Source of the DNA: a virus
DNA: 43,611 nt
IMG/VR virus record: IMGVR_UViG_3300003886_000236
Location: 1-43,611 of that record
Reading direction: 5' to 3' (one strand)
Shown here: positions 1-43,611 of the stretch, one piece after another
Position numbering within the stretch: the stretch's first letter is position 1
Layout: each line of letters opens with the position of its first letter
Notes under the pieces: generated by a model
Seen by the model: the letters and a program-made list of their open reading frames with translations, nothing else
The model's database searches: none
What the model was told of the DNA's origin: nothing
Program-made: the position numbers and the translations under genes

Positions 1-2
1 GC

Positions 3-458
3 CTAGCAGATGGAGGTTTCGCGCAAGGGTTTGCCAGTATAGGGGCCAGCATAACTGTCAGCGGAGTGGGCGGATTTGCACAGGGACGCGCCGTGACTAA
101 TGACATCACAGCTTCTGGTTCAGGAGCGTTCGCCCATGGAGATTCTACAACCGGGACGATTGTAGCCAGCGGTGCAAATTCAACCCAGTTTGGCCCCGGC
201 ACTAATGCTGAGGACGATACGCTGCAGGTCGGCAACTCAGGACTGCGACTCAAAGGAACTACGGGCGCGCCGACAGTCGTGCAGGACGGTGATATATTCA
301 TGATTGGCACTGACATCAACATTCGCTCGAACGGCGTTACGATGGGGCCATTCAACCAACCCTCTGTCGTGGGGTCTCGCGGCGGTAACGCTGCGCTGGC
401 TTCTTTACTTACTCAACTCGCTGCTCTCGGCGTAGTAACTGATAACAGCGTGGTCTGA
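3..458 (+). CDS. C-terminal part of a repeat-rich tail fibre/appendage protein (5' partial)
   Basis: The reading frame is open to the left edge, so only the last 151 codons are present. The visible part has short irregular repeats of the type G-[GA]-F-A-[QH]-G separated by T/S/V-rich strands, which look like the head repeats of trimeric YadA-type adhesins and of some phage fibres. After about residue 75 the repeats give way to a region without them, ending in a hydrophobic helix (NAALASLLTQLAALGVV) that could trimerise the fibre. The next gene starts one base after its stop. Host-binding or virion-appendage function is inferred from repeat type and from the neighbouring fibre genes. The N-terminal virion-anchoring part lies outside the window. 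Confidence 0.6.
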   Translation, partial: LADGGFAQGFASIGASITVSGVGGFAQGRAVTNDITASGSGAFAHGDSTTGTIVASGANSTQFGPGTNAEDDTLQVGNSGLRLKGTTGAPTVVQDGDIFMIGTDINIRSNGVTMGPFNQPSVVGSRGGNAALASLLTQLAALGVVTDNSVV

Positions 459-459
459 C

Positions 460-1266
460 GTGAAATCCTTTAATGTCATAACGGGTGTGCCGCGCAGTGG
501 ATCTACTTTGCTGTGCAACATACTCAATCAGAATCCAGAGTTCTATGCCAGTTCTACGAGTCCGATCACTGAACTACTCAGTACATTCGTGCATCAGTGC
601 AGCAATACCCCTGAGATTCAAGCGTGGCTTGCCGACGACTCAGTTGGGGTCACTGAACGTCTGACGAATATGACAAGGAAGATGTTGGAGGAGTGGTATT
701 CTCACAAGTCGGGTGTCGTCTTCGATAAGTCTCGCGGCTGGACGTTCCATGCGTTGCTACTGCATCAGATCTTCCCAGAGGCTAAGATTATTGTCTGCGT
801 CCGCGAATTGAGAAACGTATTTGCGTCTGTCGAGAAACACCATCGGGCTAACCCGATATTCGATTCTGCCAGTAGTCCCTTAGAGAAGACGGTCTTAGAT
901 CGCGCGGATAAGATGATGTCCCCGGAGGGTCGGATCGGGCAGAGCGTCGTCGGTCTCCAAGATCTGATGAGCCGGGGGTCTGATCGAGTCTACATTCTTC
1001 AGCATGAGGCTTTCACGATAGATCCAGTTACGAAGATGCGAGAATTGTATGACTTTATAAAGGAGCCGTATTTCGAGCATGACTTAACGAGTATTGACAA
1101 CGTCTCTACTGATCTTGACGCTCTGTATCTGAATAAGTTTCCCCATGAGGGAAGTGGATCAGTCAGGAAGACAGATAGAAATGAATGGAAGAATTATTTG
1201 ACCCCAGAGTTGGGGGATTTGATCTACCGACGATATCCGCAGTATAACACTGCGTTTGGCTATTGA
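460..1266 (+). CDS. Sulfotransferase family protein
   Basis: A 268-residue protein beginning at GTG right after the fibre stop. Residues 8-18 read TGVPRSGSTLL, the 5'-phosphosulfate-binding loop of PAPS-dependent sulfotransferases (Sulfotransfer_3 type). Around residue 110 the block VRELRNVFASVEKHH matches the family's second nucleotide-binding segment (R-x-P/L-R-x-V-x-A-S). Such enzymes transfer sulfate from PAPS to a hydroxyl or amine of a carbohydrate, lipid or protein. The acceptor cannot be read from sequence. Because it sits between a tail fibre and virion genes, it may modify host surface glycans or a virion component. Family assignment is strong; substrate is unknown. Confidence 0.85.
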   Translation: MKSFNVITGVPRSGSTLLCNILNQNPEFYASSTSPITELLSTFVHQCSNTPEIQAWLADDSVGVTERLTNMTRKMLEEWYSHKSGVVFDKSRGWTFHALLLHQIFPEAKIIVCVRELRNVFASVEKHHRANPIFDSASSPLEKTVLDRADKMMSPEGRIGQSVVGLQDLMSRGSDRVYILQHEAFTIDPVTKMRELYDFIKEPYFEHDLTSIDNVSTDLDALYLNKFPHEGSGSVRKTDRNEWKNYLTPELGDLIYRRYPQYNTAFGY

Positions 1267-1277
1267 GGGAGAACGAA

Positions 1278-1697
1278 ATGGAAGGTTTCAAAAAAATGAG
1301 CGAGCTTCTTGGCGATCAGATATCGCATGGGAGTCGCTTGGGATTCAAGCACGGTGGACATGTCGCTCAGTCGAACACGAGCTCCCAGTTTCTTCAGAAG
1401 ACAAAGAAGCAGAACTCCATGGACTCTGGTGTTCAGCCGGCTAATGAAGGAACGACGGAGCAAGATAAAGAGGCGGGTGGTACCCCTAAGCTGAAGCCTG
1501 GGTATAAGAAAGGCGGGAAAGCTATGATGAGCAAAGGGGCTTATCGGAAGAAACATGGAGGTTCAATGAAGGGATACAAGAAGTACATGGAGGGAGGACT
1601 CGCCGCTTCAAAAGAGGGAATTTCGCCGAGAGTCAAAATGAGGGGGGGTAGAATGAAGAAAGGCGGTTATAACTCGGAGCCGATGATAGGCGAGTAG
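1278..1697 (+). CDS. Small basic Gly/Lys-rich protein with repeated Gly-Gly motifs
   Basis: I place the start at ATG 1278, which has a GAGGGAGA ribosome site 8-10 bases upstream, rather than at a TTG overlapping the previous stop. The 139-residue product is unusually rich in Lys and Gly, with several copies of patterns such as GYKKGGK, KKHGGSMKGYKK and YMEGGLAAS in its C-terminal half. No enzymatic fold is recognisable. The motif YxEGGLAA recurs in the large virion proteins at 10998 and 13875, so a virion-associated, perhaps DNA-contacting or processed, protein is plausible. Function unknown. Confidence 0.7.
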   Translation: MEGFKKMSELLGDQISHGSRLGFKHGGHVAQSNTSSQFLQKTKKQNSMDSGVQPANEGTTEQDKEAGGTPKLKPGYKKGGKAMMSKGAYRKKHGGSMKGYKKYMEGGLAASKEGISPRVKMRGGRMKKGGYNSEPMIGE

Positions 1698-1706
1698 GAG
1701 AAACTC

Positions 1707-2762
1707 TTGACTACTAGCGGAACAGTTGCAACAACGGTCTTCCAGACGAGGAAGGTGATTGACCACGCCTTTCGTCGCTGTGGAATGATCCCTCAGCAGG
1801 TTACTTCAGAGCATCTTGTTACGGCTTTGGACTTGTTATTCTTGGAGATGTCAGCCTTGGGTAATCGGGGAATTCCTCTATGGACCATCGAGAGGATCCT
1901 GCTGCCTATATACTTTCGCACGGCTCGAGTTCCTACTCCCGCGGGGACAATTGATGTTTTTGACGTGAACCTCCGTACAAACCAGCGGCTGGGTGGATCT
2001 AACCTGTCTAGCGAGGGGAATGCTGACTTTGCATTTGATTCAAACATCGATACTGCCTGCACTCAAGTGACCGCGGGGGGGTTTATTCAGATGCAACTCC
2101 CCTCTGCTAACACCGTTCCGATCTATGGGATCTTGCCTAATGTGACCGGTACATGGGACATCACCCTTCAATTCTCTGATGACGGAGTAAACTTCACAGA
2201 TATCTTTACTCGACCCGCTTTGCCGGTTGTTAACGGTGAATGGCAGTGGTTCGATGTTGAAGGAGTCACGAATCATACCTTCTGGCGACTACAAGCTAAC
2301 GGACTTACGGTCTTGGATGTTCGAGAGTTGGTATTTCAGAATCTCCCTCAAGAAATTCCTTTCTATCAGCTTAATCGAACTGACTACAATAACCTCCCGA
2401 ACAAGACAAGAACGGGTCGCCCCACTCAATTCTGGTTTGACAAGAGAAGGCAACAACCTGAGTTGGTCATCTGGCCTAACCCGGACGTTCAATTCACCTT
2501 TTCTCAGATCACTGGATTCCTTCACCGACAGATTCAAGACGTGGGTACCATGCAACAAGAGCTTGAGTTCCCTCAGAGGTGGTATCTGGCTATTGTTTTA
2601 CAGCTGGCGAAGCATTTGGTGAGGGAAATCAAAGAGGCGGACAAGGCTCTCATCCCTGTAATTGACCAAGATGCCGCTTGGGAGCTCAAAAGGGTCTGGG
2701 ATGGAGAGGGCGATGGCTCAGATGCCTACTTCAGAGTCAATATCAGTCCGTACACGAGATAA
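1707..2762 (+). CDS. Head-to-tail adaptor, P22 gp4-like, with an inserted discoidin-like domain
   Basis: A TTG start is supported by GGAG seven bases upstream. Residues 13-75 are helical with a hydrophobic pattern (VIDHAFRRCGMIP... LDLLFLEMSALGNRG...), typical of P22 gp4-like tail accessory factors that extend the portal. Residues ~215-260 (FYQLNRTDYNNLPNK..., RPTQFWFDKR, LVIWPNP) are the conserved C-terminal half of the same connector family. Between them, residues ~92-210 form a beta-rich insertion with features of F5/8 type C (discoidin) domains: GGSNLSSEGNADFAFDSN, then TWDITLQFSDDG and WRLQ. Such domains often bind carbohydrate. The role in neck assembly is inferred from family and location. 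Confidence 0.6.
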   Translation: MTTSGTVATTVFQTRKVIDHAFRRCGMIPQQVTSEHLVTALDLLFLEMSALGNRGIPLWTIERILLPIYFRTARVPTPAGTIDVFDVNLRTNQRLGGSNLSSEGNADFAFDSNIDTACTQVTAGGFIQMQLPSANTVPIYGILPNVTGTWDITLQFSDDGVNFTDIFTRPALPVVNGEWQWFDVEGVTNHTFWRLQANGLTVLDVRELVFQNLPQEIPFYQLNRTDYNNLPNKTRTGRPTQFWFDKRRQQPELVIWPNPDVQFTFSQITGFLHRQIQDVGTMQQELEFPQRWYLAIVLQLAKHLVREIKEADKALIPVIDQDAAWELKRVWDGEGDGSDAYFRVNISPYTR

Positions 2763-2764
2763 CT

Positions 2765-3136
2765 ATGCCGACTTTCCTCGACACAACTGGAAAAAGCAAC
2801 TACGGGATCGGAATCTGTGACCGCTGTAGTCGGAAATTCTCTCTAACTGAACTTTATTCGGACCCCAACACTCCCGGACTCAAGGTATGCATCGATGATA
2901 TTGATGAATATGACCCATATCGACTTCCGGCTAGGAAAACCGAGAACATTACTCTGCGATTTGTGCGCCCGGACGTTCCGATTGATGATTTGCAGGTTGG
3001 TGCGGTTTCGCCTTCTTTCGGTTTATTTGGAGTTATTGTGGCGATCAACTCTGTGAATCCCCGAATCACTGAAGATGGCCGAATTAGGATCATGCAGGAT
3101 GCATTCCAAGGGAATGTGGACCTCGTGAACAAATAG
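2765..3136 (+). CDS. Small protein with a zinc-ribbon-like N-terminus
   Basis: The likely start is ATG 2765, three bases after the preceding stop, giving 123 residues. The N-terminus carries ICDRCSRKF and then KVCIDDIDEYDPYR, i.e. a CxxC pair followed by one further Cys and acidic residues, suggesting a small metal-binding or degenerate zinc-ribbon module. The C-terminal half is beta-rich and unrecognised. It lies between the gp4-like adaptor and a tail fibre, so a minor virion or assembly role is reasonable but unproven. Confidence 0.65.
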   Translation: MPTFLDTTGKSNYGIGICDRCSRKFSLTELYSDPNTPGLKVCIDDIDEYDPYRLPARKTENITLRFVRPDVPIDDLQVGAVSPSFGLFGVIVAINSVNPRITEDGRIRIMQDAFQGNVDLVNK

Positions 3137-3146
3137 GATAGTAAAG

Positions 3147-4676
3147 ATGCCTAATGTAAGAATTTCTGACCTTCCCCCGGCAAGTTTGCCTCTTAGCGGA
3201 GCTGAACTCCTTGAGCTAACTCAGGGGGGATTCAGTCGGAACTCAACTGTTGACGATCTTGTATCAGCTTTACCCGCGCTGAGTGCTACTTTCTTGACTC
3301 TTACAGCTAGTCCCAGTTTACCGAATGAACGAATCTTGATGGCTGGGGTTGGTATCAGCTTTGTGGACGGAGGGGCCGGTGGACCTCTGACGATCAGTGC
3401 GATGGGATTGGGAGGTCAAGTTGACTCTGTTGTCGGCGGAGCGAATGTAAGTGTAGACGCCACTGATCCTGTCAACCCGGTCGTAAACTTAGATGTGGCT
3501 TTGGTTGGCATCTCTGTAAATGGCGTCACGCTGTCAGATGCGGGGGCTGCCGCAAATTACCTTGACGAGACTGGTAATTACTCTGTTCCGGCGGGTGGGG
3601 GAGGGGGAGGACAAGTTAATGTGGTCGTCGGCGGTGTCAACATTACTGTCGATGCAACAGATCCGGTCAACCCCCTCATCAACTTAGATGCCGCGCTTGT
3701 AGGAATCTCCGTGAATGGCGTCACTCTATCTGATGCTGGCGTAGCGACTAACTTCTTGGATGAGACAGGTAACTACTCCGTCCCTCCCGGAGGTGGAGTA
3801 CAGATTTCTGGCACACCTTCAAACAATCAGCTCGCAGTGTGGGTCAATGGGACAACCATAGAGGGCGAAAGTGAACTAACTTACAACGGGGGTAACAATC
3901 GCCTAACTCTCGCCGCCAGTCAAGCGTCGATGCGACTCGACGAAACGGACGGGGGAGGTGATTGTGGGTACTATCTGACGTCTACTACTACAGGCAATTT
4001 TGGAGGAGTTCTCTTATTTGATTCGTTTGCTGGTAACGGATTGACATTACGTCAGACGAGTGATTCAGGAACACTTCAAGATATTTGGATAAATATGTTC
4101 GCCAATGGTGCTGTAGATTTATACCATAATGGTATTCGAATGGCTGTTACTGCTACGTCCGCAAATGGTGGTTTTCGGGTCAACAACACTGCAACTGGAG
4201 GGGGTTTTGAGCGCGTGTTGACGACCTCTGACTTATCTTCTGTCGTAGCTACAGTTGACGAAGACGTTGATAGCAGTACGGTGTTGCAAAATGACAATGC
4301 TCTATTCTTCTTGGGGCTTCCGGTCGGTCGATATCGAGTTGAGGCGCTTATTATATATAGTGAGTTAACCGCCAGCGGTCAGGGGATCGGCTATGAATTG
4401 GACATGACTACTGGAGTCGGGAGCGGTACTTTTATTTCGGTCGTCCCGGCTACTACCGTAAACATTGGGGTTGGGGATAGTGGTGTTCACCCTCTGGGGT
4501 CGGCTGTAGAGATCTCACTGAACGCCAACACAACAATTCGAGGAATTCATATCACGGGAGTTTTAAGTGTAGCTGCGTCGGGGGATTTCCGGTTCAGATT
4601 CGCACAGTCGTCCAGCAGTGCAAACGCTGTTCGCCGACTGGCTGGTTCATATATGGTGTTAAGTCGTCTAAACTAG
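3147..4676 (+). CDS. Tail fibre/spike protein with tandem internal repeat
   Basis: A 509-residue protein. Residues 1-40 (PNVRISDLPPASLPLSGAE...) are a phage-fibre N-terminus that normally attaches the fibre to the tail. Residues ~91-151 and ~156-217 are two closely similar copies of one module (both containing GISVNGVTLSDAG and LDETGNYSVP), linked by a run of glycines. The last ~150 residues resemble the C-terminal domain of the second fibre at 7493-9247 (both have LFF...RYR.E..I.YS and end in VLSRLN or VLTRLS). The protein is a trimeric fibre candidate for receptor binding; the receptor is unknown. Confidence 0.7.
   Translation: MPNVRISDLPPASLPLSGAELLELTQGGFSRNSTVDDLVSALPALSATFLTLTASPSLPNERILMAGVGISFVDGGAGGPLTISAMGLGGQVDSVVGGANVSVDATDPVNPVVNLDVALVGISVNGVTLSDAGAAANYLDETGNYSVPAGGGGGGQVNVVVGGVNITVDATDPVNPLINLDAALVGISVNGVTLSDAGVATNFLDETGNYSVPPGGGVQISGTPSNNQLAVWVNGTTIEGESELTYNGGNNRLTLAASQASMRLDETDGGGDCGYYLTSTTTGNFGGVLLFDSFAGNGLTLRQTSDSGTLQDIWINMFANGAVDLYHNGIRMAVTATSANGGFRVNNTATGGGFERVLTTSDLSSVVATVDEDVDSSTVLQNDNALFFLGLPVGRYRVEALIIYSELTASGQGIGYELDMTTGVGSGTFISVVPATTVNIGVGDSGVHPLGSAVEISLNANTTIRGIHITGVLSVAASGDFRFRFAQSSSSANAVRRLAGSYMVLSRLN
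3417..3797 (+). repeat. Two-copy tandem repeat inside the fibre gene
   Basis: Two direct copies (about 3417-3599 and 3612-3797) encode near-identical ~62-residue modules separated by a poly-glycine linker (3594-3611). The nucleotide copies differ mainly at third codon positions, so selection has kept the protein repeat. In-frame recombination between the copies would change fibre length. Confidence 0.85.
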
Positions 4677-4681
4677 AGAGA

Positions 4682-4927
4682 ATGGAAATGAATGAAGTAC
4701 AGATAGGTCCAGATCAAGTAGTTCGCGCTGCAAATGCAGGATTGGCTCTTTTAAGTACTCCTGGAGCTGTGAATGTTCCGGGGCCGATGGCGATTAGTGG
4801 AGATATCCAACTGCTGAACGCCGTCCTGAACGCGATTGTGCAGGGACGAGTAGTTCTCGGACATCCCGAGAAAGTCTCCTACAAGGGGTCAGGATCGGAT
4901 AAGATTCCGACTAACGACGGGGACTAA
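4682..4927 (+). CDS. Hypothetical small protein, virion/lysis region
   Basis: An 81-residue acidic-neutral protein beginning five bases after the fibre stop, with an AGAGAG ribosome site. An alternative ATG lies two codons in. No transmembrane segment or known domain is seen; the middle (GDIQLLNAVLNAIVQGRVVLG) is a single hydrophobic helix or strand pair. It is co-transcribed between a tail fibre and the lysis cassette. I do not recognise it. Confidence 0.6.
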   Translation: MEMNEVQIGPDQVVRAANAGLALLSTPGAVNVPGPMAISGDIQLLNAVLNAIVQGRVVLGHPEKVSYKGSGSDKIPTNDGD

Positions 4928-4930
4928 GAA

Positions 4931-5278
4931 ATGGCAACAGCTAAAGAACGCGGGATACGGATAGGTATCAATCAGATGGTGACTTATGCCACTTTGATTC
5001 CTATCTTCTGGTTTATAGGACAGCCTATCCTTGTCGAAGCCTTAGCGGAGGACATCAAAGAGTTGGTCTCAAGTGAGGTGGAGCCCATAAGCAAGGCTTT
5101 CGTCGCCCTTTTACAGAGAGACATCAATGCAACTAGGAAGGACAGAGCTGCGTTGAAATTCCGTGAACAGCGTGACGAAGATTGGACGGCTGGCGATGCC
5201 TTGTACCTTGCAGAGTTGGAAATACAACTGAGCGCTTTGGAAGAAGCCAAGGACGCTCTCCAGGGGAAGTCAGAGTAG
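4931..5278 (+). CDS. Membrane-anchored coiled-coil protein (i-spanin or holin candidate)
   Basis: 115 residues. Residues ~15-36 are a single hydrophobic segment (MVTYATLIPIFWFIGQPILV), and the rest is strongly charged helix consistent with a coiled coil. One N-terminal membrane anchor plus a long coiled coil is the layout of inner-membrane spanins. The gene lies directly before the lysozyme-like gene, overlapping its start by one base, and a lipoprotein follows three genes later. The call is architectural; it could equally be a pinholin-like or antiholin protein. Confidence 0.45.
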   Translation: MATAKERGIRIGINQMVTYATLIPIFWFIGQPILVEALAEDIKELVSSEVEPISKAFVALLQRDINATRKDRAALKFREQRDEDWTAGDALYLAELEIQLSALEEAKDALQGKSE

Positions 5279-5757
5279 TGGACGCCTACCAACTCAGAAC
5301 ACATATCGTTCACCCAGCTCTGAAGTGCATTGGGATGTACTCGGAAGCCGCGGAAGATCTGGTGATGGGTACGGCAGCGCAAGAGTCTCACCTCCGGTTT
5401 GTGAAGCAACTCGGCGGCGGACCTGCGCTCTCACTGTTCCAGATAGAACCCGACACACACGCAGATTACTGGACAAACTATCTTGAGTATCGAGAGGAGC
5501 TCAGTAAGAAGATCTTGGAGTCGGTTGGGATTGATGGTGGAAGACCGCATCATTCTCGTCTAGTTTGGGATCTCAGGTACTCAGCGATGATGTGCAGAGT
5601 CCATTATCGCCGAATTCGTAGCCCCCTCCCCGAGTATGGAGATATTGAGGGGTACGCTCACTATTGGAAGAAGTACTACAACACGCCCCTTGGGGCCGGA
5701 ACCGAAGAAGAGTTCATAAAGAACTGGAAACGGTACATCTTAGGAGAAGAAAAATGA
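5278..5757 (+). CDS. Endolysin: lysozyme/lytic transglycosylase-like
   Basis: The start is taken as GTG 5278, sharing one base with the preceding TAG and preceded by AGGGGAAG; the frame is open further upstream but that part overlaps the previous gene. The 159-residue protein contains GTAAQESHL (residues 31-39) followed by GGGPALSLFQIEPDTHADYW. This is the SLT/lysozyme-like layout, with Glu36 as probable acid catalyst. A role in cutting peptidoglycan during host lysis follows from the fold and from adjoining holin- and spanin-like genes. There is no signal peptide, so export would depend on a holin. Confidence 0.65.
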   Translation: MDAYQLRTHIVHPALKCIGMYSEAAEDLVMGTAAQESHLRFVKQLGGGPALSLFQIEPDTHADYWTNYLEYREELSKKILESVGIDGGRPHHSRLVWDLRYSAMMCRVHYRRIRSPLPEYGDIEGYAHYWKKYYNTPLGAGTEEEFIKNWKRYILGEEK

Positions 5758-5984
5758 ACACACTTGTAGGAGCGCTAATTGCGGCGTTGATTCTTTTCGG
5801 CAGCAGTGTCGTCACGCTGTTTACTAACAACCCCGATCTGACGTTTGCACAATTAACGACGGCAACTTGGGTTTCTCTGCTTGGCGGTGCGGCTATTGCA
5901 TTTCTGAAGGACTATCAAGCAATCACCACCCGACGTCTGGTGAATAAGGTCACTGGATCAGGCGACGGGGGAGGTTCGGTATGA
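5754..5984 (+). CDS. Holin-like protein with two membrane segments
   Basis: 76 residues starting at ATG 5754, in an ATGA overlap with the endolysin stop. Two hydrophobic helices are visible (about residues 2-22, LVGALIAALILFGSSVVTLF, and 39-52, WVSLLGGAAIAFLK), followed by a short basic and then Gly/Asp-rich cytoplasmic-type tail. This is a class II holin topology. Position next to the endolysin supports a role in timing membrane permeabilisation. Holins are too diverse for sequence alone to be decisive. Confidence 0.55.
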   Translation: MNTLVGALIAALILFGSSVVTLFTNNPDLTFAQLTTATWVSLLGGAAIAFLKDYQAITTRRLVNKVTGSGDGGGSV

Positions 5985-6394
5985 TTACTAAGAAGAGCTT
6001 TCTTCAGTTGCAATTGTTATTGTTTGTTGCTTTTGCTCTACAGGCTTGCCAGGGGACTAATCCTGTAGCAGCCGCGAACTCAATCGAACTGCAGGCATAC
6101 GCCATATCAGGTACCTATGGTATCTACCAAGAAAAGGGGCTAGAGCTGATTCAGCGAGGCAACTTGCCTAATAGCGTGTCTTTGAGGTTGATAGCTGCGG
6201 AGGAACGACTCACCCCTATAGTCGATGAACTTGACAAAGCTCTCGATCTGGTAGAGCAAGTTAAGGCTGACTTATCCAGGGGTGAGTCTACGTCAGAGCA
6301 GGTAGCAATTGCACTGACGGAACTCAACAACTGGCTTAATCAAGCAGGTCCGCTTGTTCAGAGCTTTAAAACTAACGTAATAGGAGCACAGTGA
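5981..6394 (+). CDS. Lipoprotein (possible outer-membrane spanin)
   Basis: 137 residues in an ATGA overlap with the holin-like gene. The N-terminus is a lipoprotein signal peptide: basic start (MITKK), hydrophobic core, and the lipobox LQAC with lipidation expected at Cys23. The mature part is helical and acidic with several heptad-like stretches. Its place after membrane and endolysin genes suggests the outer-membrane partner of a two-component spanin, although at about 115 mature residues it is long for an Rz1-type protein. It may instead act in superinfection exclusion. It indicates a Gram-negative host. Confidence 0.55.
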   Translation: MITKKSFLQLQLLLFVAFALQACQGTNPVAAANSIELQAYAISGTYGIYQEKGLELIQRGNLPNSVSLRLIAAEERLTPIVDELDKALDLVEQVKADLSRGESTSEQVAIALTELNNWLNQAGPLVQSFKTNVIGAQ

Positions 6395-6837
6395 TGGGAT
6401 TTTTAGAACTAGCAATGCTTGCTGCACGAAGCTTAGCTGTCGTGATCAACAATCCTCTTCTAGGTGGAGGAAGTTCTCAGAACTTTCAAGAGACGTCTGG
6501 ACTGCTGACGATCTTCGCCGACATTCTCGCGGAAGGTGATGAGGCTATCGAAGAATTGAGGGCGTTCACCTCGGTCGTCCGGGCGATGGCTGACGAAGGT
6601 CGCGGCCCGACTCGAGAAGAACGCGGGTTCCTTAATGACCGGCGAAACATAACGCACGAAGGCTATCAAGCTGAGAAGACAAGGATCCTATCTGAGATAG
6701 AAACCGCGGCGGATGAAGAGGCCGAAGCGACTCGTCAAGCCATTGCTGAGGAAGTCGCCGCTCTCGAGGCTATCGCCGAAGAAGACCGGACGGCTGAGCA
6801 GGTCCTCCGTTTAGAAGAGCTGACTTCAGAGGAATAA
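6394..6837 (+). CDS. Hypothetical coiled-coil protein
   Basis: Start placed at ATG 6394 (one-base overlap, TGATG), with AGGAG seven bases upstream; GTG 6391 is also possible. The 147-residue product has a hydrophobic N-terminal ~25 residues and a long Glu/Ala-rich helical C-terminal half with few breaks (residues ~85-147), which predicts a coiled coil. No family recognised. It sits between the lysis cassette and a head-tail adaptor. Confidence 0.6.
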   Translation: MGFLELAMLAARSLAVVINNPLLGGGSSQNFQETSGLLTIFADILAEGDEAIEELRAFTSVVRAMADEGRGPTREERGFLNDRRNITHEGYQAEKTRILSEIETAADEEAEATRQAIAEEVAALEAIAEEDRTAEQVLRLEELTSEE

Positions 6838-6841
6838 GCTA

Positions 6842-7489
6842 ATGCCAACCGCGATGACGTTTACTTCTTTGCAGGAAGATCTCCGAGAGTACTTGGAGAG
6901 AGGTACTGCGGTGGACGAGACAGTTTTTAATCAGTTACCTCGACTGATCAACTTAGCTGAGCGGGATATCGCGCGTTCTCTGAAAATTCAAGGATTCATC
7001 AACGTTGTCACTAGCGTGATGGCTGCGGGTACGTCGGTGTACGCAAAGCCTGATCGCTGGCGCGATACTATCAGCATCAACTTCGGAATCGGAGCCTCGA
7101 GCAATCAACGGACTTTTCTTTTCCCTCGCTCATATGAGTATTTGCGCCAGTTCCACCCTGACTCTACAGTACGAGACCAACCGGAGTTCTACGCGGATTA
7201 CGATTATGATAACTGGCTGTTTGCTCCAACCCCGGATATGATTTACCCCTATGAGGTGCTTTATTATGAACTGCCTCCCTTGTTGGATATGGCAAATCAA
7301 ACGAATTGGTTAACTGATCACGCTCCTAACGCGCTCTTACATGGGTGCCTGTTGCAGTCTACTCGTTTCCTGAAAAATGACGAGCGAATTCCGGTATGGC
7401 AACAGAACTATACAGAAGATCTTCAGAAACTTAACGGCGAAGATCTCCAAAAAATTATTGACAGAACAAGCACGAGACAGGAGGCTTAA
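6842..7489 (+). CDS. Head-tail adaptor, SU10-type
   Basis: 215 residues. The N-terminus (SLQEDLREYLERG... FNQLPRLINLAERDIARSLKI) is the conserved helical signature of the phage adaptor family typified by SU10: a ~60-residue helical start with a buried LAE-R. The middle is beta-rich with several Tyr/Asp (FYADYDYDNW, YPYEVLYYELPP), as in these adaptors. The protein would join the portal to the tail tube or nozzle. Family call from pattern; the virion role is inferred. Confidence 0.6.
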   Translation: MPTAMTFTSLQEDLREYLERGTAVDETVFNQLPRLINLAERDIARSLKIQGFINVVTSVMAAGTSVYAKPDRWRDTISINFGIGASSNQRTFLFPRSYEYLRQFHPDSTVRDQPEFYADYDYDNWLFAPTPDMIYPYEVLYYELPPLLDMANQTNWLTDHAPNALLHGCLLQSTRFLKNDERIPVWQQNYTEDLQKLNGEDLQKIIDRTSTRQEA

Positions 7490-7492
7490 GTC

Positions 7493-9247
7493 ATGTCATT
7501 CACTGAAGTATTCGGCGGCAATGTTATCTACCCGTCAGGACAGAGTTACTTGGGACTCACCTTCTCCACTGACCAACAGCTGCAATGGCCGATTGAGCAG
7601 CAGGTCGCAGGTAACGTAGTTGCTAGCATTATGGATTTGAATGCTACGGCAGCGGGACTCAACGTGGATATCCCTGATGCTCGACAAGTGTCTAACGGAA
7701 TCCAATCCGTGTTCAACAACGTTGGTGCTAACACTGTTACTATTCGGGATGCAGCGGGCGGTACTATTCTTTCTATCGGAGTCGGCGAAGCTTGGGTTGC
7801 GTACATCGCCGATAATAGCACGCTTGCAGGATCGTGGAGAATCTTTCAATTAGGCGCTTCTGTCTCGGTAGCAAACGCCTCTGCGCTCGCGGGAGCAGGG
7901 CTGAAAGCAATTGCAACGACTTTGAACCAGCGCATCGCTCCAACTTCAACAGCTGTTACTCCCATCAGCTGGGTTGATTCAGACCGAGCTCAGCTCACTG
8001 TTTGGACGGGAGGAGTCGGGGTCTTGAATCTACCCGCTCCCGCTACCGTTGGATCAGACTGGTTTTCTATGATTCGGAATGGAGGCTCTGGAGATCTTAC
8101 ACTGACTCCCCCAGCGGGATTGATTGATACTCTAGCCACTCTGGGCTTAAGTCCGGGAGAGTCGGCTATCGTTATTACCGACGGTGCTGATTTCTTTACA
8201 GTCGGGTTGGGTCAATCGACTAGTGGAGTTTTTGATTTTATCGAAATAAATGTCGCCGGCTCGGGTGACTTTACTCTCTCCGGTGCACAGTTGAATCGGA
8301 TTTCCTATCGTTTTATTGGTGCTCTCACCGGCAATAGGAATATCGTTGTTCCTTCCTCTGTTCAGCAGTATTGGGTCGACAACTCGACCACCGGAGCTTT
8401 TTCTTTGTTCGTGAACACCGTGGGTCAAGTCACCCCGATTGAGGTTCAACAAGGTGACCGCAATATAACCTACTGTGATGGAAATGAGGTTCTCCAAGCT
8501 GAGTCCGCTACGGTGGGATTTCCTATCAACATTGCACAGGGCGGTACAAGCGCTATCACTGCCGCAATTGCTTTAGCTAACCTGGGGGGAGTGGCAGCTA
8601 CTCGGCTGCTAAACACAAATGCTCTCTCTGGTCTGACCGGGGGAGGGGACTTGTCCGCTGATCGCAGTTTAGTTTTAGATACGGACAATCTTACCACTGA
8701 GCTCTCAATTGACCTGCTTGCAGATACATTCCCATTCTATGATGACAGTGCAGTAGAGATGAGGAAAGCTCCCCTAACTTCGCTCATACCGCAGTCTATT
8801 CCCCAAACTGCAGTTCAACTTGCGAACGAGGTAAAGACTAACGACATTGTGCCAACTTTGTCAAATACTCTATTCTTCAATCTGATACTTGGTGCCCGTT
8901 ATCGGTTTGAATTCTATATAAGATATAGTGCTGCGGCGTCTGGTCCGGGGGGGATTAGATTCAATTTTAGCGGCGGAACAACTGGGATTGGACAATCGTT
9001 TTACCAGTATCAGTGGACTGCCGGGCTTAGTAATTCTGGGAGTATCCCCATAACTTTGACTAATTTCTTCGCAGAGCAGGTTGCTGATACTAATCTAGAT
9101 GGAGGAGTACGTCACCTATGGGGAAACGGGGTTGTATTCGCTACTACGGGTGGAACATTTGGATTCACATGGGCACAACAACTTTCTAGCGCAGTTAATC
9201 TAACGGTCGGTGTTCCTAGCAACATGGTTCTGACGAGACTTAGTTGA
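7493..9247 (+). CDS. Second tail fibre protein
   Basis: 584 residues with a strong AGGAGG site. The central part contains GGTSAITAAIALANLGG and GLTGGGDLSADRSL, the familiar repeats of phage tail fibres. The N-terminal ~240 residues consist of two beta-rich modules of the kind that form parallel beta-prism stems. The last ~155 residues resemble the C-terminus of the other fibre at 3147-4676, so the two fibres probably share a tip fold. Receptor binding is inferred. Confidence 0.7.
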   Translation: MSFTEVFGGNVIYPSGQSYLGLTFSTDQQLQWPIEQQVAGNVVASIMDLNATAAGLNVDIPDARQVSNGIQSVFNNVGANTVTIRDAAGGTILSIGVGEAWVAYIADNSTLAGSWRIFQLGASVSVANASALAGAGLKAIATTLNQRIAPTSTAVTPISWVDSDRAQLTVWTGGVGVLNLPAPATVGSDWFSMIRNGGSGDLTLTPPAGLIDTLATLGLSPGESAIVITDGADFFTVGLGQSTSGVFDFIEINVAGSGDFTLSGAQLNRISYRFIGALTGNRNIVVPSSVQQYWVDNSTTGAFSLFVNTVGQVTPIEVQQGDRNITYCDGNEVLQAESATVGFPINIAQGGTSAITAAIALANLGGVAATRLLNTNALSGLTGGGDLSADRSLVLDTDNLTTELSIDLLADTFPFYDDSAVEMRKAPLTSLIPQSIPQTAVQLANEVKTNDIVPTLSNTLFFNLILGARYRFEFYIRYSAAASGPGGIRFNFSGGTTGIGQSFYQYQWTAGLSNSGSIPITLTNFFAEQVADTNLDGGVRHLWGNGVVFATTGGTFGFTWAQQLSSAVNLTVGVPSNMVLTRLS

Positions 9248-9254
9248 TGCTATC

Positions 9255-10760
9255 ATGACTCAACCAATCAAAATACAATCGCTTCCCGGTATCAAGCGTG
9301 ATGGAACCTCTCTGGAAGGGGAGAGCTACATCGATGGACAGTGGTGTCGGTTCCAACGGGGACGACCTCGTAAGATGGGAGGATATCAGTCAGTCACTAA
9401 TACTGTCCCTGAGCGAGCGCGGGGAATGGAGTCTTTTTCAGCGAACGGGTTGAACTACCTACACGTGGGACAGCAATCTACTTTACAGCAATACACTGTT
9501 AACAATAACGGGAACTTCAACAGTAATGCTGATCGGACTCCGGGAGGATTTGCGATCAGTGTAAACAACCTCTGGCAGTTTGATGTATTCTTCGAAGCCG
9601 TGGGGCCTTCCAATCAGCTGATGGCTCATGCCGGACAGAACTTGGCGGATATCGCCAGCACAGTAGAAACTCCCATTTATTTTGGAGATGTTGTCGCCGG
9701 AGGCGCGCTGGTCGATACTACCGTGCGAAGTGTTAGCGGGGGGATTGTGGCGTTGGGTCCTTACCTCTTCTCGTTTGGGAATGATGGTCAAATAGGATTT
9801 TCTGGTGTCAATGATCCTACTACTGTAAGCGATGCTTTTATTACTCCTCAGAAAATCGTGAAGGGTCTACCCTTGCGGGGCGCTGGAAGCGGACCGGCTG
9901 GGATCTTTTGGTCCTTGGACTCAATAATCCGAGCCACGTTTGTAGGGGGACTTGTTCTTTGGCAATTCGACACACTAAGTTCTCAGTCTTCGATCTTGTC
10001 TTCGCAGAGTGTGATTGAATATGATGGCATCTACTACTGGGTTGGGGTAGATCGGATGCTTATGTTCAATGGCGTCATCAGAGACATTCCCAACGCGATG
10101 AACATAAATTACTTCTTTGACAATTTGAATTTCGCTCAGAGGCAGAAGGTCTTTGCTTATAAGGTTCCTCGCTTCGGCGAAATCTGGTGGTGTTACCCCA
10201 GGGGAGACGCGACGGAGTGTACTCACGCCATTATCTATAACGTGAAAGAAGAATCTTGGTACGATACTCAATTGCCTGACTCTGGGAGGACAGCCGGCAT
10301 CTATGCAAAGGTCTATAACCGGCCCTTCATGATCGATGATGATTTGACAGTGGCCCCCGGATATACCTTGTGGCAACATGAGACTGGAACTGATAAGATT
10401 CAAATGAGCACTGTCCAACCTATCCCCTCTCACTACGAGACGGCAGAGATCTCGCTACTAACCGCTGAGGAGGCTCAAGACAAGTCCCTGAGATGTGCCA
10501 GGATCGAACCAGACTTTGTTCAGACGGGGCCAATGACTGTTTCTATCCGGGGGCGAAGTAATGCACGGGCTGCAGTCGAACAAGGGGAAGTCTTTACTTT
10601 CCAAGACACTGCTGCTACTCCCACTGATCAAACTGTGAAGACGAGGGATATTCGACGGCTTATGAGTTTCCGGTTCGAGTCGAATGTGGCCGGGGGGAAT
10701 TATGAAGCCGGAGAGATCCTGGCTCATATCGAGCCGGCGGACGGGCGGATAGAGGGGTGA
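9255..10760 (+). CDS. Tail protein resembling P22 gp10 (packaged-DNA stabilisation)
   Basis: 501 residues, starting at ATG 9255. The N-terminus (IQSLPGIKRDGT, ESYIDGQWCRFQRGRPRKMGGY) and the repeating beta-strand blades through the middle match the Phage_stabilise/gp10-like class, whose members form the tail hub that closes the portal channel. A W-rich region in the middle (FDTLSSQSSILSS, YYWVGVDRMLMFNG) fits a beta-propeller. Together with the gp4-like adaptor at 1707 it points to a P22-type neck. Moderate confidence, based on pattern rather than search. Confidence 0.5.
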   Translation: MTQPIKIQSLPGIKRDGTSLEGESYIDGQWCRFQRGRPRKMGGYQSVTNTVPERARGMESFSANGLNYLHVGQQSTLQQYTVNNNGNFNSNADRTPGGFAISVNNLWQFDVFFEAVGPSNQLMAHAGQNLADIASTVETPIYFGDVVAGGALVDTTVRSVSGGIVALGPYLFSFGNDGQIGFSGVNDPTTVSDAFITPQKIVKGLPLRGAGSGPAGIFWSLDSIIRATFVGGLVLWQFDTLSSQSSILSSQSVIEYDGIYYWVGVDRMLMFNGVIRDIPNAMNINYFFDNLNFAQRQKVFAYKVPRFGEIWWCYPRGDATECTHAIIYNVKEESWYDTQLPDSGRTAGIYAKVYNRPFMIDDDLTVAPGYTLWQHETGTDKIQMSTVQPIPSHYETAEISLLTAEEAQDKSLRCARIEPDFVQTGPMTVSIRGRSNARAAVEQGEVFTFQDTAATPTDQTVKTRDIRRLMSFRFESNVAGGNYEAGEILAHIEPADGRIEG

Positions 10761-10993
10761 ACATCGACCCCCGAGGAATGACTTTGACTGATTGGGCGGA
10801 TAACATGAGTTTCCTCCTAGATAAAATGGTCTTAGTAGAACGATTAGACAATGAGAAGGAGTGGAGAGAGTGGGCTACTAACATTATTGATACTCCTACT
10901 TTCGAAGGACAAAACGTGCCTAATCCTTACCAGTTTGATGACTGGCGAGAATGGGCGATGCGATTTAACCAAGTAGTTGACTTACCGGGATAG
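10757..10993 (+). CDS. Hypothetical small Trp/Asp-rich protein
   Basis: 78 residues from GTG 10757, overlapping the previous stop by three bases. It has repeated Trp-containing helical phrases (LTDWADNMSFLL, EWREWATNII, DWREWAMRF), suggesting two or three amphipathic helices with a shared WxxWA pattern. No known family. Probably a small virion or assembly factor because of its place between two virion genes. Confidence 0.6.
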   Translation: MNIDPRGMTLTDWADNMSFLLDKMVLVERLDNEKEWREWATNIIDTPTFEGQNVPNPYQFDDWREWAMRFNQVVDLPG

Positions 10994-10997
10994 AAAC

Positions 10998-12809
10998 ATG
11001 ACGTATGCAAGAGGCGGTCAGCCTTCTCAGAAACAAGTCCAAGGATTCATGTCTAACATGGAGGATATCACCTCAGTGCCGGGGGGAGTGGAGATGTTGA
11101 TGTCAGCTGTGGCCGAACAAGGGGGGGGCAGTGAAAACACCAAGCAACTTCGACTCTACAGTATGGGGGGTCCGGTCGGCTATGAAGAAGGAGGACTGCT
11201 TGCTGCGGCTGAGATGACTCGCGAGGGAGGTCGAGGAGGCGATGAGGTGCTTCTTCATGTCTCCCCCGAGGAATATGAGGCTTTGGTCTCGATGTGGGGT
11301 GAGCCAGATATCAACCCTGAGACTGGGTTGCCTGAATATGGATTTCTTTCCAAGATCTGGAAAAAAGTCAAAAGAGCCGTTAAGAAAATCGTCAAGAGCC
11401 CTCTTTTCGGATTCTTAGCACCCCTGGCTCTGAACGTCTTCGCGCCGGGACTCGGGGCTGGGATTGGTAAAGCCTTAGGACTGGCTGGTAAGACCGCATC
11501 AGCGGTAGGCAATACTGCGATCCGTACTGGAATTGGCGCGGCTTCTGGCGGAAAAGAGGGGGCTCTCTCAGGTCTCGTCTCAGGCGCTACTTCCGGGTTT
11601 GGGGGACAAGTCGGAAGTGCTCTAGGACTTAGCGGCAAGACTGGCCAATTAGCTGGAAGTGCTCTCATCGGAGGGGTCGGCGGAGAAATCGGAGGAAGCG
11701 GATTTGCCCAAGGAGCTCTGGGGAATGTGGCGAATTCTTTGAAGATGGATCAACTCCAACCCCTCACTGATAAGCTCGAGGGAGGCCTTGGGAAGATTTT
11801 CCGACCGGGGACTACTCCGGGGATTGGAGACGGGACTGGAGCAGGTCAGATGAGTCCGGTAGAACTTTCTACGATCTCCGGCGGTCCGGGCGGACCTCTT
11901 GAGATGAGTCCCGTAGGCGGGGGCGCGCCTCCCCGCTTAACTCCTGATCAGCCAGGATTTCTAAGTCGGGCTGGCAGCTGGATCAAAGATAACCCCCTTC
12001 TTGCAGCTGGAGCTGGGGCGGCACTCTATGGTGCGGTTAGAGGGGGTTCGGGGGGTGCATCTCCTCCTCCGCGGCTATCGTCTAACTTTAACGAAGACAT
12101 ACCTCAGTTCGATTTCACTCGAGATCGAAATTCTATTGACCCCGAAGCTTATTATACTTATGGACAGGCTGGGGGGGCTCAACCCGGTGAGGCTTCATTC
12201 TTCGATAACAACACTATCGGTCAACCGGTTGATTCTTCTCCTCTAGTAGGACGAGACCTTACTGGGGGCCAAAGGGATATTCGAGACCTCTCTCTCCCAG
12301 ACTCTGGCGGGGGCGTCATAACTCAAATGCTCAGAAGGCTTCAGCAGCAGGCGGGAAATCAGTATGCGGGTGGGGGCTATGCTGAAGGTGCTGGATCAGG
12401 TCGTGATGATACGATTGAAGCTCTACTTTCGGATGGCGAATATGTAATGGACGCGGAAACTGTCGCGATGCTGGGAGACGGCAGTAATAAAGCTGGAGCC
12501 GAGCGACTTGACGAGATGCGGTCTGAGCTTCGGAAACACAAGGGAAAGAACCTTCGCCAAGGAAAATTTAGCCATGATGCTAAGCGTCCAATGCAGTATC
12601 TGGCTAAAGGCGGAAAGGTTTCTAAACTTCTTGCCCTTAAGAAAAAGAAAAATCTAACACCCGCGGAAAAGGAGACACTGGATCGAGAGCTGAAGAAACT
12701 ATCTGATCTTCGCATGAAGAAAGAGAAGGTCAAGAAAAAGCGAGGTGGAGCAATTCGCCGAAAGGAATTGGTAAGCAAGATGGCTGCGCAAGCGGCTCTA
12801 GGAGAATAA
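10998..12809 (+). CDS. Large internal/ejection virion protein with a membrane-active segment
   Basis: I choose ATG 10998 (603 residues), just after the preceding stop. Features in order: an N-terminal Gly-Gly motif region (SMGGPVGYEEGGLLAAAEM); a cationic amphipathic helix followed by a hydrophobic Gly/Ala stretch (IWKKVKRAVKKIVKSPLFG, then GFLAPLALNVFAPGLGAGIG) that looks able to insert in membranes; glycine-rich linkers; near residue ~465 the phrase DDTIEALLSDGEYVMDAET, a motif known from many phage tail and internal proteins; and a Lys-rich C-terminus with YLAKGGKV. A DNA-ejection or channel-forming role is inferred from this architecture and from its large neighbours. Confidence 0.55.
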   Translation: MTYARGGQPSQKQVQGFMSNMEDITSVPGGVEMLMSAVAEQGGGSENTKQLRLYSMGGPVGYEEGGLLAAAEMTREGGRGGDEVLLHVSPEEYEALVSMWGEPDINPETGLPEYGFLSKIWKKVKRAVKKIVKSPLFGFLAPLALNVFAPGLGAGIGKALGLAGKTASAVGNTAIRTGIGAASGGKEGALSGLVSGATSGFGGQVGSALGLSGKTGQLAGSALIGGVGGEIGGSGFAQGALGNVANSLKMDQLQPLTDKLEGGLGKIFRPGTTPGIGDGTGAGQMSPVELSTISGGPGGPLEMSPVGGGAPPRLTPDQPGFLSRAGSWIKDNPLLAAGAGAALYGAVRGGSGGASPPPRLSSNFNEDIPQFDFTRDRNSIDPEAYYTYGQAGGAQPGEASFFDNNTIGQPVDSSPLVGRDLTGGQRDIRDLSLPDSGGGVITQMLRRLQQQAGNQYAGGGYAEGAGSGRDDTIEALLSDGEYVMDAETVAMLGDGSNKAGAERLDEMRSELRKHKGKNLRQGKFSHDAKRPMQYLAKGGKVSKLLALKKKKNLTPAEKETLDRELKKLSDLRMKKEKVKKKRGGAIRRKELVSKMAAQAALGE

Positions 12810-12810
12810 C

Positions 12811-13878
12811 GTGACAGTACTGGATTTCTTGTTCGAAGGTAGACCGCCTCAATCGGTCAACACCTACGGGGAGACGGTCGACAACATTCCCAAGTGGATG
12901 TCGGACTATACCCAGGGCCTCATTGGTCGTGCTAATGTTATCGCCGCTGAGCCTTATCAAGCTTATGAAGGGCCTCGCATAGCGGGGTTCGATCCGAGCC
13001 AGTTAGCTGCATTTGACTTGACACAACAGAGCGTCGGAAGTTACCAGCCCCATCTCGAGGGAGCTACGGGACTGACTACCACTGCCGGGGGTACAAATCC
13101 TCTGAATGTAGCTGCTCCATTTCTTGCTCAATCAGCGCAGTCCTTTCCCGGTCAAGTCGATCAGTATATGGATCCATACATTGATAATGTTCTTAATCGC
13201 CAAGAAGAGTTATCTCAACGAAATCTAACTGAGAACTTGTTGCCGGCGGTTCAAGAGTCGTTCATCGGGTCTGGTGCTTTCGGTAGTGATCGAATGGCTG
13301 AAATCATGGGTCGCGTCGGAAGAGATTCAGCGGAAGGGCTGCAGGGTCAACAACTTGGTGCATTATCTCAAGCATATGGACAGGCCGGCCAACTCTTTGG
13401 CGCTGATCGATCACGACAGCTTCAGGCAGGTGCAACAGCAGGACAGCTGGCCGGACAGACCGGAGAACTCCAATTAAGAGCTGGTCAGCAACTGGGGGCT
13501 CTCGGCGAGGCACAACGTCGGTTGCAAGCAGGGGATGCCGCATCTCTCGAAGCAGTAGGAGCTCAGCAGAGGGGGCTCGGACAACAGAGTCTTGATCTGG
13601 CGTATGACGACTTCCTGCGACAACAGAACTATCCTCGAGAGCAACTGGATTGGATGTCTCAGATTGTCCGGGGCCTTCCGTCCAGTAGGACTACGCAAAC
13701 AACTCGCACGGCTCCCCTCGATGGGGCGACATTCGGAGCTTCTCCTTTGGCTCAAATCGCCCAACTTTATGCAACTTCTCGGGGGACTCGACCGCCAACT
13801 GCGCAGAAACGGGGCGGATTGATGCAGTACAAAGAGGGTGGTTCCGTAATTGAAGGGGACTACGAGGTAGTAACATGA
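12811..13878 (+). CDS. Virion protein, Gln/Ala-rich helical (internal/ejection type)
   Basis: 355 residues from GTG 12811, one base after the previous stop. The N-terminal third (YGETVDNIPKWMSDYTQGLI) is followed by a long Gln/Ala/Gly-rich helical region with repeated GQLAGQ- and QLGALG-type phrases between about residues 170 and 270. It ends with PPTAQKRGGLMQYKEGG, another copy of the Gly-Gly motif shared with neighbouring genes. Repetitive helical proteins in this position are usually internal core or ejection proteins. The exact role is unknown. Confidence 0.55.
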   Translation: MTVLDFLFEGRPPQSVNTYGETVDNIPKWMSDYTQGLIGRANVIAAEPYQAYEGPRIAGFDPSQLAAFDLTQQSVGSYQPHLEGATGLTTTAGGTNPLNVAAPFLAQSAQSFPGQVDQYMDPYIDNVLNRQEELSQRNLTENLLPAVQESFIGSGAFGSDRMAEIMGRVGRDSAEGLQGQQLGALSQAYGQAGQLFGADRSRQLQAGATAGQLAGQTGELQLRAGQQLGALGEAQRRLQAGDAASLEAVGAQQRGLGQQSLDLAYDDFLRQQNYPREQLDWMSQIVRGLPSSRTTQTTRTAPLDGATFGASPLAQIAQLYATSRGTRPPTAQKRGGLMQYKEGGSVIEGDYEVVT

Positions 13879-16703
13879 AATATCAAGAAGGTGGATTAGC
13901 TGCCGCCGAAGAACAGCAACCGATTGATCCTATTCAAGGCTACCTGGGGTTGCTTGCACAACAGCAGAGTACTTCTCCTGAAGCTCAAGACAGGGCGCGT
14001 CAAATCCTTGACGAGCTGATGGCTGAAGACACTTTCGGAGGAGAGGAAGAAATCCTTGAGAAATTCAGGGAGACTGCTGAACAATCTCGTCAAGCTTTAC
14101 AGAGTGCTCGAACTAGACTGTTAGAAGACAAATATGACCCTCGGCAGAAATGGTTGGCGGCAGCAGCTTCATTGGGACAAGGAACTAAATCTGGTCTCTT
14201 CAGCGAGAGTTTAGGAAACTTAGCAGCGGGGCTTCAGAAACCGTTCGCTGAGGAGGCTGAATTCAATCGGAGTCGTAGTGCTGAGCTCTTGTCTCTGGAC
14301 CAGTCTTTGGCCGGAGTAGACGAAGGTCTTCTAACTAACGAATTTCGCCTAGCTCAGATGCGACGTGAGCAATTGTCCGGTTTAGGTCGGGAGGCTTTAA
14401 AGACACTGGGCAAGTCGGTTTCATCAAGCCGAGGTTCTACTCCCAGACCCTCGGTTGGAGGGAGATCTCGAGACCAGAAAATGGCAACAACCCTGAATGC
14501 CTGGGTCACTCAAGGACAAGCTGATGCTATCAAGAGTCAGGCCGAATTGCATGAAGCGATTGGTCTGATGGAAACTTCAGACGATATCTCAGGACCTCTT
14601 TTGGGCTTAGTTCCTAAATGGGCCCGAGATTTCGCCTTCCCTGATAGCGGTAATGTTCAAGATCTAGTAGAGACTACTGCTCAGAGGTCTTTGAAAGCAG
14701 TACTTGGTGGACAGTTCGGCCAACGAGAGGGCGAGATGTTGCTTGCTCGTACCTTCAATCCTCGGCTGCAGGAATCTGTAAATCGTCGAAGAGCTTTTCG
14801 ACTTTTGAAGATGTTGGAGATTGCAAGTGAACAGAAGAATCGGGCTCTTGCTCACTTCGAGCAATATGGCACGATGGAAGGGTTCAGTGGGAAGACGGAA
14901 TGGGCTATCGAAGATTTCGATCCCCCTCCTGAGATGGTTCAAGTTCGGATGGGTGACGGCAATGTCATCGACGTAGATGCCACATGGACTAAATCCCAGA
15001 TCATCGACTGGTACAATTCGAATCGAAAACCAGTTAAAAAGAAGCGGGGAGGACATGTTAGGGGGTACAAGAAGAAAAAGAAATCTCCCCAATTCCATCT
15101 TAAGTATGGTAAGCGAGCTTTTCAAGAAGGAGGTCCTATCGATCTTGAGGAATGGGACGAGATGGAGAGAATGGTTGCTCCTGCCAAAGATGAGTCTCTA
15201 GGTCGAGATTTATCCCTACTAGCTGCTTCAACCGGGGTGGGGGCTGGGGGCGGTTTGGCTCTTGAAGACCTCGGGGCTAGGTTAGAGGAAATGAAATCGG
15301 GCTTTGATCGTCCAGGGCGCGGGGAACGATTAGTAGCCGAGTCTATGGAGATAGGGGGTGTCGATCCTACTGATATGACCACGGAAGTAAAGAGAGCTCA
15401 GAGAATGGGGGTTCCCGAGCTACCCTTGGATGTTTCTGGTCGAATGACCCGAGAACTCGGGGAGCGGGCTATGATGGCTGGAGGGGAAGAAGCGGAGGGG
15501 GCTTTGGAGACCTTAGAAGAGCGCCATGCAGGATCGCGGGATCGAGTAGGTCGACAAGTTGAGAAAAGTCTTCGAACACCGGAGTTCTTTGAGTTAGAAG
15601 AGAAATTGACGGGTCGACTATACGAGAATTCTCGTCCTCTGTACCAGCAAGCTTACTCAGAGAATAAGAAAGTAGCAACCCCGTCATTCTGGGGCAATAT
15701 GTTCAAGAATAAATATGGTCGTGAAGCGATTGAGCAGGGACTTGAGTTCATGGAAGATATTGCTCAGGCACCCATCGGAGAGAAGAATGCTTTAGGGATG
15801 GTTGAAAATCCTTCACTTGAATTCTTAGATCAGGTCAAGCGAGGCTTTGATCAAATGATCCGCAAAGAAGAAGCAATGGGACACACACCCCTAGGTCGCC
15901 ATCTTCGAAAGCAAAGAAGTCGATTAGTCGCATTTTTGGATAACCCTGAAAACGTGACTCCAGCTTATCGCAAAGCAAGAGCTCAGTACAAAGGAGATCT
16001 CGAAGTTCTTGAAGCTCTGGATACCGGTAGAACTGAGTTTCATCGGATGGCGCCAGAGGCTCTTCGCCGAGAGATGGGGAACATGAGCGTAGGAGAGAAG
16101 TACGCTCTCCGCGCTGGTGTCGCTCAGAGGTTGTATGAAACCATTTATAATCCAACTTCAGACATTCCCGCCGCACGTAAACTATTAGGTTCTCCTGATA
16201 TGAAGCGCCGCCTGGAACTACTGTTTGATAAGCCCCGAGAGTATCGAATCTTCGAAGCAGCCCTGCAACGCGAGATGGATATGTTCGAACAAGAAAAGAA
16301 GACTGTCCGCCGAGTGGAATCAGGAAGAACTAGAAGGATGACCGAGGACCTGTTAGCAACAGACGATCCTCTAGGTGCAGTTAAAGACAAGCTTGGTCGA
16401 GGTCCTATCGCTTGGGCAATTCGAATGTTGCCTTCTTTCGGTCGGAGTAGGAAAACTGTAGAACTGTCTGAGAAAGAAGCCGATGAGATTATCCGTATTC
16501 TGACCACAAGTGATGTCGAAGAGTTGGATACTTTGGGTAAGCGTCTCAAGTCCGTCCAAGAACGGGGTAAAGTTCGGAAGGGCCGTCGGGGAAAAGCTGG
16601 GATGGTCGGAACTGCCGTGGGCGCGGCGTTAGGGGCCTTAGGGGTCTTCAGTGATGAAGATGAAGACGAAGAGTCAGTTACTGATATTGAGGAAGTTGAG
16701 TAA
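13875..16703 (+). CDS. Largest internal virion protein
   Basis: 942 residues in an ATGA overlap with the previous stop. It opens directly with a Gly-Gly motif (MKYQEGGLAAAEEQQ). The first ~390 residues are mostly charged helices, including AQRSLKAVLGGQFGQREG and ARTFNPRLQESVNRRR, a block seen in other phage internal proteins. Residues ~395-420 hold a Lys-rich insertion with two further Gly-Gly motifs (KKKRGGHVRGYKKKKK, AFQEGGPID). The remaining ~520 residues are long charged helices ending in a short Gly/Ala hydrophobic segment (GMVGTAVGAALGALGVF) and an acidic tail. No transglycosylase motif is visible. Likely a core or ejection protein. Confidence 0.6.
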   Translation: MKYQEGGLAAAEEQQPIDPIQGYLGLLAQQQSTSPEAQDRARQILDELMAEDTFGGEEEILEKFRETAEQSRQALQSARTRLLEDKYDPRQKWLAAAASLGQGTKSGLFSESLGNLAAGLQKPFAEEAEFNRSRSAELLSLDQSLAGVDEGLLTNEFRLAQMRREQLSGLGREALKTLGKSVSSSRGSTPRPSVGGRSRDQKMATTLNAWVTQGQADAIKSQAELHEAIGLMETSDDISGPLLGLVPKWARDFAFPDSGNVQDLVETTAQRSLKAVLGGQFGQREGEMLLARTFNPRLQESVNRRRAFRLLKMLEIASEQKNRALAHFEQYGTMEGFSGKTEWAIEDFDPPPEMVQVRMGDGNVIDVDATWTKSQIIDWYNSNRKPVKKKRGGHVRGYKKKKKSPQFHLKYGKRAFQEGGPIDLEEWDEMERMVAPAKDESLGRDLSLLAASTGVGAGGGLALEDLGARLEEMKSGFDRPGRGERLVAESMEIGGVDPTDMTTEVKRAQRMGVPELPLDVSGRMTRELGERAMMAGGEEAEGALETLEERHAGSRDRVGRQVEKSLRTPEFFELEEKLTGRLYENSRPLYQQAYSENKKVATPSFWGNMFKNKYGREAIEQGLEFMEDIAQAPIGEKNALGMVENPSLEFLDQVKRGFDQMIRKEEAMGHTPLGRHLRKQRSRLVAFLDNPENVTPAYRKARAQYKGDLEVLEALDTGRTEFHRMAPEALRREMGNMSVGEKYALRAGVAQRLYETIYNPTSDIPAARKLLGSPDMKRRLELLFDKPREYRIFEAALQREMDMFEQEKKTVRRVESGRTRRMTEDLLATDDPLGAVKDKLGRGPIAWAIRMLPSFGRSRKTVELSEKEADEIIRILTTSDVEELDTLGKRLKSVQERGKVRKGRRGKAGMVGTAVGAALGALGVFSDEDEDEESVTDIEEVE

Positions 16704-17845
16704 TGTCTAAGGGTCAAAAGCTTGCTAAGCTCTTAGCTCGCAGAAAGACTGAGGATCTTCAAGAGGGTCCAGGTCTCCACGAGGCGGCTATGGAAGCTGC
16801 TAAGAGAGGAGATACTGGTGGGGCTCTGTCAATGCTGAAGAAGCTTCAGAAGCTCTTACAGTTGAGTGATGAAGAGTTCGGTCGAATGTTGGGGCAAGGA
16901 GCTCAGGGAAGAGATTCTGTCTTAGACCGCCGAACAGTTGATTCTCCTATGCGAAAAGCTGAGGGGGGTGAAGTAGAACGTCCTAAACTAAGTCGACTTC
17001 AAGCTATCGGGAGATCATTAGCTGGAGCTGTTCCTTTCAAAGGACAGGACCCCGAGTTTGTGGAGTATTATGGGGATATCCCCTCTCATCTCAAAACGAG
17101 TTTGAAATCGCAATGGTGGGGAATCAATCCGACTACAGATGAGTTAGAATACGCGGGGCCTCTTTCGGATACTGTCCATGCTCCATATCCTGATGAAGAA
17201 CTTCTCCGCTATGACCCCGAGACTTATCATGACATGGTCGAGAATTTCAATACGAGGAGGGAGCAGACTAATGCTATTCCCGGAATCGTGGATGACAGCG
17301 TTTCCCTGCTGGGACTCCTAGGAGTAGCAAACCCCGAGACCCAAGAAACGGCTTTGGAAAGAGTAGGAGTCTTAGAAGATCGTCTTCGAGCGGAAGAGGG
17401 GATAGGACCTCCCGAAGGTTTTCCTCAGCATATGGCTAGCGCCGCCGGCTTTATGTTAGGACAGCTTCCTGTTCCTTCATCTCTCATTAAAGGAGCTATT
17501 AAGCCAGGGGGGGAAGCTGGAAGTCGACTCAAGCAAATGCTTACTGCCACTCCTAAATTCGGAGCGGAGTTTCTTTCTCCTATCATTGACCCGAAAGTCG
17601 GAAATTATTTAGGAGGCGCCTTATTCGGGGGAACTCTAGGTACTGTGTTGGATTCTGAAGACTCTGAAGATATTCCATTGGACATACAAGCCCTGGTTGA
17701 AAAGGCTGAAGCGGGGGACGAAGAAGCCTATAATGAACTTCAGGCTCTCTATGATGAATACCTCGAACAACAGACTGAACTAGATGAGCGCCGGGAATCA
17801 AATCGGCAACTACTTAATCAAATCGGCAAAAGCGGAGCATTCTAA
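16703..17845 (+). CDS. Virion-region protein of unknown fold
   Basis: 380 residues, TAATG overlap with the previous gene. The N-terminal ~75 residues are basic helices, followed by a Gly-Gly motif (MRKAEGGEVERPK). The middle contains QWWGINPTTDELEYAG and several Pro-bounded segments; two Gly-rich hydrophobic stretches occur late (MASAAGFMLGQLP, VGNYLGGALFGGTLGTVL), and the C-terminus is an acidic helix. The layout resembles its two large neighbours, suggesting co-assembly in the particle. I do not recognise a family. Confidence 0.55.
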   Translation: MSKGQKLAKLLARRKTEDLQEGPGLHEAAMEAAKRGDTGGALSMLKKLQKLLQLSDEEFGRMLGQGAQGRDSVLDRRTVDSPMRKAEGGEVERPKLSRLQAIGRSLAGAVPFKGQDPEFVEYYGDIPSHLKTSLKSQWWGINPTTDELEYAGPLSDTVHAPYPDEELLRYDPETYHDMVENFNTRREQTNAIPGIVDDSVSLLGLLGVANPETQETALERVGVLEDRLRAEEGIGPPEGFPQHMASAAGFMLGQLPVPSSLIKGAIKPGGEAGSRLKQMLTATPKFGAEFLSPIIDPKVGNYLGGALFGGTLGTVLDSEDSEDIPLDIQALVEKAEAGDEEAYNELQALYDEYLEQQTELDERRESNRQLLNQIGKSGAF

Positions 17846-17846
17846 C

Positions 17847-18296
17847 ATGCCCAGTCATACTCGGCTTTGCAAAGAATGTGAATCTCTCATTATCTTAAAA
17901 ACTACTCGAGACTTAACTCGAAAGAAATTTTGCAGCCGTTCATGTCGATCGACTTTTTTCGGGAAGCGGAGGGATATGCAACCCCTGTGGGACAAATGCA
18001 ATACTCCTGAAGTCAATGTTAGGAAAGGATCTAAAGGAAGCTCTCATCCTAAACACAAACCCGTCGGAACTCGAACTCTCTTGAAACGGGGCTATGTTAA
18101 GATAAAGACTGAGGAAGGATGGAAATATGAACATCGAGTAGTGACTAATGCAAAACCGGGTGAACATGTTCATCATGACGACGAAGTTCGGTCGAATAAT
18201 GATCCGAAGAATTTAAAGAAGATGAATTTAGTTGAACATCTTCAATTACATAAGAGGAGAAAAAGAGATGCCATCCAAATCCAAAAGGCAGGCTAA
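17847..18296 (+). CDS. HNH homing endonuclease
   Basis: 149 residues from ATG 17847, directly after the previous stop. The N-terminus has two Cys pairs (CKEC and CSRSC) that can form a zinc ribbon. The C-terminal half carries the HNH catalytic pattern: YEHRVV, then GEHVHHDDEVRSNNDPKNL, ending in EHLQLHKR. Free-standing HNH enzymes of this type spread by cutting alleles that lack them. It sits between two virion genes and its 3' end overlaps the start of the next by 29 bases, so its insertion has been accommodated without breaking the operon. Confidence 0.85.
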   Translation: MPSHTRLCKECESLIILKTTRDLTRKKFCSRSCRSTFFGKRRDMQPLWDKCNTPEVNVRKGSKGSSHPKHKPVGTRTLLKRGYVKIKTEEGWKYEHRVVTNAKPGEHVHHDDEVRSNNDPKNLKKMNLVEHLQLHKRRKRDAIQIQKAG

Positions 18297-19650
18297 ATTC
18301 ATGGCTGCAGCAGCAAACAACCCCAAGTTTGCTAAGAAGGTCGGGATCAAGCGAGGCGTTGCGAGAGAATTCCATAACGCTGACAAACGCCAGAAGTTTG
18401 CGGGAGGGGGTCTCGCCTCGATGATGCAGTCGATGTATGCGCGTAGGCCAGGGGGCGGGGTGGGAATGCAGTCACCGTCGCAAGGAAGACTCTTGAACCG
18501 TGATATGCGGAGACCTCCTCCACAGGGGGGTTTAGCACGAGCTTCGAAGCCGATGCCTTCTCGGATAATGACTCCCCCCGGTAAGCGGCCTATGGGTCGC
18601 CAAATCACTCCGCCTCCCGGTAAATCAGTCGGGCTTCAAATGCCTCCAGGAAGCGTATCCAGGGGCCGTATGCCGCCAGTACGGGGGATGCGGGGGAATC
18701 GACCTCGGATGGGGGGACTTGCGCGATATGCCGGCGCTGGGGGATCGCCAGGACCCGCTAGGAGGGCCCAGCAGCCCCGTGCTGGACGATCTCGATTTAT
18801 GGGACGTACCCCCGGAGCCCAGCCGGGGAACGGCCTTCTCAGAACGGCTGGGAACCCCTCGCAAAACTACGGAAATCGCCTCCGCAGCATGATGGGTCGG
18901 ATACAGTTCGCTAAGGGGGGCTCGGTGGCTAAGGTATTAAAAGCCGTGAATCGAGCTGTTTCTAAAGAGAGCATGTCAACTCCCCCAGAGTTGAGTCGAT
19001 TCTTTAATCGTGCAGAGAAAAAAGGAGTTGATATCGATCTCATTGACGATGCAGCAATGGCATTAGAGGATCTCCTAGATACGGGGTTGTATGAACCTTA
19101 CACTCCTCGTAGACTAGAGATAATTCAGGAGAAAGCAGTTGCTGCTCTAACTCAGGTTGAAGAAGCGATGGTTAAGCCTAAACTTGCCAGGGGAGGCTCG
19201 GTGAAAAAAGCGCTGGCCGCTCTGGAGAAGGCAAGATTCAACTTGCAGCAAGGCAGCGATCCTGACATCGACCTCATCGCTGACGCTCTAGGAAAAGAAG
19301 TCCCTGAAGCTAAAGGCTTAGCCCAGAGGATCCAACGAACCTTTGAAGAAGAACTCGAGTATCGTGGAGAAGACCCCGATGCTTTTCGACCAGCATGGCA
19401 GGCGGTGGACGAAGAATTTGATTCTATCATCGGGGAATTGGGAGGTCGTGTTCCTCCCCGCCAAAAGATTCGCACGATGTTAGAAGACTACACAGAGGGG
19501 GACATTCAAGACTTGGATATCCAACCCGATTCTAGTAGAGAGGGCTTCTTTCAAGCAAGAGGTAAGGACCTAGAGGGCAATCAAGTCAGTTTTGAGATTG
19601 ACCTACTAGATCCCGAACAACCCGTTACTTTCTTAGGATACTCCGACTAG
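18268..19650 (+). CDS. Virion-region protein with N-terminal basic motif and Gly-Gly repeats
   Basis: Start ATG 18268 (GGAG ten bases upstream) gives 460 residues. The first ~45 residues (PSKSKRQAKFMAAAANNPKF...) match a short basic motif, SKxQxxFM, found at the start of many phage proteins of unknown role. Next is a low-complexity Arg/Gly/Pro/Met-rich stretch (~residues 60-215). Then two Gly-Gly motifs each start an alpha-helical domain (FAKGGSVAKVLKAVNRAV and KLARGGSVKKALAALEKA), which look like duplicated modules. It is the last gene of the rightward block and overlaps the convergent exonuclease gene by 18 bases. Confidence 0.6.
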   Translation: MPSKSKRQAKFMAAAANNPKFAKKVGIKRGVAREFHNADKRQKFAGGGLASMMQSMYARRPGGGVGMQSPSQGRLLNRDMRRPPPQGGLARASKPMPSRIMTPPGKRPMGRQITPPPGKSVGLQMPPGSVSRGRMPPVRGMRGNRPRMGGLARYAGAGGSPGPARRAQQPRAGRSRFMGRTPGAQPGNGLLRTAGNPSQNYGNRLRSMMGRIQFAKGGSVAKVLKAVNRAVSKESMSTPPELSRFFNRAEKKGVDIDLIDDAAMALEDLLDTGLYEPYTPRRLEIIQEKAVAALTQVEEAMVKPKLARGGSVKKALAALEKARFNLQQGSDPDIDLIADALGKEVPEAKGLAQRIQRTFEEELEYRGEDPDAFRPAWQAVDEEFDSIIGELGGRVPPRQKIRTMLEDYTEGDIQDLDIQPDSSREGFFQARGKDLEGNQVSFEIDLLDPEQPVTFLGYSD

Positions 19651-20172
19651 CGCGAGATCTCGCAGCATTATCTGGAGGGCTTTTGCTTGAGCGATGGCGT
19701 CTGATTCTGCGTCGTGGGCTGACCGTTCCTCAAGAGGGGCATTGAAGTCGATTCCCATCTCTTTCGCGAAGTGTTTGACGGTCCGGTAGTCCATCTCCTT
19801 CGAGAAGTGGAAGGGGAAACCTATGTCATAGAGTTTGAAGAGCTGTCGTAGGATGCTGATGTCAAACGTCGGAGCATTAGCCCAAATCGTTCGAGTCTTC
19901 CATTCGTGTCGACATAAGTCATACATTTCATGGCAGATTTCCCAAGGCATCGCCTCTCCCGACATCATCTTTGTAAATACCCCTGAGTCCTGGTTCTGCC
20001 ACCACTCCAGAGTATCTATATCTCGGTGACCTGGTGCGTAGCGGGGATCAATCAGAAATTGACGAGAGTCGAGAATCTCCTTGTGATTGAACAGACAAAG
20101 ACCGATGGCGATTACAGCTGCATCTGGTTGAGAGGAGAGAGTTTCGATATCGACCATGCATTGCCGCTTCAT
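19633..20172 (-). CDS. DEDD-family 3'-5' exonuclease
   Basis: 179 residues from ATG 20172, with AAGGA six bases upstream and an ATGA overlap with the preceding HAD gene. The N-terminal VDIETLSSQP (Asp8, Glu10) is exonuclease motif I. TIWANAPTFDISILR is motif II with its Asp, and RSAHDAESDAIAQAKAL is motif III (H-D-x(3)-D). The size and motifs fit the phage and bacterial 3'-5' exoribonuclease/DnaQ-like group. It may trim single-stranded DNA or RNA during replication or nucleotide scavenging; substrate unknown. Confidence 0.75.
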   Translation of the reverse strand: MKRQCMVDIETLSSQPDAAVIAIGLCLFNHKEILDSRQFLIDPRYAPGHRDIDTLEWWQNQDSGVFTKMMSGEAMPWEICHEMYDLCRHEWKTRTIWANAPTFDISILRQLFKLYDIGFPFHFSKEMDYRTVKHFAKEMGIDFNAPLEERSAHDAESDAIAQAKALQIMLRDLALVGVS

Positions 20173-20567
20173 GATTGGTCCTTGATGTTCCAAGGTTTGA
20201 ATTCTCGGATGGTGTCAGGGGTCGGAAAGGTGCCCTCGAATTTGAAAGCTCGATCATCGATCAACATCACCGCCGGAGGCTTGTCACTGGTGATCTTGAG
20301 TCGATTGACTTCATCTGGCCCGACTCCTTGGAGGTACAGCCATTGCTTGATCGCAATTTTAGCATTCTCTGCTTCTACCGGATCTTCATTTTCTCGACAA
20401 TGGACTCTGGAAGTCCAGATCACAGGCTCCATGTCTTCGGCAGCCAGAAGTTCTTCGAGAAATTCAATCGCTCCTGGGTTCGGAGCATCAGGGATGTTGG
20501 CTTTCCCCTGCCACCCGCTGGTGTAAGAGTGTAGGACGCCATCGAAGTCGATTAGTACAGTTCTCAT
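20169..20567 (-). CDS. HAD-superfamily phosphatase
   Basis: 132 residues. The N-terminal VLIDFDGVLHSY gives the nucleophile and acid pair Asp7 and Asp9 of the HAD fold. PVIWTSR is the motif II region, Lys95 in ITSDKPPA fits motif III, and AVMLIDDRAFKF supplies motif IV acidic residues. It resembles the phosphatase domains of phage 3'-phosphatases and 5'-nucleotidases, but no kinase domain is attached. Translation is coupled to the exonuclease by ATGA. End-healing or nucleotide dephosphorylation is inferred from context. Confidence 0.65.
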   Translation of the reverse strand: MRTVLIDFDGVLHSYTSGWQGKANIPDAPNPGAIEFLEELLAAEDMEPVIWTSRVHCRENEDPVEAENAKIAIKQWLYLQGVGPDEVNRLKITSDKPPAVMLIDDRAFKFEGTFPTPDTIREFKPWNIKDQS

Positions 20568-20570
20568 GGG

Positions 20571-21104
20571 TTACTCCTTATTGTAATTTTTCATGAGTTT
20601 GCGGATTTCCGTTTCGTTGCAGTATGGAGAATTCATTCCCTGACTTCTCAAGAATTTGCGAACCTTCTGGGGGGTAGTCTCATTCTCTCGGGCGAGAGAT
20701 GGAATGCAATTAGCTTTTCTTATGGCGCTAATTCTTGCGGGACGTGAGAGAAGCGGTTTCTCTTCGACTGCAGTTGGAGACATCCCAAAATCTTCTAGAG
20801 TGTTAGGCCATTGCTTCATCAGCTCGAGTGCGTCATCACTGATAGGCTTGTTGGCCATGATTCTTGTCATGTGAGAAATGAATCTTCCTACAGGATATTC
20901 TGCCTCGGCCCCATATCTCAAGAGGGGCGCGGTGTCATGGTCGCGCAGAGTTAATGTGATAGTGCAGATCTCGTCTTGGTCGTTGATGATCCCCAAGGCG
21001 TAAGTCTTCCCTCGAAAACATAAAGCCGGTTTGGACCCCGTTGAAAGTTTTTGCCCATCTACTACTGCCGTCTGAGTCGGTATGCACCGAACTGTAGCCT
21101 CCAT
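20571..21104 (-). CDS. Hypothetical protein with C-terminal DNA-binding-like helical domain
   Basis: 177 residues. The N-terminal ~85 residues are beta-rich and unrecognised. The C-terminal ~55 residues (IPSLARENETTPQKVRKFL, RSQGM, then NETEIRKLMKNY) line up with the C-terminal domains of two other proteins here, at 21604-21969 and 37603-37842, all with the pattern [LI]-A/C-x-E/D-x(3-4)-P/G-x-K-x-R-x-x-L-R-x-x-[GN]. That shared module looks like a small winged-helix or DNA-binding unit. It begins a tight leftward gene group that runs into the HAD gene. Confidence 0.6.
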   Translation of the reverse strand: MEATVRCIPTQTAVVDGQKLSTGSKPALCFRGKTYALGIINDQDEICTITLTLRDHDTAPLLRYGAEAEYPVGRFISHMTRIMANKPISDDALELMKQWPNTLEDFGMSPTAVEEKPLLSRPARISAIRKANCIPSLARENETTPQKVRKFLRSQGMNSPYCNETEIRKLMKNYNKE

Positions 21105-21169
21105 CTTCCCCTCCCGATTTTCCCCTGATTCGGCTATTATAGATCGAATTTAGCAATCCGTAAAGCTCT

Positions 21170-21658
21170 TTATTCTCCCGTCGGATTGGTCAAAATTTGA
21201 TCAAGTATTTTAGCCGCCTGCTGGTTTTCTCCGCGTTTCATCTTAGCTACTGCAATCGCGGCGATGTTGGCTTCAGTGTATCCATTGATGTAGCCCACAT
21301 TCCGACCGGATACTATGTAGACATTCTTTCCGATTTCAGCAATGATCCAGTTAATACCCCCATTCTTGACATTCTTTCCGATCCATCTGATCTGGGAACG
21401 TCTCATTCCATGCTTCTTTGTAAAAGGAATTATGGAGTTGGGGTATTTAGCGACTTTGAGTTCAAGAGTACAGGGAGGTGAGTCGGGTATCTGACAATGC
21501 ACGTCGGGGAATCCCGGAGCAGTATCTCCAGTCTCTATCCGGGAATACTGACCCAGGGGCAACACGGTGTCCCTGAGCCAGTCCCACAAATTTGCTTCAG
21601 TGGTCAGAGCCCTAGAGCCTTGCGAGCAGCTTTCAGTACTTTGGAACCGTCTTTCCAA
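21170..21658 (-). CDS. PD-(D/E)XK nuclease (VRR-NUC/resolvase-like)
   Basis: The region TGDTAPGFPDVHC then TLELKVAK then RRSQIRWI reproduces the PD-x(n)-ExK core plus the following basic/Gln helix seen in VRR-NUC and phage Holliday-junction-type nucleases. The start is uncertain: TTG 21658 gives 162 residues but overlaps the upstream gene by 55 bases, while the nuclease fold only begins near residue 23, and CTG or TTG codons just after the upstream stop (21606-21587) would also serve. DNA branch or end processing is the probable role. Confidence 0.6.
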   Translation of the reverse strand: MERRFQSTESCSQGSRALTTEANLWDWLRDTVLPLGQYSRIETGDTAPGFPDVHCQIPDSPPCTLELKVAKYPNSIIPFTKKHGMRRSQIRWIGKNVKNGGINWIIAEIGKNVYIVSGRNVGYINGYTEANIAAIAVAKMKRGENQQAAKILDQILTNPTGE

Positions 21659-21969
21659 CTCCAGCGACTTCCTTCTTCCCGCTCAATTCCCGCCGCTCGA
21701 AGTTTTTGCCTTGCTTTTTGTCCGGAGACCCCGGCTTCTTTGGCAAGACTCACTAAAGTAACGCCGCCATCCGCCTGGGTCTTCTTCGACTTTTTTGCAG
21801 CTGCTTTTTTCTTGCCGCCTTTCTTCGCGACTTTCTTTGAGGATTTCTTATTGCTCTTCTTACCTTTCTTCTTCGTAGCCACTTTCTTCTCCTTAGTGGG
21901 TTGATGTTCGGGAAGAGGTTTCTTCAGTTCTTCCCGTAGGGCGTCGGTTGCTTTCTTAATTTTCTTCAT
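21604..21969 (-). CDS. Histone-H1-like Lys-rich protein with C-terminal helical DNA-binding domain
   Basis: 121 residues, in an ATGA overlap with the helicase stop. Residues ~25-65 are almost wholly Lys/Ala/Gly (KKVAKKGGKKKAAAKKSKK), like the tails of bacterial H1-like nucleoid proteins. Residues ~70-121 (LVSLAKEAGVSGQKARQKLR, AAGI, RWSWKD) form the small domain also found in two other proteins of this window. A DNA-coating or nucleoid role is inferred from composition. Confidence 0.65.
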   Translation of the reverse strand: MKKIKKATDALREELKKPLPEHQPTKEKKVATKKKGKKSNKKSSKKVAKKGGKKKAAAKKSKKTQADGGVTLVSLAKEAGVSGQKARQKLRAAGIEREEGSRWSWKDGSKVLKAARKALGL

Positions 21970-23324
21970 GCGGTTTTCCTATGTCGGTATTTGTCGCAGA
22001 CCAGTGTTGCTAGATCTCTTTTCTTAACTACTGATTCAAACATCTCGAGGTCGATAGTATCTTCAGCCATGAGAAACCAGTAGTTGACTTGATCGGTGTC
22101 GAATGATTGTATCCTGAATCTCGATTGCTCGAAATCAATCATGCTATGATTCCAAGAATAGTAAATATAAGTGTTTGCGGCGGATAAGTCGATGGCTTCT
22201 CCGGACTGAACTTGAAGTATAATCACCTCAGTGTCGAATTCCCCGTTATAGTCTACTCTACCAGAAATCCTCTTCCAAGAACGTCCCATGCTATCGAGTA
22301 GGGCGCCTATACGATCAATTTCGTGCTTGAAGCGGCAGCAGACTACTAATCGTCGGTCCATCACCCGCGGCAGTCTCAGCACTTGCCTGAGCTGATGAAG
22401 TTTTTCCTCCCCTAAGGTATGGACTGTGCGCTTCTTGCGTCTCTGACCGGGTATTCGCTCGTCCTGAATGACATATCCCCCGGCGATCTGCTGGAGTTTC
22501 ATTGTCAGGGTTAAAACGAGAGGAGTGTTGATCGGGCTCCCGTTGACTTCTGTTTCCAGATGCTCCTGTAGTTCTTCGTAGACTCTTCGAGTAGAAGGCT
22601 TTAGTTTGAAGAAAACTTTCTTCCATCGAATTCGAGCAGAAGGAAGTCCCTCAGACCTTCGAGCTTCAGCAAGAGTGATCCGGTGGCAATAGGTGTGGAA
22701 GATGTCGTTGAACTCGTCTTCATTTTTTGGACCTAAGATCTTCTTGTACTCAGTTTTTGTTTTGTAATTCTTCTTAGTTTCTATCTCTAAGTATTGATCT
22801 TCGAAATCTTCCCATCGATCTCCAAAGACACCAGGCTGAATAAAGTCAAAGATAGACCAAGCATCTTGTATCCCCTGAGCCACTGGAGTACCTGTTAGTA
22901 GTAACTTATAGGTGGCTCTTCTCCCCAGGGTTCGGATAAATCCAGATTGTCTGCTACCTCGCTTTTTTATCCGATGTCCTTCATCACAAATTACGAGGAT
23001 AGACCTTCCTTGTTTCTTCCACTTATCTGCCATCTTATAATATCGCCTGCGGTCTTTAGCTTGATGAGCACTTGCTTCATAGTGAACATATCTAATATAG
23101 CAACCCCAATCGAGTTCTAGGTGTTTTTGGAATTCCTTGGACCAAACCCTTAGCCCCTTCTTAGGACAAACAATCAGAACAATATCAGGTTTCCAGTAAT
23201 CCAATAAGGCTATGGAGATTAGACATTTTCCGCATCTCTGTTCGGCGAATAAAGCAAATCCCTGATAGTTTTTAGCTTTCTCAAAGGCTCTCTGTTGGTA
23301 TCCCCTTAACGTAGTCTTTAACAT
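21966..23324 (-). CDS. SNF2/DEAD-like DNA helicase
   Basis: I start at ATG 23324, which forms an ATGA overlap with the HNH stop; a TTG five codons upstream is less likely. The 452-residue protein has two RecA-like lobes: Q-like motif LRGYQQRA, Walker A region AEQRCGKC (Lys33), motif Ia VCPKKGL, Walker B VICDEGH (114-117), motif III LLLTGTP, and a C-terminal lobe ending DFEQSRFRIQ (motif VI). The Walker A position normally Thr/Ser is Cys34. This family of phage helicases works in replication fork remodelling or recombination. Confidence 0.75.
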   Translation of the reverse strand: MLKTTLRGYQQRAFEKAKNYQGFALFAEQRCGKCLISIALLDYWKPDIVLIVCPKKGLRVWSKEFQKHLELDWGCYIRYVHYEASAHQAKDRRRYYKMADKWKKQGRSILVICDEGHRIKKRGSRQSGFIRTLGRRATYKLLLTGTPVAQGIQDAWSIFDFIQPGVFGDRWEDFEDQYLEIETKKNYKTKTEYKKILGPKNEDEFNDIFHTYCHRITLAEARRSEGLPSARIRWKKVFFKLKPSTRRVYEELQEHLETEVNGSPINTPLVLTLTMKLQQIAGGYVIQDERIPGQRRKKRTVHTLGEEKLHQLRQVLRLPRVMDRRLVVCCRFKHEIDRIGALLDSMGRSWKRISGRVDYNGEFDTEVIILQVQSGEAIDLSAANTYIYYSWNHSMIDFEQSRFRIQSFDTDQVNYWFLMAEDTIDLEMFESVVKKRDLATLVCDKYRHRKTA

Positions 23325-23794
23325 CAGAGATGAATCCAACTGTCAAAATTCAATATCTTCCCCACCAGAGTTTTGCTAACCCTAAATTCTTTTGCCAATT
23401 GTCGATGAGAGATTTTTTCTTTGCGGTATCTCTCTCGAATAATTGTAACATCTCCCTCAGTTAGTTTTGAAGCCGGATTGTCTTCGCCAGTGAGTCGAGC
23501 AGCGCGTCCTTTGTTTTTCATGTCTTCCATGTTATCTTGGTGAGTTCCGATGAAGAGGTGTTGAGAATTGACACACAGTCCATTATCGCAAGTGTGAAGT
23601 ACATCCAAGCCGGTTGGAATCTCCCCATAGTGAATCTCCCAGGAGAGACGATGGGCAAGAATTTTGCGACCGCCAACTTTCAGGTAACCTCGCTGACGCC
23701 TTGAGTCGCGATTCCTGATCGAGCCTATCCATAACCAACAAAAAGGAGTCTTCCGAACTTTACTCCAAAATCTTTCTTGAACGGAAGACTCCAT
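23324..23794 (-). CDS. HNH homing endonuclease (HNH_3 type)
   Basis: 156 residues. RFWSKVRKT..CWLWIG, AHRLSWEIHYGEIP, VLHTCDNGLCVNSQHLFIG and DNMEDMKNKGR are the hallmark blocks of the widespread phage HNH_3 enzymes: His in LHTC, Asn in VNSQHL, and the trailing His. The last ~50 residues (KLTEGDVTIIRERYRK... HRQLAKEFRVSKTLVGKI) form a helix-turn-helix that should contact the homing site. The gene sits between the ssDNA-binding protein and the helicase, coupled to the latter by ATGA, so it looks like an invader that kept operon coupling. Confidence 0.9.
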   Translation of the reverse strand: MESSVQERFWSKVRKTPFCWLWIGSIRNRDSRRQRGYLKVGGRKILAHRLSWEIHYGEIPTGLDVLHTCDNGLCVNSQHLFIGTHQDNMEDMKNKGRAARLTGEDNPASKLTEGDVTIIRERYRKEKISHRQLAKEFRVSKTLVGKILNFDSWIHL

Positions 23795-23803
23795 CGGTCA
23801 GTC

Positions 23804-24526
23804 TTAAGCGGCCTTTAACTCCTCTATGTCGACTTCCCAACTGTCACCTGCCGAATCTTCAATCCAAACCGTCTCATCCTCAATTTCGGTTACAACGCCT
23901 TTAACGGTGTCGCCCTCCTCATCTGAGAATTTCACTTTCGATCCGACGCGGATCTTCTTCGGCTTCTTGGCTCGGGAAGATTTCTTTTTGCCCCTTTTCT
24001 TTTTAGGAGTCTCTTCTTCTTCCTCTTCTTCTTCTGGTTCTTCTTCCTCCGGCTCCTCTTCTTCCTCTTCCTCGGGATCTTCCTCTTCTTCTTCAACTCC
24101 GTCAGCCGGAAGGAACCCGGTTATGCGAGGCTTGTCCTTGCCGTCATATTCTTCGTTGACGACTTCGATGCCGCACTCTTCCTCGAGGATATCTGAAGGA
24201 TCGATGTCCATGGGACCTTCTTCCACTTCGTAACCGATACACTCGAGGATAGTTCGGAGTCGCCACAGAGACTGCGGTTGCAACGAGATGTTATCGTAGA
24301 GCTTTCGGCCTTCCAGCTTCCCTTCAGTGATCTTCCACTGGCAAGACAGGTAGGGCTCACCGCTGTCTGCCCCTTCTTTTTCTTCGATCTTGACGAGAGC
24401 TGCCGTATAGTTCCCATCGGGAATTGGCATTCCTCCTCCGCTCTCGACTCCCTCGAAGTCAACACTGATCAAGCCTTTTTTCTTTCGGCTCCTTGAACTC
24501 TTCTTCTTGCTTTTGGCGCGTGCCAT
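23804..24526 (-). CDS. ssDNA-binding protein (DUF669-like) with acidic linker and KOW-like C-terminus
   Basis: 240 residues. A Lys-rich start (RAKSKKKSSRSRKKK) precedes a domain with PIPDGNYTAALVKIEEKEG, EPYLSCQWKI and GRKLYDNISL, the DUF669 pattern of phage single-strand-binding proteins. Residues ~140-172 are an almost pure Glu tract. This is followed by a Lys-rich patch and a beta domain (IRVGSKVKFSDEEGDTVKG, DSAGDSWEVDIEEL) resembling KOW/Tudor barrels. The acidic tract is in the middle rather than at the C-terminus as in typical SSBs. It adjoins the Sak4-like gene with a one-base overlap. Confidence 0.7.
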   Translation of the reverse strand: MARAKSKKKSSRSRKKKGLISVDFEGVESGGGMPIPDGNYTAALVKIEEKEGADSGEPYLSCQWKITEGKLEGRKLYDNISLQPQSLWRLRTILECIGYEVEEGPMDIDPSDILEEECGIEVVNEEYDGKDKPRITGFLPADGVEEEEEDPEEEEEEEPEEEEPEEEEEEEETPKKKRGKKKSSRAKKPKKIRVGSKVKFSDEEGDTVKGVVTEIEDETVWIEDSAGDSWEVDIEELKAA

Positions 24527-25365
24527 TACTCTCTCCTTTTCTTAGCTAGCTTCTTCCTAACAGGGACTTTACCTGATATGAGGTCAACTATCTTACGATA
24601 GCTTGGATCCGTTATCACACTTGGCAAAGGACCTGCACTCTTGGGTCTGCGGATCTTAGTTGAATAATAGGCGTGTGGACCGATCCGCATACAATACTCC
24701 ACATGTCTTTTTTTGTTCTTGCCTTTTCCAGTCCATCCCTCACGGATGAACGTAGAGCCGATGGAGTCCATCGCCCCGTCCAGAAATGATCCGACGCTGG
24801 GCATTATTCGAGCACCAATCGATGGTTCGAGAGCATCATCCTCTTCGTCACCCCCTGAGAAAGTCCGCTCATGAGCCACAAAGACGACGTTGTACTGCTC
24901 ATCAAGATTCCGATACATCTCGATCCCGGATTTGAGCAAGCCGCCTAACTCTCCCCAGTTATTTTTGGCGAAGACGTCAGACTGCTTCTTGTTGTGTCGG
25001 TCTCTGACTTCTTGCATCCCTAAGTCTTGGAGGTTGGTTACTTGATCGATAGCAATAGTCTTATATTTTGTTCCTCCGGCTAAGAACCAATAGCCTTCTT
25101 CAAATTCTTCCCAGGTTTTGATTCTTCGAACCTCGATCCCCGGAATGCCCTTGATTGTGGCTGTCCCCTTTTCTTTGATGTCAATGACAAGAAGGGGCTT
25201 GGGCCAGGTGGAAAGAAAATGTGTCTTCCCGGACCCTGACCGACCGTACACCAACATCACTTCATTGTCTGTTACATCTTCCACAGGCTCGATCCCTTCG
25301 GCGAAACTGCCGCCGTCTGGAGCAGTTCGCTTTGTCTTTTTCTTTATCTTGGATCTCTTAGCCAC
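24526..25365 (-). CDS. Sak4-like/AAA_24 RecA-fold ATPase
   Basis: 279 residues. Walker A is GRSGSGKT (41-48); TIAIDQVTNL is the Walker B strand; EQYNVVFVAHE is the following RecA-core strand. The C-terminal part (GARIMPSVGSFLDGAMDSIG) is typical of phage AAA_24 proteins related to Sak4 recombinases. These RecA-like ATPases anneal or exchange strands together with a dedicated SSB and an exonuclease, which are the neighbouring genes. The Lys-rich N-terminus (KRSKIKKKTKRT) matches that of the SSB gene. Confidence 0.75.
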   Translation of the reverse strand: MAKRSKIKKKTKRTAPDGGSFAEGIEPVEDVTDNEVMLVYGRSGSGKTHFLSTWPKPLLVIDIKEKGTATIKGIPGIEVRRIKTWEEFEEGYWFLAGGTKYKTIAIDQVTNLQDLGMQEVRDRHNKKQSDVFAKNNWGELGGLLKSGIEMYRNLDEQYNVVFVAHERTFSGGDEEDDALEPSIGARIMPSVGSFLDGAMDSIGSTFIREGWTGKGKNKKRHVEYCMRIGPHAYYSTKIRRPKSAGPLPSVITDPSYRKIVDLISGKVPVRKKLAKKRRE

Positions 25366-26329
25366 TATGTCGCTCCTTTTTCTTGAAGTGCTTTTTCTTC
25401 ACGAAGTTGGCATCGAGTCCTCGGATCTCAGCTTCGCAGATCTGTTTGTACTGACACCCCTGACAGTTGAATTTACTCATGCTCTTCGGTGCAATACCTT
25501 TCAGGTGTCGTATCATGAGGGCAGTCGTTCTGAAGTCTGCTACTACTTGATCCAGTTGCTTCTTAGAAGGAGCGGGTAGGAAGACTCGGTCGAAAAACAT
25601 CGAGTCCTTCTTCTGAAGTTTCTCCAGGAAGGGCTGGTAGGGCTTAGGATCCAAGCCGAGACGTTTTATTTCCTTCTCGTATGTTCGCCGGTCACAGCGC
25701 AGACTCGCCTTCTGCGATAACTCTCCACTCTTCAGGATGTCCGGCATAGTTGGAGGAGTTGTTCGAACGTAGTCCCACATAATCCCGTCGACTGGCTGGT
25801 CGGGTTTCCAGCGATTCCAAGCCCAGATGTAATAGATCATCTGTAGTTCATGAAATCGAGACTCAGCGTCAGGAATGTTCTTCATGAATTTGTGATCTAC
25901 GATCCATCGTCTCTTGTGTTGATCCACGGCGATCTTATCTATATACCCGATGAAGCGGAGGTCATCAGCCAAGTCCGTAGCAACGAAGATCTCCGATTCT
26001 TCATAGATCAAGTCGTCGTTCTTATATGTCTCAACGTAGGAGAGGAACAGTCGCTCGCAGTTTCCAACGATGTCGCCATGTTCTTCTCGCTCTTCCTCGA
26101 AGAATTTCTTGTATTGCTCCGCGTAGGTATCCAAGACATCCCAAGCATCCTCTTTGAAACTCGTTAGCTTTTTTGCCATTACGTGGTTGTGTAGCATCGC
26201 ATGGAGGATTTTTCCTACAAGCATAGGAATGATTGGTCTCTTTCGTTCAAGTCTCTCTCTATATCTTAAATCGTGCGCCTTCATGCACTTGCGAAAGAGG
26301 TTGATCTCAGATTGACTTGCTGACGCCAT
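25358..26329 (-). CDS. Cas4/RecB-type PD-(D/E)XK exonuclease with Fe-S cysteines
   Basis: 323 residues. Ser/Gln near the start (SASQSEINLFRKC) is the usual N-terminal helix of this family. FIGYIDKI (Asp131), WIVDHKF (Asp145, Lys147) and the helix ELQMIYYIWAWN form the nuclease core. Cys15 together with Cys289, Cys292 and Cys298 (CQGCQYKQIC) form the four-cysteine iron-sulfur clamp known from Cas4 and AddB. It should resect DNA ends for the neighbouring Sak4/SSB pair. It overlaps the ATPase start by eight bases. Confidence 0.8.
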   Translation of the reverse strand: MASASQSEINLFRKCMKAHDLRYRERLERKRPIIPMLVGKILHAMLHNHVMAKKLTSFKEDAWDVLDTYAEQYKKFFEEEREEHGDIVGNCERLFLSYVETYKNDDLIYEESEIFVATDLADDLRFIGYIDKIAVDQHKRRWIVDHKFMKNIPDAESRFHELQMIYYIWAWNRWKPDQPVDGIMWDYVRTTPPTMPDILKSGELSQKASLRCDRRTYEKEIKRLGLDPKPYQPFLEKLQKKDSMFFDRVFLPAPSKKQLDQVVADFRTTALMIRHLKGIAPKSMSKFNCQGCQYKQICEAEIRGLDANFVKKKHFKKKERHSG

Positions 26330-26389
26330 GTTTTTCTCCTCGGCTGCGCATTCTAGGACTTTGTTTCTGCGTTGTAAATAATTTCATTC

Positions 26390-28930
26390 TCAAGTCCATT
26401 TTTCGTTGTCGTATTTTCCCCAAGGGCCAACCTCTAGCTCGGCTTCCATCGGCAAGCCTAGATCGATATTGAAAACTTCGAGAAGCTTGGGGTTACGAAT
26501 GATTGCTAGAATCTGGGGTAAGACTTCTTTTTTGTACTCTGTCTTGACGATTCCCAGAATAGCATCGTGGTGTTCCCCGACGAGTTTGAATTTACTGCGA
26601 TCTACGTCTTCATGTACTTCAACGATGACTGCTGCTTTATAATCACCGATAAAACCTTGGATGGGACTATTGATAGCCTGACGCTCAGCTTCCATTCTAA
26701 CCCATTTGTCTTTAGCTGTGATGCCTGGCAATCGACGAAGTCTGCCGAAAAGATTGCGAACGTAACCGTTCAACTTACATAATTTTTTCATCTTACTATG
26801 CCACTTCTTGAGCCCGCTATACAAACTGAAATAGGACTCTCTTGCTCGTCGAGCTTCTTCAAACGTAGCATACCACCCGTATTTGACTCTCGCTGTTTCC
26901 ATGAATTTGTTTTCAAACATTCCGTAGAGAAATCCGAAGTTGATGGCCTTCGCTTTCTTCCTCCCTTCCTTCCAACCATCCCAGATTTTCTGAGACCGCT
27001 CAGGGCCGGCTTCCAATAGGATTTCTACTGCATCGATTAGGGTGACTTCCCCCCAGTCGCGTTGTTCGGCGAATCCTTCTTTGAGGTGTTCGGCGGTGAT
27101 CCAAACATGTTCGACGTATTCACCAAGACCAGCGGATGTGAGAGTATGAAGAAGAGTTCGCCAATGGACGTCAATATTCTCGGTAAAGCACTTTCTGAGT
27201 TCGAGATCTCCAGAGGCAACCGCTGCAACACGGAGTTCAGCCTGAGAGATGTCTCCTTGGACAAACTCCCAACCAGAGGGAGCCGTAATGAGATTTCTAA
27301 TTTTACCGTCTCGCGGGATTGAGTGTATACGACTTGAATACCGTCCCGTGACAGTACCGTGGAGTTTGTATGTGACATAGAGCTTATCTCCTACCATGAA
27401 TTTCTTGAAGCCATTGATGTAAGTACTGATGAACTTTGCTCGTTCTCGGTATTGAAACAGCAGATCAACGATTTTGTGTTTACCCATCAGGGCCAGGAGC
27501 GCTGTCTCAGAAGTTGAGGGGTTCCCCTTCTTGGTATACTCCGCACACTTGATCCCCAGATCCTTATAGAGAGCTTCCCCGACTTGAGCGGGGGAATTCC
27601 AATTGATCTCCTTCTTCAAGGTTCGGTTGAGTTCTTGTTCAAGCTGGATTTTCTCCTGGAGCAACTCTAGACCGATCTCTTCCATCTCCTCATGGTCGAC
27701 TGTTAGTCCTTCCATCTCGGCATCTTCTATCGCACGAGCAGCAGGCATGACAAGTTTGTGGAATAATCGCCGGAGCGTAAGAGATTTCTTGAGATCTTTC
27801 CGGAAGATCTTCACTAATCTCAAAGTGTACCCCCCATCCTGAGCGCAGTATTTGAAGTTGATCATCGGGGTTTTGGACTTCCCCTGCTTGATCTTCAGAT
27901 CGATGTCGTATTCATCTACGTCTAGGAAATCACGACAGTTACTAGTTAGATCGTTCGCTGTGTTCTCATTCAACGTATGCGATGCGAGCATCCCATCGAA
28001 GTGTAAATGAAAGCTGCAGTCGCACATGACTCGGAGCCATTTGTTGTCAAACTTCCCGTTCCACGCATAAGCTTTCTTCTTAGTTTGTTTTTGGATCCTT
28101 ACTAGGTGCTGAAGTAACAAGGGTAAGGCCCGTCCCCGTCTCCATGGTCCCACTCCGTATTTGATAAAATCTGGATGCATAAATCCGGGAATAACCCAAG
28201 AGCGTTCGGGAAGGGCAATGCATATTGCAGTAATGTAACCTTTCTTGTCATGAGGGAAGAGTCCCGAAGTCTCAAGATCGAAAGCGAACTCTGAGGCTGC
28301 TGTGAATTCAGCAATAAACTTTTGTAAGTTTCCCCGTCTAACGATATTCCACTTAAATTCATTATCTGGAGTCGTTCCTCTAATCTTGTCCGCCAATCGT
28401 CTGATATCATTTTGGAATCCCGGTAGCTTGGAAGGATCTCGCATAGTATAAGCCGGATGAAAAGTCGGCATGCCAATGGGGTCGCGGCGAGTCGTGTCAG
28501 TAAACGGCTTCATATCAATCATCTCTCCGTGGAACTGATTGATCTTGGCTTTCCCTCTGAACATGACTTTTGTCGCCGGTACTCCGACAGTCATTACATA
28601 CTGTGGATCCGCTCGTTCTAATTCTTTCTCAAGATAAGGACGACATGCTTTGATTTCTTCTGCCGTAGGCGTGCGGTTTCCAGGCGGTCTACACTTAACC
28701 ACATTCGTGATGTAGGCACGTTTGTGTATCCCATTCTTCTCCAGCTCTCTTCGTAGAATCTTACCTGACTCTCCTTGGAACGGTTTTCCTGTTCTCTCTT
28801 CTGCTGCACCTGGCGCTTCTCCTATTATAACTAATTCGGCATTCCTTGGTCCATCCCCTGCTACACACACAGTTCCGGTTGTCGTTTCCGACAATCCACA
28901 TCTAGTACATCGGGGATTGAAGCTAGGCAC
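26390..28930 (-). CDS. Uracil-DNA glycosylase fused to family A DNA polymerase
   Basis: 846 residues from GTG 28930. Residues 1-185 are a family 4-like uracil-DNA glycosylase: Cys8/Cys11 and Cys80-x15-Cys96 for an Fe-S cluster, GEAPGAAEERTGKPF for the uracil pocket, and FHPAY for the catalytic loop. Residues ~205-395 are a 3'-5' exonuclease (FDLETSG; NGKFDNKW; YCAQD) with all three motifs intact. Residues ~480-846 are the polymerase: motif A GDISQAELR (~559-567), motif B KKAKAINFGFLYG (Phe at the Pol I 762 position), motif C EHHDAIL, where the usual HDE is HDA. An insert of ~50 residues lies before motif B. It is the replicative polymerase. Confidence 0.88.
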   Translation of the reverse strand: MPSFNPRCTRCGLSETTTGTVCVAGDGPRNAELVIIGEAPGAAEERTGKPFQGESGKILRRELEKNGIHKRAYITNVVKCRPPGNRTPTAEEIKACRPYLEKELERADPQYVMTVGVPATKVMFRGKAKINQFHGEMIDMKPFTDTTRRDPIGMPTFHPAYTMRDPSKLPGFQNDIRRLADKIRGTTPDNEFKWNIVRRGNLQKFIAEFTAASEFAFDLETSGLFPHDKKGYITAICIALPERSWVIPGFMHPDFIKYGVGPWRRGRALPLLLQHLVRIQKQTKKKAYAWNGKFDNKWLRVMCDCSFHLHFDGMLASHTLNENTANDLTSNCRDFLDVDEYDIDLKIKQGKSKTPMINFKYCAQDGGYTLRLVKIFRKDLKKSLTLRRLFHKLVMPAARAIEDAEMEGLTVDHEEMEEIGLELLQEKIQLEQELNRTLKKEINWNSPAQVGEALYKDLGIKCAEYTKKGNPSTSETALLALMGKHKIVDLLFQYRERAKFISTYINGFKKFMVGDKLYVTYKLHGTVTGRYSSRIHSIPRDGKIRNLITAPSGWEFVQGDISQAELRVAAVASGDLELRKCFTENIDVHWRTLLHTLTSAGLGEYVEHVWITAEHLKEGFAEQRDWGEVTLIDAVEILLEAGPERSQKIWDGWKEGRKKAKAINFGFLYGMFENKFMETARVKYGWYATFEEARRARESYFSLYSGLKKWHSKMKKLCKLNGYVRNLFGRLRRLPGITAKDKWVRMEAERQAINSPIQGFIGDYKAAVIVEVHEDVDRSKFKLVGEHHDAILGIVKTEYKKEVLPQILAIIRNPKLLEVFNIDLGLPMEAELEVGPWGKYDNEKWT

Positions 28931-29350
28931 TTAGAACTGACTCACTTCTATCCCGAGATCCTGGAGCATCATCATCGGACTGAAATCTCGATAGGCATTC
29001 CAATATATCACGCGCTGGATTCCGGCATTGATAACCAGCTTGGTACAATCATTACAGAGACTATGAGTGGTATACAACGTAGAATCCTCAGTTGCAATTC
29101 CTTTCCGTGCCGCAAACGCGATAGCATTTGCTTCCGCATGAACCGTTCGAGTACAGATATTAGCCGGTGAACAATTTGTTTCATGGCAATGAATCATCCC
29201 CGCTGGAGCCCCATTGTACCCCATCGAGATGATGCGTCCTTCACTGGCTAGGATAGCTCCGACTTGAAGCCGCAGACAAGTGGATCGCTCAGCGACTAGC
29301 TTGGCGATGTTTCCTAACAACTCGTCTCGACTGAATCTTTTTAGTGCCAC
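28931..29350 (-). CDS. dCMP deaminase
   Basis: 139 residues. HAEANAI (His71, Glu73) and LCNDC (Cys99, Cys102) are the zinc and proton-shuttle residues of the dCMP/ComE deaminase family. GAILASEGRIISMGYNGAP and the Cys-rich ETNCSPANICTRTVH are the flanking family blocks. It converts dCMP to dUMP. Its stop directly abuts the polymerase start (TAAGTG). Next to a possible dCMP-modifying enzyme it could balance thymidine supply against modified cytidine supply. Confidence 0.88.
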   Translation of the reverse strand: MALKRFSRDELLGNIAKLVAERSTCLRLQVGAILASEGRIISMGYNGAPAGMIHCHETNCSPANICTRTVHAEANAIAFAARKGIATEDSTLYTTHSLCNDCTKLVINAGIQRVIYWNAYRDFSPMMMLQDLGIEVSQF

Positions 29351-29597
29351 GTCTTCCTCTCCTTATTGCGCCTCTTTTCATCAGCGCTTTGTAAGCTTTT
29401 TTCAAGGACGCATGTCTTACTTCATGATCCCCTGACAGCATAAATTGCGAGAACTGAATTTTAGTTCCTTTCTTAGAATGCGTTCGACTGACCAGATCGG
29501 GGTACTCATTGCAGACCCATTCCTCGCAGGTCCAGATGTCGCCATCACAAAATACTCGAAAAGACCACGTTACTTCTTTAGCTTTGTAATGCTTCAA
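29289..29597 (-). CDS. Possible small protein overlapping the dCMP deaminase start
   Basis: An open frame of 102 residues beginning only at TTG 29597, with no clear ribosome site, and overlapping the deaminase start by 62 bases. The first ~80 residues look protein-like, with a Cys/Trp patch (FCDGDIWTCEEWVCNEY) and a helical stretch (LKKAYKALMKRG). The last ~25 residues are Arg-rich and may be only a shadow of the deaminase frame. No family recognised. It may be real with an overlapping tail, or fortuitous. Confidence 0.4.
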   Translation of the reverse strand: MKHYKAKEVTWSFRVFCDGDIWTCEEWVCNEYPDLVSRTHSKKGTKIQFSQFMLSGDHEVRHASLKKAYKALMKRGAIRRGRRGTKKIQSRRVVRKHRQASR

Positions 29598-29622
29598 TTT
29601 GTGTGCCGGTCTTGTTCAAGGG

Positions 29623-29766
29623 TCATACTGCTTTTCGGCTGCGTAAGTCAGTGTAATCACGCGCAACACATGTTCCACTGCAGTGCGTGTGTTCCCTATG
29701 AATGCGAGCGCCACAGCGAGCACACCCATAACCAAACAGCTTTCGTAAAACATTCAACACGTTCAT
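29623..29766 (-). CDS. Small zinc-ribbon protein
   Basis: A short frame of 47 residues. ATG 29766 sits only one base after AAGGAG; GTG 29760, two codons in, has the better spacing of seven. The product has GCARCGAR and HCSGTC, two Cys-x2/3-Cys pairs that can bind zinc, preceded by a basic helix (LRKLFGY). The previous gene ends at 29782, so it fits the leftward operon. Function unknown. Confidence 0.5.
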   Translation of the reverse strand: MNVLNVLRKLFGYGCARCGARIHREHTHCSGTCVARDYTDLRSRKAV

Positions 29767-29781
29767 TCTCCTTTATAGCTC

Positions 29782-29991
29782 TTACATTTTATCAACGTTG
29801 CATTCATGCGGAACTTCTGGAGTATGTACCGGCTCTTCAAAGACTAATGTTGCAACGCCATATTGCTTCTCGATAGGGCCAAAATCTTTGAGAGTGTATT
29901 CTTGTCCTCGAAACTTTATCTTGTCGCCAATTTCAATCGGCTTCCCGGTGCTATCAGCATAGGTTTCTGTGCCATCTGGTAACTTAATCAT
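29782..29991 (-). CDS. Hypothetical small beta-rich protein
   Basis: 69 residues from ATG 29991, in an ATGA overlap with the thymidylate-synthase-like gene and with AGAGG upstream. The sequence (GKPIEIGDKIKFRGQEYTLKDF, VATLVFEEP) predicts a small five-strand barrel of the KOW/SH3 kind. Translation coupling to a nucleotide-metabolism gene suggests a helper role. No family recognised. Confidence 0.6.
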   Translation of the reverse strand: MIKLPDGTETYADSTGKPIEIGDKIKFRGQEYTLKDFGPIEKQYGVATLVFEEPVHTPEVPHECNVDKM

Positions 29992-30788
29992 CCTCTTTCC
30001 TCTAGGGCTCGGAAATCGTTTTGAAAAATATGCATCGATACACAATGGAAAATAAAATTCCCCGGCTTCGCATTTTTGAATGCTTCTGACTGATCGCGTA
30101 ATTGATCTAGGATCCACAGCTGTAACCGCAAGGATAGGTAGAGATCATCGCGAAAATGGCGAGTGAAATCGCAAGATCGGATGTAGTAAGTCATATGGAG
30201 ATACCCCATCCGATAGAAAAAGTGATACCCCAATGTACAAGGCACTCGCTCTCCGTGGACTACCCCAGTATCCTCGGGGAACCAGACCGGGAGATATGCC
30301 TGACGAGTCTCAGGATCCTGATGAAGTAGCTCTACAACGTCGCTCAGATCGCCATAGGGGTATCGAATTCCCTGGATGGGAGTGTCCTCTTCAAAGACGT
30401 ATTTTCCGAGATCCGCATGTTTTGGCCAGTAGCGTTCCATGTAACTATGCGAGAAACTCTTTCCTGCCGTACGGAAGTTATCTGCTGAGAGGGCATAAGG
30501 CCAGTTCTTCCACTCCTTTCCCGGATTCAACGGCAGACCTCCTACTCGTTCTTCAAAGTGATCATCAGCCCAGGGAAGATTTGGTTCGATGTCGTCTTGG
30601 TAGTGCCGGTAGTCTTCATGGTTGAGCGACACTGAAAAAGAAGTGTTGAATATCTCTCGCATCTTATGCCCTGGTCGGCGGGATACGTCAGAACTCTGCC
30701 ATCGGTCGTTCTCTACTCCATATGACCGGGTTTGGAGATCAGAGGCTACTTGTTCAATGGCCCGACTGAACCGGCTATAGATCCTCAT
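29988..30788 (-). CDS. Thymidylate-synthase-fold enzyme, possible dCMP (hydroxy)methylase
   Basis: 266 residues. The family core is clear: Arg162-Gln in ETRQAYLPVW, catalytic Cys184 in RVPCTLGYHF, the phosphate-binding RSCD (204-207), and SMHIFQND near the end for substrate contact. Cys184 to Arg204 is 20 residues, as in E. coli ThyA (C146 to R166). At Arg+11, where ThyA has Asn177 to recognise dUMP, this protein has Asp215; in T4 dCMP hydroxymethylase the same position is Asp and selects dCMP. So dCMP methylation or hydroxymethylation is the better guess, with dUMP thymidylation as alternative. The LAGLIDADG stop overlaps its start (ATGA). Confidence 0.7.
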   Translation of the reverse strand: MRIYSRFSRAIEQVASDLQTRSYGVENDRWQSSDVSRRPGHKMREIFNTSFSVSLNHEDYRHYQDDIEPNLPWADDHFEERVGGLPLNPGKEWKNWPYALSADNFRTAGKSFSHSYMERYWPKHADLGKYVFEEDTPIQGIRYPYGDLSDVVELLHQDPETRQAYLPVWFPEDTGVVHGERVPCTLGYHFFYRMGYLHMTYYIRSCDFTRHFRDDLYLSLRLQLWILDQLRDQSEAFKNAKPGNFIFHCVSMHIFQNDFRALEERG

Positions 30789-31201
30789 CGTTTGGTTTCC
30801 TTTATCTGTTCTGAGTATTCTATCCCTTGATTGGGGCTAAGCGAATCTTTTTTCTCTATGAATTTCCTCAGAAGGACGGCTTGAGGTTTTTTCACGATCA
30901 GATAAGGAAGTAACGAATCGAGTACTTCAGCTACTTTCTCAGCTCCGGTCACCATCAAGACTGAGCAAGGTTTATTTCGATAAGCTAATCGACCCCGGAT
31001 TATTTTTTCTCCTCGAGCTCTTCGCGTATGTATTCGACCTTGTCCAAGAGTGAGTTGGATGGCCTTCAACACGGGTAAAGAAGTTTGGTAGATGGAGATA
31101 GAGGGACGTAGGTAAGTTCGCTTTGGCTTGTGACACTGAATGAGACTGATTGTTCCTTCGCCGTCAAGAAATCCAGCAATGTATTCCAAAGAAACTTTCA
31201 T
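30785..31201 (-). CDS. LAGLIDADG homing endonuclease
   Basis: 138 residues. YIAGFLDGEGTISLI at residues 7-21 is a clear single LAGLIDADG motif, followed by basic strands (KRTYLRPSISIYQTS, RGRLAYRNKP) that would contact DNA. A single motif implies a homodimer. It is embedded between two thymidylate-synthase-fold genes with ATGA overlaps at both ends, so it is translated as part of the operon rather than from an intron or intein. Confidence 0.85.
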   Translation of the reverse strand: MKVSLEYIAGFLDGEGTISLIQCHKPKRTYLRPSISIYQTSLPVLKAIQLTLGQGRIHTRRARGEKIIRGRLAYRNKPCSVLMVTGAEKVAEVLDSLLPYLIVKKPQAVLLRKFIEKKDSLSPNQGIEYSEQIKETKR

Positions 31202-31965
31202 CGAACTGGTTTAGTATGGTGTTGACGAGGAAGAGGTTTCCCGATCTCTTTGTGTTTTTGGTGCAAGTATTTTCTAATCTGTTTCATGTCCAGATGTTTC
31301 CATCCCAATTTATGCTGAATATTTTCAGGGCTGTAGGGAAACCATTGATCTTCTTTGTAAGCACTTCTGAGGAAAAATCGAGTTGCTCCACAAAAGAGTT
31401 TGTAATCATGCTCATGAAGGTACTCTAGGAAATCGATCATATTCCAAAATCGGCCAAGAGTTGGAAAGAATACCCCGCTGAGATAAGCATTAGAAAATCG
31501 GAATCTAATCAAATCAGGATTGAGATCAAGCTCCTCAAATACTTCACGGAGGAAAACGAGGTCAGCCCCGAACTTCTGAATAATCTCAGTTGAACGATAC
31601 TGAACTTCAACTATTTCTAAGTCGCGTTTCCAACTGACTATCAAGGTCTGCATACAATGGCCTTGACTTCGACTATCTTTCTCTGCGTGCTTGAGGGACA
31701 TAGCCATTGCTGAAAAAGATTGGCCCGCTCGGTGATCTAAGAGAGTTCTCATCTGTTCCATTGAATTAGGGTTGAAGTAGTTTCTATGCATCTGCCGGAC
31801 CTTATTTCCAGCATATCCTAAGTCTCCATAGTCAAGGACGGGCAATTCCTTGATCTCCCAGGTGATGTCCTGTACAATCTTTCTGACACCCGAGTAGAGG
31901 AACGCAGGTTGTTCGATTACTTCTTTGATCAAACCCTGAGGCCATGCGGGTTCTTCCTTACTCAC
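31198..31965 (-). CDS. Divergent thymidylate-synthase-fold protein (candidate)
   Basis: 255 residues. There is no obvious annotation, but the block QGHCMQTLIVSW ... VQYRSTEIIQKFGAD keeps thymidylate synthase geometry: Cys104 to Arg124 is 20 residues, Arg-Ser follows, and Arg+11 is Asp135. The later FSNAYLSG occupies the place of the substrate-binding HxY segment, with the His missing. The N-terminal ~70 residues and the C-terminal ~80 residues (FLEYLHEHDYKLF... YSPENIQHKLGW) are not recognisable. If the fold is right, it is a paralogue working on a pyrimidine mononucleotide or a regulatory partner of the enzyme at 29988. The chemistry is unknown. Confidence 0.45.
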   Translation of the reverse strand: MSKEEPAWPQGLIKEVIEQPAFLYSGVRKIVQDITWEIKELPVLDYGDLGYAGNKVRQMHRNYFNPNSMEQMRTLLDHRAGQSFSAMAMSLKHAEKDSRSQGHCMQTLIVSWKRDLEIVEVQYRSTEIIQKFGADLVFLREVFEELDLNPDLIRFRFSNAYLSGVFFPTLGRFWNMIDFLEYLHEHDYKLFCGATRFFLRSAYKEDQWFPYSPENIQHKLGWKHLDMKQIRKYLHQKHKEIGKPLPRQHHTKPVR

Positions 31966-32387
31966 TTTGGACCTCCGCCGAATGCACGAAGATGGTTAGG
32001 CCCACACCAGCCCTTGGGCTTAATCAAATCATGTCTCATTCCAGGTCGCTTGGACTGAACTCCAGGCTCTTTCTCGTTATTCGCTCGCATCACTTCATTC
32101 CAATGTCGGTCCCAGCGAAGACCCATCAACACAGCTGACCCCTTACAGACAACGACGATGTCTATCAATGCGTCGATCTGCTCGAGGAAATCTCCCCCCC
32201 TGATTGCTGCTTTTAATTCGTCCAACTCTTCCTGTATGAATTCGGCTCTGGCCATGAGGTATGCTTTATCTCCCACAGAGGACTTGAGTTTCTGATCGCC
32301 CCAGAACTTCTCATGCATCTCGGCAAGGTCGGCTACTTCCGAGTCTCCATAGTACTTCTCAAACCTTTGTCGATTCTTTCCCATCAT
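31962..32387 (-). CDS. MazG-like nucleotide pyrophosphohydrolase
   Basis: 141 residues; ATG 32384 (second codon) has better spacing to AAGGA than ATG 32387. EFIQEELDELKAAI, then DALIDIVVVCKG, then NEVMRANNEK, are the E-x-x-E and D-x-x-D metal-binding helices of all-alpha MazG/phosphoribosyl-ATP pyrophosphohydrolase-like enzymes. The C-terminal extension (GMRHDLIKPKGWCGPN) is common in phage members. The enzyme hydrolyses dNTPs to dNMPs; a dCTP or dUTP substrate would fit the neighbouring dCMP deaminase and synthase-like genes. Confidence 0.75.
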   Translation of the reverse strand: MMGKNRQRFEKYYGDSEVADLAEMHEKFWGDQKLKSSVGDKAYLMARAEFIQEELDELKAAIRGGDFLEQIDALIDIVVVCKGSAVLMGLRWDRHWNEVMRANNEKEPGVQSKRPGMRHDLIKPKGWCGPNHLRAFGGGPK

Positions 32388-32898
32388 ACTGTCCTTTCCG
32401 AATGAATGTTTTGATCGAATCTAAGACTAACTGAGGCGGTCCGGTATAGTCATAGCGTTTGATGTAAGTCCCTTCTTCTTCGAGCTGTCCCATTAAGTCG
32501 TCATAAGCTCGGACTATACGACGGTGGTTCATGACGATTCCTTCCATCTGGGTTTCTTCCCGGACTCCAGCCGCCAGGGCTGCATAGTTAGGCCGGCAAT
32601 AGACAATCATCGAATCCCAGAAGAGCGTGGCCATCTGCCGGACATCAAGGCTATGCATACATTCTCCTCGGAGAATTGGTCCATAGACGAACTCAGAGAT
32701 CAGGGGGTGGCGATCAGTGATGACCGGAATTAGGCGGGGACCATCTTTCATGAAGTTGACTACTGAGGCCAACTGCTCAATGTGGTGGGGAGGCCCATTA
32801 GACCTGAGTAGCAGGATGTACGGATCGAGATTCTTTCTTAGTCGAGTAGACAGAGAGGTCTTTCCGCTTCCATCAGCGCCTTCCAAAATAACGAGCAT
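32359..32898 (-). CDS. Deoxynucleoside-monophosphate kinase (thymidylate-kinase-like)
   Basis: I prefer ATG 32898 (179 residues), which puts MLVILEGADGSGKTSL at the very start and has GAGGAG upstream; ATG 32925 and 32919 are alternatives. GADGSGKT is the Walker A loop, and VITDRHPLISEFVYG carries the DR motif of the thymidylate kinase family. In T4 the equivalent gp1 kinase phosphorylates modified dCMP, and related P-loop kinases accompany phage base-modification clusters. First gene of the leftward unit, overlapping the MazG start by 29 bases. Confidence 0.7.
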   Translation of the reverse strand: MLVILEGADGSGKTSLSTRLRKNLDPYILLLRSNGPPHHIEQLASVVNFMKDGPRLIPVITDRHPLISEFVYGPILRGECMHSLDVRQMATLFWDSMIVYCRPNYAALAAGVREETQMEGIVMNHRRIVRAYDDLMGQLEEEGTYIKRYDYTGPPQLVLDSIKTFIRKGQYDGKESTKV

Positions 32899-32936
32899 AA
32901 ACTTTTTTCTCCTCGACATTTCCATGTTTTCGCAAA

Positions 32937-33251
32937 GTGGTATATATTGCGAGATTCAACGATTATAAAACGAGGTTTCCCCAATTGAAACAGAAACATT
33001 CTCCCGTGTTTTACGGGGATGACGCCTACAATATCCTCCCGGTCAATCACTTCCCCTATATTACCCTGGCTGATGCAGCGGAACAGCTGCAGATAAGGAA
33101 ACAAAGAATGAGTCGACTTCTACGAATACTTCAGGTTCCGGTTCATAAGATTGGAACTCTGGTTCTACTAGATGAGTTTGCTATAGACCGAATACGAAGA
33201 GCTCTCAAGCGGAACGAAGTAAAGCGTGGAAGGAAACCTGATGCAGCGTAA
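32937..33251 (+). CDS. Small MerR/excisionase-like HTH protein
   Basis: Up to 104 residues from GTG 32937; GTG 33006 is also possible, and neither has a good ribosome site. The segment YITLADAAEQLQIRKQRMSR followed by KIGTLVLLDEFAIDRIRRAL matches the helix-turn-helix of the excisionase/MerR-type HTH_17 family: a helix-turn-helix, then a wing with the usual hydrophobic-then-Asp/Glu edge. It precedes and overlaps the primase-helicase gene and lies against the divergent leftward promoter, so it may regulate that promoter or act at the origin. The putative promoter overlaps its 5' end. Confidence 0.6.
   Translation: MVYIARFNDYKTRFPQLKQKHSPVFYGDDAYNILPVNHFPYITLADAAEQLQIRKQRMSRLLRILQVPVHKIGTLVLLDEFAIDRIRRALKRNEVKRGRKPDAA
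32962..32990 (-). promoter_or_regulatory. Sigma-70-like promoter for the leftward nucleotide/replication block
   Basis: On the minus strand TTTCAA (32990-32985), a 17-base spacer and a perfect TATAAT (32967-32962) point leftward, placing the start near 32955 and giving a ~55-base leader before ATG 32898. The -35 is weak (3 of 6), the -10 perfect. Confidence 0.5.
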
Positions 33252-35355
33252 GAAAGCAAACGGGTCGGCTCGCGTCAACAGCAAACAAATCGCAAGAGAT
33301 TGGTTAGAATTAGGAATCAAACCCGTTCCTATATGGCCAGCTCAGAAAAAGCCCAAGGGGACCTCGTGGCAAAAACTTAGACTGACCAAGAAGACCATCC
33401 CGGAATACTTCAAGGACAATGATAACGTGGGCGGTCTCTGGGGAAAGCCCAGCGGGTGGATTGTTGATGTGGACTTAGATGACGAACATGCAGCAGATGT
33501 AGCAGAATTCTTGCTGCCTCGAACTCTGGTGTACGGTCGCGAGTCGAGGCCCGAAACCCATTTCCTTTATATATGCAAAGGAGTGAAGACGCACAAATGG
33601 CGCGGCCCGAACAAAGAAACTATCGTTGAAGTCCGCTCGACGGGTTCTCAGTCGGTGCTACCTCCCTCTATCCACCCTGATAAGGAACGCTATAGCGTGG
33701 ATGATTGGAATGAGGAGGAATTCACTATTATTCCTCGAACAAAACTCGTAAAGTACTTGGACGAGGTTGCGGCGGGAGCGCTCTTTGTTCGACACTTTCC
33801 TTCAGACGGCTCAAGGCACGACTATATTCACGCGATGACTGGCGCTATGCTTTGGTCTAAGATGCAACCCGAAGACGTTCGCCGTGTTTCAAGAGCTATA
33901 GTGTACGCTATCCAAGATTCAGACGATGATCCTAAGCAACGTCTTAGAACTATCGAGAACACCATCGAACATCATCGCAAGGGAAATCGGATCGCCGGTT
34001 GGCCGATGCTGAAGGATTGGATTCCGAATAAAGACATTCAATCCCTGAGAGGATGGATTACACATAAAGATTTTCTCGAGGAGTTACCTGCTGACCCAGT
34101 TGGAATTCGAAACTTACGTTCTGCGAAATTCGACAAGAGTCTACTCGATGTTCCAGGTCTAGTTGGAGACCTCGCGAAGTGGTCGGCGAAACAAACTTAT
34201 CTGGAGCAAGCGCCTTTTGATCTGGCTACTGCCCTGATGTGTACCTCTCTGGCCACGTGCAATCACTATGAAGTGGATAACTGGAATACCCCTCTTCAGC
34301 CTTATTTCATGTTACTGGCGCCAACTGCCGCCGGCAAAGGAGCCTCTCTTGATCGGGTCTATGAATTCGCCAAGCAGTTAAAGCTCGGGGACTATGTCTA
34401 TCAGCATTTCCAATCGTATCACGCGATGATGGATGAACTAGCGAATCCCCCGAACATGGTCTGTTGGTTGTGGGACGAAGCAGCTCGTCATCTGAAGACA
34501 GCCCGGTCTGCCTCAAGTCAAGACTTTCAGATCATCTCGCACCTCATCTCGCTGTACGGTCGAGCCAACAAACATATTCCAGGAGCTCCTGGGCGCAAGA
34601 ACCCGATACCGGCTTTGGATAACCCGTTCCTATTGTTGTTCGCTACGGCTCAGCCCGCTCGGCTTGTGGAGTCAATCTCGCAAGCGGACTTAGCTACCGG
34701 GTTTGTCAATCGATTCATTCTGTTTGATGCGGGAGACTCAGTCCCCCAACGGAATCCTTCGAGGAGTCAACTCTTCCCTTCGGCCATTAAGCGACAGGCC
34801 AAGGCCATCGTTGCACATGAGCCGAAAGGGGATCGCACCGTTATCCGGTTCAAGAATACTGAGGCCTTCGCTATCTTCGATGACTTCGCTGAAAACTGTC
34901 GAACTCGAATCAAATTAGCCGAGGCAAATGAGGTCTGGGGTCGAGCGAACCAGAACGCCTTGATCGTCGCGGGTATAGCGGCGGTCGGTGTAAACCCCAA
35001 GAAGCCGGTAATCGACGCTGACACGGCTAGGTGGGCCGTGAAACTGATATCCTGGTCCATCGAATCGTGGGCGCTGCGTGTCGAGGAGCTTTCTACGTCT
35101 ACCTTCCGAGAGACTCACTCCAAAAAGATAGAAAATCTCATACGGAATCCTCAATCTCTCATCAATACCCGAACTCGAGCGTCACAGAAATCTCTACTCA
35201 GTAAGGGATTTGTACCGAAGTCGGTTCTCACTTCTAAATGTCGCGGGTTGATGTCTCGGGACATTGACGATATCCTCGACCAGCTCCTCACCATTGGCTT
35301 GATTGGGACGGGTGAAGAGGATGATGGCACCACTATCTACTGGGCCAAGAAATAA
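33241..35355 (+). CDS. Prim-Pol primase/DUF3987 helicase
   Basis: ATG 33241 is chosen (AAGGA eight bases upstream); GTG 33226 is the alternative. The 704-residue product has an archaeo-eukaryotic Prim-Pol domain at residues ~15-180: IVDVDLDD (metal-binding DxD at 76-78), SRPETHF (His107) and PPSIHP (His145). Residues ~290-640 are a DUF3987-type P-loop NTPase: Walker A APTAAGKGAS near residue 360 and Walker B CWLWDEAAR near residue 410. Such fusions synthesise primers and unwind DNA. It is the main replication gene on the plus strand, opposite in direction to the polymerase unit. Confidence 0.8.
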   Translation: MQRKKANGSARVNSKQIARDWLELGIKPVPIWPAQKKPKGTSWQKLRLTKKTIPEYFKDNDNVGGLWGKPSGWIVDVDLDDEHAADVAEFLLPRTLVYGRESRPETHFLYICKGVKTHKWRGPNKETIVEVRSTGSQSVLPPSIHPDKERYSVDDWNEEEFTIIPRTKLVKYLDEVAAGALFVRHFPSDGSRHDYIHAMTGAMLWSKMQPEDVRRVSRAIVYAIQDSDDDPKQRLRTIENTIEHHRKGNRIAGWPMLKDWIPNKDIQSLRGWITHKDFLEELPADPVGIRNLRSAKFDKSLLDVPGLVGDLAKWSAKQTYLEQAPFDLATALMCTSLATCNHYEVDNWNTPLQPYFMLLAPTAAGKGASLDRVYEFAKQLKLGDYVYQHFQSYHAMMDELANPPNMVCWLWDEAARHLKTARSASSQDFQIISHLISLYGRANKHIPGAPGRKNPIPALDNPFLLLFATAQPARLVESISQADLATGFVNRFILFDAGDSVPQRNPSRSQLFPSAIKRQAKAIVAHEPKGDRTVIRFKNTEAFAIFDDFAENCRTRIKLAEANEVWGRANQNALIVAGIAAVGVNPKKPVIDADTARWAVKLISWSIESWALRVEELSTSTFRETHSKKIENLIRNPQSLINTRTRASQKSLLSKGFVPKSVLTSKCRGLMSRDIDDILDQLLTIGLIGTGEEDDGTTIYWAKK

Positions 35356-35367
35356 ACACAAAAGAAA

Positions 35368-35384
35368 CCCGGCACGAAGCCGGG
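35368..35384. terminator. Hairpin terminator between convergent units
   Basis: CCCGGC (35368-35373), a five-base loop and GCCGGG (35379-35384) form a perfect six-bp GC stem. Read leftward, it is followed by TTTCTTTTGTGTTT, a good U-rich tail, so it should stop the minus-strand small-gene operon. Read rightward the tail is weaker (ATCTTAAG), giving partial termination after the primase gene. Confidence 0.75.
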
Positions 35385-35444
35385 ATCTTAAGTCATGTTA
35401 CTTCGGGGCACTACTGCCGAATCTTCACCTCCTGTGCATAAATG

Positions 35445-35693
35445 TTATGACTTAACTAATGGTGGAGACGGACTCCAGACGAGTGGGAGGATTTTCTGGG
35501 GGTTCTCATCCACCCAACTCGTGTCTTCCGCGCAGAGGATGACATACTGAAGTCCGTCTCCATGATTCGGGGATGCCCAGACCCCACCGACTCGATCATG
35601 AGAGTAAGGGCCTGCTCCGAGGTGATCTCCGATGCGGACTTCCCGGTTCGGGTGATACTGGCCTAACAAGTCGATGAGTTCTAGGACAATCAT
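35445..35693 (-). CDS. Hypothetical small protein
   Basis: 82 residues, ATG start. The beginning (MIVLELIDLLGQYHPNREVR) is a common opening in small phage proteins: an amphipathic helix, then PxxxEVxI. The rest is Gly/Trp/His-containing and beta-like (VGGVWASPNHGDG). Last gene of the leftward unit, followed by the hairpin terminator. Function unknown. Confidence 0.65.
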   Translation of the reverse strand: MIVLELIDLLGQYHPNREVRIGDHLGAGPYSHDRVGGVWASPNHGDGLQYVILCAEDTSWVDENPQKILPLVWSPSPPLVKS

Positions 35694-35695
35694 GA

Positions 35696-35893
35696 TTAGC
35701 TTTCCTTCTTCTTGTAACAGTTCAGGCCGAGAGTAAGACCGTTCTCGAGACGAGCGTTGCCTGATGTCGTCGCAATCGTTATTGACTTACCGGACTTCGA
35801 TTCTCCAAACTCCTGAGAGGCATCGATCTCAATGGTGATTTTCTTCGCGGTCTGTGTGACCTTGACGTTCTTGCCGTAGTTCGCTGTTGACAT
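35696..35893 (-). CDS. Conserved-type small phage protein
   Basis: 65 residues from ATG 35893, with a strong AGGAG site. The sequence (VKVTQTAKKITIEID, SKSGKSITIATTSGNARL, LGLNCYKK) matches a widespread family of small beta proteins with the core SxSGKSxxIAxTxGN and a closing LN-x-Y. No activity is known to me for this family. Confidence 0.7.
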   Translation of the reverse strand: MSTANYGKNVKVTQTAKKITIEIDASQEFGESKSGKSITIATTSGNARLENGLTLGLNCYKKKES

Positions 35894-36477
35894 TATTCTT
35901 CTCCTAAGGGTCTGTTGGGAATGCACTCGAATCGAGCGGTGTTGTGAAACTTTTGTTTGAGTACGAAACTGCCTAGTCTCAGACAATCTTCGCGTTTGTA
36001 GAACGTCTCGTTAGTGAACAGAATTCTCTGCCCCTTACCAGACGTCAAGTGAAATTCATAGATGAGCGACCAGCGAGGGCCGTCGCAGGCCTCAGTAGTG
36101 TCGTGAACGCCTTGCTCATTCTTTACGTCGCAGATATCGATTATGACTTCAGCGTTCGCTACGCTCAGAGATAGGACGAGGATCCAAAAGAGAATCCCGA
36201 GCAGGACGATTACACGTTGAGTTGAATACCTCATTGGATCTTTTCCTTCTTCAGCCATACACTCTGGACACTGGTCTCCGACTTCATCTACCTGATAGCT
36301 TTCACAGGTCTGACACCAGTGAATCTCCATGTCTTCGATCTGGTCACTGCCACATTCCGGGCATGACCATTCGTTCTCAGGGGGGTCACCGTCTATTACT
36401 TGGATGCTGATGTCCCCGAGATCCATCCGGGTAGCACCGCAAGACGCGCATTCATAGAGTTCTTCTACACTGCTCAC
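35893..36477 (-). CDS. Zinc-ribbon protein with internal signal peptide/membrane segment
   Basis: 194 residues. Residues 10-73 carry four Cys pairs (CASC, CPEC, CQTC, CPEC), i.e. two zinc ribbons. Residues 82-112 (MRYSTQRVIVLLGILFWILV... SVANAEV) form a textbook signal peptide with an ANA-E cleavage site, followed by an extracytoplasmic-looking domain with paired Cys. ATG 36234 begins precisely at the signal peptide and has AAGG nine bases upstream, so a shorter exported product may be made from the same frame. Otherwise the full protein is a type II membrane protein with cytosolic zinc ribbons. Function unknown. Confidence 0.6.
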   Translation of the reverse strand: MSSVEELYECASCGATRMDLGDISIQVIDGDPPENEWSCPECGSDQIEDMEIHWCQTCESYQVDEVGDQCPECMAEEGKDPMRYSTQRVIVLLGILFWILVLSLSVANAEVIIDICDVKNEQGVHDTTEACDGPRWSLIYEFHLTSGKGQRILFTNETFYKREDCLRLGSFVLKQKFHNTARFECIPNRPLGEE

Positions 36478-36719
36478 GACCGCACCGCCCGGAAGGACTG
36501 TGCCAGTTGTTGGGTGGCGAATTTTGCTTCATAGGGTTTCCAACCCCTGACCTGAGTCAGTACCCGATAGAACTCATTACACAGATCTCTGCCCATCGCT
36601 TCAGTCTGAGTCCGGTTAGATTCGGCAAAGTACTCAGATAAAGCCAACGCGGTTTCTGCCAACCGCTCGCGATTCATCTCGGTCATCCGCTTCATGTAAG
36701 CGTCTTTAGCGATACTCAT
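36474..36719 (-). CDS. Hypothetical small helical protein
   Basis: 81 residues, ATG 36719, with four-base ATGA-type overlaps with both neighbours. It is almost entirely amphipathic helix with many Arg/Glu (RMTEMNRERLAETALALSEY). No domain recognised. Probably co-translated with the DUF2786-like gene upstream. Confidence 0.6.
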   Translation of the reverse strand: MSIAKDAYMKRMTEMNRERLAETALALSEYFAESNRTQTEAMGRDLCNEFYRVLTQVRGWKPYEAKFATQQLAQSFRAVRS

Positions 36720-37444
36720 GATGCTCCTCCTATCTGAGTATTGAGGGAGACAGAGCCTCCGTAGGTCTTACCTCGAGAAAAGGCGTCGCCTCCTTGGTGT
36801 CCTTTCCCCCGGCGTCCAGATGTCAGAGAGGGATGTAGTTTTTGCACCATGAGCTCGTTAGCCCGGTGCTCGGTGTTGTAGTGGGTCGCGAGTACTAGGG
36901 CCGTTCCGGGCTCCCCGTCTGTCTGGGACTCGTCAGCTCCGTCTATCAGCTGCTTAACTCGTTCGGATACGCGGGTAGCAGCTCCCCAGCAGAATGTGCG
37001 AAGCCATGGATTTCCTTGCAGTTCGTCTCGCTTCTGACGGTTCCCCTCTCTCATAATCGACTTCACGACGAACTCTGCGATGAGAGCCGCGGTGATGGAG
37101 TTGGATTTCCTGCCGATGAAATAGTGCTTGACTTGAGTCGCCTTCTTGTGAGACGTATAGATATAGTAGCAGAAGAACAACTTGGCGACGCTGCTACTAA
37201 CGTTGCGAGCCCAGGGCCTACCGTAATAGGTGTGGATGTGTTGCTCACGAGGCTCGATGTTGTCAGCGTGCTTGGCGCTCCAGTCATTGGCTTCTGTGAG
37301 GTCGGCCAGATCAAGGTTGTATTTAGCTAACGTAGCGTGTGCCATTCGCAAGGCGTTATCTCTCTCGCCTTCAGCTGCCCCCGCGTCATCAGCCAGATTC
37401 AACATCTTCTGAACCCGTGCTAGGATACGTTTGTGGTTATCCAT
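36716..37444 (-). CDS. DUF2786/DUF7168-like protein
   Basis: 242 residues. The N-terminus (RILARVQKMLNLADDAGAAEGERDNAL..., MAHATLAKYNLD) is the DUF2786 signature: two helices with K-x-L-x-L-A and the following E-x-E-x-x-N-A-x-x-A. The middle (RPWARNVSSSVAKLFFCYYI, then a block ending AALIAEFV) is the partner domain DUF7168. A basic Gly-rich tail follows (LTSGRRGKGHQGG). Function of the family is unknown. Its start overlaps the stop of a tiny membrane-protein gene (TGATG). Confidence 0.7.
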   Translation of the reverse strand: MDNHKRILARVQKMLNLADDAGAAEGERDNALRMAHATLAKYNLDLADLTEANDWSAKHADNIEPREQHIHTYYGRPWARNVSSSVAKLFFCYYIYTSHKKATQVKHYFIGRKSNSITAALIAEFVVKSIMREGNRQKRDELQGNPWLRTFCWGAATRVSERVKQLIDGADESQTDGEPGTALVLATHYNTEHRANELMVQKLHPSLTSGRRGKGHQGGDAFSRGKTYGGSVSLNTQIGGAS

Positions 37445-37539
37445 CAGATCATCTCTACAATGAGGAGGATCCAGAAAAGGACCAAGGCCGTGTTCCAGAG
37501 AAGACGGGGTGAGTTGAAAAAGTTGTTGATGTATTTCAT
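37444..37539 (-). CDS. Tiny membrane protein
   Basis: A 31-residue frame (ATG 37539) whose second half is one hydrophobic helix (LLWNTALVLFWILLIVEMI). Its stop overlaps the next gene's ATG as TGATG, and GGAG lies 11 bases upstream of its start. The exact coupling and membrane-helix composition make it a likely real gene. Function unknown. Confidence 0.55.
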   Translation of the reverse strand: MKYINNFFNSPRLLWNTALVLFWILLIVEMI

Positions 37540-37570
37540 TGGATCTGCGCTCCAGTGATAAGCGAGGTAA

Positions 37571-37586
37571 GGGAGGTTTCCCTCCC
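37571..37586. terminator. Stable hairpin after the H1-like gene
   Basis: GGGAGG-TTTC-CCTCCC on the plus strand. On the minus (transcribed) strand this is a 6-bp stem closed by GAAA, a GNRA-type tetraloop. It lies 16 bases past the stop at 37603. There is no U-run, so it may stabilise an mRNA end or cause weak termination rather than act as a full terminator. Confidence 0.4.
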
Positions 37587-37602
37587 CACCTGCGCTGTGG
37601 GT

Positions 37603-37842
37603 TTAGGCCGCGAGGATTTCCTTAGCCTTCTTAACCTGAGCTTGTGTGAACTCCCAGCGGGACTGCGTGTCATGCCCCTTGAGGTTCGCCGCTCGTAACT
37701 TCCGACGCGCCAGCTTGGGGTCAATCTTCAGGTCCTGACAGATTTTCTTCAGGGGGGTGAGGTTGCTAGTCGTTTTCTTCGCGACTTTCTTAGCGGTCGT
37801 TTTCTTCGTGCTCTTCTTTCCTTTTGCTTTCTTGGTAGCCAT
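37603..37842 (-). CDS. H1-like Lys-rich protein with small DNA-binding-like domain
   Basis: 79 residues from ATG 37842, with GGAGG eight bases upstream. Residues 1-26 are Lys/Thr/Ala-rich (ATKKAKGKKSTKKTTAKKVA). Residues 27-79 (LKKICQDLKIDPKLARRKLR, AANL, RWEFTQAQVKKAKEIL) are the same module as in the 21604-21969 and 20571-21104 proteins. The frame stays open upstream to ATG 38055 (AGGAA six bases upstream), which would give a 150-residue form with an unrecognised N-terminal part. A nucleoid-type or transcription-linked role is inferred. Confidence 0.65.
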   Translation of the reverse strand: MATKKAKGKKSTKKTTAKKVAKKTTSNLTPLKKICQDLKIDPKLARRKLRAANLKGHDTQSRWEFTQAQVKKAKEILAA

Positions 37843-38127
37843 TTTGCTATCCTCCATCTCGGGATTTTGAGCAGCCAGTTTCGCTTTACGAATTTTCCTC
37901 GTACCGCGAGACAGTGCTCGTGTAGTTTCCTTGTCAGGGTTCCAGGCCCAACCAGCTGAGAGCGGTGGCGACGATATGGCAACCTTCTCCCCGGCTTTCT
38001 GATGGTGCTTCGGCGCGGGGTTCGCGTTGCAGTATTGTCGGATCGTTCTCGTCATACCGGTTCCTAGAGTTAGCCCTAACATAGTCATCATATGAGATGT
38101 GGATATAAAATGAAGGGTTTATTGAAC

Positions 38128-38143
38128 ATAATATCACATTATA
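38128..38143 (-). promoter_or_regulatory. Candidate promoter/operator, leftward
   Basis: On the minus strand a perfect TATAAT (38143-38138) overlaps an inverted repeat ATAAT-GTGAT-ATTAT (38142-38128). No good -35 is visible. It lies in the only sizeable gap of the leftward small-gene array (38056-38172), upstream of the H1-like gene, and the surrounding DNA is clearly A+T-richer than elsewhere. Confidence 0.35.
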
Positions 38144-38172
38144 AAGTGAGTAATATCAGTGAGTTACGGAGA

Positions 38173-38469
38173 CTATCCCGGTCGTACTTCTTCGGTATCC
38201 CCCGGCAACAGCCCATCGTCTGGGTCCTCTACGAGCGGGATATCGCGCCACTGACTATAGCTGGGGTTGTGAACACTGCTGGTTGCACCTGAGTTATTGA
38301 TCACGTGAGTCTCCCACAGCTGTTGCAGTACTCGGTACTGATTCTCGTCCGGGTAATCCCGCCGATTGATCCAGCGTAAAACGGTAGTGGGAATCCACGC
38401 AATTCCGTGGAAGTCTCGCCGTCGGATAACCTCGGCCATGTCGGGGTAGGGGAGTTTCTCCTTAGTCAT
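38173..38469 (-). CDS. Hypothetical protein with helix-turn-helix-like middle
   Basis: 98 residues; ATG 38469 chosen over an upstream GTG. The segment GIAWIPTTVLRWINRRDYPD, then NQYRVLQQLW, could be a degenerate helix-turn-helix, or simply a helical pair. The C-terminal third is acidic and disordered-looking (LVEDPDDGLLPGDTEEV). No family recognised. Its start overlaps the stop of the upstream gene. Confidence 0.55.
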   Translation of the reverse strand: MTKEKLPYPDMAEVIRRRDFHGIAWIPTTVLRWINRRDYPDENQYRVLQQLWETHVINNSGATSSVHNPSYSQWRDIPLVEDPDDGLLPGDTEEVRPG

Positions 38470-38737
38470 TAGCACAGGATCCTAAGGCGTCATACATCCT
38501 CCTACTCATGTTCTCTGCTGATTGTCTGATATCTGCCGTATAGATGTCGCACGCCTGATTGACGGCATTCTGCAAAGCGCGAGGGTCAGAGATGCGGAGA
38601 ACGGTGAACCCGTCCTGGCGCCTGGTCCACGTCCCGATGCTGATACTGGCTCCGCTTTCGTCTTCGACTTCAACGAACACACATTCGTGACCCGGTCCAG
38701 GGGGGCCACTGAATACTATGTCTATAGTTCTACCCAT
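38462..38737 (-). CDS. Hypothetical protein
   Basis: 91 residues with GAGGAG upstream of ATG 38737. The first half is a compact beta domain (IDIVFSGPPGPGHECVFVEV, ISIGTWTRRQDGFTVLRI), and the second half one or two helices. This type of small protein is common in phage early regions. Function unknown. Confidence 0.6.
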   Translation of the reverse strand: MGRTIDIVFSGPPGPGHECVFVEVEDESGASISIGTWTRRQDGFTVLRISDPRALQNAVNQACDIYTADIRQSAENMSRRMYDALGSCAND

Positions 38738-38758
38738 TTTTCATCTCCTCAATGTTAC

Positions 38759-39085
38759 TCATGTGACAATACGCGGGGCTTTCTTCTGAAACACGTGGAA
38801 GATTGCGACTCCGACTCCAATCGTCTTGTACCAATACCACGAGCCCGGAGGAATCACCTTGTTAGTGTTCGCAATGAGATACTCAAGATCTTGAAAGTTG
38901 ACTTTCGTCCCTTCGGGATGAGACCAGACTTCGGCGAAGAGAACGAAGTTCCCGCTACCATCGACGTTGATGTCCAAGATCGTGGCATTCACGGGTATCT
39001 TCACCGTGCATTTGATCGGCTCTCCTGGCGTCAGGATTCCATTCTGTTGCAAGGCGTACCCGGCTATCATCCGCTGTTTGCTCAT
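38759..39085 (-). CDS. DUF7352-like beta-barrel protein
   Basis: 108 residues. The pattern (IKCTVKIPVNATILDINVDG, FVLFAEV, WYWYKTIGVGVAIFHVF) fits a family of small phage proteins with K-x-x-I-P-x-x-A-x-I-L near the start and a closing G-T-x-x-x-x-x-x-H-V-F, which I know as DUF7352. The TS-T-G of canonical members is varied here. No function known. Confidence 0.5.
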   Translation of the reverse strand: MSKQRMIAGYALQQNGILTPGEPIKCTVKIPVNATILDINVDGSGNFVLFAEVWSHPEGTKVNFQDLEYLIANTNKVIPPGSWYWYKTIGVGVAIFHVFQKKAPRIVT

Positions 39086-39246
39086 TCTTCTTCTCGCATC
39101 TGTCTGACGATTGTGCTCAAGAGCTTGTCCAGCGCGTAGTTGATCGTAGCGGCCAGACGCTCGACTTCCGACTTGGGAAGCTGACTTCGGTGGAAATTCA
39201 GTAGGTCCTCTAAGTCTTCCACAGTTACAGGATCCTTCTCGTTCAT
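39082..39246 (-). CDS. Hypothetical small helical protein
   Basis: 54 residues from ATG 39246 (ATGA overlap, GGAGG five bases upstream); the frame extends upstream but without a better start. Two amphipathic helices (TVEDLEDLLNFHRSQL, EVERLAATINYALDKLL) suggest a small helical hairpin that could dimerise. Unrecognised. Confidence 0.55.
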   Translation of the reverse strand: MNEKDPVTVEDLEDLLNFHRSQLPKSEVERLAATINYALDKLLSTIVRQMREEE

Positions 39247-39449
39247 CACACCTCCTCCTTCGTTACTTGGCAATGCTCCGGCACTCCCGTCGATTTCATG
39301 GCGTCGAAGATGTCAGGTATCTTGTCGTAGGCATGATTGAATTTCTCCCCGCAGCTGGTGCACTTGTACCGTGTTAGTCGGTCGGGAGAAGTGTATCCTC
39401 GTTGCCAGTCGTGCTTCGATCCGTAACCTGTTCCATTGATGTCACTCAT
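39246..39449 (-). CDS. Small zinc-finger-like protein
   Basis: 67 residues. YKCTSCGEKFNH gives a CxxC knuckle, and EHC near the end could complete a Cys3His or Cys4 site. One of several small Cys-pair proteins in this array. Overlaps both neighbours by a few bases. Unknown function. Confidence 0.55.
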   Translation of the reverse strand: MSDINGTGYGSKHDWQRGYTSPDRLTRYKCTSCGEKFNHAYDKIPDIFDAMKSTGVPEHCQVTKEEV

Positions 39450-39810
39450 TGTTCATCCCCTTGAGAATTGAGTCGTAGGTTTGTTCGTTAGTCGTTTTTG
39501 GAACACTTTGTTTTCCCATCATCTGAAGTACCTGGTTTAGATTCGCGTTTGCTGCTCGATGGACTTCTTTCGCCAGATCATCGATGAGACTCTTAGCAGA
39601 TTCGTAGTCGTCGTTCTCATGGATTCTAGAGTAAGCTTCCCAGGAAATCGCTAATGTCAAACCTTTAGCCAGAGAGTTTATCATATCAATTCTTTCACTA
39701 GGGGTATCGGGTTGGGCCAGAAGCAAGAGGGATCTGAGGACCGAGGGGAATCCAACGCGCTTGATTATCTCGGCCATCTTGCGGTCCATTACTGGTTTAT
39801 CCATCGTCAT
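39442..39810 (-). CDS. Hypothetical helical protein
   Basis: 122 residues from ATG 39810, which has GGAAGG upstream; the frame extends further but overlaps the neighbour. Mostly helical (MAEIIKRVGFPSVLRSLLLLA, IDMINSLAKGLTLAISWEAY) without Cys or Gly clusters. No family recognised. Confidence 0.55.
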   Translation of the reverse strand: MTMDKPVMDRKMAEIIKRVGFPSVLRSLLLLAQPDTPSERIDMINSLAKGLTLAISWEAYSRIHENDDYESAKSLIDDLAKEVHRAANANLNQVLQMMGKQSVPKTTNEQTYDSILKGMNNE

Positions 39811-39985
39811 AGTCCCTTCCTGTAAAGTGTGTCTCGAAATAGTGAACGTATTGTACCAGATCTTCGCCAGGTACTTCACCAGGCGCTAAGGTGACGGCAA
39901 CTAACCGCCATTTGCGATCCCAATACAGCTCGTTCAGTTCCTTCTCACTGATCGGGCTTGGGTAAGTTCGGACGATATACTTCAT
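39797..39985 (-). CDS. DUF4177-like small protein
   Basis: 62 residues from ATG 39985, with an ATGA overlap and GGGAG upstream. MKYIVRTYPS...LNELYWDRKWRLVAVTL...YVHYFET follows the layout of DUF4177-like proteins: strand, helix with LNEL, W-x-L-V strand and a final aromatic strand. Function unknown; weak resemblance. Confidence 0.5.
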   Translation of the reverse strand: MKYIVRTYPSPISEKELNELYWDRKWRLVAVTLAPGEVPGEDLVQYVHYFETHFTGRDYDDG

Positions 39986-40335
39986 CGACATCTCTCCCAC
40001 TTCTTGGCCCTGTACTTTTTGTCTCTGACGTGCGTGCCACTGATCCCAAAGCGCTTAGAGGTGGCGGGACAGTTCTTGCATTTGGCTGTATCATACATCT
40101 GACCCTTCTTTGCGATGGTGACTAAATTCGTTTTCTCCCACTCATGCTCTCGTCGGTTGTCGATAATTTTGAGGATTCCCCCGTAGGTTCTAGGTCGCTC
40201 ACCGGGCCGCAAGGTAGCGTTGAAGTCTTCTAAGAGATCCCGGACATACTGCTTAGGGTCATCACAATTGACTTCAAAGGTTTCCCAAAACCAGTGATCT
40301 GTGCCGGTGAGACGAATTTTAGCGCGAAACTTCAT
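39982..40335 (-). CDS. Hypothetical protein with C-terminal Cys pair
   Basis: 117 residues. The first ~50 residues are a beta-alpha unit (FRAKIRLTGTDHWFWETFEV). The second half (EHEWEKTNLVTIAKKGQMYD, then AKCKNCPATSKRF) looks like a zinc knuckle with basic flanks that could touch nucleic acid. Unrecognised. Confidence 0.55.
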   Translation of the reverse strand: MKFRAKIRLTGTDHWFWETFEVNCDDPKQYVRDLLEDFNATLRPGERPRTYGGILKIIDNRREHEWEKTNLVTIAKKGQMYDTAKCKNCPATSKRFGISGTHVRDKKYRAKKWERCR

Positions 40336-40344
40336 AATCTCTGT

Positions 40345-40533
40345 TCATTCTGGGTTATCCTTGAGAGTCTGGTGCCAGGTGTTCGCGAGAACGAAGTAGA
40401 CATCCTGCAACACTTCTTCCGGCGGTCGATTCACGCCGAAGTAGTTGGTCTCTTTCGTTTTGGCGTACTCATTCATCCGCACAAAACACTGGCGGATCGA
40501 ATCGATGTGCTCGTCGGTGAGTTCTCTACTCAT
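40345..40533 (-). CDS. Hypothetical small helical protein
   Basis: 62 residues from ATG 40533, ATGA-coupled to the upstream gene. Helical with a Pro break (YFGVNRPPEEVLQDVYFVLA). No family recognised. Confidence 0.55.
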   Translation of the reverse strand: MSRELTDEHIDSIRQCFVRMNEYAKTKETNYFGVNRPPEEVLQDVYFVLANTWHQTLKDNPE

Positions 40534-40685
40534 CAGTCCGTTCCCAAGTAGTCGATAAGAGATTGTGCAAACTTGTCCACTGTGTAGTGATTGTAAGGAG
40601 CTGCCTGTCGGATACACTCGATCAACCGCTCACGTTCGATGAGGATAGCCTGGATGATCATCTGTTGTACTTCTCCTTCATTCAT
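40533..40685 (-). CDS. Hypothetical small protein
   Basis: 50 residues from ATG 40685, with GGGAG seven bases upstream and an 8-base overlap with the upstream gene. A single helix with Glu/Arg clusters (GEVQQMIIQAILIERERLIE) and a short second helix. Unrecognised. Confidence 0.5.
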   Translation of the reverse strand: MNEGEVQQMIIQAILIERERLIECIRQAAPYNHYTVDKFAQSLIDYLGTD

Positions 40686-41115
40686 TGTCTTCTCCCAACT
40701 CGTTAAGACAAGTGACTTTATGCTTCTTAAGTCGTCGAACGGCTTTCTCATGTCGCAAGATTGTCTCGCTCACCGCTTTGACGTGTTTCTGGAGGTTCTC
40801 GATGCGAGTCTGGTGTTCTTCAATAGTAGCTTCTCCCCAGGTAACTTGACGTCCATCTCCTAAACTGAAGGTTGCATGTAGGAAATCTCGAACTTGAGAG
40901 ACTGATGCGGGGGACCTTCCCGTTAGGATCAAATCCAGGGCTGAGGTCTCTTCTTTCTTATGAGTCTCTAATCTTTGTTGGTGCCTGATCTCGATAATGA
41001 GTAATCCCAAAATCTCCAATCGAGTAATCTTTCGAAGAGCTTTTTTAGCCAAGATCCGGGCGTCAACTCCGGGATTACCCCGAACGAAGTCCTGTAGTCG
41101 TAATCTAATCGACAT
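40678..41115 (-). CDS. Hypothetical coiled-coil protein
   Basis: 145 residues. The middle contains FSLGDGRQVTWGEATIEEHQ, a phrase I have seen in small phage proteins of unknown role, followed by a basic coiled coil (ENLQKHVKAVSETILRHEKA). The N-terminal 50 residues are helical and Leu-rich. Possibly DNA-associated because of the Arg/Lys-rich helices; unproven. Confidence 0.55.
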   Translation of the reverse strand: MSIRLRLQDFVRGNPGVDARILAKKALRKITRLEILGLLIIEIRHQQRLETHKKEETSALDLILTGRSPASVSQVRDFLHATFSLGDGRQVTWGEATIEEHQTRIENLQKHVKAVSETILRHEKAVRRLKKHKVTCLNELGEDNE

Positions 41116-41440
41116 GTCCTCTCCTCTGAGCTTCCTTGAATAGTCGATCTATGTAATAACTTCTTGCTACGCCCATCGGCACAAAGTCTAATTTGGACCA
41201 AGCTCTTTTTCCTGATCGAGCAAAGACTGACCCGTCTTCAGCCCTGATGACAAGTTGAGTTTCAGTCTGTTCAACGATTTGAAAAGTGGAGTCTCGGGGA
41301 AGTTCTTCAACTAAAGGTCGATTTCTTCCCCACCTGAAAGCAATGGATGAGCAAATGTTACATGAATCCGCTGGAGACATACTCCACCACTCGTGGCGTT
41401 CGCAAATTAGAACTTCTCCCGGCTGAGCTTTAAGTCCCAT
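41105..41440 (-). CDS. Hypothetical protein with N-terminal zinc-binding-like Cys residues
   Basis: 111 residues; ATG 41440 has GGAG six bases upstream and is preferred to ATG 41443. Near the start, LICERHEWW and SCNICSS give Cys-x2-His and Cys-x2-Cys groups able to bind one zinc. The rest is beta-rich (STFQIVEQTETQLVIRAEDG) with a C-terminal helix. Unrecognised. Confidence 0.55.
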   Translation of the reverse strand: MGLKAQPGEVLICERHEWWSMSPADSCNICSSIAFRWGRNRPLVEELPRDSTFQIVEQTETQLVIRAEDGSVFARSGKRAWSKLDFVPMGVARSYYIDRLFKEAQRRGHVD

Positions 41441-41615
41441 CATCTTCTCCGGGGATTGCTTGGCCGGTCATGTGGATAGGGACGCCTTGGATATCGTCAT
41501 TGATCCACAAAGCGATATCATACTTCTGACCGTTGATGTCTGCGTAGCCACGATAGTGAGGAGTGTTCTCTTTGGGCTTACGGTGGACGTTGCGGAAGAC
41601 TGTGACGTTATTCAT
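41430..41615 (-). CDS. DUF736-like small protein
   Basis: 61 residues, ATG 41615. The pattern NTPHYRGYADINGQKYDIAL followed by W resembles the DUF736-type family (N-x-x-x-P-x-Y-x-G, then I-x-G-x-x-Y-x-I-A-x-W). A small beta-sheet protein; family function unknown. Confidence 0.55.
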   Translation of the reverse strand: MNNVTVFRNVHRKPKENTPHYRGYADINGQKYDIALWINDDIQGVPIHMTGQAIPGEDDGT

Positions 41616-41770
41616 TCAGGATCTCCTAGGGACAGCTGAGCGGCGTGTAGTTCGCTGAGGGCGCGACGGATCTGATCTTGGAAGTCCTGACACAAGAGGG
41701 ATTGGTGATCCTCCTGTAGGATAGCAATGGCGCTGTCGATCCGAGTTTGTACTTCAGTGAGGTCAATCAT
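41612..41770 (-). CDS. Hypothetical small helical protein
   Basis: 52 residues from ATG 41770, with GGAAAG upstream. One long helix with heptad-like Leu/Ile (IDLTEVQTRIDSAIAILQED, LSELHAAQLSL). Four-base overlap with the downstream gene. Unrecognised. Confidence 0.5.
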   Translation of the reverse strand: MIDLTEVQTRIDSAIAILQEDHQSLLCQDFQDQIRRALSELHAAQLSLGDPE

Positions 41771-41942
41771 CAGTTTCTTTCCATTGGTTAAACGATCCGA
41801 TGCATGCGCGGTTTCCACCGAATCCTTTCTTGCCATCTCCCATTAAGTCTTTGCGCTTGTGCAAGACAAAGTTCTGGTGACGGTCTACCGCTATTACTCG
41901 GTAGCAAGCGGGGCATACCCGGAAATCAGTGGCTTTGGTCAT
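41763..41942 (-). CDS. Small Cys/His protein, zinc-binding candidate
   Basis: 59 residues from ATG 41942, with GAGAG upstream. VCPACYRVIAVDRHQNFVLH and a later CIGS give Cys, Cys, His and Cys ligands typical of a phage zinc-ribbon family. Overlaps the first gene of the array by 17 bases. Function unknown. Confidence 0.55.
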   Translation of the reverse strand: MTKATDFRVCPACYRVIAVDRHQNFVLHKRKDLMGDGKKGFGGNRACIGSFNQWKETDD

Positions 41943-42201
41943 TGTCTCTCTTCCATAGCCATACGACAAAGGAACGGGGTAGGCTGTGATTGCGTGCGAT
42001 ACGTTTCATGTGAACGTCCGGTTGTTTGAACTCTTTGCGAATTGCCCTAAGAACCTTGGGTCGAAGGTCTCGTAGTAGTAGCTCGTTCTTGAGGCGGTTT
42101 AGTTTCTGACGGCGACGGCGATCCTGCACTTTTAGATCGAAGCGCACTTGCTTGTAGGCTTGGTGTGCTGTGCTCTCTGTGTGATATCTTTTTCTAGCCA
42201 T
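41926..42201 (-). CDS. Basic HTH-like protein, first gene of leftward array
   Basis: 91 residues from ATG 42201. Very basic (RKRYHTE..., RRRRQKLNRLKNELLLRDLR). Its C-terminal VHMKRIARNHSLPRSFVVWL looks like a helix-turn-helix in which the last helix would lie in the DNA groove. A perfect TATAAT ends seven bases before the ATG, which leaves almost no leader. Being first from the divergent regulatory region, it may be an early regulator. Function is inferred from composition. Confidence 0.55.
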   Translation of the reverse strand: MARKRYHTESTAHQAYKQVRFDLKVQDRRRRQKLNRLKNELLLRDLRPKVLRAIRKEFKQPDVHMKRIARNHSLPRSFVVWLWKRDNDQSH

Positions 42202-42207
42202 TGGGCC

Positions 42208-42213
42208 ATTATA
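42208..42213 (-). promoter_or_regulatory. -10 box for the leftward array (leaderless geometry)
   Basis: TATAAT on the minus strand with exactly six bases to ATG 42201. A start seven or so bases past the box would fall on the A of ATG, so the mRNA may be leaderless. No convincing -35 hexamer is present at 16-18 bases. Confidence 0.5.
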
Positions 42214-42320
42214 GGCCAATATCGGGCTAAAAGCGCCATATAGGAGCAAATAAAAAGGAGGTGGCTGAACGACTTAGCGCAGGAGGCGGGCAAGTTACTG
42301 ATATGACAGGGGTTTTTTAG

Positions 42321-42587
42321 GGCTTGTAATTCGTTTAAGTCACTACAAGCCAGTCGAGGCTGGTGTAGCTGTCGGATCTATAACGGTATTTTTGTCTACT
42401 TGTGTCCTTGTACGACTTGTTTAAGGGGTCGGGGGGTGAGAGACGGGAAATGTGGGTCGAGAGGTAACTAATAATTATATTCTCTCTGTATAATTACTGT
42501 ATAGACTACAAGTAGGGGAGTAAGTCGTTTATAATCGGGTAGTTAGCTGAGTATCATCTTGCTTGTAGTGACTTAAAAAGGTACAAG
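42321..42587. repeat. Cluster of TACAAG/CTTGTA motifs
   Basis: The hexamer TACAAG occurs six times in 267 bases: plus strand at 42344, 42507 and 42582; minus strand (read as CTTGTA) at 42323, 42407 and 42562. About 0.1 would be expected by chance. 42321-42328 and 42344-42351 also form an 8-bp perfect hairpin (GGCTTGTA/TACAAGCC). The arrangement suggests binding sites for a phage regulator, origin protein or packaging protein. This gene-free region (42202-42622) has no other coding signal. Confidence 0.7.
42334..42577. repeat. 17-bp perfect inverted repeat
   Basis: TTTAAGTCACTACAAGC (42334-42350) is repeated in inverse as GCTTGTAGTGACTTAAA (42561-42577), 17 of 17 bases, with 210 bases between the arms. 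The left arm overlaps the 8-bp local hairpin at 42321-42351, so the two pairings exclude one another. It lies between the divergent leftward and rightward units. Confidence 0.9.
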
Positions 42588-42610
42588 TGGCGTAGGTACA
42601 CCGTTTTCGG

Positions 42611-42616
42611 TATAAT
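42611..42616 (+). promoter_or_regulatory. -10 box for the terminase gene (leaderless geometry)
   Basis: TATAAT with exactly six bases to ATG 42623, mirroring the leftward box at 42208-42213. No good -35 hexamer is present at 16-18 bases upstream; a TACAAG motif ends 23 bases upstream of the box. No ribosome site lies between the box and the ATG. Confidence 0.5.
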
Positions 42617-42622
42617 GAGACT

Positions 42623-43177
42623 ATGGCTAAGAAACTCTCTAAGAGACCTCTTCGCAAGAAGAAAGGCACTGTTGACATTGGCACTTTCTTGCCTATGGTT
42701 CCTGATGTAGTCAAGGCTATTGCAATGCAAGGCACTACTGACGATGAGATGGCTTTGATGTTCGGCTTGTCTCCAAAGACTGTTGAAGCATGGCGCAAGT
42801 ACTACCCTTCATTTGACAAAGCTTTGGAGGAAGGCCGAACAGTAGCTGACTTGAAGGTCATTCAAGCATTGCACCAAACAGCTGTGGGTAGCATACGCAA
42901 GAAAGATGTCTTAGTCAAGATTCGCACAGGCCATGGTGCTGGTGAATTCTCTGAAGACGTTGAGATACACACGATCACTGAAGAGATTCCCCCTGAAACC
43001 AATGCCATCAAGATGTGGCTGCAGAACAGAGATCCCAAACGATGGAACCGCGCTGCTCGCCACGTTCAACTCACTGGCAAAGAGAACGAGCCAGGTATTG
43101 ACGTGAAGAACGAGAGTAAGGCTGAGCTCATGTCTTCTATTCTCTCCCTGATTCAACCTAAACCTGACGGTGTATAA
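42623..43177 (+). CDS. Terminase small subunit
   Basis: 184 residues. After a basic start (KKLSKRPLRKKKG), residues ~35-62 form a helix-turn-helix (GTTDDEMALMFGLSPKTVEA, then WRKYYPSF) with the small-terminase spacing, followed by DKALEEGRTVADLKVIQALH and a C-terminal acidic/Pro region with NAIKMWLQNRDPKRW, all typical of TerS proteins. It binds the packaging site and recruits the large terminase, which is not in this window. The DNA on either side (42202-42622 or 43178-43548) is the natural place for cos or pac. Confidence 0.75.
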   Translation: MAKKLSKRPLRKKKGTVDIGTFLPMVPDVVKAIAMQGTTDDEMALMFGLSPKTVEAWRKYYPSFDKALEEGRTVADLKVIQALHQTAVGSIRKKDVLVKIRTGHGAGEFSEDVEIHTITEEIPPETNAIKMWLQNRDPKRWNRAARHVQLTGKENEPGIDVKNESKAELMSSILSLIQPKPDGV

Positions 43178-43182
43178 ACGAT

Positions 43183-43212
43183 TCGACACGGGTGCCTCGT
43201 TCGTTCTATAAT
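43183..43212 (+). promoter_or_regulatory. Sigma-70 promoter downstream of the terminase gene
   Basis: TCGACA (43183-43188, five of six to TTGACA), an 18-base spacer, and a perfect TATAAT (43207-43212). This is the best promoter in the window. It points into the leader and the gene starting at 43549, presumably the start of the remaining late genes. Confidence 0.65.
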
Positions 43213-43254
43213 GTCCTTGCGATATCTATTGTACTGAACCTCAGGAGAATCCCT

Positions 43255-43275
43255 ATGACTCACAGACGGTACTAA
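43255..43275 (+). other. Possible six-codon leader peptide
   Basis: ATG 43255 follows an AGGAG ribosome site by six bases and opens a frame of only six codons (MTHRRY, then TAA). It lies ~36 bases after the predicted transcript start and 12 bases before a long stem-loop, the layout of a leader peptide. It may also be chance. Confidence 0.3.
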
Positions 43276-43286
43276 AGACACCGCAC

Positions 43287-43349
43287 TGAGGGACGCCTGT
43301 TTCTCCCTGCTATCCTCCCGATATCACATTGTGATCCAGGCGTCCTTCA
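43287..43349 (+). other. Long stem-loop in the 43178-43548 leader
   Basis: TGAGGGACGCCTG (43287-43299) pairs with CAGGCGTCCTTCA (43337-43349) over 13 bp with one G-U. The 37-base loop holds a second hairpin (ATCAC-ATT-GTGAT, 43323-43335). There is no U-run, so it is not a simple terminator. It could be a structured leader, an RNase III site, or part of a packaging site. The rest of 43350-43548 shows no gene. Confidence 0.6.
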
Positions 43350-43548
43350 CCTTATTGTCGTAGAGTCGGTGCGAGTTTTTGGTTTTGTCACCTTTGAGCT
43401 TGCGCGCATACGATGCCGTCCCGAAAGACTTGATAGGGCGGACCCAAGCGCTAAGGGTAATTCCGTCACGAGAAAGCCGGGAGACGAAGAAGCGTAGACT
43501 AGGCTTGACAGGAGGGAGAGACCCTATTTACTTCGAAAGGAGACTGAC

Positions 43549-43611
43549 GTGAAATACCGGGCGACTGAGCGATACATCACGGGTTGGACTGATCCCCGTG
43601 CACTGTATGAA
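43549..43611 (+). CDS. Start of an unidentified gene (3' partial)
   Basis: GTG 43549 has AAGGAG seven bases upstream and opens a frame running to the window's edge (21 codons). The visible part (MKYRATERYITGWTDPRALY) resembles the opening of a phage protein I cannot name; the RYxxGWTDPRxxY phrase is seen in phage structural genes. Too little is present to assign a function. Confidence 0.55.
   Translation, partial: MKYRATERYITGWTDPRALYE

Follow-up and report, generated by a model that had tools for sequence, protein, structure and literature searches.

A phage gene cassette with two thymidylate synthase-fold proteins and its probable role in cytosine modification

Introduction

Does the group of nucleotide-metabolism genes beside the DNA polymerase of the virus IMGVR_UViG_3300003886_000236 (the window, 43,611 nucleotides) serve to modify cytosine before it enters phage DNA, and if so, is the route that of T4? 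Cytosine modification decides whether restriction enzymes, CRISPR and type IV enzymes act on a phage. In the T4 hydroxymethyl-dCTP pathway the relevant activities are a dCTPase (gp56), a dCMP hydroxymethylase (gp42), a dNMP kinase (gp1) and a dCMP deaminase. The reading favored here, at a probability of roughly 70%, is that the locus is a nucleotide-level cytosine-modification cassette, in which dCMP is altered at C5 by two proteins of the thymidylate synthase (TS) fold, P5 and P3, and then incorporated.

Gene content of the cassette

The original prediction placed a MazG-like pyrophosphohydrolase, a TS-fold enzyme, a kinase-like protein and a dCMP deaminase beside the polymerase; all of these genes were found in their expected places on the minus strand, on which all features described below lie, adjoining the DNA polymerase, and Pfam matches, phrog matches and motifs bear out their identities. 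The first gene of the conserved cassette (32359..32925) encodes a P-loop deoxynucleoside monophosphate kinase-like protein of the thymidylate-kinase type (phrog_761 ‘thymidylate kinase’, 9e-15; P-loop GADGSGKT) and is followed by that of a MazG/PRA-PH-type nucleotide pyrophosphohydrolase (31962..32387; PF01503, 1e-10; phrog_671, 8e-19; EELDE...EQID motifs), the two being fused in five related loci. At the other end are the dCMP deaminase (28931..29350; PF00383, 8e-21; phrog_174, 1.4e-45), which has HAE and CxxC zinc motifs, and a replicative polymerase (26390..28930) that combines a family-4 UDG, a 3′-5′ exonuclease and PolA (PF03167, PF01612 and PF00476). The UDG domain scores above the cut-off of TIGR00758, and 104 of 129 full-length relatives possess it. 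A small conserved ORF of unknown function (29289..29597) is located in the interval between P5 and the deaminase, and has homologues in the same place in four related loci (L001, L002, L003 and L005). The span also contains two genes that had not been listed in the prediction, encoding P3 and a LAGLIDADG homing endonuclease.

P5, a putative dCMP-selective enzyme

P5 (29988..30788; PF00303, 2.9e-7; phrog_160, 1.6e-29) belongs to the TS superfamily, as its PF00303 match and the Foldseek comparison of its fold show. Its key residues are Cys184, Thr185, Arg204, Asp207, Asp215 and His253; Arg204 corresponds to R166 of E. coli TS, and Asp215 lies 11 residues further on, the same spacing as in the E. 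coli enzyme. Cys184 and Asp215 are invariant. As predicted, the dCMP-selecting position (E. coli Asn177) is occupied in P5 by Asp; this residue, Asp215, is present in 88/88 aligned relatives, and motif scoring detected Asp there in all 121 distinct sequences. Position 147 is Thr or Ser in the relatives scored, and Thr in T4 gp42, MilA and AfhB, so that none of these relatives shows the Asn177 and His147 that constitute the canonical ThyA signature. P5 also scores below every NCBIfam TS cut-off.

In the selection experiment of the MetaGPA study (PMC8670742), phage contigs with modified cytosine were best told apart from unmodified ones by two TS positions, Asp177 and a residue other than His at 147, and on modified contigs TS co-occurred with PRA-PH and dCMP deaminase. 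The present cassette shows the same combination (Asp177, a changed residue 147, and PRA-PH plus dCMP deaminase on one contig), which supports the prediction that it modifies cytosine. Many of the modified contigs described there also carry a carbamoyltransferase, unlike this cassette, and the sections of that study on which this comparison draws do not describe a second TS-fold protein, unlike the P3 and P5 pair considered here. P5 is proposed to be a TS-superfamily enzyme that selects dCMP and modifies it at C5.

P3, a second protein of the TS fold

By sequence alone, the very divergent P3 (31198..31965) has neither a Pfam TS match nor a PDB sequence match, and it was placed in the TS superfamily because of fold and motif evidence, sequence searches alone having found nothing. 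The AF2 model (pLDDT 92.7) has T4 dCMP hydroxymethylase (5.8e-5) and AfhB (9.9e-5) as its best PDB folds in Foldseek, and only the TS family appears at E <= 0.001 among the matches listed. Cys104, Arg124 and Asp135 fit the superfamily spacing Cys-x19-Arg-x10-Asp/Asn, a triad found with TS spacing in 78/78 full-length relatives, all of which thereby have an equivalent of Asp177. Comparison of the P3 and P5 profiles alone gives a weak match (E 0.06), in the right register. The P3 family corresponds to phrog_34294, matched by 26 of 35 P3 relatives and previously without a function; a TS fold, catalytic residues and a pairing with P5 are shown for it here, giving it a fold and a pathway.

Phages that infect Pseudomonas, Serratia, Yersinia, Brevundimonas and Desulfofustis share the order kinase-MazG-P3-P5-dCMP deaminase-polymerase, which is also found, with a divergent partner in place of P3, in Mycobacterium phage Muddy and Streptomyces phage Zuko; conservation across so many phages excludes chance as the source of the cassette. 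P3 and P5 co-occur in 18/18 isolate records. A scan of viral contigs for P3 returned no matches with a single-sequence query; with an alignment query it did, and every P3 locus so detected also has P5, the one apparent exception being a cassette split across contig ends. Serbin, PMBT14, Polewnik and Muddy, which are in culture and easy to grow, all carry the cassette, so that the predicted modification is open to direct test; no virion nucleoside or restriction reports for these four phages were found in the literature searched.

P3 is inferred to be either a catalytic enzyme or a hetero-subunit partner of P5. TS active sites form at the dimer interface, with Arg residues borrowed across it, and P3 could instead lack enzymatic activity and serve, as a scaffold or regulator, to complete the active site of P5 when the two form a heterodimer, an alternative that carries appreciable weight although it is not the one preferred. 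No conserved counterpart of the His207 kept in P5 was seen in P3, and P3 was never found without P5, whereas some large phages have P5 without detectable P3; in those large phages whose P5 stands without cassette neighbors, a search for P3 elsewhere found none. A catalytic role is nevertheless what would be expected from Cys104, Arg124, Glu127 and Asp135, which are invariant across about 20-40% overall identity, and from the recurrence of the Cys, Arg and Asp in 18/18 actinophage partners. A comparison of tree distances among P3, P5 and their neighbors showed no particular coevolution of P3 with P5; it is distorted by three divergent P5 sequences and is given no weight as support.

Proposed pathway

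In the proposed cytosine-modification pathway, MazG would convert dCTP to dCMP, and P5 would alter dCMP at C5 together with its TS-fold partner P3, the product of the neighboring gene. The kinase would then phosphorylate the modified dCMP to modified dCDP, which the host would convert to the triphosphate, and the adjacent PolA would place the modified nucleotide in phage DNA. The deaminase would drain residual unmodified dCMP to dUMP, towards dTMP, and the altered cytosine would shield the phage genome from host nucleases. The enzymatic steps, the entry of the product into DNA and its protective role are all inferred.

The cassette resembles that of T4 in containing the same four roles near the DNA polymerase, and P5 resembles gp42 in its Asp at the dCMP-selecting position and in the Thr after the catalytic Cys. 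Unlike T4, it has two TS-fold proteins and no glucosyltransferase, with MazG/PRA-PH in place of gp56 and a UDG-bearing PolA where T4 has a family B polymerase. A further difference is found three residues before the catalytic Cys, where T4 gp42 has Asp145, the proposed water activator (PMC6400193), and where Asp is also found in MilA and SPO1 gp29 by sequence comparison; P5 lacks this Asp, Arg being invariant there (Arg181; 88/88 relatives). Two TS-fold proteins where T4 needs one suggest that the P5/P3 chemistry may be other than that of T4. What stands of the T4-style prediction is nucleotide-level modification of cytosine; the T4 chemistry is not supported, in view of the two TS-fold proteins, the Arg at -3 and the place of AfhB among the solved structures closest to P5. 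The expectation of a plain methyl or hydroxymethyl base was too narrow; the group added at C5 may be methyl, hydroxymethyl or hydroxy, 5-hydroxy or a further product being equally possible.

The best fold match to the P5 model in Foldseek is MilA (1.9e-14; PDB 5jnh, 5b6d), a CMP 5-hydroxymethylase that has the CTL motif at the catalytic Cys in common with P5. Unlike P5, MilA is a ribonucleotide enzyme of antibiotic biosynthesis and has Asp rather than Arg at -3. Also among the best is AfhB (4.3e-13), the flavin-dependent dCMP 5-hydroxylase of Mosigvirus (RB69-type), which has the TS fold, Asp177 and Thr147 as does P5, and whose structures (PDB 9iqu, 9iqc) are the closest PDB sequences to the P5 profile (9e-8). 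AfhB, or 5-hodCMP synthase, is a member of the TS superfamily (PMC13390438), and P5 could by analogy make 5-hydroxy-dCMP in a flavin-dependent pathway, with no one-carbon group added. The profile match, the place of AfhB among the best folds for both P5 and P3, and the missing -3 Asp common to hydroxymethylases all favor this. It is nonetheless judged unlikely: MilA fits the P5 fold equally well, AfhB shares only about 17% identity with P5, and known 5-hydroxycytosine phages modify the base with sugars, for which no genes recur in the cassettes. AfhB also differs in being encoded by a single TS-fold gene in a sugar-gene cluster.

The predicted lack of a glucosyltransferase or other downstream modifier held in each search: a PF00535 search of the genome record detected no glycosyltransferase, a Pfam scan of all but some of its small ORFs no glycosyltransferase or other tailoring enzyme, and beside related cassettes there is no recurring glycosyltransferase, carbamoyltransferase or other tailoring gene, only scattered singletons. 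The product in DNA consequently receives no confirmation from tailoring genes. As a tentative extension of the cytosine-modification reading, P3 and P5 might act as a heterodimer, or one after the other at C5 of dCMP, in a TS-fold system of two proteins that makes an undescribed cytosine modification. Such a system would be common to phages infecting Proteobacteria and Actinobacteria, the therapy phage Muddy among them, and would, if true, put the TS fold to work on dCMP in a second manner that takes two proteins; no published account of the pair was found in the literature searched.

Sources of dTMP

An improbable alternative is ordinary pyrimidine metabolism, in which P5 is an unusual dUMP-methylating TS, MazG and the deaminase feed dUMP to it, the kinase makes dTDP and no modified base results. 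Deaminase and dUTPase/MazG genes would indeed supply dUMP to a TS, relatives carry the annotation ‘thymidylate synthase’, and the Serbin authors read the genes in this way. However, all P5 relatives scored have Asp177, a residue that switches TS from dUMP to dCMP (PMC8670742), and this reading leaves unexplained why another TS-fold protein, also bearing that Asp, is encoded. Moreover, ThyX, a separate dTMP-making enzyme, is encoded in 15 of 50 cassette-bearing records, which argues that P5 there is not for dTMP. Most cassette relatives have neither ThyX nor a second PF00303 gene, and a dTMP role for P5 is possible in those.

Some phage dCMP deaminases accept 5-methyl-dCMP and the deaminase gene adjoins P5, but a roundabout route in which P5/P3 make 5-methyl-dCMP for deamination to dTMP, leaving the DNA canonical, is very improbable, as ThyX in those 15 relatives would make another dTMP source redundant and T4 has the same set (dCTPase, dCMP hydroxymethylase, kinase and deaminase) with a product that stays in DNA.

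The homing-endonuclease ORF

The LAGLIDADG homing-endonuclease ORF (30785..31201; PF00961, 6e-5; PF14528, 1.3e-4) is absent from L001 and L002, and no relatives of it were found in related cassette loci. It is an insertion between P3 and P5, outside the pathway, sitting exactly at their junction with a 4-nt overlap with the neighboring gene on each side and with CGATGA present at both of its edges.

Organization of the operon

In the 43,611-base virus record from IMG/VR, structural genes occupy the plus strand of the first half, and the second half holds the replication genes, most of them on the minus strand. The operon of interest runs on the minus strand from 32925 down to a polymerase gene ending at 26390. 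The four genes named in the original prediction are all present as described, namely those for a kinase-like protein (32925-32359), MazG/PRA-PH (32387-31962), the thymidylate synthase (TS)-fold protein P5 (30788-29988) and a dCMP deaminase (29350-28931). Two further minus-strand genes had been overlooked: P3 (31965-31198), which has no Pfam match and matches only phrog_34294, a family of unknown function, and a LAGLIDADG homing-endonuclease ORF (31201-30785). The latter exactly fills the interval between P3 and P5, overlaps each of them by 4 nt, has CGATGA at either edge, and is missing from L001 and L002, the closest related loci. Downstream of the deaminase, the polymerase (26390-28930, minus strand) joins a family-4 uracil-DNA glycosylase and a 3'-5' exonuclease to PolA; fusion of this glycosylase to the replicative PolA is retained in 104 of 129 full-length relatives. 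The same minus-strand block holds an HNH homing-type endonuclease (23324-23794) and an adjoining SNF2-type helicase (21966-23339), and a sulfotransferase-family protein, unusual for a phage of this size, lies amid the structural genes (460-1266, plus strand; PF13469, 1.8e-18).

Two TS-fold proteins

P5 possesses the TS active-site residues Cys184, Arg204 and Asp207, retains His253, and has Asp215 at the position of Escherichia coli Asn177, which bears out the proposed Asp at the dCMP-selecting site. All five residues are invariant in 88 aligned sequences, and motif scoring of 121 distinct sequences found Asp at position 177 in every one and Thr (82) or Ser (39) at position 147. The substitution Asn177Asp makes TS act on dCMP instead of dUMP, and 177 and 147 are the two positions by which phage contigs with modified cytosine are best told apart from unmodified ones (PMC8670742). 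The AF2 model of P5 (pLDDT 89.5) matches the CMP hydroxymethylase MilA (1.9e-14) and the dCMP hydroxylase AfhB (4.3e-13), both above canonical TS.

P3 could not be placed by sequence searches alone. Its AF2 model (pLDDT 92.7) best matches T4 dCMP hydroxymethylase (5.8e-5) and AfhB (9.9e-5); the listed PDB matches are all TS enzymes, with modest TM-scores of ~0.4, and viral predicted structures accord with this placement. Cys104, Arg124 and Asp135 are spaced exactly as in TS (20 and 11 residues apart), and Glu127 occupies the place of TS Asp169; these four residues are invariant though most relatives are only ~20-40% identical to the window protein, and the dCMP-selecting Asp occurs in 78/78 full-length sequences. 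Profile alignment with P5 puts the active-site residues in register, at a weak E-value (0.06). Model matches, residue spacing and profile register together indicate that the operon encodes two TS-fold proteins, each with a dCMP-selecting Asp. The original observation is confirmed and extended, and this pair is the part worth pursuing, since it is found widely, has no annotation and can be tested in phages already in culture. A search of the accessible literature found no published description of it, which does not mean that there is none.

Proposed pathway and chemistry at C5

By established analogy with T4, MazG would convert dCTP to dCMP, P5 with P3 would convert dCMP to C5-modified dCMP, the kinase and afterwards the host would phosphorylate the product, and PolA would incorporate it into DNA, while the deaminase would drain leftover dCMP. 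The original prediction stands as to kind, cytosine modification, but its chemistry is unproven. Simple methylation, one half of the original expectation, and AfhB-like hydroxylation (PMC13390438) are equally compatible with P5. Hydroxymethylation, the other half, is favored by the fold resemblance to MilA but countered at position -3 from the catalytic Cys, where T4 gp42, MilA and SPO1 gp29 have Asp, proposed in gp42 to activate the attacking water (PMC6400193), whereas P5 has Arg (88/88). No recurrent tailoring enzyme turned up within the related cassettes or beside them, which leaves two options: a base without further decoration, or a second step carried out by P3. dTMP synthesis is probably not the role of the cassette. 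Of 50 cassette-bearing records, 15 encode ThyX, the FAD-dependent thymidylate synthase, which lies within the cassette itself in two isolates (L081, MW202455; L095, MW202777); a second PF00303 gene was found in no cassette-bearing record checked.

Distribution and variation

The order kinase-MazG-P3-P5-deaminase-polymerase-exonuclease occurs in relatives from 80 viral contigs and seven isolates. Among the phages are PMBT14, Serbin, a Yersinia phage, Polewnik and a Desulfofustis phage. A separate search begun from P3 yielded 73 loci, all with P5 (in one exception at the opposite end of the same contig), and all 18 isolate records with P3 also have P5; some large phages have P5 without detectable P3. 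P5 relatives are encoded on only seven bacterial or archaeal assembly contigs, in at least two cases within the phage cassette, and P5 is thus a phage family. Mycobacterium phage Muddy and Streptomyces phage Zuko encode a more divergent protein at the P3 position; hhalign aligns proteins of this kind with P3 (probability 98, E 7e-14), and Cys, Arg and Asp are retained in 18/18 of them. The kinase and MazG steps are tied together by gene fusions at five loci (L122:3476-4399, L129:4878-5966, L154:2349-3356, L161:3-833 and L167:4866-5816). In cassettes L106 and L114 another P3-like gene lies downstream of P5, giving three TS-fold genes each. An asparagine-synthase-like amidotransferase, which may hint at further modification, lies directly upstream of or near P5 at three loci where P3 was not found (L058:6641-8014, L078:6665-8014 and L171:4938-6308), and at two other loci without P3 a gene resembling C5 cytosine DNA methylases lies in the P3 position or close by (L011:6884-8005 and L046:6437-7720).

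Follow-up and report, generated by a model that had tools for sequence, protein, structure and literature searches.

The stretch of DNA analysed here (the window) is a linear virus record of 43,611 bases, in which a 421-bp gap at positions 42202-42622 separates two divergent ORFs: an ATG-started ORF on the minus strand (41926-42201) and the terminase small subunit gene terS (phrog_309) on the plus strand (42623-43177), which heads the rightward unit. The block to the left of the gap comprises small genes, a primase region, a helicase gene and a UDG-PolA gene (26390-28930, minus strand), whose single product unites a uracil-DNA glycosylase domain, a 3'-5' exonuclease and a family A DNA polymerase, while the rightward block consists of terS together with packaging and structural genes. 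The gap is also present in an independent contig of 17,115 b (G001, locus L002), which is identical to window positions 42112-43611 (100% identity across 1,500 bp) and then runs on to TerL, portal and capsid; where uniqueness counts for repeats and dyads are given below, they refer to 59 kb of sequence of this virus. A short ORF (MKYRATERYITGWTDPRALYE...) downstream of terS (43551-43611, continuing in L002:1440-1617) resembles the C-terminal end of the major capsid protein of the family (YKSTERYIPNWTDPR; 50% over 38 aa, E 4e-7), and this capsid-like part is followed by a hydrophobic stretch. Near the left end of the window lies a gene for a sulfotransferase-family protein (460-1266, plus strand; Pfam E 2e-18).

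The gap contains an inverted repeat whose 17-bp arms (42334-42350 on the plus strand and 42561-42577 on the minus strand) are exact reverse complements, as established by direct comparison and by a second scan. An arm of this length was reached in none of 300 dinucleotide shuffles of the gap (mean longest arm 7.9), and in the 59 kb of the virus no other exact inverted repeat combines arms of at least 13 with a span below 450 nt. Also present are an 8-bp hairpin (42321-42328/42344-42351) and six TACAAG hexamers, at 42344, 42507 and 42582 on the plus strand and at 42323, 42407 and 42562 on the minus strand, against an expectation of 0.17 (Poisson P ~3e-8). The initial annotation had reported all three of these features, as well as a gap of some 420 bases between divergent units beside the small terminase gene, and in each of these respects it was accurate; what it had overlooked is that the repeat features, although real and beyond chance, are not independent, as the 17-bp arms, the hairpin and all but two of the six hexamers are parts of two inverted copies of one dyad.

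Dyad 1 (CTTGTAATTCGTTTAAGTCACTACAAG; 42323-42349, plus strand) has the form CTTGTA-N15-TACAAG with half-site centres 21 bp apart, and it is this element that was described as the 8-bp hairpin. Dyad 2 (CTTGTACCTTTTTAAGTCACTACAAG when read on the minus strand; 42562-42587) is its inverted copy, of the form CTTGTA-N14-TACAAG with centres 20 bp apart, and is situated directly upstream of the terS promoter described below. Both match the half-site bases at 12/12 positions, and they are inverted relative to each other and approximately 238 bp apart; with up to one mismatch and a spacer of 14-15 allowed, the 59 kb yielded no further match. The long inverted repeat results from the inverted orientation of the second dyad copy, and the TACAAG count overstates the evidence since four of the six hexamers derive from one duplicated element. 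The half-site spacings correspond to two turns of B-DNA, which would suit a dimer bound on one face of the helix. The two hexamers outside the dyads are an isolated half-site at 42407-42412 (minus strand), with GTTTAAG after it as also in the dyads, and the copy at 42507, which may end a third, degenerate dyad (42485-42512, plus strand; 2/12 mismatches, spacer 16, ending in ACTACAAG) that overlaps a TATAAT; this third element is weak, since the 59 kb contain 12 such matches.

An imperfect inverted repeat of 96 columns in the gap (score 56 against a shuffle maximum of 35) likewise derives from the dyads; taken by itself, the interior is borderline (P 0.034). The number of repeats by itself is unremarkable genome-wide, as coding repeats at ~23.7-24.4 kb score above the gap; repeated 8-mers are denser in the leftward coding region at 23700-24420 than anywhere else in the genome. 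That the repeat pair was found in one virus only might suggest coincidence or an assembly artefact, an explanation that is refuted by the identical independent contig and by the shuffle and Poisson tests, and to which we attach a negligible probability.

Regulation by a structured RNA or by competing hairpins (a riboswitch, attenuator or terminator) was also considered, as the whole 300-nt segment, on either strand, folds better than its shuffles (z -3.3 and -4.7). This stability comes from the 17-bp arms, however, and the interior has z-scores of -0.57 and -2.07; the repeat region lies upstream of both predicted transcription starts, Rfam gave no match at E up to 1 and no terminator was found in the gap. 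The RNA-structure reading was rejected on the fold scores of the interior and the negative Rfam result, and we judge it highly improbable. The competition between local and long-range pairings that the initial annotation had advanced as a mechanism is similarly unsupported, the interior between the arms not being clearly above shuffles; since the arms are inverted copies of a dyad, their pairing is a by-product.

A further set of elements in the gap, absent from the initial annotation, consists of five perfect TATAAT hexamers, where 0.10 would be expected (P ~8e-8). One precedes the ATG of terS (42611-42616, plus strand; TATAATgagactATG) and another that of the leftward gene (42208-42213, minus strand; TATAATggcccaATG), each by 6 nt and without a Shine-Dalgarno sequence, and both are predicted to be leaderless promoters. 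The three others are found at 42489-42494 (plus strand), at 42530-42535 (plus strand; 17 bp downstream of the TACAAG at 42507) and at 42474-42479 (minus strand; with TATACA at a distance of 18 bp, 10/12 consensus bases), and thus promoter elements face both ways out of the gap. A Shine-Dalgarno sequence accompanies 24 of the 44 genes of the window and is absent at both divergent starts. Since a -10 element at 6 nt would place the start of transcription at or beside the A of the ATG, the transcripts of both divergent genes are probably leaderless. Caulobacter commonly produces leaderless mRNAs, of which 375 have been found (PMC4117421), and as the closest cultured relatives of this virus infect Caulobacter, this counts in favour of the leaderless promoters. 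A good -35 element was not found at the promoters of the gap, except perhaps at the minus-strand one at 42479, and the absence of a strong -35 would fit, without proving, dependence on an activator.

The first gene of the leftward operon (41926-42201, minus strand) encodes a basic protein of 91 aa that is a candidate regulator. In a single-sequence structure prediction (mean pLDDT 83), a long N-terminal helix (residues 11-45) is followed by a three-helix HTH (residues 48-58, 65-71 and 76-88). A Foldseek search with this model gave no significant match (best E 0.6), and the weak matches obtained were nearly all HTH DNA-binding proteins. A relative that is 65-90% identical (G002) has a partial homologue of the HTH protein at the end of its contig, with the HTH motif kept; this contig stops inside the HTH gene and so does not include the gap. 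The 91-aa protein would be the simplest candidate for binding the dyads, with TerS, which also has an HTH, as the alternative.

In the collections searched, no other record carries the dyad pair, and no homologue was found that is close enough to this virus and covers the gap. The queries TerS, primase and the 36719 protein matched only the same virus, G002 and distant forms. A search of viral contigs for the 16-mer core returned nine other matches, all single and without a second half-site or copy, and a relaxed dyad pattern returned six single matches without a second copy among viral and genome contigs, the viral match being located within an ORF; both sets were judged to be due to chance. 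Within these collections, the dyad motif is therefore private to this virus.

Based on its capsid protein, the virus groups with Caulobacter phages RW, GB2A, RLK and KcrB (77%), while Roseobacter phages CRP-901/902 and Pelagibacter phage HTVC023P are more distant; compared with RW, GB2A and KcrB, its major capsid protein is 77% and its TerL ~47% identical. We regard it as a lytic-type phage related to RW, in which the labels early (replication) and late (packaging, structure) for the two blocks derive from gene content only. RW, HTVC023P, G009, G012 and DSL-LC04 likewise have a divergent gap adjoining the terS block, and it is these five, among nine other gaps tested, that contain repeats above shuffles, the comparison gaps having been chosen by eye as a divergent gap near terS with gene starts taken partly from a simple ORF caller. 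In the same shuffle test, neither repeats nor inverted repeats were in excess in the gaps of QDWS535, CRP-901 and CRP-902, and that of Pag-Yong1 was only mildly enriched in repeats (P 0.013), with no inverted repeat. The comparison with related phages proposed in the initial annotation thus yielded a repeat-rich gap on the terS side in five relatives, each with an unrelated motif of its own: approximately nine copies of TTTTCCGGTTT, oriented both ways, ahead of a MarR-like gene and terS in G012 (L188, reverse strand, 3959-4291), approximately six copies of ACTAGGAAA in HTVC023P, TTGGCAC dyads and AGGCTTGCAA in RW, GTATCACTG in G009, and in DSL-LC04 (L194:16876-17518) two inverted copies of TTCCTATAG(G)ATACACTCTCTNNNAATTCTATTT approximately 190 bp apart (score 63 against a shuffle maximum of 39). 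The papers located report no function for the terS-side gaps of HTVC023P or DSL-LC04. The layout recurs while the sequence does not, a pattern that would fit operators, iterons or pac sites changing with their protein without choosing between them.

The iteron-like arrays in the matching gaps of G012 and HTVC023P are among the evidence for a replication origin, in which an initiator would bind the dyads or iterons and the AT-rich stretch at 42465-42505, located between the two dyads, would serve as the melting region. The cumulative GC skew also has its minimum at the gap (~41-42 kb), but this minimum coincides with the change in gene direction, so that replication and transcription are not separable by skew. 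Moreover, the gap contains no DnaA box within one mismatch and no good IHF consensus, and no replication gene adjoins it, the primase and polymerase genes being 7 to 16 kb away. An origin at this position is, on balance, unlikely.

A genome end or packaging site is a little less unlikely than an origin, though still well short of probable. Here the terminase would cut in the gap, a direct terminal repeat spanning terS would end there, and the dyads would position TerS. Several relatives have terS beside such a gap, and in RW, GB2A and KcrB an identical terminal repeat of 2,940 bp, annotated in the GB2A and KcrB records, starts within a terL-like gene, extends across terS and ends, at record base 2940, in the matching divergent gap; these three phages count as one observation because they are close kin. 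In RW, the region between terS and the full terL (L019:11117-13919) holds a terL-like fragment and a methyltransferase gene, and one end of the terminal repeat lies within that fragment. By position, ends of the RW type would predict a genome end in or near 42202-42622. Against this, the TerS of this virus is not detectably like that of RW (no tblastn match) and packaging sites go with TerS, for which reason a genome end stays a rival or a second function of the gap. The window sequence also reads through the gap, the end of the RW terminal repeat falls between the RW repeats and not on them, and packaging leaves the promoter features unexplained. A clustering of contig ends at the gap was considered and dropped, since to the eye the ends near the portal gene appeared scattered.

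The gap is a real, non-random control region, and we consider it somewhat probable that it represents a divergent promoter/operator region between the leftward early and the rightward late operons, one that would set early against late transcription. The designation of the locus as a regulatory hub in the initial annotation is well supported by the duplicated dyads, the five TATAAT hexamers, the promoters at both start sites and the adjoining small HTH gene, while its three proposed functions all remain and can now be ranked, with an operator/promoter ahead of a genome end and a genome end ahead of an origin. A host sigma-70-type RNA polymerase would initiate transcription of both operons at the ATG or immediately beside it, and the dyads would be bound by a dimeric regulator, for which the HTH protein encoded at 41926-42201 is the simplest candidate and TerS the alternative. 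Dyad 2, centred at approximately -48 from the predicted terS start and immediately upstream of a promoter without a good -35, would switch the rightward unit, dyad 1 and the half-sites would act on the internal and leftward promoters, and looping between the two dyads is possible. Activation and repression by the dyads would look alike at the level of sequence. We counted against the operator reading the distance of ~135 bp between dyad 1 and the predicted leftward start and the lack of a good -35 at the gap promoters. In its favour we counted the corresponding divergent layout by terS in RW and HTVC023P, the two inverted element copies of DSL-LC04, and the repeat-rich gaps of the five relatives, in which a private motif for each is expected if operator and regulator change together.

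It is doubtful, though conceivable, that across this large podovirus-like family a single region combines the roles of transcription switch, packaging start and, possibly, origin through a fast-evolving private motif. If true, the motif would be read by the adjoining regulator or by TerS, and exchanges of terS would carry the repeated element along as part of one module. Hundreds of contigs were matched to the large family of phages of aquatic and other bacteria in which this virus falls (relatives of RW, HTVC023P and CRP-901), and how these phages control transcription and where their genomes end has been little studied. For such work the region offers short, exact targets, namely two sites of 26-27 bp, two predicted starts and one candidate regulator of 91 aa, and the recurrent layout of a repeat-rich divergent gap by terS is testable in cultured Caulobacter phages.

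Concerning known systems, the end region of RW, GB2A and KcrB occupies the same place, a divergent gap with repeats that heads the terS block, but its repeat motifs differ, the TerS proteins are not detectably related and an end in this virus is a prediction from position. The gaps of HTVC023P and DSL-LC04 flank terS or its block in the same divergent arrangement with motifs unrelated in sequence, DSL-LC04 sharing with this virus the presence of two inverted element copies. Divergent early/late promoter-operator regions of phages, such as lambda OR or those of the P2/186 type, have promoters in both directions and several dyadic operators. This virus differs from them in that there is no evidence of lysogeny, its regulator is a candidate only, and its dyads are inverted and ~238 bp apart rather than adjacent; it resembles them in its divergent units, two-way promoters, repeated dyadic operator and adjoining gene for a DNA-binding protein.
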